Source: Massilioclostridium coli
GTDB lineage: Bacteria > Bacillota > Clostridia > Oscillospirales > Ruminococcaceae
Length of the DNA: 64,000 nucleotides
NCBI RefSeq assembly: GCF_900095865.1
Contig: NZ_FMIZ01000006.1
Span: 248,001-312,000, forward strand
Direction of reading: 5' to 3'
In this document: positions 1 to 64,000 of the stretch, piece by piece
Layout of the letters: the number at the start of each line of letters is the position of its first letter
Numbering within the stretch: the stretch's first letter is position 1
Position numbers and translations under genes: made by a program
Notes under the pieces: generated by a model
What the model was told of the DNA's origin: nothing
The model's database searches: none
The model's input: only the letters and a program-made list of their open reading frames with translations

Positions 1-1
1 A

Positions 2-1216
2 CTCAAAAATTATGCAAAACTGGTGGTAAAAGCAGGTGTTAACCTCCAAAAAGGGCAGGAGCTTGTCATTTCTTCCCCTGTGGAATGCGCTCCATTTGTC
101 CACCTAGTCGCAGAACAGGCTTATTTGGCTGGTGCGGAAGAAGTCATTGTACAGTGGAACGATGAAAAATTAGCCCGTCTAAAATATGATCATTGTCCGA
201 TTGAAAAGTTTCAACAAGTCCCAACTTGGATGTCTGAATTTCAAAACGGATATTCCCGTAAACACGCAGCACATCTTTCTATCTCCGCAAGTTCCCCTGA
301 TGCACTTGCAGGGGTTGACCCAAAAAAACCTGCAGCATGGGTCAAAGCAATGCACCAGGCCTGCAAGGAATTTTACGATAACCTGGATATGGGCATTAAC
401 CGTTGGTGCATTGTTTCGGTTCCAACGGCTGGATGGGCTGTTAAGGTATTTCCAGACATACCAGAGGAACAAGCTATCCAAAAATTATGGGACGCAATTT
501 TTACCGCAGTACGAGCCAATACCCCTGACCCTGTTGCTTCGTGGCAAACACATAAAGAGAGCTTTGAACAAAAAATAGCATTTTTAAACCAAAAACAATT
601 TAAAGCACTGCACTATTCCAACTCTTTAGGGACGGATATCACCATTGGTTTGCCTGATAACCATGTTTGGGCTGGCGGAGGGGATAAAACCCAGGATGGT
701 ATTTATTTCTTTCCCAATATGCCAACCGAAGAAATCTTTTGCACCCCTCACAAAGACCAGGTAGATGGAATTGTTTACAGCTCAATGCCACTGAATTATC
801 AAGGGACAGTTATCAACAATTTTTCCATCCAGTTTGAACAAGGTAGGATTACAAACGTAACAGCGGAGGAAGGGTTGGAATCCCTCCAAGAATTGATCGC
901 CATTGATGAGGGCTCTCATCATTTAGGGGAAGTGGCGCTTGTCCCCTATAACTCCCCAATCTCTAATATGGGGTTAATTTTTTACAATACCCTTTATGAT
1001 GAAAACGCAGCCTGCCATTTTGCCATTGGAAAAGGATTCCCAGAGTGTTTCCAGGATGGTTTGTCAAAAACTATGGAAGAACTAAAACAACAAGGTATGA
1101 ACGATTCCGCAACCCATGTAGATTTTATGTTAGGTACGAAAGACCTAGATATTACAGGAATTTGTCAAGATGGTTCTGAAATTATGATTTTTAAAGATGG
1201 CAACTGGGCTTTTTAA
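2..1216 (+). CDS. M29 family aminopeptidase (AmpS/PepS type), 5' end cut by window
   Basis: This cytoplasmic metallo-aminopeptidase removes N-terminal residues from peptides. The reading frame is open from base 2, and its first residues (LKNYAKLVVKAGVNLQKGQ) already match the family's N-terminus, so only a few residues are missing; the GTG at 23 is internal. The sequence follows the M29 plan: an N-terminal domain with SPVECAPF, then a C-terminal catalytic domain. The latter holds the blocks where family metal ligands lie: NMPTEEIF, GEVALVP, the His of ENAACHFAIGKG, and the His/Asp pair of ATHVDFMLG near the C-terminus. About 404 residues are present against roughly 410 for the family. It is followed by a hairpin terminator and appears to stand alone. 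The family call is firm; substrate preference cannot be read. Confidence 0.9.
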   Translation, partial: LKNYAKLVVKAGVNLQKGQELVISSPVECAPFVHLVAEQAYLAGAEEVIVQWNDEKLARLKYDHCPIEKFQQVPTWMSEFQNGYSRKHAAHLSISASSPDALAGVDPKKPAAWVKAMHQACKEFYDNLDMGINRWCIVSVPTAGWAVKVFPDIPEEQAIQKLWDAIFTAVRANTPDPVASWQTHKESFEQKIAFLNQKQFKALHYSNSLGTDITIGLPDNHVWAGGGDKTQDGIYFFPNMPTEEIFCTPHKDQVDGIVYSSMPLNYQGTVINNFSIQFEQGRITNVTAEEGLESLQELIAIDEGSHHLGEVALVPYNSPISNMGLIFYNTLYDENAACHFAIGKGFPECFQDGLSKTMEELKQQGMNDSATHVDFMLGTKDLDITGICQDGSEIMIFKDGNWAF

Positions 1217-1407
1217 AATAATATCCAATGGTATCTAACACAGATTATCACGATATTTTAATAAAGCATCTCTACCCATTTATTCGGACTTTGATGTTTG
1301 TATGGTATCATAGAATCGTATTTTATAATATCTCTACTCAGTACTCAACGAATGAGCTGATAAATTCATATCATTTTCCTGAAAACAGAAATTTTAATTT
1401 CTATATT

Positions 1408-1443
1408 AAAAAACAGGCAACTAATTTCGTTGCCTGTTTTTAT
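1408..1443. terminator. Bidirectional terminator between aminopeptidase and DUF3592 gene
   Basis: The hairpin has arms AAAACAGGCAAC and GTTGCCTGTTTT with a 7-nt loop, and A/T runs on both sides. It can serve the forward aminopeptidase gene and the convergent reverse gene ending at 1467. Confidence 0.8.
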
Positions 1444-1466
1444 ATTATTTCTAATAGAATTACCCA

Positions 1467-2129
1467 TTATTTTTCTTCCTGAATTTCCACTTTATCAAAA
1501 AATAAATTGACGATCAGGATGAAAACTCCAACCACAATCAATAGAATTGGAATGAACAAAAATAATGTAAAGGAAAAAAAGAAAAACTCGATTATTTTAA
1601 CCGGAGAAAAGCTACCTGCCATGATAGAAAGTGCTCCATATCCTACTATCAAAAGAATCATACCCGCCCAAATACGGATAAATCTCCCGGAAACTCCTAT
1701 CATCACAAGGAACATAAAGAGAGGAATAGCAACAAACAAAAATCCTATAAATATCATGGCATTATCACTATTGGTTCCAACAATAATTGCATTTTCTGGG
1801 GCATTCGGGTCATATTTTATTTGTTTGGTACTGCCTATCTCTGGAATTACACCAGAACCATAGTCAGTGGCAACGGTATAGTCCTGCCCATTAACTGTAT
1901 ACTGATAAATTAACTGATATGTATCATTGGTGTGCTTGTGTCTAACCGCATCATAACCACCTTTCGAATACAGAGTATAATCCACAAAATATCCTTCAAT
2001 TGAATGATAATGATTTGATGTTTGATTCAGCTGTATAGTATTTTTAATACCAAAAAATAACAGTAACATTCCACATAATATCACGATAAAAAGAAAAATA
2101 GATGCTGGAATTTTCACTTTTTTATCCAA
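1467..2129 (-). CDS. DUF3592-type membrane protein
   Basis: This 220-residue membrane protein has one N-terminal membrane segment (about residues 8-28), then an extracytoplasmic beta-rich section of about 100 residues. It ends with three further hydrophobic segments (about 124-145, 150-172, 180-210). The middle section has the DUF3592 pattern: YQLIYQYTVNGQDYTV, followed by G(S)TKQIKYDPNAPENA, which resembles the family's 'V.YdP.nP..a' signature. No catalytic residues are visible and the family has no settled function. It reads towards the aminopeptidase and has no operon partner, since the upstream region is non-coding. The start is the first Met before a typical Lys-rich N-terminus. Confidence 0.7.
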   Translation of the reverse strand: MDKKVKIPASIFLFIVILCGMLLLFFGIKNTIQLNQTSNHYHSIEGYFVDYTLYSKGGYDAVRHKHTNDTYQLIYQYTVNGQDYTVATDYGSGVIPEIGSTKQIKYDPNAPENAIIVGTNSDNAMIFIGFLFVAIPLFMFLVMIGVSGRFIRIWAGMILLIVGYGALSIMAGSFSPVKIIEFFFFSFTLFLFIPILLIVVGVFILIVNLFFDKVEIQEEK

Positions 2130-2173
2130 TATGATTTCCCCAAATCCACATTTTTGATTCTCATATTTGTTAG

Positions 2174-2382
2174 AAAGTCTTATACAAAAGCTTTTCTATC
2201 TACCTTGGTCTTACAAAAAATGAAATCCAGGCAATGCAGAGAATCGAAACCACTTATAACGTAAATACAATTTTTGAGAGATTAACGTCTACATCATCCA
2301 CCTTACAACCCATAAATAAGCAGCTTATCATTCTTTCTGATATCGATTCATTCCATACATGGGGTAAAAATTTTTTATAAGC
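2174..2382 (+). other. Possible decayed coding fragment
   Basis: A forward open frame of about 68 codons runs from just after a TAG at 2171 to a TAA near 2380. It contains peptide-like sequence (LTKNEIQAMQRIETTYN..., ending HTWGKNFL). There is no ATG before 2234 and no ribosome site, and I do not recognise it. The composition looks more protein-like than random intergenic DNA, so it may be the 3' remnant of a lost gene. Weak call. Confidence 0.2.
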
Positions 2383-2418
2383 CAACTGTTAAAGACAATG
2401 GTTTCCTCTCTAGCATGA

Positions 2419-2652
2419 CCACCAGCTAAGCTGGTGGCTTGAGTAAGCTCTAGAAGAGCATAGTACCGTCAAGCATCGAAAGACGTACTGAAATATCTGT
2501 CTTTTTCATCACTTGCCCTGCCGCCCGTAAACAAGCAATTTTCTTCCAACGATAGTTTTTTCGTTACGATAAGATTGCTGTTAGCAGCTCGCTTCGCTCG
2601 ATGTTTAAAGCGAAAGCTTTTCGGCGAGAGCCTCCACCGGCATAGCCGATGG
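2419..2652 (-). mobile_element. Small IS200/IS605-derived non-autonomous element
   Basis: Two similar three-nt-loop hairpins bound this non-coding stretch: CCACCAGC-TAA-GCTGGTGG at 2419-2437 and CCACCGGC-ATA-GCCGATGG (one mismatch) at 2634-2652. Subterminal foldbacks of this kind are characteristic of IS200/IS605 ends, and the IS200 relic at 37733 in this window ends in a decayed version of the same hairpin. No transposase remains between them. The interior has GC-rich hairpin-forming sequence unlike the flanks. Orientation is inferred. A deletion derivative or MITE-like element is the best explanation. Confidence 0.5.
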
Positions 2653-2665
2653 TTTCTATAACAAT

Positions 2666-2703
2666 GAAAAAAATACCTTCTAAAAAACAAGAAGGTATTT
2701 TTT
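2666..2703 (-). terminator. Terminator of the cysteine-synthase-like gene
   Basis: Arms AAAAAATACCTTCT and AAGAAGGTATTTTTT lie directly after the stop codon of the reverse-strand gene. There is a T-run on the reverse strand. Confidence 0.85.
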
Positions 2704-2705
2704 CA

Positions 2706-3635
2706 TTATTCATCAAATAAAGGGGTACTGAAATAACGTTCGGCAGTATCAGGGAGGACAGTAACTACTGTTTTCCCTTTGCCCAATTTCTTAGCAAGTT
2801 TTTTTGCTGCTGCTACATTGGTTCCACTGGAAATTCCACACATTAAGCCTTCCAAACGTGCCAAATCCTTCGCTGTCTGGATTGCTTCCTCATCTGAAAT
2901 AATGCAGATATCGCTGTAAATCTCACGGTTTAATATTTCTGGAATCAATCCATCTCCAATCCCCATCTGCAAATGGGTTCCAACATTGCCTCCGGCTAAA
3001 ATGGCTGCGTTTTCTGGTTCCACTGCCCAGATTGTAATATCAGGATTTTGTGCTTTTAACACTTCCCCAATTCCTGTAATCGTACCACCTGTTCCAACGC
3101 CAGAACAAAATCCATGGATTGGCTCCCCAACCTGTTCCAAAATTTCCAAAGCAGTGTGGTAACGATGAACCGCCGGGTTTGCTAAATTAGAGAACTGTTG
3201 TGGTACAAATACATTTGGATTTTCCTGTTCCATTCGCATAGCGGTATTTAAACATTCCTCAATACATTTTCCAATATTTCCATCATCATGGATTAAAATC
3301 ACTTCCGCACCATAATGCTGAACCAGTTTCCGCCTTTCTTCGCTTACAGAATCCGGCATGATAATAATCGTACGGTAGCCACGTACCGCACCAATTAACG
3401 CAAGCCCAATCCCTTGGTTACCGCTAGTTGGTTCCACAATGATGGTATCCTTATGTAATTTTCCTTCTTTTTCCGCTTGTGCTAACATATTAAAAGCAGT
3501 TCTTGTTTTAATAGAACCACCTACATTTAATCCTTCATATTTTACCAAAATCTGAGCGCTATCTGGTTCCACCATCCGATTTAAACGGATTACAGGTGTA
3601 TTTCCCATCGCTTCTAACACATTGTTATAGATCAT
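2706..3635 (-). CDS. Cysteine synthase-like PLP enzyme (O-acetylserine sulfhydrylase family)
   Basis: Family members make L-cysteine from O-acetyl-L-serine and sulfide using pyridoxal phosphate. This 309-residue protein has the family length and blocks: the PLP lysine in GGSIKTRTA (about residue 43), the substrate loop EPTSGNQGIGLA (about 68-79), the phosphate-binding GTGGT (about 181-185) and GISSGTN near 265. Two motif positions differ from textbook CysK: SGNTG reads SGNQG, and SVKDR reads SIKTR. This may mark a separate subclade, so I do not give a gene symbol. No serine acetyltransferase is nearby. It appears monocistronic, with its own terminator downstream. The family is certain; the exact sulfur or nucleophile donor is not. 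Confidence 0.8.
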   Translation of the reverse strand: MIYNNVLEAMGNTPVIRLNRMVEPDSAQILVKYEGLNVGGSIKTRTAFNMLAQAEKEGKLHKDTIIVEPTSGNQGIGLALIGAVRGYRTIIIMPDSVSEERRKLVQHYGAEVILIHDDGNIGKCIEECLNTAMRMEQENPNVFVPQQFSNLANPAVHRYHTALEILEQVGEPIHGFCSGVGTGGTITGIGEVLKAQNPDITIWAVEPENAAILAGGNVGTHLQMGIGDGLIPEILNREIYSDICIISDEEAIQTAKDLARLEGLMCGISSGTNVAAAKKLAKKLGKGKTVVTVLPDTAERYFSTPLFDE

Positions 3636-4048
3636 CCAAAAACCCCTTTGACGTAAAATTTTTCATGGAGAATATCCTACCCAATAATAAGCCAATAATA
3701 TTTATTATATAACAAAATTTTTTAAATGCAAACTATTTTTCCAATAAAAGGTCTACTTATTTATTATATGAAAAAACAAATACAAAGAGTGAAATCACAG
3801 CCATAAATGAATACTTTTCCTATTTGATTATGACTAGCATTGATTTTTTATCCAAAATACTTTCCATCTAAGTAGAATAACCTTGATATTAGTTATTATA
3901 TTTATAAGATAATTTCTGTTTTGTTAACTGTTACATTTTCAATTTGAATCTAGACAATATTCTCCAGGTATAAATTTAATCAATAGAAAAATCAGGTAGT
4001 CAGATTGTATATGGATACTATTTTTATTGCTATATAATATACTGTAGT
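3636..4048. other. AT-rich intergenic region, no gene seen
   Basis: This stretch lies upstream of the cysteine-synthase-like gene and downstream of the large glycosidase. It is very AT-rich with stops in all frames. It should hold the promoter of the reverse-strand gene starting at 3635, but I see no clear box or riboswitch. Confidence 0.5.
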
Positions 4049-4080
4049 AAAAAAGCCCGATTCAGTTAGAATCGGGCTTA
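4049..4080 (-). terminator. Terminator of GH106-like gene
   Basis: Arms AGCCCGATTC and GAATCGGGCT have a 5-nt loop. They are followed on the reverse strand by a T-run, just past the stop of the gene ending at 4104. Confidence 0.9.
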
Positions 4081-4103
4081 TAAATGTTTATCTTTCCTTA
4101 ATA

Positions 4104-7100
4104 TTATTTTTTCTTACGGGAAAGTAATACTGCTGTGCCTGCTACTGCCAACATTACTACACCTGCGATTGGAGCAAAATCCCCTGTTTTCGCTGCGTTT
4201 GCTTTTGTTGTTGTATTTTCCTGTCCAGTCTGAGTAGCATTGTTATCAGACGGTGTTTCTGTTTCCATCCCTTCTACTGCTACTAAACTATCCATTGCAG
4301 ACTGCACAGATTGTACTGCTGCGTCTACTTCTTCCTGGGTTGCGTTTTCATTTTCCAGTACTGCTTTTGCGTCATTTATTGCTGCTTCCAGTACTGCGTA
4401 GCTTTCCGCTGTGTATGCGTTCGCATCCACTTTCTCTGCCTCTGCTACTACTTCTTCCAAAATAGATTTATCTGCTTTGTATCTCAGGTTCAACATTGCG
4501 TTTAACAGATTATCCGCTACTTCATTGATTTCCGCCTGCATAGCGTCTCCATTATTGTAAGTATTCTGCGCCGCTTCTAATGCTGCGGTAAATTCCGCTT
4601 TTCCCGCTTCTACATAACGGTCAAGTTCCGCATTGATTTCATTGGCTGCTTCAATCAAAGAAGCTAACGCTGTTTTATCTCCAGCTACAAACCCCAGTTT
4701 ATGAATTTCGTTCATTAAGGTTTTCCATGCTGCATTTACTTCTTCCTGGGTTGCTGCTGCGTTATTTGCTACTGCCTTGGCATTTTCCAATGCTGCATCA
4801 AATGTTTTTTGTACACTTTCAATGGCATTGTCATATTCCCCGCTTGCTTTGGCTTGTTCCGCATAAGCAATCACAGAATTCAAAATAGAAGTATCTGCAC
4901 TTAATTCTACTGGAATTTCTTGATATGGAGTAACCGTTACTACACCATCATTTCCTAACAGACCATTTTCTTTTAATGGCATGCTGGATATAATAAAGCT
5001 TGATTTTGCCTGATTATAAATCGTTGTAGCTACTTCTATAATAACCGTATTTTCCCCTGCGTGTACATATGGGCCAATATCTACAATTGTATTAATTTGA
5101 TTTACCATTGGAAGTTTTGTTCCATTTACAGTTACGGTAAAAGTATCTTCTACTTCTCCAAGGTCAATATATGCGCCATATCCCTGATCATAACCTTTAT
5201 CCAAATGGAATGTTGTGGTATAAGTTCCAATCCCAGCCACATTTTTCCACTCTGGATTGATGTCTTTCCATCCTTTTAACTCGGTAATGGTAACTGGATC
5301 TAATTCTTTCCACTGGGAATCATAGAAATAAATGCTGCCATTTTCATTTTTCTCTAATGACTTGATTTGTAAGTTCCATTCCTCTACTGTAAATGGATCC
5401 TGGATATTTTTTGTTACCACTTTATCTATTTGATTGTTATTTGCGGTAACAGTGTAGGTTCCTTCCTGGGTGGATTTTAATACCATACCATTATCTTGAT
5501 AATTTACTGCAGCATCCCCAGTAACATCAGTTGCATAAACCGATTGTGGAGTTAAACCGTTTTCAATTGCCTCCTGGTCAGTTAACAGAGCAATCAATTT
5601 TGCTTCATCTTTGTCAAAATCAAGGTGCAATGTCACAGATTCATCGTTTTGCTGATATTCCGCAATTGGGGTGATTTCCCCTGTCCATGCGTCTAATAGG
5701 TATGGTTTCCCTTCTCCTTTTAAAGTTACATCCAGAGATTTTGCGGTTAATAAATCTTTATTGATTCCCGGATAAGCGGTTCCTGCTTTTGCTAAGGTAG
5801 CATTGGCATCTTCTGCACAGATTCTATTGTAATTATAAAGATAATAGAAATCTCCATTGTCATCTACCTGATGTTTTGCCAACAAGTCAGTTGGTGTGCT
5901 GTATTGAGCATCTGGCTGAACATTTAATTCTGTCAATGCTGTTGGAAGCTGGTCGTAATCCGATACTTGTTTCACATTTGGATTTTGCAGCAACGTATTC
6001 ATGGCGTTGACAATATCCTGGTCGGTATAGCCTTCATTTACTTCGCTGCGGTACATCAGTTTGCTTGGAGCATCCCCTACAACCACAATCTTCATACCAT
6101 CATTAGCAAGGTCAATCATCCGCTGTGCCACATCCGGTGACATCCTATCTTCATTGTGGATGACAATCGCTTTATAGGCTGGACCGTTTTCATTTAACAC
6201 CCCATTGGTGACAGTGGCGGTTTCCAGATTCAAAATATCTGGGTTTACAAATTCATAGGAGTAGCCATTGCGGTTTAAAATGCTGTCATCTGGGAACCAA
6301 TCTTCCCCATCGCCACCGCTCTTCATGTAATTATCCTCATAGGTATGGCGGTAAACAGCGATATCTATTTTGGATTCTTTCTGCATGATATAGTTATAAC
6401 GGGTGAAATATTCAATATAATCTGCTGCGTTTTCATATGAAGTATTTTTATTCCATTCATTCGAAATATATCCCATAAAAGGTGCATATCCAGGCCAAAA
6501 ATCTCCCATTATACCATGGATACCTTCTTGTAATTCTCCACTATAAGCTGCGCCATGCAATACCTGACGGTTCATTCCTGCTGCCCAGCTCCGTTTCAGA
6601 TGCCAAGCGATATCTTCATAGCTCTGCCCATAAGCATTTCCAAATTCGGCTGCAGCTTCATAGGAATAAATCTGCTTGTCCGTCATATGTACAGCAGAAG
6701 CCATCATTCTCAAATTATCTAAAGATGCTCTGTTTAAGGATTCTCCTTCCGGAATTGCTACAGATAAAGCAGAAGTTTCTACTTCCATTGGTTTGTTATA
6801 AGCTACCTGATAACGGATATTCATACCATATTCTTCTGCCATTGTTTCCAGTGGTTTCAGATGATATTCATTATAGCAATAGGTTACAACTTCGTTATAA
6901 TCATTGTTAATTTGTTCGGTTAAATCAGCATCTGTAAAATCATAATTTGGACCTTCTTGGGTCTGATAATAATTTCCGCCACCAATAACAGGTAAATATG
7001 GAGTGATGTCATATCCTTTTTGCTGTTTGAAAATTTCCTGGAATCCTCTTGTCCACTCTTTATCTACCTGATTTTCCAAAGAATCATTAAATAAAGAATT

Positions 7101-7955
7101 AACATAGTGTAAGTAATCTTTTTCATCCATTACACTGTCCCAGTAGGCTTTACAGGCATTCGCTCCATCAATGCCATAGTGGTCCACAACATAGTAGCCG
7201 CTAGCTTCCTTTTGAGCTGTTGGCTGTTCCCAAAAACTAAAAATAACCCAGTTTTGGTCCCCTTCCGGTGCAGTCCAATTCAACGTACTCTGTGCGTTAT
7301 CATCTGGATTTACTGTTACATAGTCCATCAGGTCAATATAGCTGTTAAAGTCAATGGTTTTTTCTGCAGTTAACTGGTAGGCTCCTACTGCAAACAGTTT
7401 TGTTGTCCCTTCGCTTCTTATCGTGTTTCGTTCTGGAACAATGGCTTGGTAGGTATCTCCTGCAACAAGATCCGCAGTACCATAGGTCATTTCATAGGAA
7501 GTGCCTGGATCATCCGCATTTTTTAATGTTGGAGAAGAAATCGGCCATCCAGGACCATTGGTAACATCAACTGTTAGATTATATTTTTGTGCTTCATCTA
7601 CAATAATCTCCATTGCACGGTCCCAATTTTCTGTCCCCCATTGATCGTTATCCTGAACCCCTTTAATCATCTGGATATATGAAACAACTTCTAAACCACC
7701 ATACCCTAAATCTGCGATTTGTTTTACATCACGACGTAAAGCGGATTCTTCTACCGCAGCACCAGGAACCCAGTAACGGATCATTGTTTTGCTTTGCTGC
7801 GGCGGATTTTGAAATTCACTCACCAAAGTTGTGTTGGTATTCTCTTGTGCAGATACTCCTAGAACACTCAACGCACTAATGGATGTAGCTGCCATGGCAA
7901 CCGCTAATGCGGAAGCAGTACATTTTTTCCATAAATTTGTTTTTTTGCTTCTCAT
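4104..7955 (-). CDS. Secreted wall-anchored GH106-like glycosidase with FIVAR repeats
   Basis: The start is ATG at 7955, preceded by AAGGAGG at 7962-7968; an upstream in-frame start at 7985 lacks such a site. A signal peptide (MRSKK..., cleavage after VSA, about residue 36) leads into a GH106-like catalytic region (about 40-800). This carries the N-terminal SEFQNPPQQSKTMIRYWVPG, the motifs LFNDSLE and GYDITPYLPVI, and an EAAAEFG block. A beta-sandwich (GAYIDLGEVEDTFTVTVNG) follows, then three FIVAR-type helical repeats (about 1020-1220) and a NAAKTGD sorting signal with hydrophobic segment and RKKK tail. GH106 members are mostly alpha-L-rhamnosidases, which fits the two GH78 genes further on. 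The catalytic glutamates cannot be confirmed by eye. It is divergent from the AraC gene at 8143, its likely regulator. Confidence 0.75.
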   Translation of the reverse strand: MRSKKTNLWKKCTASALAVAMAATSISALSVLGVSAQENTNTTLVSEFQNPPQQSKTMIRYWVPGAAVEESALRRDVKQIADLGYGGLEVVSYIQMIKGVQDNDQWGTENWDRAMEIIVDEAQKYNLTVDVTNGPGWPISSPTLKNADDPGTSYEMTYGTADLVAGDTYQAIVPERNTIRSEGTTKLFAVGAYQLTAEKTIDFNSYIDLMDYVTVNPDDNAQSTLNWTAPEGDQNWVIFSFWEQPTAQKEASGYYVVDHYGIDGANACKAYWDSVMDEKDYLHYVNSLFNDSLENQVDKEWTRGFQEIFKQQKGYDITPYLPVIGGGNYYQTQEGPNYDFTDADLTEQINNDYNEVVTYCYNEYHLKPLETMAEEYGMNIRYQVAYNKPMEVETSALSVAIPEGESLNRASLDNLRMMASAVHMTDKQIYSYEAAAEFGNAYGQSYEDIAWHLKRSWAAGMNRQVLHGAAYSGELQEGIHGIMGDFWPGYAPFMGYISNEWNKNTSYENAADYIEYFTRYNYIMQKESKIDIAVYRHTYEDNYMKSGGDGEDWFPDDSILNRNGYSYEFVNPDILNLETATVTNGVLNENGPAYKAIVIHNEDRMSPDVAQRMIDLANDGMKIVVVGDAPSKLMYRSEVNEGYTDQDIVNAMNTLLQNPNVKQVSDYDQLPTALTELNVQPDAQYSTPTDLLAKHQVDDNGDFYYLYNYNRICAEDANATLAKAGTAYPGINKDLLTAKSLDVTLKGEGKPYLLDAWTGEITPIAEYQQNDESVTLHLDFDKDEAKLIALLTDQEAIENGLTPQSVYATDVTGDAAVNYQDNGMVLKSTQEGTYTVTANNNQIDKVVTKNIQDPFTVEEWNLQIKSLEKNENGSIYFYDSQWKELDPVTITELKGWKDINPEWKNVAGIGTYTTTFHLDKGYDQGYGAYIDLGEVEDTFTVTVNGTKLPMVNQINTIVDIGPYVHAGENTVIIEVATTIYNQAKSSFIISSMPLKENGLLGNDGVVTVTPYQEIPVELSADTSILNSVIAYAEQAKASGEYDNAIESVQKTFDAALENAKAVANNAAATQEEVNAAWKTLMNEIHKLGFVAGDKTALASLIEAANEINAELDRYVEAGKAEFTAALEAAQNTYNNGDAMQAEINEVADNLLNAMLNLRYKADKSILEEVVAEAEKVDANAYTAESYAVLEAAINDAKAVLENENATQEEVDAAVQSVQSAMDSLVAVEGMETETPSDNNATQTGQENTTTKANAAKTGDFAPIAGVVMLAVAGTAVLLSRKKK

Positions 7956-8142
7956 AATTTCCTCCTTAGTAAAATTTATAACCATAAATTATGCTTATGT
8001 TTTATATTATATAGTTGTTTTGACGGTTACTCAATCAGCTATTCGTACATTACTATGATAAAAAAACAACATGTTTCAAAAAATAATCTATTGTAAAATT
8101 TGTAAAACTGTGCTACTCTAATTCATAAAGGGGGAAGAAAAA

Positions 8143-9123
8143 TTGAAAACAATTGATGATTATAAAAGTATTTTTGATCATTTTATGTATGAATATATGG
8201 ACCACAAACTACCCTTTCATGATTCTACCGCAGTATTGCAATGGGACCAAAATCAAAAACTGTTTATTTCGGGACAACAATCATTTGTAATATTATTTCA
8301 TCCTAATATAAGCCTGTTTCCAAATGCAAAAAATATAACCATACATAACCATAATTTCTATGAGATGGCATATGTTTACAAAGGAAGATGCACCAACTAT
8401 TTTGAAAATAACCAGTTTGAGATGAAAGAGGGAGAAATCCTGCTATTAAATCCAACGGTTTACCATGATATCTGCACCACTTCCCCTAACGATTGTATCG
8501 TAAATATCCTATTTAATCCCGAACTATTTGAAACAGCTATGCTCCCAATGCTCTCCAATAACCATTTAATGCTAAATTTTTTCGCAAAATATACTTATCA
8601 GATTGGAAAATCCAGTGATTATCTACATTTCCATCCAAGCGATGACCCTACTATCTACCAAACTTTAGATTCCCTAGTAATGGAGTATTTTGAAAAATCT
8701 GTTTTTTATGAAAATATCTGCCAGTCCCTGTTAATGATCCTTCTCTCCCGTTTAACAGTATCCTATTGTAAACAGATTGGATTAAACCCAGATAACCAAG
8801 AACAAGATTCTGTTATTATATCCCTGTTAGGATATATGCAGGAGCATTGTATTGATACCAGTTTAGAGCAAGTTGCTGACCATTTTCATTATTCCACAAC
8901 TCATATTAGCCGATTATTAAAAAAACATACTGGTAAAGGGTTTATTGAGATTATGCAAAATTTTAAGCTGGAAAAAATTAAAAGCTACCTTTCCGATACC
9001 GATTTTACTGTGGAAAACATTTCTCAAATTATGGGTTATAACGATGTAAACTATTTATATAAAATTTTTAAAAATAAATATGGTATAACCCCCAACGAAT
9101 ACCGGAAACAATACCATCAATAA
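8143..9123 (+). CDS. AraC-family transcriptional regulator
   Basis: The 326-residue protein begins at TTG 8143, with GGGGGAAG seven bases upstream; no ATG is better placed. The N-terminal half is a cupin-like sensor (THNHNFYE-type block ITIHNHNFYEMAYVYKG, then EMKEGEILLLNPTVYHDI). The C-terminal 100 residues contain the two helix-turn-helix units of the AraC family (TSLEQVADHFHYSTTHISRLLKK and VENISQIMGYNDVNYLYKIFKNKYGITPNEYRK). It lies 187 bp from the divergent GH106-like gene. By the usual arrangement in polysaccharide loci it is the likely activator of that gene in response to a released sugar. The inducer cannot be told. Confidence 0.85.
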   Translation: MKTIDDYKSIFDHFMYEYMDHKLPFHDSTAVLQWDQNQKLFISGQQSFVILFHPNISLFPNAKNITIHNHNFYEMAYVYKGRCTNYFENNQFEMKEGEILLLNPTVYHDICTTSPNDCIVNILFNPELFETAMLPMLSNNHLMLNFFAKYTYQIGKSSDYLHFHPSDDPTIYQTLDSLVMEYFEKSVFYENICQSLLMILLSRLTVSYCKQIGLNPDNQEQDSVIISLLGYMQEHCIDTSLEQVADHFHYSTTHISRLLKKHTGKGFIEIMQNFKLEKIKSYLSDTDFTVENISQIMGYNDVNYLYKIFKNKYGITPNEYRKQYHQ

Positions 9124-9129
9124 TATCAT

Positions 9130-9163
9130 AAAAAACCACCCAGAAAAATCTGAGTGGTTTTCT
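9130..9163. terminator. Bidirectional terminator between AraC gene and release factor 3
   Basis: The hairpin AAAACCACCCAGA / TCTGAGTGGTTTT (one mismatch) has A/T runs on both sides. It sits between two convergent genes. Confidence 0.8.
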
Positions 9164-9165
9164 TG

Positions 9166-10749
9166 TTATCTGCTAAATTCAGCTAATTCTAAACCTTCGT
9201 TGTGTTCTAGTGCCCATTGAATACTCCAACTGTTGGAAAATAGCAACAATTTATTTCCTTTTAAATCCTGTACAACCTTTGTACCAGACATCAAATCCAA
9301 ACTGTTTACATCAACATCTTTGTTTTCAATCCAACGGATATACTGATATGGCAACCCGGACATCCGGATATCCACATGGTATTCGTTCTTCAAACGGTAT
9401 TCCAACACTTCAAATTGCAGGACGCCTACTGCACCTACAATCACTTCTTCCATACCAGAATCCAGCTCCTGGAAAATCTGGATTGCCCCTTCTTGGGCAA
9501 TCTGAGTCATCCCTTTTACAAATTGTTTTCTTTTTAAGGTATCCACCTGGGTAACCAGATTAAAATGCTCCGGCGCAAAGGTTGGAATCCCTTCAAACAC
9601 CATCTTCCGGTTTGGGGAACACAAAGTATCCCCAATAGAAAAAATACCTGGGTCGAAAATCCCCAAAATATCCCCAGCATAAGCTTCTTCCACAATTTCA
9701 CGTTCCTGCGCCATCATCTGCTGAGGCTGGGCAAGTTTTAATTTTTTACCACCCTGTACATGGAGTACTTCCATCCCTTTTTCAAATTTACCGGAACAAA
9801 TCCGCATAAACGCAATCCTATCACGGTGAGCTTTGTTCATATTTGCCTGAATTTTAAAGACAAATCCTGAAAAATCCTCATCAAACGGGCTTATCTGCCC
9901 AATGTCCGAATTACGGGATAATGGTGGTGTTGTCATCTGTAAGAAATTTTCCAGGAATGGTTCCACGCCAAAATTGGTCAATGCGGAACCAAAAAAGACA
10001 GGAGAAAGCTGACCAGTATTTACCTTTTCCATGTCAAATTCATATCCGGCACCATCTAGCAACTCTACATCATCCACCAAGGTATGATAATGTTCCGAAC
10101 CAATCAATTTTTCCAGATTGGTATCATTCAAATCTGCTGCAATAGAGTCTACTTCCCGTTGCCCATTGTTGGCTGTAAACGCTAAAATTTCCCGTTTTTT
10201 TCGGTCAAATACCCCTTTGAACTCCTTACCGGAACCAATCGGCCAGTTTACTGGATAAGTCTGAATTCCCAGTTCTTCCTCAATTTCCTCCATCAAATCA
10301 AATGGATTCCTGGCTTCCCGGTCCATTTTGTTAATAAAAGTAAAAATCGGGATGTGCCGCATGACACAAACCTTAAATAACTTTCTGGTTTGGTTTTCAA
10401 CACCCTTGGAGGCATCAATCACCATAACAGCAGAATCCGCTGCCATTAAGGTGCGGAAAGTATCTTCGGAGAAGTCCTGATGCCCTGGGGTATCCAAAAT
10501 ATTAATGCAATAGCCTTCATATTCAAACTGCATTACAGAGGAAGTGACCGAAATCCCCCTTTGTTTTTCAATTTCCATCCAATCGGAAACCGCATGTTTC
10601 GCAGTTTTTTTCCCTTTTACAGAACCAGCTAAGGCAATTGCTCCACCGTACAACAAGAACTTTTCCGTTAAAGTCGTTTTACCAGCGTCAGGGTGGGAAA
10701 TAATCGCAAAAGTTCTACGTCGTTTAATCTCATTTTCGTAACTTGACAA
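9166..10749 (-). CDS. prfC: Peptide chain release factor 3
   Basis: This translational GTPase recycles RF1/RF2 from the ribosome after peptide release. The G-domain motifs are G1 SHPDAGKTTL, G2/switch region KQRGISVTSS, G3 DTPGHQDF and G4 NKMD, followed by domain II and III sequence typical of RF3 rather than EF-G. The length of about 527 residues matches the family. The best start is TTG at 10749: AGGAGG sits seven bases upstream, giving M-SSYENEIKRRRTFAIISH. The ATG at 10773 would place the ribosome site inside the gene. It appears to be a single-gene unit with a shared terminator. Confidence 0.95.
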   Translation of the reverse strand: MSSYENEIKRRRTFAIISHPDAGKTTLTEKFLLYGGAIALAGSVKGKKTAKHAVSDWMEIEKQRGISVTSSVMQFEYEGYCINILDTPGHQDFSEDTFRTLMAADSAVMVIDASKGVENQTRKLFKVCVMRHIPIFTFINKMDREARNPFDLMEEIEEELGIQTYPVNWPIGSGKEFKGVFDRKKREILAFTANNGQREVDSIAADLNDTNLEKLIGSEHYHTLVDDVELLDGAGYEFDMEKVNTGQLSPVFFGSALTNFGVEPFLENFLQMTTPPLSRNSDIGQISPFDEDFSGFVFKIQANMNKAHRDRIAFMRICSGKFEKGMEVLHVQGGKKLKLAQPQQMMAQEREIVEEAYAGDILGIFDPGIFSIGDTLCSPNRKMVFEGIPTFAPEHFNLVTQVDTLKRKQFVKGMTQIAQEGAIQIFQELDSGMEEVIVGAVGVLQFEVLEYRLKNEYHVDIRMSGLPYQYIRWIENKDVDVNSLDLMSGTKVVQDLKGNKLLLFSNSWSIQWALEHNEGLELAEFSR

Positions 10750-10952
10750 GTTCGTTCCTCCTGATGATTCCATTTCATTTTAAAATCTGTTTTTCTCAAA
10801 AAAATGGTTCGGCCAAATGGTAATTTTGTCTTCCATTGACCCAACCCGATCATCCTAATTTTGTTTATTTCTATTTCATTTTTTCCATTTTACAACAGAT
10901 TCACTATCCTGTCAATCAGCTAAAAAAGAAATAAAATGTCATGATTTCTATT

Positions 10953-11441
10953 TTATAATAACCAGCATCCCAGCAGCCCTATACTACATCCAAGTCCCCA
11001 GCCAGAAACAACATCAGAAATATAATGGATTCCTGTTAAAATACGGGTTGCCCCAGCTAAAAACGCCAATACCGCAATAAAAACTCCCAAGGGAAAATGA
11101 ATATACCAGCATGCCACACAAATCACCGCTGCACTGGCTGCATGTTTACTTGGAAAAGAACATCCGGTATCATGTCCGATTACTGGTTCAAACTGGTATT
11201 TCTCAAATGGACGTTTTCTCTGGATAAATACCCGAAGTCCTTTTACCACCAACAAACAAAGCATTGGGCTTATTAGATAACACCAAATCCTAATATCCCT
11301 TTGAAATGCCAGCAAAATACCTAGCCCTAAATAAATCACCGCAATGCCAATGGGGGAAAATTTACAAAGCAGAATAAGGAGGAACCGATAAGATGGCGAT
11401 TTCTCAGCCAATCGGATACAAGACGAATAAAACCGTTCCAT
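10953..11441 (-). CDS. PAP2-family membrane phosphatase
   Basis: The 162-residue membrane protein has the three PAP2 motifs in order: the C1-type block RVFIQRKRP, SFPSKHAAS (C2, with catalytic His) and TRILTGIHYISDV (C3, His nucleophile and Asp). It has about five hydrophobic segments. Members dephosphorylate lipid phosphates such as undecaprenyl pyrophosphate or phosphatidic acid on the outer face of the membrane. The exact substrate is not visible. It starts 27 bp after the stop of the Lrp/AsnC gene on the same strand, so the two are probably co-transcribed. Confidence 0.85.
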   Translation of the reverse strand: MERFYSSCIRLAEKSPSYRFLLILLCKFSPIGIAVIYLGLGILLAFQRDIRIWCYLISPMLCLLVVKGLRVFIQRKRPFEKYQFEPVIGHDTGCSFPSKHAASAAVICVACWYIHFPLGVFIAVLAFLAGATRILTGIHYISDVVSGWGLGCSIGLLGCWLL

Positions 11442-11468
11442 TCTATTTTTCTCTCCTATCTCTGTAGG

Positions 11469-11936
11469 TTAAGGTTCTTCGATAGTATCTTCATCCGGCA
11501 ATACAGAGACTTCCTGTTTCACAGTGGATAGCACAAAATGAGTTTTCGTGGAACAAACCCCTTCGATACTTTTAATCCTGCGGTGTAACTGCTCCAACCC
11601 TTCCGAAGAATCGGTCAACACCCTTAACATAAAGTCAAAATCTCCTGTAATATAATAGCAAGAGGTCACATTTTTATTTTCCGCAATACACTTTGTAAAA
11701 TTATCATAGTATTTGGGGTGCTCCAAACTTACTTCCATAAAAGCACACATATCATTCCCTAATTTTTTTTGGTTGAATGAGGCAGTATAGCCTTCGATGA
11801 TTCCAGATTGCTCCAGTTTTTTAATCCGTTCTGTAACAGCAGAAACAGACAGGTTAATGGTTTGGCTAATATTAGAAGCTTTTTGTCTTGCATTTTCTTG
11901 TAAACATTTTAAAATTTCCAAATCAATATGGTCCAT
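11469..11936 (-). CDS. Lrp/AsnC-family transcriptional regulator
   Basis: An N-terminal winged helix-turn-helix (MDHIDLEILKCLQENARQ..., then LSVSAVTERIKKLEQSGIIEGY) is followed by the RAM ligand-binding beta/alpha domain (CAFMEVSLEHP..., YYITGDFDFMLRVLTDS). At about 155 residues it has the family size. I take ATG 11936 because AAAAGG lies eight bases upstream; GTG 11945 and ATG 11942 overlap or abut the ribosome site. It lies just upstream of the PAP2 gene, an unusual partner. The effector amino acid cannot be read. Confidence 0.85.
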   Translation of the reverse strand: MDHIDLEILKCLQENARQKASNISQTINLSVSAVTERIKKLEQSGIIEGYTASFNQKKLGNDMCAFMEVSLEHPKYYDNFTKCIAENKNVTSCYYITGDFDFMLRVLTDSSEGLEQLHRRIKSIEGVCSTKTHFVLSTVKQEVSVLPDEDTIEEP

Positions 11937-12019
11937 CGTCATCACCTTTTCTATTTTGTGATTATCTAATCATTCTTATTTATTATATCATAATTTATAA
12001 TATTGCAATAGGAATTTTT

Positions 12020-12835
12020 TTAATTTGCTATTGTTTTGTTAGATGATTGCAAATAAGGCTGTTTTGGTCTGTGCTCTGGTAAATTGCTATCCCTATTCCA
12101 TTGTGCCAGCCACTCCCGTGGACTCACTCCTACTTCTTTTTTAAATACTCTGGAGAAATAATAATAATCTTCATATCCACATTTCCAGGCAATCTCTTTA
12201 ATACTTAATTTAGATACTTTTTTGGAAATGAGCAGCTGTTGCGCATAACTGATTCTCTTAAAGGTTAAATACTGTAGAGGGGTTCTTCCAGTATGATGTA
12301 AAAATAATTTTCGGAAGTAATCCGTATTAAGTGGAATTTCATCAATCAGTTGGTCAATGCTAAATTTTGGATTTGCCACATTATCCCCTATTTCCTGCAA
12401 AGCATGGGCAACATATTTATTTTGTGCTGGGCTTTGGGCAAATGAAACAATATAGTGGAACAAAACTTCATACAGACTGTTGACGATGTTCCTCCAGTTA
12501 TTCCGTTTCATCTGGTATTCCCGATAAATCTGTTCTAAAATATGCAAAAAATCCAAGTTATCGCTATCTCGAAATTTAAAATAAGAAATTGGTTTAAACT
12601 CAAAATCAGAAAAAGTATAATAGTAGCTTTTAAACCCTACATTGGAATAATCCCGATGAGGAATTCCAGGGGGAATAACAAAAATATCATGGGGTTCAAA
12701 AGCAACTTTGCGGTTGTTAATTTCTGCAATTCCAGTGCCTTCGGTATAGTAAATGATTTCCCACATATCGTGGGTATGCAGTTCTACATGATAAGTAGGA
12801 TTTTCATGGCGGTTAATATAGTTTAATTTTAGCAT
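12020..12835 (-). CDS. AraC-family regulator of the adjacent pentose operon
   Basis: The start is ATG 12835 with GATGGAGG upstream; ATG 12847 is buried in that site. A cupin-type N-terminus (HVELHTHDMWEIIYYTEGTG, then FEPHDIFVIPPGIPHRD) binds the effector. The C-terminal AraC DNA-binding domain (FSIDQLIDEIPLNTDYFRKLF and SIKEIAWKCGYEDYYYFSRVFKKEVGVSPREW) is complete, and a short basic/polar tail follows. It is divergent from the pentose operon starting at 13126. The 290-bp gap holds repeated motifs that are candidate binding sites. Control of the operon, and probably of itself because one motif copy overlaps its ribosome site, is inference from this layout. Confidence 0.85.
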   Translation of the reverse strand: MLKLNYINRHENPTYHVELHTHDMWEIIYYTEGTGIAEINNRKVAFEPHDIFVIPPGIPHRDYSNVGFKSYYYTFSDFEFKPISYFKFRDSDNLDFLHILEQIYREYQMKRNNWRNIVNSLYEVLFHYIVSFAQSPAQNKYVAHALQEIGDNVANPKFSIDQLIDEIPLNTDYFRKLFLHHTGRTPLQYLTFKRISYAQQLLISKKVSKLSIKEIAWKCGYEDYYYFSRVFKKEVGVSPREWLAQWNRDSNLPEHRPKQPYLQSSNKTIAN

Positions 12836-12870
12836 TTCATCCTCCATCTATTTAAAAATAGACATCTAAA

Positions 12871-13103
12871 TAATCCATCTTTTCTATTTTTTTAAAATAT
12901 ATAGTCTATATTATCCATCTTTTACTCCATTTTATCATAAAATATCTATATTGTCCATCTTTATATCGTTCAAATGACTATTTTTTAAAATTGTTTTCCG
13001 TTATACTGTAGGTATCATCATTCTTTATTTGAAACAGAGTCCGGAACATCGCTGTTTCTACAATATTCTCCCATCTTTTTACCCCATATGAAAAGATGGA
13101 TGT
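12871..13103. promoter_or_regulatory. Repeated operator-like motif, TCCATCTTT, in the divergent promoter region
   Basis: The motif WWRTCCATCTTTW occurs at 12871, 12911 and 12951, spaced exactly 40 bp apart. The last two copies are extended to TCTATATTRTCCATCTTT. A further pair forms an inverted repeat: CCCATCTTTTT at about 13070 and AAAAGATGG at about 13091, just before the operon's ribosome site. A shorter copy, TCCATCTAT, overlaps the regulator's ribosome site at 12843. Forty bp is close to four helical turns, so bound proteins would lie on one face of the DNA. Confidence 0.7.
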
Positions 13104-13125
13104 TACCTTTTCGAGGAGGGATTAT

Positions 13126-13950
13126 ATGAACAAATACAAACTGGGCTTGTACGAAAAATCAATGCCAAACGATCTGGAATGGAAGGATAAACTGCTTGCC
13201 GGAAAACAGGCTGGCTTTGACCAGCTGGAAATCAGTATTGATGAATCCGACTTTCGTCTATCCCGCTTAAATTGGAGTAAACAGGAACGTAGAGAACTGT
13301 TAAACACCGAACGTGAGGTCGATTTTTACATCAACACCATGTGTTTGAGTGGACACCGAAAATATCCACTAGGCAGTGGAATTCCTGAGATTGAAAAACG
13401 TGGAATGGAAATTATGGAATCCGCCATTGAACTGGCTTATGATTTAGGAATCCATATTATCCAACTAGCTGGATACGATGTTTATTATGACGAAACCTCC
13501 ACCCCTGCCACCAAAGAACGCTTTATGCAAAACATGTTTAAAAGCGCTGAAATGGCGGCATCCCGTGGGGTAATCCTGGCACTAGAAACCATGGAAAATG
13601 ACTTTATGAATACCATCGAAAAAGCGATGTACTATGTTTCTACCGTAAATTCCCCTTACCTCCAGGTTTATCCTGACATGGGCAACATTACAAACGCAAC
13701 TGAGCATGTTGCGAAGGATATCCGCAGCGGGAAAGGCCATATTGCAGCTGCCCACTTAAAAGAGACGGTTCCAGGTGTATTCCGTGATATGCACTTTGGA
13801 GAAGGAAACGTAGACTTTAAACTGGTGACCGATTTACTAAAATCCCAGGGTGTTACCATGTATACAGCAGAATTTTGGTATGACGGAAAGGATAACTGGA
13901 AGGAAATTCTCCAGCAAACCCATGATTTTCTCCGTCCATACTTAAAATAA
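13126..13950 (+). CDS. L-ribulose-5-phosphate 3-epimerase (UlaE/SgbU type)
   Basis: The enzyme interconverts L-xylulose-5-phosphate and L-ribulose-5-phosphate in a TIM-barrel. The start is ATG 13126 after GAGGAGGG. The 274-residue protein is close to E. coli UlaE in length. It has the barrel blocks that carry the metal and catalytic residues of the family: Glu in ALETMENDF, Asp in VYPDMGNITN, His in AAHLKET and Glu in TAEFWYDG. It is the first gene of a seven-gene unit, followed 15 bp later by the kinase. With the kinase and the 4-epimerase it forms a complete route from L-xylulose to D-xylulose-5-phosphate. Confidence 0.9.
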   Translation: MNKYKLGLYEKSMPNDLEWKDKLLAGKQAGFDQLEISIDESDFRLSRLNWSKQERRELLNTEREVDFYINTMCLSGHRKYPLGSGIPEIEKRGMEIMESAIELAYDLGIHIIQLAGYDVYYDETSTPATKERFMQNMFKSAEMAASRGVILALETMENDFMNTIEKAMYYVSTVNSPYLQVYPDMGNITNATEHVAKDIRSGKGHIAAAHLKETVPGVFRDMHFGEGNVDFKLVTDLLKSQGVTMYTAEFWYDGKDNWKEILQQTHDFLRPYLK

Positions 13951-13965
13951 AAAGGAGGGAAACTT

Positions 13966-15468
13966 ATGGCAAAATATTTAATGGGTATTGACAATGGCGG
14001 TACCATGACCAAAGCTGCTATCTTTGATACAGCTGGCAATGAAATTGCCACCGGCTCCCAGGATACCCCATTATTGGTTCCACAAGACGGTTTTTGCGAA
14101 CGTGATATGAACGACCTGTGGAACGCCACTGTAAACGCAATTAAAACAGCAATTGCAAAAGCGAATATCGACACAAAAGATATTATCGCAATTGGGTGTA
14201 CGGGCCATGGAAAAGGTTTATACCTTTGGGGGAAAGACGGAAAGCCTGCGTACAACGCAATTACATCCACCGACCGCCGCGCCCTTTCCTATGTAGACAA
14301 ATGGAACGCGGACGGCACCGCTCTAAAAGCAAGGGAATATACCCTGCAAAACCTGAGGGAAACCCAAGGAGTTCCTTTGTTGGCTTGGTTGAAGGACAAT
14401 CATCCAGAAGTCGTAGAAAATACCCAGTATATCTTTGAAGCAAAAGACTTTATCCGGTTTATGCTTACCGGCGTGGCAAATACCGAATACACCGATTCTT
14501 CCAGCACCAGCTTGATGAATTTAAAAACCATGACGTTCGACAAAGAGGTTTTAAAAATATTTGGGTTGGAAGATTGTTATGAAAAACTGCCGCCTTTGAA
14601 ATATTCCTATGAATTATGTGGTACTGTGACTGAAGAAATCAGCAAACAGACCGGTTTAGCGGCTGGTACTCCAGTATGTGGAGGCATGTTCGATATTGAC
14701 GCTTGTGCCATTGCGATGGATGTTAGTGATCCAGAAAAACTCTGCGCCATTACCGGGACATGGAGCATCAATGAATATATTTCTGAAACACCGATCCCAC
14801 CGGAAGGTACCACTCAAAACTCCATCTTCTGTATTCCAGGGTATTACCTGATTGAAGAGAGCAGCCCAACTTCCGCCGGAAACCTGGAATGGTATATTAA
14901 AAACTTCCTCGGAAAAGAAAAAATGGAGGTTGGCGCCAGCGGTGGACGTTTATACGATTGGATTGACCAACAGGTGGACGCTATCAAACCGGAGGACAGC
15001 AATGTGATCTTCCTTCCATTCCTGTATGGGACTAATGATCCAAAATGCCAGTTATCCGCTTTTACTGGTTTAAATAATTTCCATACAACAGGGCATCTGC
15101 TCCGCGCGATTTATGAAGGGGTTACTTTCTCCCATATGTACCATATTGAAAAGTTGTTAGCTCTACGAGATACCCCAACTGCAATCCGTATGGCTGGCGG
15201 TGCAACAAAATCCGAAGTATGGCTGCAAATGTTCGCAGATGTCATTGGCTTGCCGATTGAAATGATCAAAACCAAGGAATTGGGCACTTTAGGGTGCGCA
15301 ATGGCTGGAGCGGTTGCTTGTGGTTTACACAAAGATTATAAAGAAGCCGCGAAATCTATGGTTCAGGTGGGCCGTACGGTTCATCCAAATATGGAACGCC
15401 ACAAAATCTATGCTGAAAAATTCGCCCGGTATAAAAAATTAATCAAACTGCTGAGTGAATTATATTAA
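13966..15468 (+). CDS. lyxK: L-xylulose kinase-like FGGY carbohydrate kinase
   Basis: This cytoplasmic FGGY kinase phosphorylates a ketopentose with ATP. The N-terminal phosphate loop reads [16 protein letters not shown]. Segments shared with E. coli LyxK as I recall it include [47 protein letters not shown] and the C-terminal [19 protein letters not shown]. The length is 500 residues, as expected. The neighbours are 3- and 4-epimerases of L-pentulose phosphates, which support L-xylulose over D-xylulose as substrate. L-ribulose or a related ketose remains possible. The ribosome site is AAGGAGG, seven bases before the start. Confidence 0.82.
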
Positions 15469-15481
15469 TGGAGGTAGAACG

Positions 15482-16180
15482 ATGTTAGAAAAATTAAAAC
15501 AAGAGGTATACGAAGCAAACATGATGTTGCCAGAATACGGCCTAGTTACTTTTACCTGGGGTAATGTATCCGCAATTGACCGTGAAACCAACCTTGTTGT
15601 TATCAAACCATCCGGTGTGGAATACAACAAATTAAAAGCTGTAGATATGGTAGTATTGGATTTAGACGGCAATGTTGTGGAAGGTGACTTGAACCCTTCT
15701 TCTGACACACCAACCCATTTGGAATTATATCGCCAGTTCAAAAACATCAAAGGGATTGTACACACTCATTCCCCTTGGGCTACCATTTGGGCACAGTCTG
15801 GCAAGTCCATCAACGCTTACGGTACCACCCACGCAGACTACTTCTATGGCCCAATTCCATGTACCCGTAAAATGACACCGGAAGAAATCCAAAGCGAATA
15901 TGAATTAAACACCGGTAAAGTAATTGTGGAAACTTTTGGCGGTTCTAACCCAGACCATATGCCTGGTGTATTGGTAAATAGCCATGGTCCATTCACATGG
16001 GGAACAGATGCAAAAAATGCGGTACACAACGCTGTTGTATTAGAAGAAATCGCAAAAATGGCTTATTACACCGAAAGTCTGGGCAAAACAACCCCAATGC
16101 AGCCGGAACTGCTGGACAAACACTTCTTGCGCAAACACGGCGCTAATGCTTACTACGGCCAAGGAAAACACAATAAATAA
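15482..16180 (+). CDS. L-ribulose-5-phosphate 4-epimerase (AraD/UlaF/SgbE type)
   Basis: This zinc enzyme of the class II aldolase fold converts L-ribulose-5-phosphate to D-xylulose-5-phosphate by retro-aldol chemistry. The 232-residue length matches AraD. Zinc ligands are visible: two His in [13 protein letters not shown] and one in [12 protein letters not shown]. The phosphate-binding regions SGN/SSD-type also appear ([27 protein letters not shown]). The start is ATG 15482 after GGAGG. The stop TAA overlaps the next gene's ATG by one base (TAATG), so translation is probably coupled. No araA or araB is present, so the role is in the L-xylulose route rather than in arabinose use. Confidence 0.92.
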
Positions 16181-16821
16181 TGGAAACAAAGCTGATTATC
16201 TTCGATATGGACGGGGTTCTTGCTGATACGGAACCTCTCCATCGAAATTCCAAATACAAAATCCTGGAGCGGTTTGGTGTCCATGAAAAACCCGATCTCT
16301 CCTGGACTGTTGGTATTCCAAATAAAGAAATCTGGGAACGGCTCATGAGCCAATACGGTTTCCAGTCCGATGCTGCTACCTGTGAACAAATGCAGTACGA
16401 TGGTATTTTAGAGGAGATGGCGGAAATCCACCTCCCTCCCAGCCAAGGTTTAATCCCCCTCTTGGACTGGATGGAAGAACAAAAGATTCCCGTTGCCATC
16501 GCTTCTTCTTCCAACCGGTATTTTGTAGACCGGGTTACTGAATTTTTAGGTATCAAGCATCGGTTCCGTTGGATTGTATGCGGGGATGAAGTCGCACGTA
16601 AAAAGCCTGACCCTGATGCTTATCAAAAAGTACTGCAACTGGCTGGTATCACTCCAAATCAGGCTATTGCAATTGAAGATTCCCATTCTGGAAGCAAAGC
16701 GGCGTTCCGTGCTGGAATTCCTTGTATTGGATACCAAAACCCCACCTCTGGGGAACAGGATTTATCCTGCTGTACTACCCTGATCCAACATCTGGAACAG
16801 GTAAAAGATTTAATTCCATAA
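16180..16821 (+). CDS. HAD-superfamily sugar phosphatase / beta-phosphoglucomutase-like
   Basis: The 213-residue protein has HAD motif I FDMDGVLADTEP (nucleophile Asp), a helical cap, motif II IASSSN, the motif III lysine in ARKKPDPD, and motif IV AIEDSHSG. These place it in the subfamily IA group with beta-phosphoglucomutase and sugar-phosphate phosphatases. It overlaps the 4-epimerase stop by one base. In this operon a plausible job is removing misphosphorylated or excess pentose phosphates. That is inference, since substrate cannot be read from the sequence. Confidence 0.8.
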   Translation: METKLIIFDMDGVLADTEPLHRNSKYKILERFGVHEKPDLSWTVGIPNKEIWERLMSQYGFQSDAATCEQMQYDGILEEMAEIHLPPSQGLIPLLDWMEEQKIPVAIASSSNRYFVDRVTEFLGIKHRFRWIVCGDEVARKKPDPDAYQKVLQLAGITPNQAIAIEDSHSGSKAAFRAGIPCIGYQNPTSGEQDLSCCTTLIQHLEQVKDLIP

Positions 16822-16863
16822 TCGGATTGAGATAAAAACACATATTGAGAAAGGATTATTATT

Positions 16864-17517
16864 ATGAGATTTTTTATTGATACTGCAAATGTAGAACATA
16901 TTAAAAAAGCAAACGATATGGGTGTGATTTGTGGCGTTACCACCAACCCTTCCCTGATTGCGAAAGAAGGCAGAGATTTTAACGAAGTAATCGCTGAAAT
17001 CGCTTCCATCGTAGACGGCGCTATCTCCGGAGAAGTAAAAGCAACTACTGTAGACGCGGAAGGCATGATCAAAGAAGGCCGCGAAATCGCTAAAATCCAT
17101 CCAAACATGGTAGTAAAAATTCCTATGACAGCAGAAGGTTTAAAAGCTACTAAAGTTTTATCCTCCGAAGGGATTAAAACCAATGTTACTCTGGTATTCA
17201 GTGCAAACCAAGCTTTGCTGGCTGCTAGAGCAGGTGCTACTTATGTTTCTCCATTCCTGGGTAGACTGGATGATATTTCCCAACCAGGGATTGACTTGAT
17301 CCGTACCATTGCAGAAATTTTCGCAATCCATGAAATTGATACCCAGATTATCGCTGCCAGTGTCCGCAATCCAATCCATGTAACTGACTGTGCTTTGGCT
17401 GGCGCTGATATTGCAACTGTTCCATACAGTGTTATCGAACAAATGACAAAACATCCTTTGACTGACCAAGGAATTGAAAAATTCCAGGCAGACTATAAAG
17501 CTGTTTTTGGTGAATAA
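16864..17517 (+). CDS. Small transaldolase (TalC/FSA family)
   Basis: The enzyme transfers a dihydroxyacetone unit between sugar phosphates, forming a Schiff base with Lys85 (in MVVKIPMT). At 217 residues it is of the short transaldolase / fructose-6-phosphate aldolase type. Residue 131, Tyr in E. coli FsaA, is Phe here (SPFLGRLDD), as in true transaldolases of this family, so I favour transaldolase activity. That also fits the transketolase pair that follows. It carries AAAGGA as ribosome site 42 bp after the HAD gene. Confidence 0.88.
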
Positions 17518-17634
17518 TTTAAACTGGTCAAAATAAATTTTGACCAAACCCTGTTTTTATGTTAGGATAACAGTAGTCCCAGCTAATTGCATGCTGGCTG
17601 GGAAAACAATCTAAAAGAAAGTAGGTTGCGTTTG
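17518..17634 (+). promoter_or_regulatory. Two hairpins between transaldolase and transketolase genes
   Basis: The 117-bp gap inside the operon holds a near-perfect palindrome at 17525-17546 (arms TGGTCAAAAT and ATTTTGACCA, AA loop) and a second hairpin, TCCCAGC / GCTGGGA, at 17577-17603. Neither is followed directly by a strong T-run. They may be an attenuator, an mRNA processing or stability site, or a divider between two operons. Confidence 0.45.
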
Positions 17635-18480
17635 ATGGATAAACAGACTAATCTTGAACTGCAAAAAATCGCCTGTCATGTCCGTATGGGCGTTATTGAA
17701 GGTGTATTCAATGCAAAATCCGGTCATCCAGGTGGCTCGTTATCCGCCTCTGATCTGTACACATACCTTTATTTTAAAGAGATGAATATTGATCCCAAAG
17801 ATCCACACAATCCTGATCGGGACCGTTTTGTCCTCTCCAAAGGCCACTGTTGCCCTGGATTGTATTCTGTTCTGGCGGAAAGAGGCTACTTCTCAAAAGA
17901 AGAATTGAAATCCCTCCGCCATATCGGCTCCATGTTACAGGGGCATCCAAATATGGAAGATACCCCAGGTGTGGATATGAGTTCTGGTTCTTTAGGCCAG
18001 GGAATTTCCGCAGCTTGCGGCATGGCTTTGGCTGGGAAACTAGACAACAAAAATTACCGTGTATACTGCCTGTTAGGGGACGGTGAATGCGAAGAAGGTC
18101 AGGTTTGGGAAGCTTGCATGTTTGCCGCCCACAAAAATCTGGATAACCTGTGCATCATTGTAGACAATAACGGCTTGCAGATTGACGGTACTGTAGCTGA
18201 AGTTGTTGGTCCAGAACCATTAGATAGTAAATTAGAAGCGTTCGGCTTTGATGTACAAACTATCAACGGCCATGACTTTGAAGAATTGGAACAAGCTTTC
18301 CAAAAAGCAAAAACAGTTACTGGAAAACCTTCCGCTATTATTATGAAAACGGTAAAAGGAAAAGGGGTTTCCTTTATGGAAAACCAGGTTGGCTGGCATG
18401 GCTCCGCTCCAAACAAAGAGCAATATGATGTTGCGATGGCTGACTTACAGAAAATTCTTGCTGGATTGGAGGAGAAATAA
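17635..18480 (+). CDS. Transketolase, N-terminal (TPP-binding) subunit
   Basis: This is the split-transketolase alpha half. It transfers two-carbon units between pentose and other sugar phosphates together with the next gene's product. The thiamine-diphosphate motif runs GDGECEEGQVWEA... to VDNN. SGHPGGSLSASD and SKGHCCPGLYSVLA are also family blocks. The start is ATG 17635 (MDKQTN), with a weak AAGTAGG site upstream; the upstream in-frame ATG at 17587 falls in a hairpin region. It is followed two bases later by the C-terminal subunit. Confidence 0.93.
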   Translation: MDKQTNLELQKIACHVRMGVIEGVFNAKSGHPGGSLSASDLYTYLYFKEMNIDPKDPHNPDRDRFVLSKGHCCPGLYSVLAERGYFSKEELKSLRHIGSMLQGHPNMEDTPGVDMSSGSLGQGISAACGMALAGKLDNKNYRVYCLLGDGECEEGQVWEACMFAAHKNLDNLCIIVDNNGLQIDGTVAEVVGPEPLDSKLEAFGFDVQTINGHDFEELEQAFQKAKTVTGKPSAIIMKTVKGKGVSFMENQVGWHGSAPNKEQYDVAMADLQKILAGLEEK

Positions 18481-18482
18481 CC

Positions 18483-19427
18483 ATGGCTGAAATGATAAAA
18501 AAAGCTACCAGAGAAAGCTTTGGGGAAGCAATTGCCGAATTGGCAAATACAAACCCTGATATTGTTGTATTGGACGCTGACTTGGCTGCCGCTACGAAAA
18601 CAGGGATTTTTAAAAAAGCCCATCCAGACCGTTTCTTTGACTGTGGTATCGCAGAATGCAACATGGTCGGTATCGCTGCTGGTTTAGCTGCCTGTGGAAA
18701 AATCCCATTTGCCGCAAGTTTTGCTATGTTCTCTGCTGGACGTGCCTTTGAACAGGTTCGCAACTCGGTTGGATATCCACACTTAAATGTAAAAATTGTA
18801 GGCTCCCATGCTGGTATTTCCGTTGGGGAAGATGGTGCAACCCATCAATGCTTGGAAGATATCGCTTTGATGAGGACCATCCCAGGCATGGTGGTATTGA
18901 ATCCAGCTGACCATTACGAAATGAAAGCAGCTGTAAAAGCAGCTGCGGAATACAATGGTCCAGTTTACCTTCGTTTAGGTCGCCTTGCTGTAGAAAGCTT
19001 TAACAACAATGACGATTATACTTTTGAGCTTGGAAAAGGAATTCAGCTAGCTGATGGTGACGATGTAACCATCGTAGCGACTGGTTTGATGGTTGGAGAA
19101 GCCCTGAAAAGTGTTGCACAATTAAAAGAAGCTGGTATCAATGCCCGCTTAATCAATATTCATACCATTAAACCTTTGGATGAGGAAATTATCTTAAAAG
19201 CTGCCAAAGAAACAGGAAAAATCCTAACCGTAGAAGAACACAATGTGATCGGCGGTTTAGGGGAAGCTGTTTGCAGTCTCCTGTCCGAAAAATGTCCAAC
19301 TCCTGTAAAACGTGTTGGTGTTTATGATCGTTTCGGTTATTCTGGCCCTGCCGTTGACCTGTTGAAAGACTTTGACTTATATGCAGATGGCATTACCAAA
19401 GCAGTGAAAGACTTTTTAGCAAAATAA
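18483..19427 (+). CDS. Transketolase, C-terminal (pyrimidine-binding) subunit
   Basis: This is the partner half of the split transketolase. The PP domain has the conserved glutamate region FFDCGIAECNMVGIAAGLA and the segment GEDGATHQCLEDIALMRTIPGM. The C-terminal domain has TVEEHNVIGGLG and GVYDRFGYSGP. Its 314 residues match the family. It begins two bases after the alpha subunit stop, whose end (GGAGGAGAAATAACC) supplies the ribosome site. It is the last gene of the operon, followed by a terminator. Confidence 0.93.
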   Translation: MAEMIKKATRESFGEAIAELANTNPDIVVLDADLAAATKTGIFKKAHPDRFFDCGIAECNMVGIAAGLAACGKIPFAASFAMFSAGRAFEQVRNSVGYPHLNVKIVGSHAGISVGEDGATHQCLEDIALMRTIPGMVVLNPADHYEMKAAVKAAAEYNGPVYLRLGRLAVESFNNNDDYTFELGKGIQLADGDDVTIVATGLMVGEALKSVAQLKEAGINARLINIHTIKPLDEEIILKAAKETGKILTVEEHNVIGGLGEAVCSLLSEKCPTPVKRVGVYDRFGYSGPAVDLLKDFDLYADGITKAVKDFLAK

Positions 19428-19442
19428 GATAATTCATGATTG

Positions 19443-19475
19443 GTCCGGAGATGTGCTATCTCCGGACTTTCTGTT
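19443..19475 (+). terminator. Terminator of the pentose operon
   Basis: Ten-bp arms GTCCGGAGAT and ATCTCCGGAC with a 5-nt loop are followed by TTTCTGTT, 15 bp after the last stop codon. Confidence 0.9.
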
Positions 19476-19935
19476 ATATCCCGTTTATTATTCAACAAAT
19501 TATAGATATTATGTTGATAAATAGAACAATTAGACATTTTTTGTTATGATAATATAATATTTTAATCCGATCACGTATTATTTGAGATGAGGCAAATATC
19601 ATTTTTATGGAATTATCTCCAATATATTTTTCATTCTATCATTATCAGACTAAATTTAAGTCTATTATTTTTATATAAAAACAAAACCAACACATTCACA
19701 TAAGGAATATGTTGGTTTTAAGAAAAGAAAAGGAATAGGGAAAAGCAATGATTATCTTCCCGCCAAACGGGATCTATAAAAATGTTTTTGCAAAACAGGA
19801 TAAAGTCAAACAAAATTCAACAAAATTTCATATATTAGTATACCGAATTTAAATTGATTATGCTCGTATTATATTGTGTGTTACTAGACATTTTTTGTGT
19901 TTTGACAATAAAATGAAATAAAAAAGGAGATAACC
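19476..19935. other. AT-rich intergenic region with an inverted repeat
   Basis: No gene is visible. An inverted repeat at about 19683-19722 (AAAACCAACACATTC / GAATATGTTGGTTTT, one mismatch) could terminate transcription in either direction. It is isolated from both neighbours. AAAAAGGAG at 19920 is the ribosome site of the next gene. Confidence 0.4.
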
Positions 19936-20844
19936 ATGAACGCCATCTTTGAACAGAGAAAATATGATTCTGATTTTCATGTATGGACCCACAGTTACCG
20001 CAACCTCTATTCCCTTCCACATTATCATCCTGAAATTCAAATTATCCGTATTCGTGAAGGTTGTACCAATATCACCATTCATAAAGATACTTATTTTTGT
20101 CATGCGGGGGATATTCTTTTTTGTAGGGGAAGTGAACCACACTCAGTCTGCTCTATTCCAGGGCAAAATTGTATCGTAGATTTTATCGCGATTTCTCCAA
20201 CTGTTTTTCGCTACATTACACGTGCAAATTACCAGGTAAAGAGACATATTCCATTAGAAGAACTTGAAAAGGAAGGGATGGAGGAATTTTCAAACCAAGT
20301 ATTTTTTATTGTTCAAAAAGAGCTAAAAGAAAAACCGTTTGGTTATCAGGAAGCGATACAATCCATATTAGAACTTTTTTTGGTCTATTATACTCGTTAT
20401 TTTTTAATTGATCCACCCCAAAAGGTAGAGCCACCAAAATATGCGAACCTGATACGGGTACAAAAGGTGATGAATTACATTGAACAGAACTATTCCCAAG
20501 AGATTACTTTAAAAAAAGCTGCTGAACTTATGGGATATGAACCCTGCCACTGTTCTAAAATGTTTAAAAAATTAACTGGTATGAACTTTATATCTTACTT
20601 AAATAATGTGAGGATAAAAAAGGCAATCGAAAAAATCCATTGGACGGATCATTCGATTACCCAAATTGCTTTTGAATGTGGTTTCCACAATGTACGAAAT
20701 TTTAACCGGGTATTTAAAACAGTAACTGGGCAATCCCCTACTGGTTTTTTAAATACGATCTTTCAACAAACGGACTGTGCCCAGTCGGAAACTTCTTCCC
20801 AAAATAGCCCAGCTTTTATTTATTTTGAGGAAGAATGGGATTGA
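19936..20844 (+). CDS. AraC-family transcriptional regulator
   Basis: The 302-residue protein has an N-terminal cupin-like domain (SLPHYHPEIQIIRIREGCTN, then FCHAGDILFCRGSEPHSV). A C-terminal AraC domain follows (ITLKKAAELMGYEPCHCSKMFKKLTGMNF, SITQIAFECGFHNVRNFNRVFKTVTGQSP). The ribosome site AAAAAGGAG is eight bases upstream. Its 3' end overlaps the convergent Ogt gene by 25 bp. It has no obvious target: the upstream gene set is the pentose operon, but that already has a divergent AraC gene. It may regulate itself or a distant sugar locus. Confidence 0.82.
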   Translation: MNAIFEQRKYDSDFHVWTHSYRNLYSLPHYHPEIQIIRIREGCTNITIHKDTYFCHAGDILFCRGSEPHSVCSIPGQNCIVDFIAISPTVFRYITRANYQVKRHIPLEELEKEGMEEFSNQVFFIVQKELKEKPFGYQEAIQSILELFLVYYTRYFLIDPPQKVEPPKYANLIRVQKVMNYIEQNYSQEITLKKAAELMGYEPCHCSKMFKKLTGMNFISYLNNVRIKKAIEKIHWTDHSITQIAFECGFHNVRNFNRVFKTVTGQSPTGFLNTIFQQTDCAQSETSSQNSPAFIYFEEEWD

Positions 20845-21320
20845 ATATGTTGATGTTCTAACTCTAATAATGCCTGTTTGATCTCTACTCCTTCCGCATA
20901 CCCTGTCAGGGATCCATTTTTTCCAATCACCCGATGGCATGGGATAATGACAGCGATTGGATTCCGATGATTTGCCATACCAACAGCACGACTAGCTTTT
21001 GGATTTCCCAGTTGTTCCGCAATCTGTTGGTAACTTCTAGTTTCTCCATAAGGGATTGTTTGAAGGGCTTTCCAATCCTCTATCTGGAACTTTGTTCCAT
21101 GTAAGGAGAGTGGAAGATCAAATTCTTTCCTTTCCCCTGCAAAATATTCTTTTAACTGCTCCATTGCCTGCTCCAGCAATGGAGTTTTTTGTCGTATCGT
21201 ATTTTCTAGCTTTTTCTCCTGATCCAAACAAAAACAAACATCTGTAATGCCTCTGCCATCCTCCGCAATAGCCATTTTTTGAAAAGGATCTTTCAACTCC
21301 ATATACCAAATATACTTCAT
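20820..21320 (-). CDS. ogt: Methylated-DNA--protein-cysteine methyltransferase
   Basis: This suicide DNA-repair protein transfers methyl groups from O6-methylguanine (and O4-methylthymine) to its own cysteine. The active site PCHRV, the preceding RAVGMANHRNPIAVIIPC and the following GSLTGYAEG are intact. The N-terminal domain is short, as usual for Ogt, and the length of 166 residues fits. One oddity is GTKFQIEDW, where most members have a hydrophobic residue before the Trp. The C-terminal tail overlaps the convergent AraC gene by 25 bp, and the tail (HIQSHSSSK) is not conserved. Confidence 0.9.
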   Translation of the reverse strand: MKYIWYMELKDPFQKMAIAEDGRGITDVCFCLDQEKKLENTIRQKTPLLEQAMEQLKEYFAGERKEFDLPLSLHGTKFQIEDWKALQTIPYGETRSYQQIAEQLGNPKASRAVGMANHRNPIAVIIPCHRVIGKNGSLTGYAEGVEIKQALLELEHQHIQSHSSSK

Positions 21321-21833
21321 GTTTTTTCTCTCTTCATGTACTAGATACCCAAGAAAAAATATCCCTGTTATCTATAATCGAATAGTTTATAACATTTAAA
21401 ACGTCTCTTTCCAACCATAATGATTCTCCGTGAGATATATTGAAAACTGGCTTGAATTTTTTATAAAAATCACTAATTATTATTTTAACTGCATTTACGG
21501 TAAATAATTACTTTTTTATTATAACATCAAGGAGGTTAGATGTAAAATCGTACCCATTAGGTTGCTACTTTCATTTTTTATGCGGAACTCTTCTATTTTG
21601 GGTAAAAAATACAGCTTAATTTATCCCCTTCTAAACTACATGCTAAAAAGGAATGAAAAATACGAAAAAACAGCACAACAGATGTAATCCAATTTGTTGT
21701 GTCATAAAACCAGTTGACAAGTCCACTAAATGACAAAATAAAAAAATACTATATTTCTCATCTGTTTTTCTATTTACAAATTGATTTATCTGTCCCTTTT
21801 TACATTTCTTCTTGTCATTTCCGAACCAAACAA
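21321..21833. other. Intergenic region, no feature recognised
   Basis: About 510 bp, AT-rich, with stops in all frames. AAGGAGG near 21530 is followed by TTAGATGTAAAATCG, which opens only a single-codon frame. I see no terminator, RNA gene or repeat. Confidence 0.4.
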
Positions 21834-21868
21834 AAAATCAGTTGGCTGACAACAACCAACTGATAAAA
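21834..21868 (-). terminator. Terminator of the sodium:amino-acid symporter gene
   Basis: The hairpin ATCAGTTGG / CCAACTGAT is followed on the reverse strand by TTTTTTGTTT, 10 bp past the stop. Confidence 0.85.
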
Positions 21869-21876
21869 TGTAACCA

Positions 21877-23313
21877 TTAATCTTCCCATTTTTTTGCATG
21901 AGCTTCATTCCATACCTCTGGATCACCAACATTGGTTTCACTGGCACGGAAAACAGGATTTTTTCCAGCTTTTTTCTGAGCAATATAGTCTTTCAACACA
22001 ATTAACGCTTTTCTTCCCAACAACATAATTGCCACTAAATTTACCATCGCCATTAAGCCCATTAAAATATCTGCTAAAGTCCACACAGTAGTAAAGTCCA
22101 TTAATGCACCTACAAAAATAGCGGCGACACAAGTACAGCGGAAAATCAATAAACCTGTTTTAGAATCGCGGATAAATTTAAAGTTGGATTCTGTATAATA
22201 ATAATTTCCTACTAAAGAACTAAATGCAAACAAGAAAATAGAAATAGTAATAAAGAGAGGGCCAAAATTACCAACCTGATTTTGTACTGCTGCCTGGACA
22301 TAATTCATACCAGTCAGGTTAGGATCAATTTCAATACCGGATAATAAAAGCATGAATGCAGTTGTGGTACAAATTAAAATAGTATCAATAAATACGGATA
22401 ACATCTGTACCAATCCTTGTTTTACTGGATGGGAAACATCTGCAGCGGCTGCAGCATTTGGTGCGGAACCCATACCAGCTTCGTTGGAGTACAATCCGCG
22501 CTTTATCCCCTGCATCACACAAGAGCCTGTAAAACCTCCAAAAATGGCTTTTATATTAAACGCTTGAGTAAAAATCTTTCCGAACATCTCTGGTACCGCA
22601 TTAATATTTTTAATCGTAATAAATAGCCCCAGTCCAATATAGATAACTGCCATAACAGGAACAATGCCAGATACAATAGAGCTGATACGATGTACACCGC
22701 CAAAAATAACAGCAGCGGTTAATAAAGCCAGAACACCACCTACTACTAGTGGCCAAATTGTTTCATTGTAGTTCGGGATATAATGTGCCAAAGAGGAGCC
22801 CGCATTAAAAGATTGCAAGGCATTAAAACCATAGGCAAAACAGGCAATTAATAAAATAGAGAACACAATTCCCCACTTACGGCTTCCCAATGCTTTTTGG
22901 ATATAATAAGCTGGACCGCCAATAAATTCTGTCCCTTCTTTTTGTTTGTACATCTGTGCTAATGTGCTTTCAATAAAAGCGGAAGCAGCACCAATTAAAG
23001 CCAATAACCACATCCAAAAAATAGCGCCATATCCACCAATCGCAGTAGAAGCAGCTACTGCTGTGGCTACTCCTGCAATATTGCCAGTACCTACACGGCT
23101 GGCAGTTGATATCATTAAGGCCTGGAAAGAAGAAATATCTTTTCCATCTTTTTTCTTTTCCCCTAAAACACGGATTGCTTCTGGAAACATACGAAATTGA
23201 ACGAATTTGGTACGAAAACTAAAATACAAACCTACTAAAATCAACATAATGATTAAGATGTAGGTATACATAAAGTCACTTACGTTCCCCAATAATGAAT
23301 TGATTAAATCCAT
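21877..23313 (-). CDS. Sodium:alanine/glycine symporter family (AGCS) protein
   Basis: This 478-residue inner-membrane transporter takes up small neutral amino acids with sodium. About eleven hydrophobic segments are present. Family blocks include the SRVGTGNIAGVA region near residue 72, the FIGGPAYYIQKALG loop, and GLYSNEAGMGSAPNAAAAA, a signature of the AGCS family. The soluble C-terminal tail of about 40 residues is ordinary. The ribosome site AAAAAGGAG precedes the start. It is a single-gene unit with its own terminator. Alanine, glycine and glutamine are all possible substrates. Confidence 0.9.
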   Translation of the reverse strand: MDLINSLLGNVSDFMYTYILIIMLILVGLYFSFRTKFVQFRMFPEAIRVLGEKKKDGKDISSFQALMISTASRVGTGNIAGVATAVAASTAIGGYGAIFWMWLLALIGAASAFIESTLAQMYKQKEGTEFIGGPAYYIQKALGSRKWGIVFSILLIACFAYGFNALQSFNAGSSLAHYIPNYNETIWPLVVGGVLALLTAAVIFGGVHRISSIVSGIVPVMAVIYIGLGLFITIKNINAVPEMFGKIFTQAFNIKAIFGGFTGSCVMQGIKRGLYSNEAGMGSAPNAAAAADVSHPVKQGLVQMLSVFIDTILICTTTAFMLLLSGIEIDPNLTGMNYVQAAVQNQVGNFGPLFITISIFLFAFSSLVGNYYYTESNFKFIRDSKTGLLIFRCTCVAAIFVGALMDFTTVWTLADILMGLMAMVNLVAIMLLGRKALIVLKDYIAQKKAGKNPVFRASETNVGDPEVWNEAHAKKWED

Positions 23314-23584
23314 AGATTTTAAACTCCTTTTTCGTTATTTTTGAACCACATAATGTATCTATTATACTAAATTTTTCGATTTTTGACTAGGTGATTTTGC
23401 ATATTAATTGTTTTTCTGTAGTTATTCACGATAAAGTCATAAAAAATTTTTATAATTTATCCTATAAAAGATTTAACTATATATCAATTTTAAAAATTTC
23501 TCTTTTATTTTCCAATTATTTTAGTTTGTTATACAAGAAAATAAAAAAACTACTGTTTTTCTTTTCAAAAGATATGGTTAAAAC

Positions 23585-23613
23585 AAAAAGGCTTGTATAC
23601 ACAAGCCTTTTTT
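23585..23613 (-). terminator. Terminator after the small XRE gene
   Basis: The palindrome AAAAAGGCTTG TATACA CAAGCCTTTTTT lies directly downstream of the reverse-strand stop at 23615. Confidence 0.85.
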
Positions 23614-23614
23614 G

Positions 23615-23833
23615 CTATTTTTTACGAGGATAGGGCTTTTTTTCATCTGTTAAACCTGCTAAATAGTCCATACTCGTTTCCAATGCAATTGCTATCTTTC
23701 GGCATTGCTCAAAGGTGTAATACCGTTTTCCATTCTCTATTTTAGAATAATCACTCTGGTCTATTCCTGTTAGCAACTGCATTTTAATTTGAGTATATCC
23801 TTTTTCTTTTCGTAACTGTTTTAACCGCTCCAT
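23615..23833 (-). CDS. Small XRE-family helix-turn-helix protein
   Basis: The 72-residue protein is almost entirely one Cro/CI-type helix-turn-helix. It runs MERLKQLRKEKGYTQIKMQL through GIDQSDYSKIENGKRYYTFEQCRKIAIALETSMDYLAGLTDEKK, the typical YTQ...IS.IE.G.....LIA.AL..S.DYL pattern. There is no effector domain. It is divergent from the interrupted DUF6794-like gene, which it might control. The gap between them (about 80 bp) has a short A/T palindrome, CCCCTATTAAAATTAGGGG, at 23864-23882 that is a candidate operator. Confidence 0.82.
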   Translation of the reverse strand: MERLKQLRKEKGYTQIKMQLLTGIDQSDYSKIENGKRYYTFEQCRKIAIALETSMDYLAGLTDEKKPYPRKK

Positions 23834-23863
23834 ATCATCACCATATTTTATTATGGCAATTTC

Positions 23864-23882
23864 CCCTATTAAAATTAGGGGT
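23864..23882. promoter_or_regulatory. Palindrome in front of the XRE gene, candidate operator
   Basis: CCCCTA-TTAAAAT-TAGGGG is a 6+7+6 inverted repeat, about 30 bp upstream of the XRE start. Its size and place suit autoregulation by the small helix-turn-helix protein. Inference only. Confidence 0.35.
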
Positions 23883-23914
23883 AAATTGACCTATCATAAA
23901 ATAGGTGATTAAAT

Positions 23915-24196
23915 ATGGATTTTCTCTTAAAAATGAAAAAAACTTTTACAAAAATCGAAACATATTTTACAGAGGATTCTCTTTCCTCTTTTTTAAAATG
24001 TAGTTATGATCATTGATATAATTATCATTATAGTTTTGGAAAATGGATACGAAATTATATTTTATCTGAAAAGGAACTCTTCCATATGTTCCAAAGTGTT
24101 GGTATTACCCAAATAGATGATATATCCAATTTTCTTATTCTATTGTTTTATATGGAACAGCACACAAAGTTATTTTATAATCCACAACAAAAATAA
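23915..24196 (+). pseudogene. DUF6794-like gene interrupted by an in-frame TGA
   Basis: One frame runs from ATG 23915 to TAA 24194-24196 and is broken only by TGA at 24014-24016. The first part is MDFLLKMKKTFTKIETYFTE...CSYDH; the second continues without shift as YNYHYSFGKWIRNYILSEKE, then FQSVGITQIDDISNFLIL. The FG.WIRN block followed by a D.S segment resembles the DUF6794 family of small, often immunity-like or phage-associated proteins. Full length would be 93 residues. The stop could derive from TGG, TTA or CGA. No selenocysteine-type structure is apparent. It is divergent from the XRE gene. Confidence 0.65.
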
Positions 24197-24295
24197 AGCT
24201 GCTTTTCTTGAAAAAAATAATTTTAGATATATAATAAGTTGTAGTATTCTAAATCTAAAAAATCAAGTAATAAAATACGACAGGAGGATATAAAT

Positions 24296-24736
24296 ATGGG
24301 CATTATGAATAAGATGGTGAATGGCTTAAGCGGAAATCTAAACGAAGTTTCACTAGAATCTTTACAACAAGAATACGGAGCTTACTTTATGGAGGGTGAA
24401 ACTGTTTACACAGGTTTTCAACTGATCCGTGATGTTGTTATTTTCACGAATAAAAGGATTGTTACTTTTGACAAGCAAGGCACTACCGGAAAAAAGATGA
24501 GGGTAAGCTCTATTTATTTAAGCGCAGTTATTCATGTATCCGCAGAAACTGCTGGTTTTGGTATGGATGATAGCCAGGTTGATATAGAATATATTGATTC
24601 CCCTTACTATAAAGTAAGCGGTGGTGTTAGCGTGGCAAAACGGACATTTGAATTCCCCAAAAAGTACAACATACAACCTTTATACCAATATTTGCAACAA
24701 ATCGCATATAATAACCATGAAGCATTAAATCAATAA
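24296..24736 (+). CDS. PH domain protein (bPH_1, PF08000 type)
   Basis: This cytoplasmic protein of 146 residues is one bacterial pleckstrin-homology-like domain. The pattern is characteristic: NLNEVSLESLQQEYGAYFMEGE, then FQLIRDVVIFTNKRIVTFDKQGTTGKK, then SAETAGFGMD. The family is widespread in Firmicutes and has no proven function. The ribosome site ACAGGAGG lies seven bases upstream. No operon partner is visible: the lipoprotein gene follows after 94 bp on the same strand with its own strong ribosome site. Confidence 0.85.
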   Translation: MGIMNKMVNGLSGNLNEVSLESLQQEYGAYFMEGETVYTGFQLIRDVVIFTNKRIVTFDKQGTTGKKMRVSSIYLSAVIHVSAETAGFGMDDSQVDIEYIDSPYYKVSGGVSVAKRTFEFPKKYNIQPLYQYLQQIAYNNHEALNQ

Positions 24737-24830
24737 AAACCTTATCTTTTATCATTTCATATTTTCTGATAAAATATTGTCGAATTTTCTGTTTTGTGTT
24801 ATTATGATATCCTATAGGAGGAAAAAAATA

Positions 24831-25475
24831 ATGAAAAAAATAATAACACTACTTACAGTATTATTGAGTCTTAGTTTATTTGTTGGTTGTAGTGCAAAAG
24901 AAAGTTCTAATCCATCTAGTATGGTCAGTACAGAAAATAGCTCTTCAAGTAAAACATCATCCAATGACAACACGACAAGTGTAACATCAAATGGAATTTC
25001 TGAAACAAATTTAATGGAAGGAGAAGTATATGATAGTGTTGCTTCTATTTATCCTTCCGTGGAGCTAAAAGTGTTAGAAAATCCCTCAAAAGGATTTAAA
25101 AATCTTTTAATTTATGTACAACCATCGGAAGGAACATTAGAACAGGCATTTCCAGCCTATTTACGAGCACTAAAAGAAATTACATTGCAGTGTTATCCTG
25201 CATTTTCTCATGAAAACTATACGAATGTACTTTTCCATTATGACCCTACCCAAAAGGGCGCTGCCCTCCAAACTGTTTTTTACTTTAAATTAGAGCCTAT
25301 TCATGATAAATATCGCCTTACCAATGAATCTATAGCGGACTCTATTACAGATTATACATTAAATGTGGCAAATTTGGCAAAGTTGGGAGGAGCTACTGTT
25401 TCAGAAAATGAGACAGATATTATGCTTAATGCAATTGCTGATGAAAAGCTTTCTGAGTTAAATGACATTCAATAA
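24831..25475 (+). CDS. Putative lipoprotein, unknown function
   Basis: ATG 24831 follows AGGAGG. A lipoprotein signal peptide (MKKIITLLTVLLSLSLFVGC, lipobox LFVGC, cleaved before Cys20) leads to a Ser/Thr/Asn-rich linker of about 40 residues. A folded domain of about 150 residues follows, with no motif I know. The protein should be tethered to the outer face of the membrane. A terminator follows. It may share a transcript with the PH-domain gene upstream. Confidence 0.75.
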   Translation: MKKIITLLTVLLSLSLFVGCSAKESSNPSSMVSTENSSSSKTSSNDNTTSVTSNGISETNLMEGEVYDSVASIYPSVELKVLENPSKGFKNLLIYVQPSEGTLEQAFPAYLRALKEITLQCYPAFSHENYTNVLFHYDPTQKGAALQTVFYFKLEPIHDKYRLTNESIADSITDYTLNVANLAKLGGATVSENETDIMLNAIADEKLSELNDIQ

Positions 25476-25486
25476 AATAATATGGT

Positions 25487-25518
25487 AAAAGCCTAGATAA
25501 AATATCTAGGCTTTTTTA
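25487..25518 (+). terminator. Terminator of the lipoprotein gene
   Basis: AAAAGCCTAGAT / ATCTAGGCTTTTTT with a 5-nt loop, 12 bp after the stop. Confidence 0.9.
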
Positions 25519-25591
25519 TTGTTATATATCATGGACACATCTATATATCCTATGCCTATATCAAATTTTATCAATTTATACACTATTTAAT

Positions 25592-26101
25592 CTATGATAC
25601 TTTTAATCCTTTTTGACGTAAAAAAGCAATAAATTCTTCTGGAGTTCCTTTTGTAAAAGAATTTTTTGGAAGCATATAAATTAATTTTGCTTCTGAACGA
25701 AGTAAAATTAAATTTTTGGTTTGTATCACTTTTTTTATTTTAAAATATGGAACTTCACTAATAGACCCAGTGGAAGAAATATTTTGTATCAATTGGTCCG
25801 TTGCGATTATCTTAATATTCATAAATCTTCCGTTCATTATCTCCATATCACGTTTTATTACCGTTTTTGCTGCACGATGATAAAGATAAAATTGTAAAAG
25901 AAAAAATAATGGAGCATAGATTGACATAATTAAATTGTAACTGTAATGATAAACAACATATTCAATGATATGATAGACAAAAAACAATCCAAATAAAATA
26001 TCAAAAACTACCAAAAATGGCCTTTTAAAATACCAATATCGATAGAGCTCCTTTGTAATTGCCAATGTTCTTGTATAGTTATTTTCAAACAAACTATCCA
26101 T
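25592..26101 (-). CDS. YcxB-like membrane protein
   Basis: The start is ATG 26101 after GGAGG (eight-base gap); an earlier in-frame Met at 26131 has no site. The 169-residue protein has two membrane segments (about residues 28-50 and 53-72). A C-terminal domain reads EVPYFKIKKVIQTKNLILL... to YMLPKNSFTKGTPEEFIAFLRQKG. That ending matches the YcxB-like domain (PF14317), a membrane-bound PH-like fold of unknown function. It is a single-gene unit. Confidence 0.65.
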   Translation of the reverse strand: MDSLFENNYTRTLAITKELYRYWYFKRPFLVVFDILFGLFFVYHIIEYVVYHYSYNLIMSIYAPLFFLLQFYLYHRAAKTVIKRDMEIMNGRFMNIKIIATDQLIQNISSTGSISEVPYFKIKKVIQTKNLILLRSEAKLIYMLPKNSFTKGTPEEFIAFLRQKGLKVS

Positions 26102-26356
26102 TAAAATATCCTCCAAAACGAAAAAGTTCATGTTATAACAATGTCACGTATCGCAAGCGCTGAAAACCATCTATATGAATATAATTTCAAAAGTTGACAC
26201 GATACGCAACTTTTCATCAAAAACGTCTATAATTATTCGATTTAACTTTTATTATTTCTTTTTTTCTTATAATCCCTATTAGACAAAAAGGAATAACATC
26301 TGCTTGCTACGTCATATAAGTTTGCACCACAAAATGAATTCACTTTAACTAGATAT

Positions 26357-26407
26357 AAAAAAATCCAGAACGTAAATTACGCACAGACTCAATCTAATTG
26401 AGTTTGA
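26357..26407. other. Relic resembling tRNA terminators, with no tRNA left
   Basis: AAAAAAATCCAGAACG..., continuing to CAGACTCAATCT, aligns closely with the terminator of the tRNA-Leu gene at 62371-62407 (AAAAAAGCCTGAACG... CAGACTCGCTCT). There the tRNA 3' end follows at once; here no tRNA follows. A short hairpin, ACTCAA / TTGAGT, is at about 26387-26405. The remainder of 26102-26454 shows no gene. Confidence 0.35.
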
Positions 26408-26454
26408 GTTACCAAAAAGATGGCCACTATAAACACGAGCACAAAACCATAGAC

Positions 26455-26497
26455 AAAAAATAAAGCCCCGCACGCAAAATGCGTGTTAAGGCTCTCG
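26455..26497 (-). terminator. Terminator of tRNA-Gly
   Basis: On the reverse strand GAGCCTTAACACGCA pairs imperfectly with TGCGTGCGGGGCT, followed by TTATTTTTT. Confidence 0.75.
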
Positions 26498-26501
26498 ACA
26501 C

Positions 26502-26575
26502 TGGAGCAGGTGACGGGAATCGAACCCGCGTCTTCAGCTTGGGAAGCTGACATTCTACCATTGAACTACACCTGC
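26502..26575 (-). tRNA. tRNA-Gly (anticodon CCC)
   Basis: The cloverleaf is complete on the reverse strand: acceptor GCAGGTG / CACCTGC, D-arm with GTTCAATGGTAGAAT, anticodon stem TCAGC / GCTGA around the loop TTCCCAA (anticodon CCC), and T-arm CGGGTTCGATTCCCG. The 3' CCA is encoded. Confidence 0.95.
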
Positions 26576-26766
26576 ATATGAAATTTTTTAAACTTTTATT
26601 ATTATACCATAACCATTTTAAAAAGGCAATCCTATTTTTTAAGTTTTTCATAAAATATGGGTTGAAAATAATATCAACTCTTTTATATTATATTTTTCAT
26701 AAAAAAATCAGTTTTTTTTCAAATAACTATCACATTTCCATCACAAATAAAAACTATACTTAAGTT

Positions 26767-26846
26767 ACTCCTTAAAATTCTTTTTCATAATTTTTCTTTT
26801 ATTTCTTCTTTTTTCCGCCCTGTTTGTTACAACAGGGCGGTTTTTC
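26767..26846 (+). ncRNA. Candidate small RNA, copy A of a three-copy family
   Basis: A promoter-like block (CAC-N6-ATCACA-N9-TATACT) is followed seven bases later by ACTCCTTAAAA. A pyrimidine-rich tract ends in CTTCTTTTTT, and a perfect hairpin CCGCCCTG / CAGGGCGG at 26815-26840 with T5 closes the unit. The orientation cannot serve the reverse-strand gene ending at 26858, because the T-run is on the forward strand. Copies B (28372) and C (reverse, 32155) share promoter spacing, 5' motif and tail. Confidence 0.55.
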
Positions 26847-26857
26847 CTTTTCTATCT

Positions 26858-28126
26858 CTATAAAATTTTATTTTGTTGCGGCAAGTTGGGCTCTATTGGT
26901 CTAAAAATAAAATCAACATACAAATAAAGTAGATAAACAAATAAAATTAAATTGAAAATCGATCCTACTCTTTGCACGAATTCAAAATACGTAGAGAACC
27001 CACCTTGAAAATTCGCTTTTAACAAAAACGCTGCCTGATTGATAAAGGTTATCGCTGTAACGCCTAAATATCCATAAAACATCTTCCAGTTCTGGCAAAA
27101 AACAAAACAAAGCAAACTTAAAATCACCACTGGGATTTGATATCGTTCATGCATTTTTGTGCTGAATAAAAAAATAGCATTCATAAACATCGTTGCGTGC
27201 AACACCGCTGGAATATGTCTTTTTTGCCAACGCAAATATAAATAAATAAAAACAATCCCTATTAGCAGCAATACACTTACAAGAGTTCCCCAATCCTGAT
27301 AAGTAAAACTTCCAAAGAAAGGAGAACTATCTGGTTTCCAGTTGTTTGAACCAATTCCATATAAATTAAAGGCATTTAAATTAATATAATTATATTCATC
27401 AAATCCCCCTAAATAAATATTTAGAGGAAGCAAAAGATTATGAGAGCCAATGATAAATGGAAGCCAGCCTAATGCACCTACTCCTACCCCTATTCCAATT
27501 GCAGAAAAAGCAACCTTTGGTTTGTAATAAAGAAATAACTCCAACAATAAAATGGGAGCCAAATAGGCCATTTGTAGCTTTGTCAAACAGCCTAATGCGA
27601 AAAAGATACAAGCCAAGGTTGGGCGTTTCCTTTGGAATGCAAAAAACATAGCCGCAATCCAAAACAGCAACATACTATCCGTTTGGCCCCAAAAGGAACA
27701 GTTGAAAATAGTGGAAATATTTAACGCCCACATTGTCGATAGAAATATCCCACATAATTGGTTATATTTTTTACCGATAGCATACAATAATACTACTAAC
27801 CCAATATCAAACAAAATAGGGATCAACTTAATCCAAAACATCTGTAAAAAACCACTTTGTATTTCTACCGCATGATGGATAGGCCCACTGATAAAAAATA
27901 AAAGGGTTGGAAATAGGGGCGGGTAATTTAAACTTTCCACATGAGAATAGGCATTAAACAAGCCCTGCCTCACTCCCTCTGCCCAGGGTATATTGTAGCT
28001 TACCGTATCAAATCCATTATAATAACACCCGCCAATTAATAGCCTTAACACAAGCGCAAATACAACAATACATCCAAGCCATACTTTTTCATTGATGTGT
28101 ATTTGAAAATTATATTTTTGTTCCAT
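26858..28126 (-). CDS. GT-C-like polytopic membrane glycosyltransferase
   Basis: The 422-residue membrane protein has about ten hydrophobic segments. It resembles GT-C family (DUF2029/GT87 or mannosyltransferase-like) enzymes that use lipid-linked sugars on the outer face. Points of likeness are the early acidic loop GFDTVSYNIPWAEG, then NYPPLFPTLLFF, FWGQTDSMLLF, CLTKLQMAYLAP and STKMHERYQIPV near the C-terminus. The acceptor is unknown. No sugar-nucleotide or lipid-carrier genes adjoin it. Candidate small RNAs A and B lie on the opposite strand on either side. I see no terminator of its own. Confidence 0.7.
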   Translation of the reverse strand: MEQKYNFQIHINEKVWLGCIVVFALVLRLLIGGCYYNGFDTVSYNIPWAEGVRQGLFNAYSHVESLNYPPLFPTLLFFISGPIHHAVEIQSGFLQMFWIKLIPILFDIGLVVLLYAIGKKYNQLCGIFLSTMWALNISTIFNCSFWGQTDSMLLFWIAAMFFAFQRKRPTLACIFFALGCLTKLQMAYLAPILLLELFLYYKPKVAFSAIGIGVGVGALGWLPFIIGSHNLLLPLNIYLGGFDEYNYINLNAFNLYGIGSNNWKPDSSPFFGSFTYQDWGTLVSVLLLIGIVFIYLYLRWQKRHIPAVLHATMFMNAIFLFSTKMHERYQIPVVILSLLCFVFCQNWKMFYGYLGVTAITFINQAAFLLKANFQGGFSTYFEFVQRVGSIFNLILFVYLLYLYVDFIFRPIEPNLPQQNKIL

Positions 28127-28371
28127 TTTTATCTCCTATTTAAGATAATTTATGAACTAGTTTTGTCTTAAAAACAAGTAAAATCAACTACCAAACTTAA
28201 TTTCTATCCATATTATACTGTATTATGTTATAATTGACAAGTAAAGTTTTTTAAAACAAAATTTTATCAGTAAAATTGCCAGTTTTTTCGTCATAATTTT
28301 TCTACTGTTTTTTCTTCTATTCTTTAAAAAAACAACACTTTCTGATCATATTCTTTTTTTATACTATAAGT

Positions 28372-28437
28372 ACTCCTTGAAATTTCTTTTTTCTAAATTT
28401 TCTCCTTTTTTGGCCACCTTTTTGGTGGCCATTTTTC
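28372..28437 (+). ncRNA. Candidate small RNA, copy B of a three-copy family
   Basis: CAC-N6-ATCATA-N9-TATACT is followed seven bases later by ACTCCTTGAAA. A pyrimidine tract (CTCCTTTTTT) and a hairpin TGGCCACC / GGTGGCCA with T5 at 28411-28436 follow. It lies between the divergently arranged GT-C gene and the collagen-like gene, and ends about 75 bp before the latter's start. It could instead be a leader that ends before that gene. Confidence 0.55.
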
Positions 28438-28514
28438 TTTCTCTATATTTTTAGTTATTAAATTATTATCACATCTTTTTGTTATTTTTCATATGGTAAA
28501 TAGGAGGTGAAAGA

Positions 28515-29858
28515 ATGAATAATTTTCAACCAATCGCACATTATCATAGATGTTGTACGCCAAAACCTTGCGTTCCTCCATGCCCTTCCCCTTGTCCACC
28601 AGTTTGCTATGTACCTTGTCCCGGTCCAGTTGGACCTACAGGGCCTACAGGACCTACAGGACCTGCAGGAATTGGAATCACAGGACCTACCGGGGCGACT
28701 GGCGCCACTGGCCCCATGGGACTACAAGGTAATACTGGACCTATGGGACCAAGTGGACCTATCGGGTTACGAGGACCAACAGGTCCTACTGGTGCTACTG
28801 GTGCCACTGGAGCTACTGGGGCAACTGGTCCTGGTGTAGGAGAAACCGGCCCTACAGGTGCAACTGGTGCTACTGGACCGACAGGCCCACAGGGGATTCA
28901 AGGAATTCAGGGTATACAAGGTATACAAGGTGTTACCGGAACCACTGGTGTTACCGGTGCCACCGGTCCGACTGGGGCTACTGGTCCAACGGGCGCTACT
29001 GGCTCTACAGGCCCACAGGGGATTCAAGGAATCCAAGGTATCCCTGGGGAACAAGGCTCCACTGGAGCTACAGGTGCAACTGGCCCAACAGGTATTGTCG
29101 GTCCTACCGGAGCTACGGGTGCTACTGGTCCAATAGGTGTTACCGGGCCTACTGGTTCAACAGGAGTTACTGGACCTACTGGTCCAACGGGAGTTACCGG
29201 GCCTACTGGACCTACCGGGCCACGAGGTTCAGATGGGGCAGAAGGAGCCATTGGACCAACAGGTGCAACTGGTGTTACTGGTGAAACTGGGCCTACTGGA
29301 GCAGCAGCAACAATCTCTTTGGGAACCGTAACTACAGGAGAACCAGGAACTGACGTTGTTATTACAAACACAGGTACAGATGAAAATGCTGTATTTAACT
29401 TTACAATTCCACGTGGTTTTGATGGTGGCGGAACGGTTCCTCTAGATGTTTTAACTGCTTATTCTACCCCACCTCAAGTGGGAACTGAAAATACTGAACT
29501 CATATTTGACCGGAATGGAACTTTATTTGGAACCTCAATACAACATGCAGAAAATACTTCAGAATTCACTATTAATGGATCTGGTATTTATTATGTTTCT
29601 TTCCATGGAACTATTTCTCCTGTTTCAGGAGTTACTTTTCCCATTAATATTTTAGTAAATCTACAACAAGATGGCACTATTGTAAGTGGAAGCGAAGTAC
29701 AACATACGTTCCATACCTCTACTGAAAATGTCAATGTTGCTTTTTCCACGATTATCACAGCTAATCCAAATACAACATTCCGTATTGTTGGAACAGGTGG
29801 ACAATATTTTTATTCCTCCATTGGAATCAATATTTACAAAATTGCGAACCTTCCATGA
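28515..29858 (+). CDS. Collagen-like surface or spore-coat protein (BclA type)
   Basis: The 447-residue protein starts after GGAGGTGAAAG. Residues 1-36 are Cys/Pro-rich ([17 protein letters not shown]). Residues about 37-265 are Gly-X-Thr/X-Y collagen triplets ([28 protein letters not shown]). The C-terminal 150 residues form a beta-rich C1q/TNF-like domain ([14 protein letters not shown]..., ending [16 protein letters not shown]), as in BclA-type exosporium proteins. There is no signal peptide or wall anchor, as usual for spore-surface collagens, which are laid down from the mother cell. The Cys-rich N-terminus may cross-link the trimer or anchor it. The DNA is internally repetitive, so copy number is likely to vary among strains. 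Confidence 0.85.
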
Positions 29859-29882
29859 GAAATTAAGATATATCATTGCATA

Positions 29883-29919
29883 AAAAATAGGCCATTCCTA
29901 TTTGGTATGGCCTATTTTT
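29883..29919. terminator. Bidirectional terminator between collagen-like gene and glyS
   Basis: AAAAAATAGGCCAT / ATGGCCTATTTTTC hairpin between two convergent genes. Confidence 0.9.
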
Positions 29920-29933
29920 CAAATTATCATCCA

Positions 29934-31313
29934 TTAGAATTCAATTTTTTGCTCAATATAAGCAATCAATTGGTCAATCGCAATTCTTTCCTGTTGCATG
30001 GTATCACGGTCACGTACGGTAACGCATCCATCTGTTTCAGAATCAAAGTCATAGGTAATACAGAATGGGGTTCCTATTTCATCCTGACGACGGTAACGTT
30101 TTCCAATAGAACCAGTATCATCATAATCTACCATGAAATGTTTTGCTAGCTGTTCATATACAGCACCAGCTTGTTCATTTAATTTCTTCGATAATGGCAA
30201 TACACATGCTTTATAAGGGGCAAGAGCTGGATGCAAATGCATTACTACACGAGTATCATTTTCACCGATTTCTTCTTCATCATATGCTTCACATAAAAAT
30301 GCCAAAGCAACACGGTCCGCACCTAAGGAAGGTTCGATTACATATGGTATATAATGTTCGTTATCTTGTTGGTCAAAATATTCTAAGGATTTTCCACTGT
30401 GGTTTTGATGTTGGGTCAAATCAAAATCAGTACGGTCTGCAATACCCCATAATTCTCCCCATCCAAATGGGAACAAGAATTCGATATCTGTGGTTGCGTT
30501 GGAATAATGGGAAAGCTCTTCTGGATCATGATCACGCAAACGCATATTTTCTGGTTTAATTCCCAAATTTAACAGGAAATTCTTACAATAATCTTTCCAA
30601 TAACGGAACCATTCCAAATCAGTACCTGGTTTACAGAAAAATTCCAATTCCATCTGTTCAAATTCTCTGGTACGGAAGGTAAAATTTCCAGGAGTAATTT
30701 CATTACGGAATGATTTCCCAATCTGCGCCACCCCAAATGGCAATTTTTTCCGAGTTGTCCGTTGAATATTAGCAAAATTCACGAAAATACCTTGAGCGGT
30801 TTCTGGACGCAGATAAATTTCATTTTTTGCGTCCTCTGTAACACCCTGGAATGTTTTAAACATCAGGTTAAAAGCACGAATATCAGTAAAATTAGTACCC
30901 CCACAGTTTGGACACTTAATTCCATTTTGTTGGATAAACTCCATCATTTGTTCATTGCTCCAACCATTTGGAGATACATCGCTTTGTTCTTCAATTAACT
31001 GGTCCGCACGATGGCGTGTTTTACAGTCTTTACAATCCATTAAGGGATCCGAAAAACCACCAACGTGACCGGATGCTACCCAAGTTTCTGGATTCATTAA
31101 AATAGCACTGTCCAACCCAACATTGTATTTACATTCCTGAATAAATTTTTTACGCCATGCGGCTTTCACATTATTTTTGAACTCTACACCTAATGGGCCG
31201 TAATCCCATGTGTTTGCTAAGCCGCCATAAATTTCACTGCCTGCATACACAAAACCTCTACCCTTGCATAGAGCAACTATTTTTTCCATTGTTTTTTCGC
31301 TGTTTAAAAGCAT
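29934..31313 (-). CDS. glyS: Glycyl-tRNA synthetase (single-chain dimeric type)
   Basis: The class II synthetase charges tRNA-Gly. The start is ATG 31313 after AGGAGGAAGAAAG; an in-frame upstream ATG at 31340 precedes the ribosome site and is rejected. Motif 1 and motif 2 regions ([55 protein letters not shown]) and the C-terminal anticodon-binding domain ([16 protein letters not shown]..., [25 protein letters not shown]) are complete. A CxxC pair in the insertion (KCPNCGGT) is typical. The length of about 459 residues is as expected. No T-box is visible in the 300-bp leader, which holds only a CCGCCT / AGGCGG hairpin. Confidence 0.96.
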
Positions 31314-31575
31314 CTTTCTTCCTCCTAAATGGGCATGCACTGGTTGTGCAACCTGTTATTACCGCCTCTTAGGCGGCGGGATCTTTTTCTAGGTAATCTA
31401 TAGAATCAAAAGTAAAATAAAATCCTACAACAATCAATCCTGCTCGGCGTTTGAAAAATTAATCCCTGTATTATTTCATTTTTTCTTCTTTTGAACTATA
31501 TTACCACATTTTATAATCATACGAGTTTATCTGGAATATGTCAAGTAAAACCCAATACTTTTCTACTGTACTATA
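31314..31575. other. Leader region of glyS, no T-box seen
   Basis: The hairpin CCGCC TCTTA GGCGG at about 31362-31376 lies in the presumed 5' UTR of glyS (reverse strand). The T-box consensus GGTGGNACCGCG and a Gly specifier loop were looked for and not found. Otherwise the region is AT-rich and without features. Confidence 0.4.
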
Positions 31576-31604
31576 TTGACAAACTCTTTTTACGTGTGTA
31601 AAAT
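31576..31604 (+). promoter_or_regulatory. SigmaA-type promoter of tRNA-Pro
   Basis: TTGACA at 31576-31581 and TAAAAT at 31599-31604 with a 17-bp spacer, ending ten bases before the tRNA. Confidence 0.75.
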
Positions 31605-31613
31605 GGATAATAT

Positions 31614-31690
31614 CGGGATGTAGCTCAGTTTGGTAGAGCGCTGTGTTCGGGACGCAGAAGCCGCAAGTTCAAATCTTGTCATCCCGACCA
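31614..31690 (+). tRNA. tRNA-Pro (anticodon CGG)
   Basis: Acceptor CGGGATG / CATCCCG, D-arm GCTCAGTTTGGTAGAGC, anticodon stem CTGTG / CGCAG (one wobble) around TTCGGGA (anticodon CGG), and T-arm with GTTCAAATC. The 3' ACCA is encoded. Confidence 0.95.
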
Positions 31691-31730
31691 ATTAAAAGCC
31701 TCGACGCGCATAATCGTGTTCGAGGCTTTT
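31691..31730 (+). terminator. Terminator of tRNA-Pro
   Basis: AAAAGCCTCGA / TCGAGGCTTTT outer arms surround an imperfect inner stem, followed by TTTAATTTAT. Confidence 0.8.
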
Positions 31731-31937
31731 AATTTATCCTATTTTTAATGCTCATAGTTTGAGAATGTTTACATAAGGCGTTTTAAAAATTTTTCTATCT
31801 TCGTCCTATAGTAGAAAAATACATATATAATGTTTTAAAAATCTTCCTAATTATAAGGTACAGAACTATTATTATATTATTCGTTCTACGAAAATGGACA
31901 AATTAGCTGATTTAACTTATGATAAAATAAATACAAG

Positions 31938-32155
31938 GAAAAAGCCACCCCACACAATGGGGTGGCCAAAAAGAAGAAAAAGAGAAATGAAGAAAGTTTT
32001 TAAAAATAGCCGAACGGAGATGCTCCTACATCACTGTTAAAAATTAACACGCTGTTAGTCCGCCAACTATTTTTGATAAGCGCAAACAGCTATTTCAAAC
32101 TGAATGGGCATGTTCAATTGAAATCTGCTGTTGCAACAATACTTTTTTAAGGAGC
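31938..32155 (-). ncRNA. Candidate structured RNA, copy C of a three-copy family
   Basis: On the reverse strand CAC-N6-ATCACA-N9-TATACT is followed seven bases later by GCTCCTTAAAA, exactly as in copies A and B. Copy C then has an extra internal section of about 140 nt with a long hairpin (GCAACAGC...ATTTCAA pairing with TTTGAAAT.GCTGTTTGC, 32082-32134). The 5' TGCTCCT can pair with AGGAGCA at 32021-32027. The tail is again pyrimidine-rich (CTCTTTTTCTTCTTTTT), and the terminator is GCCACCCC / GGGGTGGC at 31944-31966 with T5. The rest of 31731-32515 shows no gene. Confidence 0.55.
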
Positions 32156-32515
32156 AATTATAGTATACCCAGGTTTTGTGATAAAAACGTGATAACTTTA
32201 TAAAAAAATATAAAATAGTATTTTTCAAAACATCTTTCTAAAAATAATGGAGGATCTTTTTGTAATTTGGACACAAACGGCGGTTTCTATTAGATTATTA
32301 CATCGCCTTATTTTTTGTTGATTTTCTTTGATTGGCATTGTTTGTGTAACAAAAGGAACTTTTGTGTTTTTGCTATGGAAAAAATTTTTATTATGATTTT
32401 TAATCCAAAATAATCTAAAATATAGTTATATTTATCTTATAGTATTGGTTGAAAATAGTCTTTTCCTATGTTAAGCTAATAATAGTCTAATAAATTTGTA
32501 CAAGGGGTGGATATC

Positions 32516-34162
32516 ATGAGCGTACCAAAAGTCAGTGTCTTAATGGGGGTACAAAACCTAGAAAAATATATCTCTCAATCAATCGAAAGTGTTTTAACAC
32601 AAACTTTTACTGATTTTGAATTTATTATATTAGATGATGGTTCCACAGACCGTACGCTGGAAATTATTAAAGAGTATGCTGCCAAGGATGATAGGATCCG
32701 TTACTTTTCATTTCCTCAAAAGATGGGGATTGCCTATGGCTGCAATTTTACCGTAGAAAAATCAGTTGGTAAATATTTAGCCCGTATGGATGGGGACGAT
32801 TTATGGGAGCCAGAAAAACTGATGCTGCAGGTAGAGTACTTAGATTCCCACCCAGAATGTGGCGTTTGCTTTACTCACGTAAGTATAATAGATGAAAACG
32901 GACTAGAAATTACAGGTGAGAAAGCAAACAATATGGACGTTTTGTTTTCTCAAACAAACAAAACACAAGCCCAATGGCTACACCATCTTTTTACACATGG
33001 TAATTGTCTTTGTCATCCAACTTCGGTAATACGCAAAGAAGTATTTGACCATATAAATGGCTATCATAATGCATTTCGTCAGTTACCTGACTTTGATATG
33101 TGGATGCAGTTAATCCAATTTGTAGAATTCCATATTATAGAAAAGCCACTTTTTTTATATCGTTGGTTTGAAAATAACACAAGTAAACCCAATCCAATAG
33201 GGATTTCTCGAACTTATCAAGAGTATTTTCAATTGTATTTACATCTGTTTGATCATATACCAGATGATCTATTTATAGAAAGTTTCTCTGATTTATTTAT
33301 CTGCAAAGATTCTCAGACAGAACAGGAGTTAGCATGTGAAAAAGCTTTTTTATTGTATCATCACAGTGCAGGTTTACTTCCTGAAGCAGGCCGCCTTGCT
33401 GGCTTAACATTGTTAACCCAACTATTAAACCAAGATGATACCCGTTCCTTACTACAAACAAAATATCATTTTGACACCTTTGATTATATTGATTTCGAAA
33501 GCAAACCCATCTTTTATAGTAGTTCCTATTATGATATTCCAAAAGGATTGACAAAAGATATCGTTTCCTCTACTGCAACGCTTTTTTATAGCACCGGCGA
33601 TTCCATTGATGGTACAGAATTCCTTACTACCCAATATCAAGCGGATACTGGACTACAGCAGTTAGAATTCCAGCTACCAGAAGGTACTACGATTTTACGG
33701 TTGGATCCACTGGAAAACCACCCTTGTGTTGTCTGGTATTTAGCAGCTGAAATCAATGGAATTCCGTTGCGCGCCGATCCATTTAATGCACAACAGGAAG
33801 GAATTTGGTATTTTGATAATGATCCGCAAATTGGTTTTACTTTAGAACAACCAATCAGTGGAACATTAAAGATTGTCTTGGGTGTAATGCCATTGCATCA
33901 AACAATTACATCTAATATAAAAAATCAGCTATCTCAAGTTTCTGTTAGTAAATTATATCTCTCTAAATTTGAATCAAACTATCAACAGCAAATAGGTAAG
34001 TTAAATGAAGAAAAAGAACAACAGCAAGCAGTGATAGATAATTTAAAAGAACAATTATATGCGATGACTGTTGACCGGGATTTCAACAAACAGCAATTAG
34101 AGGCAATCCGCAATACCAAAGCGTACCGTGTTTATAAAAAAATACGCGGTATTAAAAAATAA
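32516..34162 (+). CDS. GT2-family glycosyltransferase with C-terminal coiled coil
   Basis: ATG 32516 follows AAGGGGTGG; an in-frame Met nine bases earlier lies inside that site. Residues 1-230 are a GT-A domain: VSVLMGVQNLEKYISQSIESVLTQTF, DDGSTDRT (nucleotide-sugar binding), ARMDGDDLWEPEKL (DxD-like) and FDMWMQL. The middle section (about 330-480) is a beta-rich domain with no name I can give. Residues about 480-530 form a Gln/Glu/Lys-rich coiled coil. This fits a cytoplasmic enzyme modifying a surface polysaccharide or surface protein. It sits alone, so the acceptor is unknown. Confidence 0.82.
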   Translation: MSVPKVSVLMGVQNLEKYISQSIESVLTQTFTDFEFIILDDGSTDRTLEIIKEYAAKDDRIRYFSFPQKMGIAYGCNFTVEKSVGKYLARMDGDDLWEPEKLMLQVEYLDSHPECGVCFTHVSIIDENGLEITGEKANNMDVLFSQTNKTQAQWLHHLFTHGNCLCHPTSVIRKEVFDHINGYHNAFRQLPDFDMWMQLIQFVEFHIIEKPLFLYRWFENNTSKPNPIGISRTYQEYFQLYLHLFDHIPDDLFIESFSDLFICKDSQTEQELACEKAFLLYHHSAGLLPEAGRLAGLTLLTQLLNQDDTRSLLQTKYHFDTFDYIDFESKPIFYSSSYYDIPKGLTKDIVSSTATLFYSTGDSIDGTEFLTTQYQADTGLQQLEFQLPEGTTILRLDPLENHPCVVWYLAAEINGIPLRADPFNAQQEGIWYFDNDPQIGFTLEQPISGTLKIVLGVMPLHQTITSNIKNQLSQVSVSKLYLSKFESNYQQQIGKLNEEKEQQQAVIDNLKEQLYAMTVDRDFNKQQLEAIRNTKAYRVYKKIRGIKK

Positions 34163-34169
34163 TTCTTAT

Positions 34170-34204
34170 AAAAGGCAGTCTAGCAAAAGCTAGGCTGCCT
34201 TTTA
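34170..34204. terminator. Bidirectional terminator between GT2 gene and SepF-like gene
   Basis: AAAGGCAGTCTAGC / GCTAGGCTGCCTTTT (one bulge) lies between convergent genes. Its right edge touches the SepF-like stop codon at 34202. Confidence 0.8.
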
Positions 34205-34495
34205 TGGTATGGTGTGCTGAGTAAACTCAATCTGCCCCCATAGGTTAGAATCCACATCGTCCACTGTGTTGTCCTTTAATAACATACAATATTCAGTATC
34301 ACAAATTGATAGTAAACAGCAATCATACCCTTTTGCAAAACCCGTTAAAAAGTCAATTGCTCTGCTACATAAATCTGGTTCCATATTGATAAAATTAAAA
34401 TAGGCGCAACCAGTTTGGCGGAAAGTATCACAAGCATCTGCTACTTGCTGTAAGGAACTGACGGAAAACACTGGAAACGGTATACATGGTTCCAT
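34202..34495 (-). CDS. SepF-like small protein
   Basis: This 97-residue protein resembles the C-terminal globular domain of SepF, the FtsZ-binding membrane tether. It has an initial beta strand and helix (FSVSSLQQVADACDTFRQTG), then AYFNFINMEPDLCSRAIDFLTGFAKGYDC, matching the SepF pattern 'vvvNl......a.Ri.DFl.G..yal'. It lacks the usual N-terminal amphipathic helix and linker, so it may be a soluble paralogue rather than the divisome SepF. No division genes adjoin it. The ribosome site AAGGAGGG is clear. Five cysteines are unusual for the family. Confidence 0.6.
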   Translation of the reverse strand: MEPCIPFPVFSVSSLQQVADACDTFRQTGCAYFNFINMEPDLCSRAIDFLTGFAKGYDCCLLSICDTEYCMLLKDNTVDDVDSNLWGQIEFTQHTIP

Positions 34496-34779
34496 ATAAT
34501 CCCTCCTTTTTTCAATAAAATACTGTAATTATTATTATTTTATCAAGTAAAAATGAAGCTTTCACCCTGTTTCTCTAAATTTTTTCTACAATGAAACAAA
34601 AAATCTCCTAAAACAAAGCACGCACATATCTTGTAACAATTAATACATCATGCGAATCATAGTCTGCTCATAATCTATTCTGTTTTTCTTTACAAAATTA
34701 CTATAATTTTTCTTTTCCCTGTTATCAATTTATTTTTATAATGAAATATATCTTGAATTATTTCCCATTGGAGAGAGTT

Positions 34780-35799
34780 ATGGCAAATTTATATTTGGTT
34801 ACTGGGGCAACTGGTCATCTAGGAAATACAATTATACAAAAATTATTGCAGAAAGGGTGCCATGTGCGCGGCCTAGCTTTGCCGCCCGATCAGACACCGC
34901 CTTTCCAATCGCCTAATATGGAATTAATCCGGGGAGATTTACGGGATATTCAAAGTTTAATTGCTTTATTTAAAGATACCGATGAAAATACTGTTTTGAT
35001 TCACACTGCTGCTATTTTGTCTGCTGCACCTAAATTTGAACATTTGGTATACGATATTAACGTAAACGGAACAGAACAGCTTTTACGCATGTGTATAATG
35101 CATCACACAAAAAAATTCATTTATGTTAGCTCTTCCCATGCAATTCCAATTACCAACACCATAATAAAAGAATCCAATCAGTTTAATGCTGATGCATTAG
35201 AAACCATTTTTGCCAAAACAAAAGCAATCGCTTCCCGGTTGGTGCTGGATTACGGCGCAAAAGGATTAGATGCCTGTATTCTTCAACCTTCTGGTATGTT
35301 AGGGCCTGGGGATTATGGTACTGGACATTTAACACAATTGATTATGGATTTTATGAACCATAAGACGACCATTGATGTAAAAGGGGGATATGATTTTGTA
35401 GATGTAAGGGATGTTGCCGATGCTGTTATCTCCTCTATCAACAATGGAATCTCCGGTGAATCATATCTCTGTACCAATCAATATTATGAAGTACAACAAC
35501 TTTTCCAAATGCTACAGAAAATAACAGGAAGGAAACCGGCAAAAACAATGGTACCTATGTGGTTTTCGAAACTCATGGTCTATTTCCATCAAAATTATCG
35601 GAATCCTTTTTTACAACCGCCATTAACTACTTCTTATGAACTGTATTCCATTCCAGAAAAAATTACGTTTTCTCATCAAAAAGCAAAAAAACAGTTACAC
35701 TATACCCCCCGCCCTATTGAGGAAACTTTACTGGATACTGCTCAATGGCTTGTTTGTCATCATATGGTTCAACCAAGACCATTAGGATGTAAAATATAA
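34780..35799 (+). CDS. NAD-dependent epimerase/dehydratase family protein
   Basis: ATG 34780 follows GGAGAGAG. The protein is an extended SDR: Rossmann motif TGATGHLG at residues 8-15, GDLRD, HTAA and YVSSSHA. Where the catalytic YxxxK should be, the sequence reads FAKTK, so the Tyr appears to be Phe; the Lys is kept. A later block PSGMLGPGDYG is normal, as is the C-terminal LHYTPRPIEETLLDT. At 339 residues the size fits. If the Phe is real the protein may have lost redox catalysis or act as a binding protein. The substrate is unknown, and the gene stands alone with its own terminator. Confidence 0.75.
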   Translation: MANLYLVTGATGHLGNTIIQKLLQKGCHVRGLALPPDQTPPFQSPNMELIRGDLRDIQSLIALFKDTDENTVLIHTAAILSAAPKFEHLVYDINVNGTEQLLRMCIMHHTKKFIYVSSSHAIPITNTIIKESNQFNADALETIFAKTKAIASRLVLDYGAKGLDACILQPSGMLGPGDYGTGHLTQLIMDFMNHKTTIDVKGGYDFVDVRDVADAVISSINNGISGESYLCTNQYYEVQQLFQMLQKITGRKPAKTMVPMWFSKLMVYFHQNYRNPFLQPPLTTSYELYSIPEKITFSHQKAKKQLHYTPRPIEETLLDTAQWLVCHHMVQPRPLGCKI

Positions 35800-35801
35800 A
35801 A

Positions 35802-35838
35802 AGACCAGGCTATCAGTAAAATGGTAGTCTGGTTTTTC
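35802..35838 (+). terminator. Terminator of the epimerase-like gene
   Basis: ACCAGGCTATCA / TGGTAGTCTGGT imperfect hairpin followed by TTTTTCT, directly after the stop. Confidence 0.8.
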
Positions 35839-36026
35839 TATTTTGTCAATTTTAACAAATATCCTATCTTTATTTGTTTATTTTATCTTAATATAATCAT
35901 TCAAAAAAATTTTATTTTTCGTCTTTTTCACCAAAAAATACAAATTTTTTTCTTTTTAGTTGCCAATGTTTTTAATTTATATTATAATAAATAAGTTAAT
36001 AAATATATGTATAGGAGATTTATAAT

Positions 36027-37547
36027 ATGACAAATAATATTTGGATTATTATAGCCTTTGGAGCATATTTATTATTTATGATGCTCATTGGCTTCATTTG
36101 TTACAAAAAAACAAAAACATCAGAAGATTATTTTTTAGGAGGTAGAAGCCTTGGAGGTTGGGTAGCCGCTTTAAGTGCACAGGCTTCCGACATGAGTGGA
36201 TGGCTATTAATGGGGCTGCCAGGTGCTATTTATGCATTGGGTACAGGGCAAATTTGGATTGCGGTTGGCCTTGCAATTGGTACTATTTTAAACTGGTGTA
36301 TTGTAGCATCCAAACTACGCCGCTATACTATTAAGGCAGGAAATGCCCTTACTTTACCAGAATTTTTCGAAAACCGGTTTGAAGATAAATTCAAAGTATT
36401 GCGCGTTGCATCTTCTTTGTTTATTATGATCTTTTTCCTTGTGTATACCGCTTCCGGCTTCTCGGCAGGGGCAACCTTATTTTCCACCGTATTTGGTATT
36501 GATTACAAAATAGCCTTATTAATTGGTGTCTTTGTTATTTTGGTCTATACCTTTTTAGGAGGATTTTTGGCTGTATGCTGGACAGACTTTGTACAAGGAT
36601 TTATGATGTTGATTTCTCTAATTGTCGTTCCTGGATTCGCGATTGGAATTTTAGGTGGATTTGATGGGGCTGGTCAAGTATATCAAGAAATTGGCCACCA
36701 TTTCTTAAACCCAATGTTCAGTGGAGGAGAGCAACTTTCTATTGTTAGCATTATTTCACAGCTTGCATGGGGATTGGGATACTTTGGTATGCCCCATATT
36801 TTAATCCGTTTTATGGCGATTAAAAATGAAACTGAAGTGCGGAAATCTCGTAAAATCGGTATTATATGGGTGGTTATTTCATTAACTGCCTCCTGTACAC
36901 TAGGGGTAATTGGAGCGGCGTTCTTTGCAAACCAACCATTAGAAAATTCCGAAAGTGTATTTATCCAGATGATTAATACCATCTTTTCTGATCATCTTGG
37001 TATTCCTTTTGTTGGTGGCCTTCTATTGTGCGGTATTCTGGCCGCCATTATGTCCACAGCGGATTCTCAACTGTTGGTTACTGCATCTTCTATCTCAGAA
37101 GACGTATACAAAGGGGTTATTAATAAAAATGCTAGTGATAAAAGCATGTTAATGATTAGCCGTATTACTGTTTTAATCGTGTCCGCAATTGCGTTTGTTA
37201 TTGCACTGGATCCGAATAGCAGTGTTATGGGGCTGGTATCCAATGCTTGGTCTGGATTTGGATCTACATTTGGTCCAGTTGTATTGTTAGCATTGTTCTG
37301 GAGACGCTCTAATGTTGCTGGAGCGGCTTCTGGTATGATTGCTGGAGGCTTAACTGTAATCCTATGGGATTACATTCCATTTGGTGGTTCTACTCTTGCT
37401 ACTATGACAGGTGTTTACTCCTTAATCCCAGGCTTTGCAATCTGCGCAGTTGTTATGGTTGTTGTCAGCCTATTAACAAAAGCTCCATCCAAAACAATGC
37501 TGGATACTTTTGATGAAGTAACTGCTAATAAAGAAATTACAGAATAA
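36027..37547 (+). CDS. putP: Sodium/proline symporter
   Basis: This membrane carrier of the SSS family imports proline with sodium. At 506 residues with about 13 hydrophobic segments it has the PutP size. Typical blocks are EDYFLGGRSLGGWVAALSAQASDMSGWLLMGLPG, GGFLAVCWTDFVQGFMM, GLGYFGMPHILIRFMAI and ILAAIMSTADSQLLVTASS, where the sodium-site Ser/Thr lie. The start follows TAGGAGATTTATAAT. It is a single-gene unit ended by a perfect palindrome. PutP and the very similar pantothenate carrier PanF are separated by these motifs; proline is favoured. Confidence 0.9.
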   Translation: MTNNIWIIIAFGAYLLFMMLIGFICYKKTKTSEDYFLGGRSLGGWVAALSAQASDMSGWLLMGLPGAIYALGTGQIWIAVGLAIGTILNWCIVASKLRRYTIKAGNALTLPEFFENRFEDKFKVLRVASSLFIMIFFLVYTASGFSAGATLFSTVFGIDYKIALLIGVFVILVYTFLGGFLAVCWTDFVQGFMMLISLIVVPGFAIGILGGFDGAGQVYQEIGHHFLNPMFSGGEQLSIVSIISQLAWGLGYFGMPHILIRFMAIKNETEVRKSRKIGIIWVVISLTASCTLGVIGAAFFANQPLENSESVFIQMINTIFSDHLGIPFVGGLLLCGILAAIMSTADSQLLVTASSISEDVYKGVINKNASDKSMLMISRITVLIVSAIAFVIALDPNSSVMGLVSNAWSGFGSTFGPVVLLALFWRRSNVAGAASGMIAGGLTVILWDYIPFGGSTLATMTGVYSLIPGFAICAVVMVVVSLLTKAPSKTMLDTFDEVTANKEITE

Positions 37548-37574
37548 ACTGGTACAAAATCTTATTACATAAGT

Positions 37575-37616
37575 AATCGCTTGAGATTTACAATTGTAAA
37601 TCTCAAGCGATTTTAT
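37575..37616 (+). terminator. Terminator of putP, perfect 38-bp palindrome
   Basis: AATCGCTTGAGATTTACAA / TTGTAAATCTCAAGCGATT is perfectly self-complementary with no loop bases left over, and is followed by TTATTG. Confidence 0.85.
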
Positions 37617-37732
37617 TGTTATAAAAAAGCCCTCACTGTGTCGAGGATTCAAAAAGACTTTAACAATGGTTAGAAAATAAAAATGCGGTCTGACAACTGC
37701 ACAAATAATCAACTAAAAAAAGAATATCTGAA

Positions 37733-38042
37733 ATGAATGGCAACAAAAGTTGAGCACATACAAGATGGAATTGCAAATACCACTATATAAAAGACATGGG
37801 AACTTGAAATATAGATATGGGAACCGAAGTTTTTAGTGCAGGGGATACCCTGTGGATACAGTGGGAAAAACAAAAAAAGATAGCTGAATATATACAAAAT
37901 CAGGCTAACTACATGACCAACTGACACTGAAAGAATACATGGACCCGTTCACAGGTGTCAGGATGTAAAAGCGCCTGTGGGCACTGCTAGTGACAGAGCC
38001 TTACAGGCGCATCTTTAAAATCCTCGGCTATCCCGGAGGGAT
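37733..38042 (+). mobile_element. Decayed IS200-family insertion sequence (tnpA relic)
   Basis: Fragments of TnpA are readable. MNGNKS-stop-AHTRWNCKYHYI at 37733 matches the family N-terminus (S.HT.WNCKYH). NLKYRYGNRSF-stop-CRGYPVDTVGKNKK lies near 37802-37880. In other frames IAEYIQNQ and LKEYMDPFTGVRM stop follow. At least two stops, a frameshift and loss of the central part, including the HUH region, make it dead. Past the gene are an 8-bp inverted repeat GCGCCTGT / ACAGGCGC (37971-38010) and CTCGGCTATCCCGGAGG at about 38022-38039. The latter is a worn form of the IS200 right-end hairpin seen at 2634. Confidence 0.75.
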
Positions 38043-38123
38043 TTATCAATAATTTTTAAACTTTTATCCAAATATGAACTTTTTATATTGGAGGCAGTTT
38101 ATTTTTTCTTTTAAAACTTGTAG

Positions 38124-39398
38124 CTATTTTGTATTGTTACCAATCCTCTTTCCTCTTGTTCCTACTGTTAAAAGAATAGCTCCTCCTAATAACATAGCAA
38201 CTCCTACAAATGGAGCATGGTCACCAGTAGCAGGGATATTAGAAGTATTGGTACCTGGTTTTCCAGTAGGTTGTTCTGGTTTCGCTTCTGGAACTGGATC
38301 TGGATTTGGTTTAATGGTTTCTGAAGTTTCAGCAATAGCATAAAGGCTGAAATGGCTGGCGTCAAATCCTATAAAAGGAAAATCCTCTACCACATCTATC
38401 ATTACGGATTCTACCTCAGTTGCAGCCCCTTGGCTATCAATACGATATACTTTGGTTCGGCTTGGGTCATACCCTTCTGGTAATGGAGCTGCGATTGCTA
38501 CTTCCCCTTTTGGCTGGATCTCCTCCCCATTATTCATCAAAGAAATATCATATAACGTAAAATGATCAGCATCAATAGCGCTTTTTACCATTTCATAATC
38601 GTTACCTTCGGTGATCTGACGGGAATTCATCGTAGTGCCTTCTGGGACAATAGATTCATCCGCTGTAATAATAATATTAGTTTCTGGATCATACGCAATA
38701 GATGTTGGCATATAGTCTAAGCTTGGGAATTGATCTACGGGTTGGAAAAAAATGTATTTCCAATCTTCACCGTTCTGTGCTACCGTCAAGACACATTTGG
38801 TATATTCAGATTCGTTGTCCATATTTGGATTTTGATCCGCAGTTTTGTTCGAAACTTTAGCATAAATTTCAACATAAGTTTCAGTGCCTACGACTGGCTG
38901 AATACCAACCAACTCTGTTAAATAAGGAGCATCTCCAATTCCAGCTTCAGGAATCACGAAACTATCCAGTTCCGCATGATATTCGCCCAATATGCCTAAA
39001 TCTACTCCGGTCATGTCAGGAACACTTTTGTAGTATTGAGCTGTAATAGCAGCAAAATCATCATATGGGATAACATATTGGTAATTCTCTGGCTGATAAT
39101 ATTTTTGGTCATATACCTGGTCATTACCTTTCATTTTTGTAACCTGAAAAGCATCCGCCGCAGGTGGAACCTCTTCAAAGAAATGGTCTGCCCGTTCCGC
39201 ATCACTTGTAAACTCTGTAAATTGTGTGTAATTTACATATTCTTTTATGGTTTCTTCCATCTCAGCTTTGGTAAAATCCGGAGGTAGGAATTGATTCCCT
39301 TCTGCTGCCAAAGTGGTTAGAGGAAATGCAGCCAGCGCCATTACACCAGCTAAAAGAATTGCCCCTATCTTCTTTTTCATAGATTTTTGAAATTTCAC
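38124..39398 (-). CDS. Secreted wall-anchored protein with IPATG sorting signal
   Basis: I take GTG 39398 as start: GGAAGGAG lies eight bases upstream, whereas the in-frame GTG at 39407 overlaps that site. A signal peptide (KKKIGAILLAGVMALAAFPLTTLAA) is followed by about 320 residues of unrecognised, acidic, extracellular sequence. A Pro-rich linker (KPNPDPVPEAKPEQPTGKPG) and NIPATGDHAPF with hydrophobic segment and basic tail complete it; this is an LPxTG-like signal. Two short segments, 'ADHFTLYDISLMN' and 'ASHFSLYAIAE', are related and occur in other Clostridia surface proteins. The promoter region carries a large inverted repeat. Function unknown. Confidence 0.75.
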   Translation of the reverse strand: MKFQKSMKKKIGAILLAGVMALAAFPLTTLAAEGNQFLPPDFTKAEMEETIKEYVNYTQFTEFTSDAERADHFFEEVPPAADAFQVTKMKGNDQVYDQKYYQPENYQYVIPYDDFAAITAQYYKSVPDMTGVDLGILGEYHAELDSFVIPEAGIGDAPYLTELVGIQPVVGTETYVEIYAKVSNKTADQNPNMDNESEYTKCVLTVAQNGEDWKYIFFQPVDQFPSLDYMPTSIAYDPETNIIITADESIVPEGTTMNSRQITEGNDYEMVKSAIDADHFTLYDISLMNNGEEIQPKGEVAIAAPLPEGYDPSRTKVYRIDSQGAATEVESVMIDVVEDFPFIGFDASHFSLYAIAETSETIKPNPDPVPEAKPEQPTGKPGTNTSNIPATGDHAPFVGVAMLLGGAILLTVGTRGKRIGNNTK

Positions 39399-39449
39399 AA
39401 GTAGCACTCCTTCCTTTTTTCTATTTTCTTCTTGTGAATCAGATAATGA

Positions 39450-39545
39450 ATACTTTATCGTTCTACTCTATTTTTATAAAAATAGGCTTAAAAAACCTAT
39501 TTTAAAACAGATTTTAGCATTTGTTCAATAAGAACGATAAAGTAT
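39450..39545. promoter_or_regulatory. Nested inverted repeats upstream of the IPATG-anchored protein gene
   Basis: Perfect 15-bp arms ATACTTTATCGTTCT (39450-39464) and AGAACGATAAAGTAT (39531-39545) enclose a second inverted repeat, AAAATAGG / CCTATTTT, at about 39479-39503. The block lies 52 bp before the GTG start. No T-run follows on either strand. It could be a pair of operator half-sites or a leader structure. Confidence 0.55.
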
Positions 39546-39705
39546 ATATATTATATCATATTTTGTGCATTTTCACAATATCGCAGAATAAAAATACTGT
39601 CTAAATTTATAGGATTTGAATTGTATAAAAGGAATAACTACACTGTAATATTTCTCACTTTATCCTTTTCAATTATATTCTATCCACTGATAACACAGCT
39701 ACAGC

Positions 39706-40653
39706 TTATAGTCGCAATGTATTCCACAAACGCAACAATGTCTGATTGCCATTCTCATTGGATGTCATGATAACTTCCCCAACATAGTAGCTCCTTGCAT
39801 TAAAATAATCATCTTCTATCTGAATATTGTCCCCAGGATAGGCTGCCAGAAGTTCTGGTAATATAACCTCTACTTCCATGGATTTTACACGGGAGTTTAA
39901 TGCAACTTGTTTTACCGCATCATCTGGCTGGGTTTTCCAAGCTGCTGGCAAACGGTAATACCGTTCTCGTTGAATTTTATAATCAATCGCATAAGGGGCG
40001 TCAAAATAATTGGAATAATCCTGTGGATTGTCAGGATTTTGCCAATAAATCCTAGATAATAACTGGCTTCGGTCATTGGTGTACCGAAAACTAGTATAGT
40101 AGTGCTCAGAGTCTGGTTTATTTCCAATGATATACATCTTTTGATTGAGCCATCGAGCGGTTAATGTTCCATCTTTTGTTACCAGTGGAAAATAATAGTA
40201 TGCCCTTCTACAAAAAATATCAATTACATTCCAGGCGCTCATCCCCACAGTAATCTCTAATTTTGGCAGGGTATAACTAAGTAATCCATTCGCTTTTATC
40301 CCATAAGGAAGAGCGTAATTCTGGTAAATATATTCCGAACTGCAATTTTCCAAGACAGTAGGACGAACCTGATTTTGCAATAGCCTTGTTTCATATCCTG
40401 AGGCCTCAATCTCCAAAAATTCTCCAACAGAAGTGAGCTGGGTAACCTGTTTATCTACAAAGCCGTGGAATAACAGCTCATTCTCCAAATACACTTTAAT
40501 GCTGGCAAACTCATATGCTTGGTTTTTATCGATAAATAAACCTTTAAACTTACTCCCTACTGTATAAATGCAAGCGGAATACTCAAATTCCACCAGATGG
40601 GATAGGGTTGCTGTTTCATTATTTACTGTAGAAGCTAATACAAGGATATTCAT
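39706..40653 (-). CDS. Phage baseplate hub-like protein (XkdQ/GpD type)
   Basis: This 315-residue protein is last in the phage block. It resembles myophage or PBSX hub proteins: an N-terminal beta domain with KVYLENELLFHGFVDKQVTQL and EFLEIEASGYETRLLQNQ, then EITVGMSAWNVIDIFCRRAYYYFP, where 'saw.vi..fc' precedes the second domain. It ends with a beta domain (PGDNIQIEDDYFNARSYYVGEVI). The start overlaps the preceding gene's stop by 4 bp. No tail fibre, tube or lysis gene follows; the next gene is a bacterial surface protein 300 bp away. The hub call rests on pattern, not on a search. Confidence 0.55.
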   Translation of the reverse strand: MNILVLASTVNNETATLSHLVEFEYSACIYTVGSKFKGLFIDKNQAYEFASIKVYLENELLFHGFVDKQVTQLTSVGEFLEIEASGYETRLLQNQVRPTVLENCSSEYIYQNYALPYGIKANGLLSYTLPKLEITVGMSAWNVIDIFCRRAYYYFPLVTKDGTLTARWLNQKMYIIGNKPDSEHYYTSFRYTNDRSQLLSRIYWQNPDNPQDYSNYFDAPYAIDYKIQRERYYRLPAAWKTQPDDAVKQVALNSRVKSMEVEVILPELLAAYPGDNIQIEDDYFNARSYYVGEVIMTSNENGNQTLLRLWNTLRL

Positions 40654-41333
40654 AATGTCACCTCAGTAAAAATAAAACGGCAGTTCCATCCATTGGGTAA
40701 TATCTTTTTGATGGAAAAACTGGATAAAACAGCATCCATCTCCGATTCATCCGGCAGGATTACCGTCTGTTTTTCCCCTGCCGAATACACTTGATACACC
40801 TGTTGATATTGCTCCTTGTCCAATACCCCTTCAAACGAAAAGATACGGCTTTTTTTCCCTAAATCTTGAATGACTTCCCCAAGAAAAGCGGAAAAACGAG
40901 ACACCAGATGCCGTTTGCACACCAAAGAAACCGTTTCTGGATCACATGGTATTTTGATACTACCAAAGGATATTGTATTGGAAGAGTGGGAGAACTTTAA
41001 CTGCATTTCAGTATAAAAAGCATCTGCTTTACTATGGTAGGTAATTCCACCCACCGCAATTCCCTGATATCCAGTGAGTGTAGATTCTGATAACATAACT
41101 AATATTTTGTCTATCATCTGGTTGCATTGGTTGCTTTCCATATAAAATGGAACATAAACTCCAATATGAATCACTGTTTGTTGGATACCATTTTGCTGCT
41201 CCAGAGTTTTGTTCCCCACTGTAATCCGAATCCGTTCCAACGGAATAACTTGCTTCGAAAATTCAGGGACAACCTCAACCTCTGGCATATTCTGTCGTAA
41301 TATCTCCATTAATTGTTCTATCAATTGTTCCAT
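40650..41333 (-). CDS. Phage tail-completion/baseplate-like fusion protein
   Basis: ATG 41333 follows GGGAGGGGACAGG; an in-frame Met at 41366 has no site. Residues 1-105 look like a small tail-completion protein (IRITVGNKTLEQ, HIGVYVPFYMES, FYTEMQLKFSH). Residues 110-227 resemble the N-terminal baseplate wedge / 'DNA circularisation' domain: KIPCDPETVSLVCKRHLVSRFS, EVIQDLGKKSRIFSFEGVL, FSIKKILPNGWNCRFIFTEV. Two proteins that are separate in most phages seem to be joined. It overlaps the hub gene by 4 bp. Confidence 0.45.
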   Translation of the reverse strand: MEQLIEQLMEILRQNMPEVEVVPEFSKQVIPLERIRITVGNKTLEQQNGIQQTVIHIGVYVPFYMESNQCNQMIDKILVMLSESTLTGYQGIAVGGITYHSKADAFYTEMQLKFSHSSNTISFGSIKIPCDPETVSLVCKRHLVSRFSAFLGEVIQDLGKKSRIFSFEGVLDKEQYQQVYQVYSAGEKQTVILPDESEMDAVLSSFSIKKILPNGWNCRFIFTEVTL

Positions 41334-41647
41334 CCTGTCCCCTCCCTTAAAGCAGCCTTCCAGCATTGAAATAGTTCAATGTATTCCAATTGTTCTACTT
41401 GATAACGGTGCTGACGGTCTACTAAAATAATTGGCTTCGTTTGCGGGGAATCCCCCTGGTATAAAAAATAAGACAATAAGTTTCCATGGTTTACATTTCC
41501 TACTGGGTAAGGTTCCGGATATTGAAACAAATTATTTTCTTCATTCTGATAGAACACCATCCCCAAGCATGGATACTTCTGGTTTCCATCTGATATTGTA
41601 AGAGGATGGGCGTAAAAGCGGAACCATTGCTCTAACTTTGGTTTCAT
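41321..41647 (-). CDS. Small phage head-tail junction protein, unassigned
   Basis: The 108-residue protein has no recognised domain. Position and size match the head-closure or stopper slot of Siphovirus/PBSX-type clusters (after the connector, before the tail completion protein). Its sequence is aromatic-rich (WFRFYAHPLTI, LFQYPEPYPVGN). It overlaps the connector by 4 bp and runs 13 bp into the next gene. The function is assigned only by context. Confidence 0.5.
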   Translation of the reverse strand: MKPKLEQWFRFYAHPLTISDGNQKYPCLGMVFYQNEENNLFQYPEPYPVGNVNHGNLLSYFLYQGDSPQTKPIILVDRQHRYQVEQLEYIELFQCWKAALREGTGWNN

Positions 41648-42021
41648 GATTCCCCTCCTGTAGTTGAAAAATAAAAATCATCTTCATATTTTAATAGAAA
41701 ATTGGCAGATGCCCAAAGTTCATCTCGCAAATTTTTTGCCCTTATCGCCTGGTTGTCATCCGAAGTACTAACAGAAATCCCTCCAGCAGAAAAACTTCCT
41801 TTTGGTACTGCAGCATCTTCTGTCAAACAGTAACGGTACCAGGCGTTCGCAGCACAAATATAGTCTAACAAGTCCTGGTGTTGTTCTATCTCTTGTTCTT
41901 CCTTTACCATCCGAAGCACTTCTTTCGTGGATAGTATAATTAATGGCATCCTAGGCAAAAGTTCTTCCATTGGTATCCCGCTCATTGCGGACACAATCTT
42001 GGCAATTTTCATTTCATCCAA
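41644..42021 (-). CDS. Phage head-tail connector-like protein
   Basis: The 125-residue protein sits directly after the capsid gene, where connector proteins (gp6/XkdH slot) are found. It is helical and includes DLLDYICAANAWYRYCL, a pattern common to 'DNA packaging / connector' proteins, and NQAIRAKNLRDELWASANFLL. The ATG is preceded by GAAAGGAGAGATTTC. A strong hairpin separates it from the capsid gene. Confidence 0.5.
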   Translation of the reverse strand: MDEMKIAKIVSAMSGIPMEELLPRMPLIILSTKEVLRMVKEEQEIEQHQDLLDYICAANAWYRYCLTEDAAVPKGSFSAGGISVSTSDDNQAIRAKNLRDELWASANFLLKYEDDFYFSTTGGES

Positions 42022-42045
42022 TGAAATCTCTCCTTTCGAACTGTA

Positions 42046-42080
42046 GTAAAATATCCAGGGGGGTTCCCTGGATATTTTAC
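42046..42080 (-). terminator. Hairpin after the capsid gene, partial terminator
   Basis: Perfect 15-bp arms GTAAAATATCCAGGG / CCCTGGATATTTTAC with a 5-nt loop lie one base past the capsid stop. The T stretch is short (TTTTAC), so it may only partly stop transcription and hold down the downstream genes. Confidence 0.6.
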
Positions 42081-42081
42081 T

Positions 42082-43095
42082 TTACGCATTTACTTTTAGC
42101 ACCTGGCACGCATCTTTAAAGATTTTAGTGAATCCAGTAATCGTGGTAATAGCGGCACGTTCCAATTGTTTATCAATTAATTTATCATATTCTACAGAAA
42201 CATCCGCAGCAATTACACGCTCCAAAGCACAGCGTTTATCCAATCCGATTATGTAACCAGTAGGAACAGAAGATGTTTTAATCAATGTAGCACCCAGAGG
42301 AGTAGTCAAACGCCCTGTGCCTTGGAAATTTAAACCTGTCAACGGATTCTTAAATTCTTCAATTTCCAACATTTTTAACATTACATCTGGAGCAACCAGC
42401 ATAGTGTTCATCTCATAAGATTCAAATTTGCTCCACAAAGTCAGCAAATCAGTATAAGTCAACTTACCAGCAGAAGCTACATTGGTTACAGTTGCTGGAT
42501 TGGAATTCCCATCTCCATCTTTTAAAATGGTAACTGCATCTGTCAATAAAGTTTTTGCTAAATAAGCGCCAATCTGACGCAAAGTCACAGTAAACACATC
42601 CAGTTTCTGGAATCGGATTGCCTCATAACTGGCTTCCAATAATCTACCACGTTTTTTCAGTGTTACCAGGTTTTCCTGTAATTTTACCGCAGTGGATGGG
42701 ATATCTCCCCCTTCATCAACCTGTTTCATCTCTTTGTCATCGTCACTTGGAATTGAACAAATAGCACGGTAATCTAGGCTATCAATTTTTGTAGTAGCCG
42801 CTACAATATCGCTTAACACATCTACTTCTTCCATGCCCTGGTAAACTGCACGGGAAATATATTCTGGAAACAACGCAGTAGAATCAGAAGTCTGGAAGAA
42901 TTTTTGCAATGCATCGGAATTTCTTCCAGCAACTTTGATATCAAACCGTTTTAACTGTCTTTGGTAAGCATCCAATCCTTCCAATGAACTTCCTTTATAA
43001 TTTTCACTTGGGTCTAAACTTTCCAGTACCTGGGTAAAACTTTTTCCTGGTACGGAATACATTCCTTTTTCTAATCGTAATGTTTCGTAATTCAT
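42082..43095 (-). CDS. Phage major capsid protein (HK97 fold)
   Basis: The 337-residue protein has an N-terminal helical part (to about residue 70), then the capsid core. Core segments include LFPEYISRAVYQGME, TKIDSLDYRAICSIPSDDDKEMKQVDEGGDIP (the 'E-loop then E.g.ip' pattern), LVTLKKRGRLLEASYEAIRFQKLDVF, MLVAPDVMLKML and GATLIKTSSVPTGYIIGLDKRCALERV. These match the PBSX-type XkdG/HK97 family. The frame is intact. It lies just downstream of a prohead protease gene, as is usual. Confidence 0.8.
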   Translation of the reverse strand: MNYETLRLEKGMYSVPGKSFTQVLESLDPSENYKGSSLEGLDAYQRQLKRFDIKVAGRNSDALQKFFQTSDSTALFPEYISRAVYQGMEEVDVLSDIVAATTKIDSLDYRAICSIPSDDDKEMKQVDEGGDIPSTAVKLQENLVTLKKRGRLLEASYEAIRFQKLDVFTVTLRQIGAYLAKTLLTDAVTILKDGDGNSNPATVTNVASAGKLTYTDLLTLWSKFESYEMNTMLVAPDVMLKMLEIEEFKNPLTGLNFQGTGRLTTPLGATLIKTSSVPTGYIIGLDKRCALERVIAADVSVEYDKLIDKQLERAAITTITGFTKIFKDACQVLKVNA

Positions 43096-43107
43096 TTTCG
43101 CTTCCTC

Positions 43108-44070
43108 CTAAATATAAAACTCACGGTTTTCTGATGTATCTTTTTTTGGTTTCTGGTATCCTAGTTGCGGTTTGCCTGTTTTCTGGCAAGATTTTGCGAA
43201 CGCTTCTTTTAATTGTTTCAGTTCTTTCGCATCCATTTTTTCCAACAAAATACGGATTGCCTGTTCATCCAACGGAGAATTGCTTAAAAAACTTAGGGAA
43301 ATAATATCAGATTTCAGGTCCTGGAGATACTCCCGCCCTAATAGAGCTTTTTCCTCTAAGCGGTCTATGTATAATTTCAGGTTTTTCTGTTCTTCCACAC
43401 TAATAGTACCTGTTCCTAGCGATTTTACCACTTCTTCATTGGTCCTTGCTTTTCGTTTTGGTTGGGTTTCGATTTGATGGTATTGTTTTGTCACACCTGC
43501 TGCTGGCTGGGCAGGGACAGCAACAAACGACCATTCATATGCGTCCACTGGCTGCTCCAATTTGGTGTAACATAGCTTTCCTTGATAAAATTCACCATTT
43601 TTATGTTCACAGCAGCCATAGCTTAAATCCGCTCCACAAATGCTACAAGTTTTCCGCAATACTCGGCAGCCTACACTGACTTCTTTTTTGATACCCGCGT
43701 CAATCTCCAATAAAAGGTCTTTGTCTTTTTCGGTACGCACCATATAGGCTTTTGCTTTTAAACAACTGTAGGGTTCCCCATATTGGGTTTTGTGTTGGGG
43801 ATCTGTTTCCACCCAGGTATGGAAAATCCTTGCCGCCTGATCCTCACTTTTTTGGCTGTGATCAAAAATCCCTGTTGTCCCTATATAAAGAGCCTTTAAT
43901 TTTTGTAAGGATTGGGTGGTAAACGCTTCCCCATCCCGGTCCACCTCATTGTCACATAACACAACTGTAAAGCTAAACAGTTCTTTTTCGGTGAAGTTTC
44001 TCCTGGTATATTGGTTAATCTTTTGTAGATCCTCTTTTTCTAACTGGTTGGTTTTAATTGTCTGGTCCAT
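43108..44070 (-). CDS. Phage prohead protease / XkdF-like protein
   Basis: The 320-residue protein has an N-terminal part like capsid maturation proteases: FSFTVVLCDNEVDRDGEAFTTQSLQKL, GIFDHSQKSEDQAARI, CLKAKAYMVRTEKDKDLLLEIDAGIKKEVSVGC, YEWSFVAVPAQPAAGVTK. A four-Cys knuckle (CSICGADLSYGCCEHKNG) is inserted before the end of this domain. The helical, Lys/Glu-rich C-terminal 120 residues resemble a scaffolding segment. Gene order portal-protease-capsid supports the call. Confidence 0.7.
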   Translation of the reverse strand: MDQTIKTNQLEKEDLQKINQYTRRNFTEKELFSFTVVLCDNEVDRDGEAFTTQSLQKLKALYIGTTGIFDHSQKSEDQAARIFHTWVETDPQHKTQYGEPYSCLKAKAYMVRTEKDKDLLLEIDAGIKKEVSVGCRVLRKTCSICGADLSYGCCEHKNGEFYQGKLCYTKLEQPVDAYEWSFVAVPAQPAAGVTKQYHQIETQPKRKARTNEEVVKSLGTGTISVEEQKNLKLYIDRLEEKALLGREYLQDLKSDIISLSFLSNSPLDEQAIRILLEKMDAKELKQLKEAFAKSCQKTGKPQLGYQKPKKDTSENREFYI

Positions 44071-44086
44071 TGATTTTCCTCCTTTC

Positions 44087-45301
44087 TCATGGTTCTATTG
44101 CTGTACTTAAGTCTACAGGAATTTGTTTTGGCTCTTCCCCGTTTTCCAATTCCAGCTTTGCGGCTTGTGCATTGTACAATCTTGCCTGGGCAGCATTGAT
44201 TTCATCTTCAAAATTCAATGTATCCCACTCTACAGTAGGATGGCAGGAAAATCCATTTAACCGCAAATATGTGGTTCCAATCCGTTCTAATACCGGATTT
44301 AATAATCTGCGGTAATAACAAAGTTCACTGTTTAATGTACTTGCCTGCTGTTGGCTCATACGTTCTGTTGTACTCCAACTCAAGCCCAGCATAAAAGGTG
44401 GAAGCCCTAATTTTGCGATAATCTGTTCCAACATCTGCCTTGCTGGTACCTCACAGTCAATCATCTGGTTATCTGCACCAATTACTTTGATATCTACATC
44501 TCCGACCGCAATAAAATCGCGGATGTCTCCGGTTTTTCCTGCAGCCATACCAGCAGCCCATTCTTTCGCGATTTGCTGTGCCCGCTCTTTTGCGTATGCA
44601 GCATCCATCCCTTGGTTAGATGGACGATAGGTCACTGCAAACCTTACATTTCCAACACGGTCAAAATTCTCTCCAATTGCATGGTAAATCTTCAATAAAA
44701 TAGAGCTGACAAACGGCAGGCTTTTCAAAATAGAATCTCCACAAACTTTTCCTGGCTGTGGATTCAATGCTGTAAATAAAATCAGCTGTGGCATCTCCAA
44801 AGGCACTGGATTTCCATGGTCATTACGGAAAATTTCAACCTGCAATGGGTTATCTCCTCTTTGGATCAAAACATTTTCAAAAGAAGAATTATATAACCCT
44901 GCAATCTGTCTTCCATTGGCGGACAATACGATTTCTCCAATGGCGTTTCCAAATAGTAGCAAGCTATCTAAATAACTACAAATAAAACTTTCCAGCCCCA
45001 TTTGGGTAGGTCCCACTTTTACTTCCCGAGCAAACTGGTTTAACTCTCGTTCCGCTGATTTCTGGTTACATACAAAACGGAATCCACCAATTAGCCGCTG
45101 AATTTTATACAAAGCGGAATCAATGACCGGAATCGCTTCCCTCATACAGGCATACAGCTTTGTTTCAGGTGTCATCAGAGGAACATACCGGTCAAGGATA
45201 TGGAATGGGTAATTTCCCGGCCTCAGCTGCACAATGGCCTCTGCTGGGGCTTCTGGCTGTTTGCGTTTTAATCGTCCCAAATTCATCCCTCCTAAATTCA
45301 A
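44087..45301 (-). CDS. Phage portal protein
   Basis: The portal is the ring at the capsid vertex through which DNA is packaged. At 404 residues the protein is of normal size. It has VPLMTPETKLYACMREAIPVIDSAL, GNAIGEIVLSANGRQIAGLYN, and the late block LGLPPFMLGLSWSTTERMSQQQASTLNSELCYYRRLLNPVLERI. That block is a portal signature. Its start overlaps the terminase stop by 4 bp. Confidence 0.85.
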   Translation of the reverse strand: MNLGGMNLGRLKRKQPEAPAEAIVQLRPGNYPFHILDRYVPLMTPETKLYACMREAIPVIDSALYKIQRLIGGFRFVCNQKSAERELNQFAREVKVGPTQMGLESFICSYLDSLLLFGNAIGEIVLSANGRQIAGLYNSSFENVLIQRGDNPLQVEIFRNDHGNPVPLEMPQLILFTALNPQPGKVCGDSILKSLPFVSSILLKIYHAIGENFDRVGNVRFAVTYRPSNQGMDAAYAKERAQQIAKEWAAGMAAGKTGDIRDFIAVGDVDIKVIGADNQMIDCEVPARQMLEQIIAKLGLPPFMLGLSWSTTERMSQQQASTLNSELCYYRRLLNPVLERIGTTYLRLNGFSCHPTVEWDTLNFEDEINAAQARLYNAQAAKLELENGEEPKQIPVDLSTAIEP

Positions 45302-46548
45302 TTTCTGGCAGCAGAATACACAAAAAAAGAGTCTTGCTGCCGGTTCCAGATGGTGGATACAAAATAGCGGATGTCATCCATGGCATGGTCATTCTCTTTT
45401 TTCACCCGATCCTGCTTGCTATTTTCTTCCCAACAATAGATAGAGAATTCTCGTATGGTATCCTTGCATTGAGGAGAAAACAAAAGCTGCCTTTTTAATA
45501 GACAATCGGATACCAAACTGATACCAGTATTCACCTGGTTGATTGCAGAAATCACCTGGAATTTTCCGTGCCGCCGGATGCACTCAATAAAACTGCTAGC
45601 AGAGGGGTCAACCACAACCGCTTGGATGGAGTATCCTTCCGCCAGTTTTTCCAATTGTTGATAGTGTTCTTCATCCGTCCTACGAAACTGTTCTTTGCGA
45701 GAATCATAGTAATATTCTTTGATACGGTAAGCGTATTCACAGCATCCCCACAACCCCATTGAGGTTGGATTGGTAATTCCATAATCACAAGAAATATAGT
45801 AAGAAGAAAACGACCGTTCCTGTAACCCAACATGAATTTCATACTGAAACATCGGGTAAACTATACCGGATTGAGAAGTCCATTTTCCCAAAACAAACCG
45901 GTCATAAAAAGCACCTGAGTACAGGGATTGATATCGTTTCAGCATCTGAGGGGATAAAGACGGGTTATCTTCCATTTGAAAATGAAGATATAACGCATGT
46001 TTTTCTTCTGCTTTTTGAATCCACTCTAAATAGAACCAATGAAAAGGATGTTCAGGATTACAGTTAAACCAAAATTTAGAACCTTCCACAGAACAACGTG
46101 CCAAAGCCTGTTCCACAAACGAACGGGGCATTAGGGCAACTTCATCAAATAAAATACCAGCTAATGTCACCCCTTGAATCAACGCTGCAGAGGATTCATC
46201 TTTTCCTCCAAACAAATAAAACCGGTTGCTCCGATCTCCGTATTGGATTTCCAAATAATTGCGGGACAATACCAAACTACATTGAAATCCCAATGAATTG
46301 GCTAGCTGGACTAATGGAGTAACAATATTTCTTTTTAAAGAGGTCAAAGTTTTGCCACACAAGGCAAAATTCTGTTGGTTAAAATAAATACTTGCCCAAA
46401 AAACAAATGATAGGGACATACAAACCGTTTTTCCACTTCGCACAGCGCCATCACAAATAATGGCGTCATAATGGCAATAAGGGCTGTTCGGGCACCACCA
46501 GGTCAATACTTTCATCTGTTTCGGGGAGAAAGCCTGTAATTTATTCAT
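45298..46548 (-). CDS. Phage terminase large subunit
   Basis: This ATPase/nuclease motor packages DNA into the prohead. The Walker A-type motif is DGAVRSGKTVC, Walker B is GILFDEVAL, and the C-terminal nuclease domain has SCDYGITNP, VVVDPSASSF and HAMDDIRYF carrying the acidic triad. At about 416 residues, with MNKLQAFSPKQMKVL at the N-terminus, it is PBSX-like (Terminase_3). ATG 46548 sits in the end of the small-subunit gene (8-bp overlap). Confidence 0.9.
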   Translation of the reverse strand: MNKLQAFSPKQMKVLTWWCPNSPYCHYDAIICDGAVRSGKTVCMSLSFVFWASIYFNQQNFALCGKTLTSLKRNIVTPLVQLANSLGFQCSLVLSRNYLEIQYGDRSNRFYLFGGKDESSAALIQGVTLAGILFDEVALMPRSFVEQALARCSVEGSKFWFNCNPEHPFHWFYLEWIQKAEEKHALYLHFQMEDNPSLSPQMLKRYQSLYSGAFYDRFVLGKWTSQSGIVYPMFQYEIHVGLQERSFSSYYISCDYGITNPTSMGLWGCCEYAYRIKEYYYDSRKEQFRRTDEEHYQQLEKLAEGYSIQAVVVDPSASSFIECIRRHGKFQVISAINQVNTGISLVSDCLLKRQLLFSPQCKDTIREFSIYCWEENSKQDRVKKENDHAMDDIRYFVSTIWNRQQDSFFVYSAARN

Positions 46549-47026
46549 CCTTATCTCCACCCCATTGTTTTGTGCCTTCTACAAAAGCCTGCAAAAATTC
46601 TTCTGTTGTTCCATGGTTTTGCTTTAATTGGATCAATTCCTGTATCAATTTTAAAGCCTGGTATCGATCAAATAATTTTACCTCCAAACAGCCATCTTTC
46701 TGTTTGATCTCCGATACCATATATAAATTCAAATTTTGCAGCTGCTTTTCATCCAATTCGTTTCCTTTCATCATTAATTGGATAATATCGTTGATTTCTC
46801 CAAACGCCAACCGTTCTAATCCAGATAAAACCATTGCTTGCAAATACTCCATATCCTTTTGTTTGGAATATTCACAAATTTGTTGTTTTATCTCTTCCCG
46901 TCCCATCAATTTAGCGGCTGTTTTTTCCGCGGACAAAGCTGGATACCCCGCTTTGATAGATGCTTCTTTTAAATTTTGAAAACAGCTAAAATAATAACAA
47001 AATAACTGTTCTTTTGGGTTTAACAT
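46541..47026 (-). CDS. Phage terminase small subunit
   Basis: The 161-residue DNA-recognition subunit of the packaging motor. The pattern NPKEQLFCYYFSCFQNLKEASIKAGYPALSAEKTAAKLMGREEIKQQI is the Terminase_2 helix-turn-helix start; a helical oligomerisation section follows. It is the first gene of the phage block. The ribosome site is AAAGGAAAA. No integrase, repressor or replication gene lies upstream. Confidence 0.85.
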   Translation of the reverse strand: MLNPKEQLFCYYFSCFQNLKEASIKAGYPALSAEKTAAKLMGREEIKQQICEYSKQKDMEYLQAMVLSGLERLAFGEINDIIQLMMKGNELDEKQLQNLNLYMVSEIKQKDGCLEVKLFDRYQALKLIQELIQLKQNHGTTEEFLQAFVEGTKQWGGDKDE

Positions 47027-47072
47027 TTAAAATTTTCCTTTCTTTTCCTTTTCACTTACCCCTAAAAACAAC

Positions 47073-47102
47073 AAAAAAGTTGCATGAAAACATGCAACTT
47101 TT
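47073..47102 (-). terminator. Hairpin in front of the terminase genes
   Basis: AAAAGTTGCATG / CATGCAACTTTTTT with T6 on the reverse strand lies about 50 bp upstream of the terminase start and 255 bp past the LCP-like stop. A good -10 (TATAAT at about 47145-47150, reverse strand) lies just before it. It may therefore attenuate a transcript entering the phage block. The rest of 47027-47356 has no gene. Confidence 0.6.
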
Positions 47103-47356
47103 CAAAATTATATCTATTTTTATGGAAATCCTCTAAGTTTTTATTATAGCCCAAGTAAAGCAATACTTACTTTTATTGTATTTCGCCTTTATGCCCATAC
47201 TTAGCCTGCCATACAAAAATTAGGCGTGTTGCTCAATCGAAATATAATTTTTATCATAATGTATTTGATACATCAAATTATATGCTACTATTTTTTCACA
47301 TTCCATATCAACTTGGCGACATACCACTTACCCATATACATCGATAACATATATCA

Positions 47357-48160
47357 CTAAAAATGATTTTTGATTTCCTCGATCCAAGCAGATTCATCCG
47401 ATTCTATCGGTATTATTGTAAACTCCGCTGTTTCCTGCCTTAACATCTGTTTCCACCCAAATTTTCTCAGTTCATAATCCAAACTGCTGCAATTACTATC
47501 CGTTTCGTTCATTAAAGTAGAATAAAAATCATCCAGTTTTTCTTCAAATTCTTTATTTATCTGTTGTTGGCATAATATACTCAATAGTTGGGCAATATCC
47601 CCTTGTTTTGCTAAAGCCAAAAACCGTCTGCCGTCTATCATCTGTTCTACTGGCTGGATAACAGTCATGCTGCCATCCTCCCAGATAGTTTCCACCATTT
47701 CTGAAGGTGTGTATGCCATTCCACCCAAATAATCCACAATTTGAATCAATCCGTTATAATCAATCCTCATATACCGATGGATTGTAATCTCTAATTTTTC
47801 AGATACTCCTCGTACCGCATAGGAAGCACCACCATAATCATACATTCCACTTATTGTGTCTGTTTTTCCATTTACAGTAGTTTTCATTGTAATAGGTAGT
47901 TCCGCTATCGAGATTCTATTTTGCATGGCGCTAATGTGCAACAATAAAAATCGTTCTGCCTCCCCTCCTCTAGAAGGGGTAAAAATCAAAAGAGTAGTTA
48001 AATCTTCATCTTTTGACGCCTGATATACATACTGCGTTGTTGGAGATTCTTCTTTTGTCTGGGATTGGATCATGACAATTAAAATAACCGCCGCAACCCC
48101 CCCTATAATAATAAAAGATAATAGAAAGGACTTTAAAAATAATCTAACACTCTGTTTCAC
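47357..48160 (-). CDS. LytR-CpsA-Psr-like membrane protein
   Basis: GTG 48160 follows AGGGGGATGGAAT. One membrane anchor (about residues 9-30) precedes an LCP-type domain: TTLLIFTPSRGGEAERFLLLHI, then ITIHRYMRIDYNGLIQIVDYLGGMAYTP. That second block is an LCP signature (Y.riDY.gf..iVd.lGGv). Classical LCP enzymes, which attach glycopolymers to peptidoglycan, have an Asp before the Arg in the first block; here it is TPSR, so activity may be altered. At 267 residues it is slightly short. It is alone on the strand. Confidence 0.7.
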   Translation of the reverse strand: MKQSVRLFLKSFLLSFIIIGGVAAVILIVMIQSQTKEESPTTQYVYQASKDEDLTTLLIFTPSRGGEAERFLLLHISAMQNRISIAELPITMKTTVNGKTDTISGMYDYGGASYAVRGVSEKLEITIHRYMRIDYNGLIQIVDYLGGMAYTPSEMVETIWEDGSMTVIQPVEQMIDGRRFLALAKQGDIAQLLSILCQQQINKEFEEKLDDFYSTLMNETDSNCSSLDYELRKFGWKQMLRQETAEFTIIPIESDESAWIEEIKNHF

Positions 48161-48223
48161 ATTCCATCCCCCTAAATAAGTATACCCTTTTTTAAAAAAC
48201 CCATACCAATATTCTACAAATTA

Positions 48224-48256
48224 AAAAACAGCCCAGCAGTATTCCACCGAGCCGTT
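48224..48256 (-). terminator. Terminator of the DUF378 gene
   Basis: On the reverse strand GGCTCGGTGG can pair with CTGCTGGGCT, partly by G-U pairs, and TTTTTT follows. Confidence 0.5.
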
Positions 48257-48287
48257 TGTAAAATTGAACATGACATATTGCAAGGTT

Positions 48288-48488
48288 TTACTCTACCACA
48301 TCGTTTCTGCGGAAGAACAATGAGATACACCATAATCCAGCTAGCCCTACCAAAGAATAAATGATACGACTAACGATGGCACTCTGTCCACCAAATATCC
48401 AGGCTACAAGATCAAACTGAAACAGTCCAATCCCGCCCCAAACAATAGCACCGATAATTACCAGTGCCAATGCAATTTTATCTAACAT
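48288..48488 (-). CDS. DUF378 family small membrane protein
   Basis: The 66-residue protein has two membrane helices and the DUF378 signatures: IGAIVWGGIGLFQFDLVAWIFGG and RIIYSLVGLAGLW. The family is widespread in Firmicutes (B. subtilis YuzA) with no known role. The ribosome site AAGGAG is eight bases upstream. Single gene. Confidence 0.9.
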   Translation of the reverse strand: MLDKIALALVIIGAIVWGGIGLFQFDLVAWIFGGQSAIVSRIIYSLVGLAGLWCISLFFRRNDVVE

Positions 48489-48623
48489 GGTTATTAACTC
48501 CTTTAACTATCAAATGTTCGATACTAGTATTACCAGCCTTTTTCAAGATTATTCAATTTACAAAAATAAAATTTTATGTTACACTATAGTTTACGCACAA
48601 AACGACAAATAGGAGGAAATAAA

Positions 48624-49271
48624 ATGAGTGAAGCACAATTCATTATCTTATATTTAATTGTTGGCGCAATCATTGTATTGGGTATCGTATGGCTTATAAA
48701 GGCCAACCGTCGCCGTGGTGTAAAAGGGGAACGTGTTGTAGCGGGAATTTTAAGGCGGTATGCCCGTCGTTATCATGGTAAAGTCATTAACGACCTGTAT
48801 CTTCCTCTATATGACCAAACCACACAAATTGATCATATCTTAATCGCTCCATTTGGAATGATTGTAGTGGAAACTAAAAACTATAAAGGGGAAGTTTATG
48901 GCAGTCCGGATGAAACTCAGTGGACCCATATTGTAGGAGACAATAAACATAAATTTTATAACCCAGTTATGCAGAATAAAACCCACATTGAGAATATCCG
49001 CCATATTTTTCAAAAAGAAAAAGTATACAATGTTTCCATTGAAAATGCAGTGGTATTCGCAGATAAACGCCTAGTATTAGGGATTCCAAAAGGCATGCCT
49101 GTTTATAGTGCAAAACGTTTCCGGAAACATCTGGGGGATTTTCAGTATTACACTGATAAAGGAGTAAATGTAGAACGAGTATATGATGTTTTAAAAAAAT
49201 ACCAAGTAACAGATCGAAAATTAATTGCACAACATAATAAAAACGTTAAAAAAATTGCGAAACAAAAATAG
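48624..49271 (+). CDS. NERD domain protein
   Basis: ATG 48624 follows TAGGAGGAAATAAA. One N-terminal membrane segment (residues 5-27) is followed by a NERD (nuclease-related) domain: GVKGERVVAGILRRY, INDLYLPLYDQTTQIDHILIAPFGMIVVETKNYKGEVYGS, W. The E..V, D, and E.K residues of the restriction-nuclease-like core are present (QIDHI, VETKNYKG). Members are thought to act on DNA, but function is unproven. It is anchored to the membrane with the domain inside the cell. The C-terminus is Lys-rich. Confidence 0.85.
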   Translation: MSEAQFIILYLIVGAIIVLGIVWLIKANRRRGVKGERVVAGILRRYARRYHGKVINDLYLPLYDQTTQIDHILIAPFGMIVVETKNYKGEVYGSPDETQWTHIVGDNKHKFYNPVMQNKTHIENIRHIFQKEKVYNVSIENAVVFADKRLVLGIPKGMPVYSAKRFRKHLGDFQYYTDKGVNVERVYDVLKKYQVTDRKLIAQHNKNVKKIAKQK

Positions 49272-49353
49272 ATTGCCCAATAGTTTATCCTATTATGGAT
49301 AAATTATTTCCAGTATGGTTTAAAACCCTCTTTTTCTTATTTAGTAGAATAGC

Positions 49354-49392
49354 GAAATTCCCTTTTCGGCAATACGAAAAGGGAATTTTTAC
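49354..49392 (+). terminator. Terminator of the NERD gene
   Basis: AAATTCCCTTTTCG / CGAAAAGGGAATTTTT hairpin about 85 bp after the stop. Confidence 0.85.
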
Positions 49393-49495
49393 TTTTTATT
49401 CAATACTAAAAAATTAAGTGTTATTTTATTACGCTATTATATTTTGTAATTTACCATCAATATAATTATTTTAAACGATATTGTATCAAAAATTT

Positions 49496-49537
49496 AAAAA
49501 GAGGATGTTGTTCAAACAGAATCGCATCCTCTTTTAT
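49496..49537. terminator. Second terminator-like hairpin, between convergent genes
   Basis: AAAAGAGGATG / CATCCTCTTTT with a 17-nt loop lies about 75 bp past the end of the reverse gene at 49611. It probably serves that gene. The gap 49272-49610 holds only these two hairpins. Confidence 0.7.
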
Positions 49538-49610
49538 CATTTTACTTTTCACAATGTATGTAGTTTATTATAGGCACAGAAGGTATCTATAAGGATGTCA
49601 ACGAATAATA

Positions 49611-50120
49611 TCAATCATCATATATGCCGGTTTCTATTAGTTCTCCATCCGAATTGTAAATCCAATATGTTCTATTGCTTACTTGTTTTAATATTTGCTT
49701 TCCTCTGAACAGCACATTTTTATATTCGTAATACTCCAAACTAAGATCTAAATAGGAAGTATCACGAACAACCATTTTCATCCCATTTTCTATCATCGTA
49801 TCATCTGAGCAGTATGTAAAAGCACTACATAACATTCCAAATCCAAGTATCGGTATAACACTTACACAATAAAGGGAAATTACAATGCTTTTTATTATTA
49901 ATGAATATTTAAATTTTTGAATGATAGGAAAAGAAAAAATTTTTATAATTACATAAATGATAAATATTAAAACAGAAAAGATCAAAAACCAAAATAAAAT
50001 GCAATCAGGAGTATCTCTTAAAACTAAATTTAATGATTTTTCGATTATCAATAAAAACATTTTCAATAACAAGAAAATTGTAATTGGAATTAGTCCCCAA
50101 AAATATTTAATAATTTTCAT
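49611..50120 (-). CDS. Hypothetical membrane protein
   Basis: ATG 50120 follows GAGGAATAACG; an in-frame Met at 50162 lacks a site. The protein has four hydrophobic segments in the first 110 residues, then an extracytoplasmic C-terminal part of about 60 residues (MKMVVRDTSYLDLSLEYYEYKNVLF..., RTYWIYNSDGELIETGIYDD). I do not recognise it. Its base composition is more AT-rich than its neighbours. No partner genes. Confidence 0.5.
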   Translation of the reverse strand: MKIIKYFWGLIPITIFLLLKMFLLIIEKSLNLVLRDTPDCILFWFLIFSVLIFIIYVIIKIFSFPIIQKFKYSLIIKSIVISLYCVSVIPILGFGMLCSAFTYCSDDTMIENGMKMVVRDTSYLDLSLEYYEYKNVLFRGKQILKQVSNRTYWIYNSDGELIETGIYDD

Positions 50121-50167
50121 CGTTATTCCTCGCAATTTAGTACGTATTGTATCCACATACAATATAA

Positions 50168-50206
50168 CGATAGGTGGTCAGAAAACAATCGATCCAACCA
50201 CCTATA
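50168..50206. repeat. Inverted repeat between two reverse-strand genes
   Basis: ATAGGTGGT / ACCACCTAT are perfect 9-bp arms with an 18-nt loop, about 60 bp past the end of the rhamnosidase gene. It lacks a T-run on the reverse strand. It may still act as the end of that transcript; no better terminator is seen. Confidence 0.4.
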
Positions 50207-50266
50207 AAAACTTTGTCAATACATCTTATTTAATGTCTGTTTTTTCTTTTTTAATTTTATGATAAG

Positions 50267-53200
50267 TTATTTATTTTTCTTACGGATTGCCAACAGTACT
50301 ACTCCCGCAATCGTTGCAGCAATCGCTCCCGCTACTGGAGTTGTATCACCTGTTTTGGCTGCATTTGCTTTTGTCGTAGTAGATTCTTGTCCTGTTTGTG
50401 TCCCGTCCGCATTGTTATCTGCTGGTGTTTCGTTAGTTGGTATTTCTACTGCTACTAACCCTTTCATTGCTTCCTGTACACTTGTTACTGCTGCATCTAC
50501 TTCTTCCTGGGTTGCATCTTCGTTCGCCATCACTGCGTTTGCTTCTGCTACTGCTGCTTCCAGTACTGCGTAGCTTTCCGCTGTGTATGCATTGGAATCA
50601 ACTTCATTCGCTTCCGCAATCACTTTTTCCAGGATGGATTTATCCGCTTTGTATCTCAGGTTCAACATCGCGTTCAACAGATTACTTTCTGCCACTTCGA
50701 TTTCTTCTGCCATTGCATTGTCTTTATCAGCCAATAAATCTTGTGCTGCCTTCAATGCTTCCTGAAATTCTGCCTGGCCTGCTTCTACATAGTCATTTAT
50801 GTCGTAGGTTTCTGCCAATGCTACCAAATCTTCTAAGGAAGTAATATCGCCTTTCACAAAGCCTAGTTTATGGATTTCTGTCAGTAATGCTTTCCATGCT
50901 GTATCCACAGTTTCCTGGGTTGCCATATCATCTTTTGCGACTAATTTTGCTGCATCCAATGCTGCTTTAAAGGTTTCCTGTACATCTGCAATTACATTAT
51001 CAAACTCATCGCTATCTGCTGCGTTTTCCGCATAGGCAATGACTTTATTCAGAATATCCTTATTAGTTTCTACCGGTTCTGCTGGTTTACCAGGAACGGA
51101 TACTGTCCTTACTGCAGTTGCAGATCTTCCATCTTTAGAAACTGTAAATGTTAATTCTACTTCTGTATCTGTTTCTGGATTTGTAATTTTTCCATCTAAG
51201 GAAATAATTTCAGAATGACTTGTATTTGTCAGTTCTACTATAAAGCCTTCTGGAACTTCTGGCATTGTTAACTGAGTATCATCTTGTGCAATAATTGGAG
51301 TTTCCAATTGACTGGCAACAGATTCTACTGTCTGCACAATATTAGAAACTACAAAGGCATCTACATCAACATAACAACCAGAGGCTGCTGGATTTTGTTC
51401 CCCTGTTACTACAACCTCTATGGTGTGCGTACCCTCTGATAAATTATCCAATCTAAATACTTCAGATTGACGTATGATAGTAGGGGAATACAAATCAATC
51501 TTATCATATGGTGTTCCGTCCACAATCACCTGTGCAATTCCACGGTTGGATTCCCTGCTTGCTAACAAAGCAATGCCATCTCCTTCAAATTGGAAGCTTG
51601 CCTTGTTGCCTGCAATATTAGAATAGCTAAAGGTTTCGTTACAAGCGCCCTGTATAGGGTCATGGGTCCAGTTACCTTCATAAGAAACTTGTGGATCCTG
51701 GTCATCCACCGTAGTGGTTGTGATGATTGGATCATCCCCCATACCTGTTCCAAAGAAAATACCACTCAAGGTAGCATTTGCCCCTCTCATTTGGTCAATT
51801 CGGAACCGTGCAGATTTATCATATTGATAAATTACATATGCACCATCTGAATAATCTTTTACCACTTTTACAGGTGCTACCATATTTAAAGTATCGCCAT
51901 CAAACATTTCAATTGCCAGCTGCCTTGTATTGTCGCTGTCCCAGTCCACAAAATAAAGGGCAACTGTGTATTCTCTCTGTTCCTTTAATTGAATATCCAC
52001 AGTAAAGGTTTGCTGGCAAGCGATTGGGTCATTGGTGTATAGGGCACCAATGTTCCTGTTTTCCAAATTCAACCGGTTGCTAGCCAATGCCCGTACATCA
52101 TTGGTGTTTTCTGCCCATTGGGTAGAATTTGCTTTGGTGTACTGGATATCTTCTACATAATCGGGTAATACACGTACGTCTCCGCCATTATAGGCGCACA
52201 AAACATAGCCTTCAGAACCATATACGCCACCCCAGTTTCCTTGGGTTGTTGTATCTGTTCCTAAAATTTCAGCGTCATATTTATATACTGGTGCTGTATA
52301 GGTAGGTGTAGTACCTTCATAGTTTACTTTAAATTGATAATTACCACCAGAAACTTCAAAGTAAACAAAAGTTTCATCCTGTTGTTTAATTTCCTGGAGA
52401 GCTCCATTCATAGAAATTGAAGTGATTTCTTTTTCTACTTTTGGAATGCCAATTTTCGCTGTCGTCCCCTCTGGAACGATAACGCTACAATCCCCTGTAT
52501 TGGTATCAAAAGAAACTTCTATCTTTCCATAAGGGGTCATTGTGCTTCCAGAAACCCTGGTTAACTGTCTACCTAAATGAGGGGTAACCTCAAAAGTAGT
52601 AAATCCTGGCTGTGTCGCGTGAATTCCAAGAATTTCTTCATTCATCCAAGGTAGTACTCCTGCACTCCAAGGATGAGCTAAACTAGTATAACCTGCCTGG
52701 TTATTTGGTACTGGTCCATTTTGATCCAGTTCAGCATTCCATTGTGGACGGTAAGTTTCAAAGAATGTAGTACCACCATATTCAATCTGTCCACCCCACA
52801 AATCTAAAATAGAAGAAATTGCATCATCATATCTTCCTGTTTCCCCCATAGCCTGTAAAATAAAATACTGGTTAAACGGAGAATAAGATAAACGATTTAT
52901 ACGATCTGTAAAATAAGTTTCAGCAATTTGCGCTTCCGCTTCTTCTGGTAAAACGTCCGCATTTACTGCATCGGAAAAAGCATGGATTCCATATTTTTGA
53001 TACCATTTAGGGTCACTCTGCAATTCCGCTGTTTTTTCATCAGCATATCCTTGATATTTATCCGCTAACTCAGTTTCTCCAAGGTCACGTAATACCTCAG
53101 AAAAATCTTTCCATGCCTGGATGGAGAGAAGTTGATATCCATTCTGGTTTTCCTCAATATTTGGGTTTTCAAACCCAGCACCTAGTCGTTCATCCCATCC

Positions 53201-54694
53201 ATAAAATCCTAAATTTGGATTGGTTCCATAAATATCATAGGCATGGTCTAACCGTTTGGTGGCTTCACTTAATAAAGATTTGACCCCCTGTTGGTCACCA
53301 GTATATTCATAATAATCAATTAAACTTAATACCCAATATAACTCATAACTTTCAATACCATTGGAGCGTGTAGAAGTATATCGCATATTTTCCAATACAA
53401 AATCGGTATTATAAAAAGCCACTAAAGAGGCCGCCTGGGTTGGATAAGCATCCCCTGTCCAAGAATGACGATCCCCACGGTCCATTAGAATAGCCGCCAT
53501 GTAATCTTTTTTCAGATTAGCACGAACATCATAAGCTGCGGTATACCAAATTTTATTTAACATCTCGTTATCACTGTCAAAGCTGCCCTCGTAATTGACA
53601 GGTTTTGTCTGGCAAACTAGACGGATATCTTAAATATGAAATGGTTGATCAAAATTTGTTACATTAATAAATCCAAATCGAACACCTTCATACAATTCAG
53701 AGTTCAACTCTAACCGATATGTATCACCATATTTCACTGGAGCCGCTGTTTTAGAAGGAGATTGTGGACCAGAATTTACAAAGGCTGGCTGATTATATTC
53801 ACTAACTCCTAAGGTAAGCTCTCCAGATAAATCGGGGCTGTCAATTTCCAACCATCCAGCAAACTCTACACCAAAGTCCAATAAAATAGTTCCTTCTCCT
53901 GTTACTTCAATATCTACATTGTCTGTAGTAGCGGAATCTAATCTTTGAAATGCATCTTCCTGTTCTGTTGTAGCAGAAACTGGTTTTCTTAAAAATATTT
54001 CTAAATCATCATCCGCTGTTGGATTATCCCAACGGTAATTAACTAGTGGATCTGGAGAATAGGGCTGTTCTTCTCCACTAAAACTTCCATCAGCAACATA
54101 CTCATAAGGCTCTGTAATTGGAGAGCTTCCCCAGATAGGAGGATTTGGAGGGGCAATAATACTTCCATATACTTTCATCTCAGCAATCTGCATATAATAA
54201 GTATTAAAATCATCTACCCCATATCGTGTACCAACAATTCTTACTTTTTTTGCTTCTATTGGTTGATCGAAAGTAAATACTTGTTCTTCCTCTGTTGCTT
54301 GATAATCCTCATAGCTTGCAAGATCAATCCAGTCTTTTTTGTTTATGGTATATTGTAATTTAAAATCTTTTGGGAAGGTAGAAGTAAACCCTTTCCTTGG
54401 AGTAATTACAATTTTGGAAACAGATGCAGTTCCCTGGAAAGAGAGTACAGCATAATCCCCCTCAGGAGGAGTATCTGTCTGATACCCACTAGAAGACCAA
54501 AAAGAATCTTCATTTCCATCCACCAAATTTTGTGCAGTTAACGAGCTATTTGCATTGCTAGAAGTGCTTGCTGTAACCTCTAACCACCCTTCATTCTCTC
54601 CGAGGTTTTTCCCATACGAAATAGTTGGACAAATAATTGCCATCATCAAGGACAACACCAGCAATAATGCTGTTGTTTTTGCAAATCGTTTCAT
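50267..54694 (-). pseudogene. GH78 alpha-L-rhamnosidase gene split by one in-frame TAA
   Basis: A single frame of about 1475 codons is broken only by TAA at 53632-53630. Before it: signal peptide (MKRFAKTTALLLVLSLMMA), an F5/8C-type sugar-binding domain (SVSKIVITPRKGF...), and GH78 N-terminal beta domains ending NFDQPFHI. After it the same frame continues DIRLVCQTKPVNYEGSFDSDNEMLNKIWYT..., the GH78 (alpha/alpha)6 barrel with DRGDRHSWTGD, then beta domains, three FIVAR repeats and NAAKTGDTTPVAG with a basic tail. ATG 54694 follows GAGAGGAATTATTT. The downstream ATG at 53563 has no signal peptide, so a secreted product would need readthrough. A real nonsense mutation or an assembly error are both possible. 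Confidence 0.85.
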
Positions 54695-54974
54695 AAATAA
54701 TTCCTCTCTACTTTCTTATTTTTCTGCTTTTCATCTCAATTTAAAATTTCTACAATTAATTTGTTTTATCTCCCTCCTTTTTTATAGGATTAAGTTATCT
54801 CGTATCAATTTTATTTTATAGTTATTTATGTGAAAAGTAATATAATGTCAGTTTATATTATAATATAACTATATAAAAAGACAATATTTTTAAAAAAATT
54901 TATTGTTTTATACCAACATCCTATTATCTATTTGTATATAACATCCAACTATAAAAGCTAAAACTACTATTAAA

Positions 54975-55136
54975 GTGATGGCTTGTGTAGGCTCTGGGAA
55001 AGCCTACTGCCGGATAACCCCTCAAGAGGTACTTAGCATCACCCTGCTATCTGGTTCCATTAAACACCAACAGTCTATGTGATTAACCGTCAATCTCTGT
55101 TCTGTATACTTTTGCCCTGCAAAAGTAGGTTTTTTA
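54975..55136 (+). ncRNA. Candidate structured RNA with its own terminator
   Basis: This non-coding stretch between two reverse-strand rhamnosidase genes can fold on the forward strand. An outer stem GTGATG (54975) / CATCAC (55037) encloses a perfect hairpin GTAGGCT / AGCCTAC (54987-55007). CCGGATA (55010) can pair with TATCTGG (55048) across the outer stem, a pseudoknot. It ends in TACTTTTGC / GCAAAAGTA (55107-55127) plus GG and TTTTTT. No open frame fits. It matches none of the riboswitch, SRP, RNase P, tmRNA or 6S consensus strings I know. Its promoter is not clear. Confidence 0.45.
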
Positions 55137-55218
55137 ATGAAAATTATTTCCTCTAAAACTTTCTCTTTCTATTCTGGGTAAAACTGGGGATTTGGTTTTG
55201 CTTAGACGAACAATAAAC

Positions 55219-55256
55219 AAAAAAGATAGCAGGCTATTATAACCTGCTATCTTTTT
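55219..55256 (-). terminator. Terminator of the large GH78 gene
   Basis: AAAAAGATAGCAGG / CCTGCTATCTTTTT lies about 25 bp past the stop of the reverse gene. Confidence 0.9.
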
Positions 55257-55281
55257 AAACTATAAAACTATTTCAATAGAA

Positions 55282-58200
55282 TTATTTTTTTCTACGGCTA
55301 AGGATGGCTGCAGTACCTGCTAATGCAAGAACCATAATACCAGCAATTGGCGCAAAGTCGCCTGTTTTCGCTGCGTTTGCTTTTGTTGTGGTAGATTCTT
55401 GCCCTGTTTGTGTACCATCCGCTTTGTTCTCATCTGGTGTTTCGGTAGATGGTTTTTCTACTGCTACCAGACCTTTCATTGCTTCTTGTACTCTTTCTAC
55501 TGCTGCGTCTACTTCTTCCTGAGTTGCATCTTCGTTCGCCATTACTGCGTTTGCTTCTGCTACTGCTGCTTCCAGTACTGCATAGCTTTCCTCTGTATAT
55601 GCGTTTGCATCCTTGCCGTTGGCTTCCGCAATTACTTTTTCCAGGATGGATTTATCTGCTTTGTATCTCAGGTTCAACATCGCATTCAACAGATTGCTTT
55701 CTGCTGTTTCGATTTCTACCTGCATTGCATTGTCTTTATCCGCTAATAAATCTTGTGCTGCTTTCAATGCTTCCTGGAATTCTGCTTGGCCTGCTTCTAC
55801 AAAGTCATTCATGTCGTAGGTTTCCGCCAATGCTACCAGGGATTCTAAGGATGTGATGTCACCTTTTACAAAGCCCAGTTTATGGATTTCGGTCATCAAT
55901 GCTTTCCATGCTGCATCTACTGCATCCTGAGTTGCTGCTGGATCAGCCGCAATTTCTTTTGCTGCATCCAATGCTGCGTTGAAGGATTCCTGTACATCTG
56001 CGATAACATTGTTAAAGTCATCAGATGCTTTTTGTTCTTCTGCGTATACGATTACTTTGTTCAGGATATCTTTGTCTGTTTCTACAGGTGGTTCTGGAGA
56101 TTCAGTAGTATTGTATACACCTAATTCTGCCAATTGGAAACGATATCCATCACTGCCTGGAACATCACGGGTACCCAATGTAAAGGCTCTTACTTGAATA
56201 TAACGAGCCTGTTGTAATGTTTCGCAAGAAATTACAAGAGGTTTCCATACAGGAGCATTATCTTCATCCTGTTCATAGATAGTAGTGTAGTCTATACCAT
56301 TTTCACTTATATTGATTTCATATTTTACAGGGAAGTTAAATGTCTTTCCTTCTGGAGAGAAATCATCTGTACGTGGATACAATTGGATTCGGTCAAATTC
56401 TTTTACTTCTCCCAAATCAACAACCAACTCAAATGGATTGTTACTGATATCTGGAGAATTTGTTCCATAACTCTCACTGGTAAATCCATTATTTCCTCCC
56501 AAATGGTTTAAGATACCATCTGTTAAATAGTCAGCACTCCATCCAGCTGCAGTATAAACACTATTTGCAGTTACTTTTGCACCAAGTGCTAAGTCATCAT
56601 ATCCACTCCATTTAAATTGAGCAGATAATGTCATATTATCAGTTGGTGTAATAGTAATCGTCTGGTCTGTGGATGTTGCATCACCGCTCCATTGTTGGAA
56701 GCTGTAATCCACATCATTTTTAACAACTGCCTGTATTGTAATAGGCTCATTCGCTACTGTTTTAATGGTAGTTGGAACACTCTGCAATTCGCCACCATTC
56801 ACACTAATTTGGTATGGGACCGTTTCATCTGCTTGTTCTACATCAATATAACAATACTCGGTTACTCCAGCTTTAAATTGATAAGAACCAGATACTGCTT
56901 CAAATACTGCTTTACCATCTTCGGTTTTAACATAAATTAAACCATCTGTTTCAGTCGTAACTTCTTCTGGTGCTTTTCCATTCACTGTAATGGATTTTCC
57001 ATCTTCTACTGGAACATAAATAGTAGCGGTTGTATTTGCTGGGATAACTGCATCATAAATAAACTGTCCATCTTCATAATCCCAGTTGCTTACAATAGTA
57101 CCATATTCAGAGGTATAGGAACAATCCACATGTCCAATTAACTGATCTGGTGTTGGTTGTAATACAATATGTTTAAATCCAGGCTGATCAAAATCATACA
57201 TAATACCAGCCATGTAACCATACATCCATTCTGCTACCGCACCATAAGAATAATGGTTAAAGGAGTTCATTCCAACATCGCCAAAACCGGTTTCTTTGGT
57301 ATAAGAATTCCATCTTTCCCAAATAGTAGTTGCACCCTGATCCACAGAGTACAGCCAAGATGGGTTACCGTGTTGTAGCAACAATTGGTACGCAACATCA
57401 TCTGCTCCAATTTTGCTTAAGGTTTGCATAATAATGGAAGTACCTAAAAATCCTGTTTGCAATTTATTTCCATTTCTAGAAATATTATCCAATAAGGTTT
57501 GTTCTACGATTGCTTCAGATTCTTCATTTGGTAATAAGTCAAGGAATAACGCAAACAGACATGCGGTTTGTTCTCCACGTTTTAAGCTACCATCTTCATT
57601 GACATACTGCTGCTGGAAGTATTCTTTTTCGATTTCATAAATTTCTTGATATTTGGTAACGTCATCTGTTTTACCTAATACTTCAGCCATTTCAGCCATC
57701 ATCTGGGCATCCCAAGCATAATAAGCAATACCCAGCAATGATTTCATATCATCGTCATTGCTTTCGTATGCCAGCCAGTCACCATAGGAATGGCCTGCGC
57801 CTTTTTTATCTGTAGAAGCTAAGAATACATCAATGTATTTCTGCATGGATTCATAGTTTTCTTCAATTACAGATTTATCTCCATACATCTTGTACAAGTT
57901 ATATGGAACAATAATTCCTGCATCCGCCCAACCAAGCTGTCCTGTACCGCCAAAACGAGTAGCTGGTGCTGTATCTGGATAAGCGCCATTGCTTGCCTGA
58001 GAATCTTTCATATCTTGCATCCATTTTTGTAAGAATCCTTTGGAATCTGCATTATAGGAAGCTGCGGTAGAGAACACCTGTGTATCAGCAGACCATCCTT
58101 GACGTTCGTCACGTTGTGGGCAGTCTGTTGGAACGGACAAATAGTTGCTGTATTGTCCCCAGAAAATATTACTGATTAGCTGGTTTACATCCGTGTTTCC

Positions 58201-60888
58201 AGTAGATAAAGTACCTGTATTTTCTGCAACGGATGTTACCACAATTCCTTTTACATTATGGATTGTCACTGGTTGTGTTGTGCTGATTTCCAGGTAACGG
58301 AATCCATAGAAAGTAGCGCTTGCCTGATAAGTTTCGATTCCATTTCCACTTAAAATATAACGTCCAGTAGCTTGAGCAGAGCGCAGGTTTGCAGTATAAA
58401 TGCTACCTTCTGGGCCGTCATTTCCGCGGGATTTTAAACCATCATTATCGTTCAGCATTTCACCATGTCTCATGGTTAGCATAGCACCTTTTGGTCCTTC
58501 TACTTGGATTTTTTCCCATCCAGCAAAGTTTTGACCCAGGTCAATTACCGCTTTTTCATTTGGCTGCAACGTAAAGGATTCCCCATCCTGATAAGTTCCA
58601 GTTACATTAATTTTACCATGTTGGCTTTCATTTGCATCAATCGCACCATCATATACGGTAACTGTTTTTGTGTTTACTGTCAGGTCCTCCCGTACACGAA
58701 CAGAAGGTCCGATTTGCGAAACAATCTCACCACTGAATTCCTGGTTGATATCCGCATAGTTCCAAGTAGAGTCATCATACCCATTATAGCGGAAAGATGT
58801 ATCCGCATTCGCATCATAAGTTTCACCGTTAAAAATATCTCCAAAAACGATAGGACCTTGTAAAGAGGTTTTCCATGTCCTATCAGTGCCAATTACTTTT
58901 TGGCTGCCATCCGTATAGGTCAGTAATATCTGGGCACGGAACGCATTGTTTTTTCCTTGATTTCCTGCAACAGCACCATTCCACCAACCAGAGCTGACAT
59001 TTGCCACAACGGTATTGGCTTCTCCTTCGTTTATCATTTGAGTAACATCATAGGTATAGCTAAATACACGTTTTAATGGCTGGGTATACCCTGGTTTTAA
59101 TTCATCATATACCATGGAGCCGTCTTCTTGACGGGTACCAACTCGTTCCCCATTAATAAATACATCAAATACACCAAGTCCTGTTACATATAATTTAGCA
59201 GAAGCCAAATTCTGTTCTGGTGTAATTTCCTTACGGAAAGTAGGGATTCCTTGTGGAGGAAGTAAGATACCAAATCCACCACTTGCTACAAATTCTCCAT
59301 TTTCATTGATAGAACCCTGTAAAAATGGATTTTGTCCATCGTCAAAATGATAGTTATAAACAACTTCTCCTTCCTGAGAATCTGTGTAATCCACTAAGGT
59401 GAAGTTATCTACTGTACCAGATTCGTTTCCATCAGCACGGAACCCTAACATACCAATTTGGACTGGGATACCTGTAGTGCTTTGGTCACTTATCTCGCCA
59501 ATTGTAAAAGTATCTACTAATTGGTTATTAATATAAGTATTAATTTCATCCTGTGTAACATCTAATTTGATGTGTGCAGGTTTTGTTTTAAACTCTTCAA
59601 TACTTCCAATTGCTGAAGTTACATCTTTCGTATGGGAAGCATAGGTTGCGTAGCTTCCATTTTTCCAGGTATGCGGTTTAAACATTACTTTACCCGGTTG
59701 GTCTTTGATGTTTAGTTGTACCATATAGAAATTATTGCTATCCATTGCATTAAACAACAGGCTAACCGCAGTATTTGAACAAGTAACATCCGCTTCCACT
59801 ACATAGTGTACAGGTTCTTTTTCTCCAGTCTCAGGATCAAATGGTTCCACATAAGTATCATCAGAACCTACAAAATGGGTACTTAATCTACCGTCAACAA
59901 TAGTTCCACCGCCAAATGGATTTTTTCCATCATCAAAATTATAATTTTTAACGACAATTCCATCAGCGTTTGTAGAATAATCTGTTAAAACAATGTTGTC
60001 CAACCAGCCATCTTCTTGTTCAGCAGAACTGGTACGGAATCCAATATTTCCGATTTCACCATTCAATCCAACACCAGCTAAACTGGATTTTGGACAAGTA
60101 TTTACTAAATTTCCATTGATATAGGTGTCAATCTGATCATTGGTAACTTCTATTTTTAAATGTTGAACAGCCTTTACATCTTCTTTCATATATTCTGTAA
60201 TATCCACATCTTCTAATGCATTAAAATTACCATTCTTTTTAAAATGTGGACGAAGCTGCAATTTTGTTGCATCTTCTTTTGCTGTTCTTACCTGCCACAT
60301 TAAGTAGTTGTCCTTATCTTCCGCTTCAAATACTAAGGCAACTCCTGTGTTAACAATCTGAATATCAGCTTCCAGGGTATAGTCTAGATGAATAGGTTCT
60401 GGGTCTACAGGAGTTTCAGTAGAAGTTCCCATCTGAATCCATTGGGAATCGTTCCAAGCATCCTCTCCCAATAAGCCCATTTCAAAAGTAGCAATATCAG
60501 ATTGAATTGCCTGTTGGTCTTTATCCCATACAGTTACTTTCCAAAAATAGGTAGTAGATGCTTGTAAAGCATCCCCAGCATACTGGATTCCTATCGATAC
60601 ACTACTTTCCTGCTTTTTAGAGTCCCAAACTTTTTGGGACAAATCTTTGTCTTTTGCTACAACAACCTGATATGCCGTTTGATGTTGTCCAATTACAGAA
60701 GATTCCATCTGCCAACTGAAAGTAGGGTTCGTTACATCAATCCCTACAGGGTTTACCGCATCTTCTGCCCTTAAGTTTGTAATAGTGGTTTCGTTTGTGT
60801 CTGCCGCAAAAATATTGATTGGTGTAAAAACAGATAACATTAGACACAACGCTAAAACCAACGCAAGTATACGATTTTTTCTCTTCAA
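55282..60888 (-). CDS. Giant secreted GH78 alpha-L-rhamnosidase, wall-anchored
   Basis: TTG 60888 is the start, eight bases after AAGGAGG. Domains in 1868 residues: signal peptide (to about 29, IFAA); a fibronectin-like domain (about 38-140); two laminin-G/DUF1080-like modules (about 165-310 and 360-520), each ending in a 'NYNFDDGKNPF' or 'NYHFDDGQNPF' segment. GH78 N-domains follow with VSSGWWNGAVAG, then the (alpha/alpha)6 barrel (about 880-1250) with DCPQRDERQGWSADTQ, holding the catalytic acidic residues, and TTIWERWNSY, and a C-terminal beta domain. After that come an 'InlB-like' repeat, an F5/8C domain (about 1480-1610), three FIVAR repeats and NAAKTGDFAPIAG with RRKK tail. It should release L-rhamnose from plant or microbial glycans at the cell surface. 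Confidence 0.9.
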   Translation of the reverse strand: MKRKNRILALVLALCLMLSVFTPINIFAADTNETTITNLRAEDAVNPVGIDVTNPTFSWQMESSVIGQHQTAYQVVVAKDKDLSQKVWDSKKQESSVSIGIQYAGDALQASTTYFWKVTVWDKDQQAIQSDIATFEMGLLGEDAWNDSQWIQMGTSTETPVDPEPIHLDYTLEADIQIVNTGVALVFEAEDKDNYLMWQVRTAKEDATKLQLRPHFKKNGNFNALEDVDITEYMKEDVKAVQHLKIEVTNDQIDTYINGNLVNTCPKSSLAGVGLNGEIGNIGFRTSSAEQEDGWLDNIVLTDYSTNADGIVVKNYNFDDGKNPFGGGTIVDGRLSTHFVGSDDTYVEPFDPETGEKEPVHYVVEADVTCSNTAVSLLFNAMDSNNFYMVQLNIKDQPGKVMFKPHTWKNGSYATYASHTKDVTSAIGSIEEFKTKPAHIKLDVTQDEINTYINNQLVDTFTIGEISDQSTTGIPVQIGMLGFRADGNESGTVDNFTLVDYTDSQEGEVVYNYHFDDGQNPFLQGSINENGEFVASGGFGILLPPQGIPTFRKEITPEQNLASAKLYVTGLGVFDVFINGERVGTRQEDGSMVYDELKPGYTQPLKRVFSYTYDVTQMINEGEANTVVANVSSGWWNGAVAGNQGKNNAFRAQILLTYTDGSQKVIGTDRTWKTSLQGPIVFGDIFNGETYDANADTSFRYNGYDDSTWNYADINQEFSGEIVSQIGPSVRVREDLTVNTKTVTVYDGAIDANESQHGKINVTGTYQDGESFTLQPNEKAVIDLGQNFAGWEKIQVEGPKGAMLTMRHGEMLNDNDGLKSRGNDGPEGSIYTANLRSAQATGRYILSGNGIETYQASATFYGFRYLEISTTQPVTIHNVKGIVVTSVAENTGTLSTGNTDVNQLISNIFWGQYSNYLSVPTDCPQRDERQGWSADTQVFSTAASYNADSKGFLQKWMQDMKDSQASNGAYPDTAPATRFGGTGQLGWADAGIIVPYNLYKMYGDKSVIEENYESMQKYIDVFLASTDKKGAGHSYGDWLAYESNDDDMKSLLGIAYYAWDAQMMAEMAEVLGKTDDVTKYQEIYEIEKEYFQQQYVNEDGSLKRGEQTACLFALFLDLLPNEESEAIVEQTLLDNISRNGNKLQTGFLGTSIIMQTLSKIGADDVAYQLLLQHGNPSWLYSVDQGATTIWERWNSYTKETGFGDVGMNSFNHYSYGAVAEWMYGYMAGIMYDFDQPGFKHIVLQPTPDQLIGHVDCSYTSEYGTIVSNWDYEDGQFIYDAVIPANTTATIYVPVEDGKSITVNGKAPEEVTTETDGLIYVKTEDGKAVFEAVSGSYQFKAGVTEYCYIDVEQADETVPYQISVNGGELQSVPTTIKTVANEPITIQAVVKNDVDYSFQQWSGDATSTDQTITITPTDNMTLSAQFKWSGYDDLALGAKVTANSVYTAAGWSADYLTDGILNHLGGNNGFTSESYGTNSPDISNNPFELVVDLGEVKEFDRIQLYPRTDDFSPEGKTFNFPVKYEINISENGIDYTTIYEQDEDNAPVWKPLVISCETLQQARYIQVRAFTLGTRDVPGSDGYRFQLAELGVYNTTESPEPPVETDKDILNKVIVYAEEQKASDDFNNVIADVQESFNAALDAAKEIAADPAATQDAVDAAWKALMTEIHKLGFVKGDITSLESLVALAETYDMNDFVEAGQAEFQEALKAAQDLLADKDNAMQVEIETAESNLLNAMLNLRYKADKSILEKVIAEANGKDANAYTEESYAVLEAAVAEANAVMANEDATQEEVDAAVERVQEAMKGLVAVEKPSTETPDENKADGTQTGQESTTTKANAAKTGDFAPIAGIMVLALAGTAAILSRRKK

Positions 60889-61134
60889 TGTTTTTTCCTC
60901 CTTAAGTAAAATAGTTAATACGAAAAATGAAAACCTCCTTTCTTCAATTAAAAGGTCCCAATGATTTATATAGTAAATTATACTCTTCTTTCTATAAAAA
61001 AGAAATAGATATTTAAAATTTTTGTATTAATTTCCAAATACATTTTATCTTATTTGTAAAAATTAAACAATTTAAAACTGTTTTTTTACTACTTGTTATT
61101 TGCTATAAATGATAAATCTATTTTTTTACAAACA

Positions 61135-61165
61135 AAAAACCTTACAGAAAAATTCTGCAAGGCAT
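61135..61165 (-). terminator. Terminator of the Cys-motif secreted protein gene
   Basis: CCTTGCAGAA / TTCTGTAAGG (one mismatch) then TTTTTTG on the reverse strand. Confidence 0.8.
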
Positions 61166-61186
61166 ATAAATTCTTTATCGGTATCG

Positions 61187-62095
61187 TTATAAGGAAGGAA
61201 AACCAAAGGATTTTAGATTCATCCCTATCGTAGATAACATTTGGTTTTGCGCCACATTGATTGTATCATCAATTCTCTTACTATACTGCTCAACAAATTC
61301 TTGTGACATATAAGCAAAATCTTTATCAAATAATGGTTTAGATGGAACAATCAAGTCAGATTTATCCATTAAATATCTTCCGCCCTCTTCCCCTTTGCTA
61401 TAATAAGTATCCAGAAAATCAGATGCTGAAAAATACAAATCCAAATCTTCGTCACCAAAACAGTATTGTAATACAATAGCATCTCCACCGCCTAGAGTAG
61501 AAATAATATATTTTTCATCCCCAACTTGGTATATCCATTCATATCCCTGTATCTCTTCGTTGTATGGAACATTTTTTGCCATCCATGCGTTCAAGGCGTA
61601 AAAGGGATCCGCAGATGGATCTGGCATTCCGCAATTAATACAAAGGTATTTTCCATAATCATGTTGTGGTGCAGCATAACAGTCTATATACTGATATCCA
61701 CAATTCTGGCAAGTATGAATCGTATAACCTTGCTCAGAACAAGTAGGTGGAACCACTTCATTCCTATAATTATGGTGACATGGTTGTACCTTTGATGTTT
61801 CTGTCTCAGTTAATGTTTGTGCATCAGTTGAGGTTATTGGTATATCAGAAATGGTTTCAGAAACTTGAGGTTGCATAGAACTATCGACAGAAAAAGTTTT
61901 TCTGCTGCTCTCCTGTGCACTTTCCAAAGGACTTGATAAACTGTTGTTATTATCTGTTGTTGTCAGATTAGAGAGTTGGTAAGTAAACAACGCTATACTG
62001 GTAATAATCAACACGGCTAATGTACTAGAAATAATGGCTATATTTTTTGTTGTGAAACAGCATTTCCACTTCACTAATTTTTCAAGTAATCTCAT
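61187..62095 (-). CDS. Membrane-anchored protein with paired Cys motifs, unknown function
   Basis: The 302-residue protein has a single N-terminal membrane segment (about residues 19-43) and a Ser/Thr-rich stalk (about 45-105). A cysteine module follows: CHHNYRNEVVPPTCSEQGYTIHTCQNCGYQYIDCYAAPQHDYGKYLCINCGMPDP. The His-Tyr...Cys, C..CG and H.Y...C..CG pattern is a small extracellular module common in Clostridia surface proteins and probably binds metal or forms disulfides. The C-terminal 130 residues are unrecognised. Upstream is the tRNA-Leu region; it has its own terminator. Confidence 0.65.
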   Translation of the reverse strand: MRLLEKLVKWKCCFTTKNIAIISSTLAVLIITSIALFTYQLSNLTTTDNNNSLSSPLESAQESSRKTFSVDSSMQPQVSETISDIPITSTDAQTLTETETSKVQPCHHNYRNEVVPPTCSEQGYTIHTCQNCGYQYIDCYAAPQHDYGKYLCINCGMPDPSADPFYALNAWMAKNVPYNEEIQGYEWIYQVGDEKYIISTLGGGDAIVLQYCFGDEDLDLYFSASDFLDTYYSKGEEGGRYLMDKSDLIVPSKPLFDKDFAYMSQEFVEQYSKRIDDTINVAQNQMLSTIGMNLKSFGFPSL

Positions 62096-62370
62096 TGAAA
62101 ATATCCTCGTTTTACTTCATTTTAAATCACATCATCAAATGATATATCGTTCTATTTGAAAAATAGTTTTTGAACATGATACCACAAAGTAATATAAATT
62201 CATCATTTAATTGGAGATAAAATATCCTTCTGATAGAAAATAATTTATTGAAAATGATATAAAGAAAAAACTACATCCTAATTTCTATTGCCTAAAATGT
62301 GGTTTATAATTTACAGTTGTATTATAAAAAAGAGAGCCGCAATAAAAACAAGATTATCACTCATAAAAAC

Positions 62371-62403
62371 AAAAAAGCCTGAACGCAACTTGCGTCCAGA
62401 CTC
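62371..62403 (-). terminator. Terminator of tRNA-Leu
   Basis: GTCTGGACGCA / TGCGTTCAGGC then TTTTTTG on the reverse strand, directly after the tRNA. Confidence 0.85.
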
Positions 62404-62407
62404 GCTC

Positions 62408-62494
62408 TGGTGCGGATGAAGGGACTTGAACCCATATGAGATTGCTCTCACTAGAACCTGAATCTAGCGCGTCTGCCGATTCCGCCACATCCGC
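62408..62494 (-). tRNA. tRNA-Leu (anticodon CAG)
   Basis: Acceptor GCGGATG / CATCCGC with encoded ACCA, D-arm GTGGCGGAATCGGCAGACGC, anticodon stem CTAGA / TCTAG around TTCAGGT (anticodon CAG), the long variable arm of leucine tRNAs, and T-arm GGGTTCAAGTCCC. 87 nt. Confidence 0.95.
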
Positions 62495-62710
62495 ATATCT
62501 AATTTTAAGTCCGAAACTCGAACTGCTTAGCTATTATATCACGGCAGTTTTATTCTGTCAAGGATTTTTAGAAAAAAAATTAAATTTTTTGTCGTTCCTA
62601 CAATTGTTGTTTTTCCGGCAATATGTTATAATAAATTAAATTTTATTTGTATAAAATCGTTGTCTTTTGTTATCACTAAAATAGCCTGTGTGAAAGAAAG
62701 GAAGAGAACA

Positions 62711-64000
62711 ATGAGCCACTGGATTCACCAAGCAGTTTTTTATCATATTTATCCTTTAGGATTTTGTGGAGCGCCAAAATATAATGAGGAAATTGAACCA
62801 GTAAACCGTTTTGAAAAATTGATAGAATGGATTCCCCATTTAAAAATGTTAGGCATCAATGTTGTTTATCTAGGTCCAGTATTTGAATCCAGCAGACATG
62901 GATATGATACAAAAGACTATTATACGATAGATAAACGCCTGGGAACCAATGAATCATTTCAAGAAATTTGCCGACAACTCCATCAAAATGGTATTCGCAT
63001 CGTATTAGATGGAGTGTTTAACCATGTAGGAAGAGAGTTCTGGGCGTTTAAAGATGTACAGGAGAAACGGGAAAACTCCCATTATTGCAGTTGGTTCCAC
63101 AACCTTAATTTTGGCGGTGGCAGCCCAATGGGAGATCCATTTTGGTATGAAGCTTGGAACGGCTGTTTTGATCTGGTAAAACTGAACCTTCGCAATCCAG
63201 AGGTAGTAGAGCATTTACTCAATGCGGTTGGAAAATGGATCGATGATTTTGGCATTGATGGATTGCGATTGGATGCTGCTGATTGTGTAGATATGGATTT
63301 CTTCCGTACTCTAAAGCATTTTACTACCTCTAAAAAATCTGATTTCTGGTTGATGGGGGAAATTATCCATGGGGACTACAACCGTTGGGCAAACCCTGAA
63401 ATGTTGGATTCTACTACGAATTATGAGTGTTATAAAGGGTTATATTCCTCCCATAATGATAAAAACTATTTTGAAATTGCCCATTCCTTAAACCGGCAAT
63501 TTGGCAATGGAGGAATTTATCAAAACATTTATACCTATAATTTTGTGGATAACCATGATGTAGACCGCCTAGCTTCCCATTTAAATGATAAAAAACATCT
63601 ACAAAATGTATATACAATTTTATATACCATGCCTGGGGCACCTTCCCTTTATTACGGAAGCGAATGGGGAATTGAAGGAAAAAGGACGAGAGATGACGAT
63701 AGTCCCCTGCGTCCTTGTCTGGATCTCACTGAAATGCAAGGGAAAAACCCAGCATTGGTTTCCCACCTATCTAGATTAGCTCAAATCCGTCAATATTTTC
63801 CTGCCATTCAATACGGTAAATTTGAAAACGTGCAAATCAAAAATGAACAGCTGATTTTTAAACGTTATACAGACGGGCAAGTAATTTATATTGTGTTAAA
63901 TCTGGCAGACCATGAAGAAACAATGGAGCTATATGCGAACTGCGCTATGCTGATGGACCTGTTGCGAGATGGTACAGCTTTTAAAAATGATGGTGGTAAA
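62711..64000 (+). CDS. GH13 alpha-amylase-family enzyme, 3' end cut by window
   Basis: ATG 62711 follows GGAAGAGAACA; 430 codons are open to the window edge. The four GH13 regions are present: I DGVFNHVG, II GLRLDAADC (nucleophile Asp), III LMGEIIHG (acid Glu) and IV FVDNHDVDR. The N-terminus (MSHWIHQAVFYHIYPLGFCGAP) has no signal peptide, so the enzyme is cytoplasmic and probably processes maltodextrins. Near-complete length suggests that only the C-terminal beta domain is missing. Subtype (cyclomaltodextrinase, alpha-amylase, transferase) cannot be fixed. Confidence 0.9.
   Translation, partial: MSHWIHQAVFYHIYPLGFCGAPKYNEEIEPVNRFEKLIEWIPHLKMLGINVVYLGPVFESSRHGYDTKDYYTIDKRLGTNESFQEICRQLHQNGIRIVLDGVFNHVGREFWAFKDVQEKRENSHYCSWFHNLNFGGGSPMGDPFWYEAWNGCFDLVKLNLRNPEVVEHLLNAVGKWIDDFGIDGLRLDAADCVDMDFFRTLKHFTTSKKSDFWLMGEIIHGDYNRWANPEMLDSTTNYECYKGLYSSHNDKNYFEIAHSLNRQFGNGGIYQNIYTYNFVDNHDVDRLASHLNDKKHLQNVYTILYTMPGAPSLYYGSEWGIEGKRTRDDDSPLRPCLDLTEMQGKNPALVSHLSRLAQIRQYFPAIQYGKFENVQIKNEQLIFKRYTDGQVIYIVLNLADHEETMELYANCAMLMDLLRDGTAFKNDGGK

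Follow-up and report, generated by a model that had tools for sequence, protein, structure and literature searches.

Three loci in the window (the whole stretch of 64,000 nucleotides analysed here) share a promoter-like layout, a pyrimidine-rich stretch and a terminator-like hairpin, which raises the question of what switches them on and what their products might do. The string CAC-N6-ATCAYA-N9-TATACT-N7-CTCCTT is present without mismatch at 26731-26773 (+), 28336-28378 (+) and 32149-32191 (-). The window holds three matches at up to 3 mismatches, compared with a mean of 0.02 across 100 shuffles, which confirms the shared fixed spacing claimed in the original prediction. A search of the full genome (2.99 Mb), allowing 2 mismatches, found the core of the layout, ATCAYA onward, only at these three sites, with one match in the backwards control. 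The full string with CTCCTT, allowing 1 mismatch, had no match in 60 relatives (backwards control, 2 matches), and, extended by RAA, it had no exact match in genome_contigs, where records very close to the own genome are possibly absent. The recurrence in relatives for which the prediction had called is thus lacking for the full motif, while the operator contained in it, described below, does recur. A phage or plasmid origin was considered and found no support, the string having no exact match in viral_contigs (where records very close to the own genome are likewise possibly absent) and A, the sole copy queried, no plasmid match.

The three units, designated A, B and C (Table 1), would give RNAs of ~79, ~65 and ~217 nt from the +1 positions deduced from the -10 spacing, in agreement with the claim of two short copies and one carrying ~140 nt of extra folded sequence. 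The fold of C has a z of -3.59, and 0 of 200 shuffles were as stable. A terminal hairpin followed by a T-run, as predicted, was found at each copy; between 26580 and 32500, nine terminator-like sites were counted versus 4.1 in shuffles, and A, B and C hold the three longest stems. The claimed absence of a coding frame also held, as a scan with ATG, GTG or TTG starts gave no ORF of at least 9 codons in A or B, while those in C are just 13-16 codons long. Elsewhere in the chromosome lies a fourth RNA-like unit, D, with the operator at the same spacing; it is equally free of ORFs of this length, and lacks CTCCTT at its 5' end. The shared 5' CUCCUU is confined to A-C, where it is unpaired in the predicted folds.

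Table 1. Coordinates of the operators, -10 elements and predicted RNA features of the three units in the window
Feature	Position	Strand	Remarks
Operator of A, ATCACA-TTTCC-ATCACA	26729..26745	+	0 mismatches
-10 of A, TATACT	26755..26760	+	
Small RNA A	26767..26845	+	+1 placed from -10 spacing; predicted unpaired until terminator
5' CTCCTT of A (anti-SD)	26768..26773	+	
Anti-start stretch of A, TTCTTTTTCATAAT	26778..26791	+	
Terminator hairpin of A	26815..26840	+	10 pairs, then T5
Degenerate operator of B, AACACTTTCTGATCATA	28334..28350	+	2 mismatches to one pattern, 3 to another
-10 of B	28360..28365	+	
Small RNA B	28372..28436	+	CTCCTT at 28373 and 28402; tested stretch without CAT
Terminator hairpin of B	28411..28431	+	8 pairs, then T5
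Operator of C, ATCACG-TTTTT-ATCACA	32177..32193	-	
-10 of C	32162..32167	-	
Small RNA C	31939..32155	-	5' CTCCTT, large folded domain, anti-start stretch, terminator
Anti-start stretch of C, CTTTCTTCATTTCTCTTTTTC	31976..31996	-	
Terminator hairpin of C	31943..31967	-	11 pairs, then T-run

Of the proposed shared promoter, the common control of the three loci is supported; the recurring element itself is better read as a putative OmpR/PhoB-type operator, ATCACA-N5-ATCACA-N9-TAnnnT, which replaces the -35 element and is also present before protein genes and D. The 11-bp doubling of ATCAC noted earlier in A and C is exact in both, and is degenerate in B (AACAC...ATCAT). With the N9 spacing, the operator precedes A, C, D, a response regulator/histidine kinase operon, htrA and a site at C6:194632. 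At up to 1 mismatch, the own genome has 5 such sites versus 0 in the backwards control; at 3 mismatches the searches are noisy (13 vs 8 in one, and 135 vs 76 in another, with about 100 of the 135 places listed and a few inspected). HtrA and the regulator/kinase pair were assigned by Pfam, and the regulator, encoded at G000:C1:1062240-1062908, carries PF00072 (receiver) and PF00486 (Trans_reg_C) above cut-off, as expected of the OmpR/PhoB family. No equivalog name can be given to it on its NCBIfam scores, since MtrA (201 bits vs 300), RpaB, YycF and PhoB, among the 25 best families, all fall below their cut-offs. Judging from the operator sites, the protease HtrA and the regulator's own operon are very probably under the same regulator as the RNAs, which may for this reason be assigned to an envelope-stress regulon; here the sites are seen, and we infer regulator binding and the stress. 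A sigma-70 -35 element was rejected as a candidate, as the sequences in that position, ACATTT, ACTTTC and ACGTTT, are by eye unlike TTGACA. A promoter scan at C gave one weak promoter-like match with a shifted -10.

Outside the own genome, the operator recurs but the 5' CTCCTT does not. In 100 genomes, 49 operator matches at up to 1 mismatch were found versus 6 in the backwards control (summed by hand); 43 of the 49 sites were inspected in one reading, the own genome's five were read separately, and one overlapping G033 site was left out. The sister species, G001, has 21 matches versus 2 in the control (18 of the 21 inspected, one site not located), and enrichment is weaker in G011 (12 vs 6), G033 (12 vs 5) and G006 (23 vs 12). 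In G001, the operator stands before htrA, whose product is 72% identical over residues 220-464, and before three RNA-like units, g1-g3. At the regulator's own promoter, a widened operator was found with up to 1 mismatch at 37 of 80 named homologue loci and at 9 of 20 loci of the own genome and relatives, among them the G001 orthologue (78% identical), with 0.0 in shuffles for both sets; the widened pattern was set after seeing earlier matches, so these controls flatter the result. At this threshold the operator is missing from about half of the loci, 43 of the 80 named ones and 11 of the other 20. In other genera, nine proteins downstream of the operator, chosen by eye, were scanned and comprise five ABC ATPases, two Hsp20 and two HlyD-type proteins, a tenth being left out because it was cut by a contig end. 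Comparing the surroundings of A-D with 2-5 kb around g1-g4 revealed no protein in common. Eight stretches of seven relatives around GlyRS have only GlyRS in common, plus two weak unrelated matches. Outside the own genome, a BLASTN search of 120 relatives with C turned up nothing beyond short, weak alignments, the best at E 3.1e-4.

The sister species is also informative about function. All three of g1-g3 contain TTTCAT-N3..9-CTCCTT, a sequence antisense to an entire start site, and the looser TTCAT form has shuffle frequencies of 0.0022, 0.0070 and 0.0250, respectively; since the motif was tested only after it had been spotted, the controls flatter this result. Duplexes with model start sites have z values of -7.8, -5.5 and -5.2 for g1-g3, compared with a modest -1.8, -1.8, -2.3 and -2.8 for A-D, where 8, 10, 4 and 3 of 200 shuffles paired as well. 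A and C hold CAT without CTCC 3' of it, and B and D have no CAT; the window copies carry weaker anti-start versions than the sister RNAs. By eye, 14 nt of the anti-start stretch of A, TTCTTTTTCATAAT, are also present in g1, and 15 nt of A are perfectly complementary to the start ATGAAAAAGAATTTT of a lipoprotein-like gene, L303:1342-1929(-), a predicted target. With sampled real start sites, the mean pairing of each of the seven RNAs is stronger than in at least 29 of 30 shuffles (equally low mean energies in 0, 1, 0 and 0 shuffles for A-D, and in none for g1, g2 or g3). Within the best 5% of energies, B is barely better than its shuffles (-19.3 vs -19.1) and D is worse (-15.5 vs -16.0). The operator combined with CAT-N3..9-CTCC was found in 18 of 396 family genomes versus one control match, the own genome having none; by our own reading, four of the 18 have a free-standing operator-RNA-terminator unit, five, of genus g15, have a leader of the regulator gene, and nine have leaders or are unclear. 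A stricter pattern matched 1 of 391 genomes in a class-wide sample. The leader RNAs of genus g15 show weak covariation (two-sided changes in 5 of 24 pairs; covariation term 0.08).

An enrichment of targets for genes of exported (signal-peptide) proteins was considered as well, and the shuffle counts do not establish it. The 15 best targets include 8, 5, 7 and 8 signal-peptide genes for A-D and 3, 3 and 7 for g1-g3, numbers reached by 5, 37, 30, 14, 41, 37 and 6 of 60 shuffles. The difference in mean energy between signal-like and other genes, reached by 5, 6, 33, 39, 5, 2 and 4 of 60 shuffles in the same order, gives a slight indication that is limited to A, B and g1-g3.

We propose that A-D are probably stress-controlled anti-start-site RNAs, with expression and target pairing predicted from their sequences. 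An OmpR/PhoB-family regulator would bind ATCACA-N5-ATCACA, 9 bp upstream of the -10 and in place of the -35, and would activate the genes of these untranslated RNAs. Ahead of the terminator hairpin, the RNAs would present an unpaired pyrimidine-rich stretch antisense to start sites. In the sister species this stretch would combine anti-SD, anti-AUG and anti-AAA/AAG codon sequences; in the own genome it would be weaker, A-C adding the 5' CUCCUU anti-SD. Base pairing would mask start sites, and translation would be reduced while the regulator is active.

The original prediction located the pairing in the 5' CUCCUU. Of that proposal, pairing with translation starts is favoured by the sister-species comparison, and the 5' CTCCTT as a shared end does not extend to D or g1-g3. 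That this end is nevertheless the main effector, masking AAGGAG ribosome sites, is possible but doubtful: it is identical in A, B and C at the same distance from the -10, unpaired in their predicted folds, and B has a second, internal copy; however, g1-g3 carry their CTCCTT internally, 3' of and beside the anti-AUG, and 6 nt alone offer little specificity. It is improbable that the units are terminated leaders (attenuators) of downstream genes instead of free RNAs, even though B stops ~80 nt ahead of a same-strand collagen-like gene (28515), the five g15 genomes have the operator-RNA-terminator unit directly before the regulator gene, and the G001 regulator starts 185 nt from its -10. A faces the end of an opposite-strand gene and its next plausible same-strand gene is ~1.6 kb off, C is ~600 nt from its next same-strand gene, and a T-run follows both stems.

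Regulator-controlled RNAs acting by another route, such as protein binding by the folded domain of C or RNA sponging, have a similarly low probability. The stable extra domain of C and a long operator-preceded unit of G001, g4 (C11:349630), in which no anti-start site was seen, fit such a route, but A and B have little beyond a pyrimidine stretch and a terminator, and the mean pairing energies exceed those of shuffles. Least probable by far are recent duplicates of local or mobile sequence without RNA function. The three copies do lie inside 5.5 kb, and a genome-wide search allowing 2 mismatches yields no others; yet they agree in operator, -10 and terminator layout but not in their spacers or RNA bodies, and the operator is found again at D, htrA and the regulator as well as in other species.

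The anti-start-site reading of A-D brings together an operator, a regulator, a protease and RNAs in one concrete candidate stress regulon. More speculatively, these RNAs might be a separately evolved form of the csRNA idea, antisense to the consensus start SD-spacer-AUG-AAA-AAR and lowering, under envelope stress, a whole class of exported Met-Lys-Lys proteins, not single targets. The literature search entries contained no account of RNAs like these from this kind of bacterium.

Several known systems invite comparison. CpxRA and CssRS, like CiaRH, are two-component systems controlling HtrA, and the present case resembles them in its OmpR-family regulator and the operator ahead of htrA; the difference lies in the regulator here, which falls below every NCBIfam cut-off among its 25 best families. 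In Rfam, which holds an LhrC model, only tRNAs reached the gathering score over the window and A-C reached none, and the loci of D and g1-g4 had, at the RNAs, nothing beyond chance-level matches. According to one report, LhrC1-5 of Listeria are multicopy CU-rich RNAs under the envelope-stress two-component system LisRK, with the SD region among their predicted pairing sites, a CUCCC-type motif repeated in loops and single strands, and a LisR-responsive element upstream of -53 (PMC4132741). In copy number, composition, type of control and predicted targets they are alike; they differ in the motif in loops and the placing of the LisR element, a comparison by description, not sequence.

The closest parallel is offered by the csRNAs of the CiaRH regulon in Streptococcus (RF02379), likewise several small RNAs per genome. 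As the sources describe them, their promoters have an 11-bp direct repeat ~10 bp upstream of the -10, an unpaired stretch and a terminator hairpin follow in the RNA, with anti-SD and anti-AUG sequences in the former, and the regulator is also linked to htrA and its own operon (PMC3091779, PMC8317062, PMC8186281). All these features have counterparts here, the link to htrA and the own operon at the level of operator sites, and the order CAT then CTCC in g1-g3, not in A-D. Unlike csRNAs, the sister RNAs also include a stretch directed against Lys codons (TTTTCAT), C carries a large extra domain, and the host, judging from its relatives, is not Streptococcus. A-D would work like the csRNAs, yet stand apart from them on two counts: the operator is ATCACA-N5-ATCACA or a degenerate form (A-C), not the NTTAAG-N5-TTTAAG of CiaR, and against RF02379 B scored 26.2 bits (gathering 57, E 3.1), A and C were not among the matches, and the loci of D and g1-g4 had none at E up to 5. 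The parallel points to more than one origin of anti-start-site RNAs under HtrA-linked two-component systems: the design is known from streptococci, and is found here under a different switch.

Three exact copies of the layout CAC-N6-ATCAYA-N9-TATACT-N7-CTCCTT are found in the window, against 0.02 expected by shuffling, and the arrangement described in the original prediction stands. The hairpins and T-runs 3' of the three units it precedes (A, B and C) have the three longest stems among nine terminator-like sites in the region. The reading of the units as small RNAs stands as well. Predicted folds of A and B consist of the terminator and little else, while C carries additional large hairpin domains (fold z -3.59). 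The set is real and functional-looking. Elsewhere in the genome (2.99 Mb, 7 contigs) no further copy was found at up to two mismatches (backwards control, one match), and the full string was absent both from 60 relatives, with one mismatch allowed, and from exact searches of genome_contigs and viral_contigs. The proposed 5' CUCCUU is present in A–C, but as a local feature; relatives share instead the operator, ATCACA-N5-ATCACA placed 9 bp before the -10, and an anti-start stretch, the complement of a Shine-Dalgarno (SD) sequence and AUG. Downstream of B, at 28455-28515, CATATGGTA with AC 17 nt upstream precedes a collagen-like gene; we take this to resemble a sporulation sigma-K promoter, and the gene may encode a spore-surface protein independent of B.

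In the genome carrying the window, ATCAC-N6-ATCACA-N9-TATACT at up to three mismatches occurs at 13 places against 8 in the backwards control, so that search alone is noisy. The form ATCACA-N5-ATCACA-N9-TAnnnT gave 5 against 0 at up to one mismatch and 135 against 76 at up to three. Flanking sequence was read at the 13 places. They include a fourth terminator-ended unit, D, which has a pyrimidine tract of the same kind as the window copies and a terminator closely resembling that of A; a T-box leader (L078:3470-3732, +; Rfam RF00230, 114 bits) lies close to it. Operator sites also stand at the promoter of a response regulator and histidine kinase and before an HtrA-type protease gene. No terminator-ended RNA was noticed at the triple half-site on contig C6, and the places left over lie within or adjoining coding sequence.

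Features and their coordinates (G000, genome carrying the window; G001, sister species; g15, a genus of relatives)
Feature	Location	Strand	Remarks
Unit A	window 26767..26845 (predicted)	+	
Unit B	window 28372..28436 (predicted)	+	
Unit C	window 31939..32155 (predicted)	-	
Collagen-like gene	window 28515-29858		Pfam Collagen
Unit D	G000 C1:257980	-	operator site; flanks read
Response regulator (PF00072, PF00486) + histidine kinase promoter	G000 C1:1062927	-	operator site
HtrA-type protease (Trypsin_2 + PDZ)	G000 C2:619680	-	operator upstream; 2 mismatches in the search allowing three
Three successive half-sites, 11-bp period	G000 C6:194632-194674	-	membrane-protein-like gene ~300 nt downstream (by eye)
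g1	G001 C11:176056		operator-preceded, terminator-ended
g2	G001 C12:239744		operator-preceded, terminator-ended
g3	G001 C11:1335659		operator-preceded, terminator-ended
g4	G001 C11:349630 (L285)		possible unit; long, strong predicted structure
g15 RNA-like unit	L334-L338		terminator-ended, ~130-150 nt, 5' hairpins; operator to regulator start

Across 100 genomes, the operator at up to one mismatch gave 49 matches against 6 backwards, and was present in 28. A similar pattern at up to two mismatches gave 21 against 2 in the sister species (18 of the 21 sites were read), 12 against 6 in G011, 12 against 5 in G033 and 23 against 12 in G006. WTCACA-N5-WNCAYA-N9-TANNNT, at up to one mismatch, stands at the regulator's own promoter in 9 of 20 loci from this genome and relatives and in 37 of the best 80 named homologue loci listed (mostly Lachnospiraceae by title, 47–59% identical), compared with 0.0 per set over 20 shuffles in each case; the pattern was widened after an earlier result had been seen, which makes these counts somewhat flattering. 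The sequences tie the operator to this response-regulator family, which would bind it. Nine downstream genes in other genera, chosen by eye and then scanned (L088, L118, L103, L127, L297, L123, L107, L116, L092), comprise five ABC ATPases, two Hsp20 and two HlyD-type genes, suggesting a wide envelope-stress regulon.

The anti-start stretches of g1, g2 and g3 are TTTCTTTTTCATAATCTCCTTT, TTCCTTTTCATTTTAATCTCCTTT and CATCTTTTTCATTTTCTTCTCCTTTT. The reverse complement of each reads as an SD followed by a spacer of 3–6 nt, AUG and codons rich in A and G (AAA AAG or AAA AGG). All three units have this form, a slightly looser version of which arises in shuffles at 0.0022, 0.0070 and 0.0250. No anti-start site is visible in g4, which is possibly a counterpart of C. 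Fourteen nucleotides, TTCTTTTTCATAAT, are common to A and g1; CAT occurs in A and C, preceded by TTTTT or TTCTT, D has TAT in its place, where a G-U pair could allow pairing with AUG, and B has CTCCTT twice, without CAT. Among 396 genomes of the family, 18 hold the operator followed within 28–58 nt by CAT-N3..9-CTCC (the control gave one match), and the window's own genome has no such site; a stricter pattern matched in 1 of 391 genomes of a class-wide sample. Reading the 18 individually revealed free-standing units in G001, G403, G414 and G073. Five of the seven g15 genomes listed have a unit between operator and regulator gene, with an invariant TTTCCTCTC between hairpins, possibly an RNA derived from the leader of the regulator gene itself. 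The other nine include one regulator leader and one probable Hsp20 leader (from its first residues).

Duplex energies with model start sites lay below those of shuffles, at z -7.8, -5.5 and -5.2 for g1–g3 and -1.8, -1.8, -2.3 and -2.8 for A–D. With start sites sampled from gene calls made here (190 from this genome, 170 from the sister species), as low a mean energy was reached by 0 of 30 shuffles for A, C, D and each of g1–g3, and by 1 of 30 for B. The best 5% of energies showed a clear gain over shuffles for g1 and g3, a small one for A, C and g2, approximately nil for B and none for D. There is no more than a weak hint that signal-peptide genes are preferred. Two adjoining lipoprotein-like genes (L303:1342-1929 and 1948-2502) rank 2 and 5 of 190 for A, and one of them has a 15-nt exact match to A starting at its start codon (both the match and the type of gene were judged by eye).

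The observed features are the sites and their spacing, the terminator-like hairpins, the complementarity, and the recurrence of the elements. In the mechanism we propose, the regulator would bind the operator sites and activate transcription from a purine 7 nt past the -10, and the resulting RNAs would base-pair at start sites and reduce translation. HtrA, Hsp20 and exporters among the operator-linked genes point to envelope or secretion stress as the probable signal.

In titles and abstract beginnings, our search turned up no account of RNAs like these from comparable bacteria. As far as the parts consulted describe them, the CiaRH-dependent csRNAs of Streptococcus are closely similar in design to A–D and g1–g3 (PMC3091779, PMC8186281, PMC8317062), and the LhrC RNAs of Listeria are similar (PMC4132741). 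A–C lack the csRNA operator and do not reach the Rfam gathering score for csRNAs, and are therefore filed as working like csRNAs rather than as members. This working design is already known, and the operator-driven version here would be a variant of it.

Follow-up and report, generated by a model that had tools for sequence, protein, structure and literature searches.

A vertically inherited, probably gene-transfer-agent-like operon of phage head and hub genes without a tail tube in Massilioclostridium coli

Massilioclostridium coli carries on its chromosome a 7.3 kb block of nine phage head, packaging and hub genes. It belongs to an element that is inherited vertically within one bacterial order, without decay, across dozens of genera and several families. 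What is such a block for? We consider it likely to be a chromosomal, gene-transfer-agent-like operon, of which particle production, DNA cargo and delivery are inferred. Few gene transfer agents (GTAs) are found outside the alphaproteobacteria. The first from human gut bacteria, FpGTA, was reported in 2026 for one genus (PMC12946183). New here are the distribution, a tail-reduction series and a leader hairpin. Together they extend the FpGTA-like kind of element from one gut genus to dozens of genera, allow the steps of tail reduction to be read against a recognisable phage blueprint alongside host-congruent inheritance, and provide in the leader a sequence tag pointing to possible separate particle parts. 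DNA delivery without a tail tube, the switching on of particles by bacteria and the carriage of toxins thereby become testable.

The window is a 64,000-nt stretch of assembly GCF_900095865.1 (NZ_FMIZ01000006.1:248,001-312,000), and all positions refer to it. The block is transcribed from 47026 to 39706 on the minus strand (Table 1). A prior sequence-only reading had described nine open genes in one direction with overlaps of 4-13 bp at five of the eight junctions, and both statements are borne out. All nine frames are intact, and the overlaps measure 8 bp (TerS/TerL), 4 bp (TerL/portal), 4 bp (connector 1/connector 2), 13 bp (connector 2/fusion) and 4 bp (fusion/hub). This count assumes ATG starts at 46548 for TerL and at 41333 for the fusion gene; the latter is probably the start of that gene.

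Table 1. Features of the block and its upstream region (window positions)
Feature	Position	Strand	Support or remark
Terminase small subunit (TerS), 161 aa	46541..47026	-	Terminase_2 5e-18
Terminase large subunit (TerL), PBSX family, 420 aa (or from ATG 46548)	45298..46560	-	TIGR01547 1e-53
Portal, 404 aa	44087..45301	-	phrog_30703 1e-138
Prohead protease-like protein with cysteine-rich insert, 320 aa	43108..44070	-	phrog_16951 2e-94
Major capsid protein, HK97 type, 337 aa	42082..43095	-	phrog_3922 6e-103; Phage_capsid_4 3e-19
Connector 1 (head-tail adaptor position), 125 aa	41644..42021	-	element family conn1; phrog_541 weak
Connector 2 position, 108 aa	41321..41647	-	position only
Fusion: tail terminator (residues 12-130) and XkdP-like N-domain without LysM (129-236)	40650..41366	-	
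Baseplate hub, Mu gp44/T4 gp27 type, 315 aa	39706..40653	-	structure match
LCP-domain (LytR_cpsA_psr) gene, not a particle part	47357..48160	-	upstream neighbour conserved in G001 and G004
Leader hairpin, inverted repeat AGTTGCA-N8-TGCAACT (47078-47099), then T-run	47074..47103	-	covariation

The HMM and structure searches that had been proposed gave identities for the head, packaging, fusion and hub proteins. The Walker and nuclease-type residues of TerL are conserved, as are H71 and S132 of the protease-like protein, a relative of which in L300 is annotated as an XkdF-like serine protease. Connector 2 has no family match of its own. The fused architecture suggested earlier is supported by two independent HMMs and by the match of its terminator part to lambda gpU (Z 13.3). 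The hub, previously called by pattern only, now has structural support in an AlphaFold model (pLDDT 90.5) that matches Mu gp44 (Z 25.9). The reported lack of tube, sheath, tape measure, lysis and integration genes also holds: neither the block nor its flanks yielded a gene for sheath, tube, tape measure, baseplate J, holin, lysin or integrase, and no replication or integration gene lies in it or among its annotated neighbours. Baseplate J (PF04865) is absent from the whole M. coli genome; the other tail and lysis absences apply to the block and its neighbours only. The block is not a tailocin, defined by tube and sheath without a head, since the head is present and tube and sheath are absent. 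Nor is it a PBSX-type defective phage, as tube, sheath, tape measure and lysis genes are missing from it. The only match to defence families near the block is a weak one of the adjoining NERD gene to PglW.

How was the tail reduced? The ancestral gene order is displayed by a complete phage-plasmid of Tepidibacter hydrothermalis (NZ_CP120734), in which 16 of the element families are matched (E 1e-6 to 1e-143) and their order is conserved. Unlike the block, it is a circular plasmid with a 796 aa tape measure, a portal-MuF fusion, a holin and an endolysin, and its TerL does not match the element TerL family. We think it likely, jointly with the GTA-like explanation as a whole, that the operon derives from a contractile-tailed phage of this type. 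The gap between the tube and LysM genes spans 3.2 kb, tape measure included, in the phage-plasmid versus 79-1221 bp in 27 element loci. The tape measure has been lost or has shrunk in the elements, and some have also lost the sheath. About half, M. coli included, retain only head and hub; what remains of the M. coli tail is a collar-hub junction in which the terminator-XkdP-like fusion is followed directly by the hub. Relatives with full tail genes had been named in advance as a sign of recent deletion. This condition is partly fulfilled, since sister lineages do still possess sheath, tube and baseplate, but the M. coli type of loss is common to species of the same genus and to another genus, and is therefore old. 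On the tree, convergent loss in the M. coli clade and in a large head-only clade looked likely; we do not claim it, as an AU test does not exclude a single common clade (p 0.46).

Relatives of the portal occur in 127 of 298 genomes of the same family and 43 of 295 of the order, with one copy per genome, and in none of 298 other genomes of the phylum sample. Presence is uniform inside many genera; the element is nevertheless dispensable, because many genera of the order lack it. Across 58 genomes, TerL, portal and capsid together follow rpoB (Mantel r 0.80; permutation maximum 0.155), and the trees have 32 of 55 splits in common with two strong conflicts. Portal alone agrees with the host at r 0.82 without strong conflict. 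Because TerL agrees less well with the host tree (r 0.56, six strong conflicts), there may have been some exchange. Head and packaging genes are under purifying selection wherever this can be measured, within-genus dN/dS being 0.04-0.48 for pairs in which dS is estimable. In M. coli and the sister species, where dS has reached saturation, selection is an inference from the other genera. The upstream neighbourhood of the block recurs in sister species, and chromosomal neighbours are common to sister species and another genus. Two of the checks put forward with the sequence-only reading, dN/dS in related genomes and conservation of the site, came out in its favour, and its inference of selection or domestication now rests on single copy, host-congruent phylogeny, dN/dS well below 1, conserved catalytic residues and common neighbours. 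Scanning IMG/VR for close relatives with a single protein gave no match. A profile search gave 365 matches; among 80 of these, the contigs long enough to read showed the same three architectures and not full phages. The block fulfils three criteria for a GTA: intact, phage-derived head and packaging genes on the host chromosome, vertical inheritance with purifying selection, and a cluster without autonomous replication or integration genes. Of the further criteria, co-regulated particle loci are only suggested, in relatives, and packaging of random host DNA and its transfer to recipients are inferred.

The leader hairpin lies about 50 nt before TerS, and its motif has a single exact copy in the M. 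coli genome. No Rfam family matched it, and a promoter scan performed no better than shuffles. The same-genus sister species G001 has five exact sites; of the other four, two lie ahead of BppU fibre genes and two ahead of MuF-ribonuclease genes, one of the latter being followed by barstar. The motif also points to separate loci in three further relatives, for which as for G001 there are no expression data: G036 (MuF-GH19), G191 (a run of fibre and glucosaminidase genes) and G023. Judging by sequence, several loci probably contribute to the particle, as they do in other GTAs, since in relatives this leader also precedes fibre, lysin and MuF-cargo genes that lie apart. In reduced genomes the portal alone persists under the same kind of leader. 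A changed genetic code behind such "portal-only" loci was rejected, as code 4 gave nothing more.

Could the block be all that is left, head genes only, of prophage infections that occurred repeatedly and independently and decayed at unequal rates? Its proteins do come from families known in phages, and there is a related phage-plasmid, but the host-congruent tree, single copy, low dN/dS, intact frames and common neighbours leave this strongly disfavoured and, in our estimate, extremely improbable. The earlier argument against a decaying prophage, made from open frames, thereby gains selection and conserved active-site residues. That argument had left a GTA-like particle, a satellite or a domesticated capsid, and the first fits best. 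Capsid-encoding satellites with head and packaging genes and no tail tube are known, and the retained connectors and terminator could dock tails supplied by another phage. A satellite or other helper-dependent element is nonetheless barely tenable: no integrase or replication genes lie beside the block, there is no mobility, inheritance is vertical, and the M. coli clade has fused the terminator directly to the tail-tip protein. The capsid might instead have been domesticated for some other cell function, such as a cargo compartment, without DNA transfer; in favour of this, the portal-only survival means that parts may have separate uses. Retention of TerL, TerS, portal, connectors and hub, with conserved active-site residues, makes this highly doubtful.

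The MuF genes bear on another possibility, a toxin-delivery or killing device for which DNA packaging is secondary, with a capsid-borne MuF ribonuclease or glycosidase hitting competitors and barstar-type immunity in the producer. MuF polymorphic toxins are known in Firmicutes temperate phages, and were described as exclusive to temperate phages and prophages (Jamet et al. 2017; PMC5576092). The relatives' genes resemble them in joining a MuF domain to a C-terminal toxin domain, and stand behind the leader motif; unlike the published toxins, those of G001 use the leader of an inherited element. Two of the five exact G001 sites serving MuF-ribonuclease fusions, one with barstar, the MuF-GH19 of G036 and the MuF domain on the related phage's portal all favour such a device. 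We still judge it distinctly unlikely, as the M. coli genome, searched only in part, has no known MuF gene, many genomes are without a MuF-type leader site, and the terminase is fully conserved, hence DNA packaging is also kept. A wider proposal, which we offer only tentatively and do not expect to hold, is an order-wide, host-controlled regulon with one leader hairpin, whose dispersed loci build virtually tail-less capsids loaded with MuF effectors (barnase-like with barstar, GH19), an inherited GTA thus doubling as a toxin-delivery particle.

Under the preferred GTA-like explanation, host-timed transcription through the leader would lead the cell to assemble small capsids, which TerL would fill indiscriminately with host DNA. 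The connectors and terminator-hub parts may then close the portal, leaving a tail of virtually zero length, and particles would exit by lysis, with the lysis genes encoded elsewhere. By analogy of gene order and families as published, FpGTA of Faecalibacterium prausnitzii comes closest among described systems; it forms 40-nm particles without visible tails containing ~9 kb of DNA (Borodovich et al. 2026; PMC12946183). Its operon of 10.5 kb and ten genes is near-ubiquitous in the genus, a second operon encodes baseplate, fibre, holin and endolysin, and the M. coli taxon is not named in that publication (PMC12946183). FpGTA and the block both have chromosomal TerS, TerL, portal, one gene and capsid, then small phage proteins, and no replication genes. 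They differ in that the M. coli block has only nine genes in 7.3 kb, and no separate structural and lysis operon was found in its genome by a search limited to baseplate J. PBSX of Bacillus subtilis, likewise domesticated, resembles the block in its TerL family (TIGR01547) and XkdP-/XkdQ-like gene order, but retains the full contractile tail, tape measure and lysis genes that are missing here. RcGTA of Rhodobacter capsulatus and other alphaproteobacterial GTAs are domesticated, vertically inherited head-tail clusters with dispersed loci. They are unlike the block in their siphovirus-like tail, protein families and regulation; one likeness is that the block's terminator domain resembles chain 6tba_4A of a native GTA particle (Z 10.9).

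All nine ORFs of the head-and-hub operon are open and tightly packed, as the sequence-only reading had claimed. HMM searches identify the head genes as TerS, a PBSX-family TerL, portal, a prohead protease-like protein and an HK97-type capsid, while two small proteins occupy the connector positions. The fused protein and the hub had been called by pattern only, and both calls are borne out. With HMMs made from unfused relatives only, the 238-aa protein proves to be a true fusion: the tail-terminator family aligns to residues 12-130 (3e-9), and the XkdP-like, DNA_circ_N+LysM family aligns through its N-domain to residues 129-236 (3e-15) but has lost its LysM part here. The structure model of the N-domain resembles many terminators, among them lambda gpU (Z 13.3, rmsd 2.7 over 121 residues); no confident model was obtained for the C-part. 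The last gene encodes the hub, whose AlphaFold model (pLDDT 90.5) matches Mu gp44 (Z 25.9) as well as T4 gp27 and VgrG. A whole-genome search of the window species found no baseplate J. The surface protein encoded next to the block has no family match in an HMM search.

Coordinates of the operon, its leader and related features in the window and in fetched loci (L119, L120 and L124 are turned so that the portal reads on the plus strand)
Feature	Sequence	Position	Strand	Remarks
Nine-gene operon	window	47026-39706	minus	
Leader hairpin	window	47078-47099		~50 nt before TerS; 22-bp inverted repeat AGTTGCA-N8-TGCAACT and T-run
Perfect hairpin	window	42046-42080		between capsid and connector genes; no T-run
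Secreted surface protein	window	38124-39407		directly downstream of block; C-terminal IPATG sortase-like motif and membrane anchor
498-aa protein	L034 (genome G011)	8140-9636		between protease and capsid; no clear family
MuF fusion	L329	5344-5940		barnase-like ribonuclease or GH19; behind leader motif
MuF fusion	L330	6086-6991		barnase-like ribonuclease or GH19; behind leader motif; barstar gene directly downstream
MuF fusion	L337	4841-6361		barnase-like ribonuclease or GH19; behind leader motif
Fibre-glucosaminidase run	L334	4620-7235		leader motif, collagen-repeat fibre-like gene, DUF2977, glucosaminidase
Solo portal	L119	start 4495	plus	
Solo portal	L120	start 4498	plus	
Solo portal	L124	start 4495	plus	

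What was the blueprint of this block? A 38.8-kb phage-plasmid of Tepidibacter hydrothermalis matches sixteen element families in identical order (E 1e-6 to 1e-143). Besides holin and endolysin it encodes a tape measure (PF10145), and its portal bears a C-terminal MuF domain. Its tube and LysM genes lie 3.2 kb apart; in the 27 element loci that yielded both, the gap is 79-1221 bp. Judged from this gap, the tape measure of those loci is lost or would span at most a few hundred residues. The window lacks the entire tube section and its terminator and XkdP-like domains are joined, from which we infer a particle, its assembled geometry likewise inferred, in which collar and hub would meet directly.

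Approximately 95 loci were fetched and their genes labelled with HMMs. Form A combines the head genes with sheath, tube, LysM protein, hub, gp25-like protein, baseplate J and gp48; form B, found in family f24, is without the sheath; and form C, to which the window belongs, has only head, connectors, terminator/XkdP-like protein and hub. The 58 genomes used for trees comprise 19 of form A, 8 of B and 31 of C. Since gene calling was mechanical, single absences in single loci are unreliable. An AU test (p 0.46) does not reject one common head-only clade, and whether the window came to its head-only form separately from the large head-only clade is unresolved. Part of that clade (L045-L048, L088, L089, L098, L099 and others) has the order portal-capsid-protease instead of portal-protease-capsid.

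The portal profile matches 127 of 298 genomes of the same family and 43 of 295 from the order; a phylum sample of 299 genomes yielded no further genome. Sampling was limited to a single genome per species, without population data. The element is present once per genome, the two exceptions (G008 and G110) being partial portal matches on separate contigs. Presence is uniform inside many genera: all four genomes are positive in each of g4, g19, g27, g75, g87, g89, g132 and g137, while other genera have none. Is the element inherited vertically? The combined TerL+portal+capsid tree was compared with that of rpoB across the 58 genomes, giving a Mantel r of 0.80 (permutation maximum 0.155), 32 of 55 splits in common (random maximum 3) and two strong conflicts. 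Portal alone agrees without strong conflict (r 0.82), whereas TerL alone shows six (r 0.56). Within genera, dN/dS is 0.04-0.48 for pairs with estimable dS, and 0.04-0.22 for every gene of the least divergent pair, in g59 (dS 0.14-0.48); between the window and G001, its same-genus sister species, dS is saturated. Five key genes are full-length in 64 of the 84 loci with enough context, the remainder reflecting partly gene-calling clashes and partly true absences. In TerL the Walker A and B residues and those of nuclease type are kept across loci, as is the H/S pair of the protease; we assign all of these residues from knowledge of the families. Three upstream neighbour genes are common to the window and G001, and an LCP-domain neighbour to the window and genome G004. 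Downstream genes are common to G001, G004 and genus g93, and those of G001 encode a two-component system and transporters of phosphate type; the window's downstream side is unlike theirs.

The leader motif occurs once in the 2.99-Mb genome of the window species, where a first-order model of the window predicts 0.016 occurrences. A relaxed form adjoins TerS in 32 of 93 loci, with a density of 0.60 per kb beside TerS versus 0.010 per kb in the rest of the loci. At columns 1/22, 8/15 and 9/14, which lie outside the selected core, pairing is mostly retained, with compensatory changes; this favours a hairpin, although a dyad-symmetric DNA operator remains possible. Several copies lack the T-run. 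Searching 30 genomes, we found the exact motif in 18 and the reversed control in none. All four extra sites of G001 stand before genes of phage type; two of these encode BppU_N proteins and the other two MuF-ribonuclease fusions, one of which is followed by barstar. Extra sites elsewhere precede a MuF-GH19 protein (G036), an M23 peptidase (G023) and a collagen-repeat fibre followed by glucosaminidase (G191). Over all genomes, approximately half of such extra sites adjoin unrelated genes. The tabulated MuF fusions are located away from the head operon. We infer, without expression data, that the leader marks a particle regulon.

What kind of element is this? A PBSX-type identity is rejected because tail and lysis genes are absent from the block, and a tailocin because the head is present; a phage satellite and a decaying prophage were likewise rejected. 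The element probably works like a gene transfer agent (GTA), with packaging and release inferred. Its nearest likeness, drawn without sequence comparison with Faecalibacterium, is FpGTA, the GTA of Faecalibacterium prausnitzii, which has 40-nm capsids, about 9 kb of DNA and no visible tails (PMC12946183). Neither head size nor cargo length can be deduced from the sequence; the comparison with FpGTA suggests a small capsid. The fibre-glucosaminidase run of L334 appears to correspond to FpGTA operon II. The 2026 FpGTA study covered 16 reference genomes of three genera plus its own scaffolds (PMC12946183). In the literature searched we found no description of vertical spread across the order, of the A-B-C series, or of the leader motif and its MuF/BppU associations; relative to that literature these are new.

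How might such a particle work? Genes, folds, conservation, inheritance and leader are observed, whereas the working steps are inferred. A host signal would trigger transcription through the leader; capsids would assemble and be filled with host DNA by TerL; connectors, terminator and hub would plug the portal; other loci would supply fibres, cargo and lysins; and lysis of some cells would release the particles.

These operons also occur in human faecal 'Bacteriophage sp.' records (MT835508, MT835769, MT835952, MT836604 and MT838993). Many genes around the head operon of MT835508 (L028) match no element family, so some of these records may be bacterial DNA and not phage genomes. Three strongly reduced genomes of 0.7-0.9 Mb (L119, L120 and L124) carry a solo portal under a leader-type hairpin: the portal is intact, no other element gene occurs in the 19.5 kb read, and a GTTGC..GCAAC hairpin lies within about 95 nt upstream of each.
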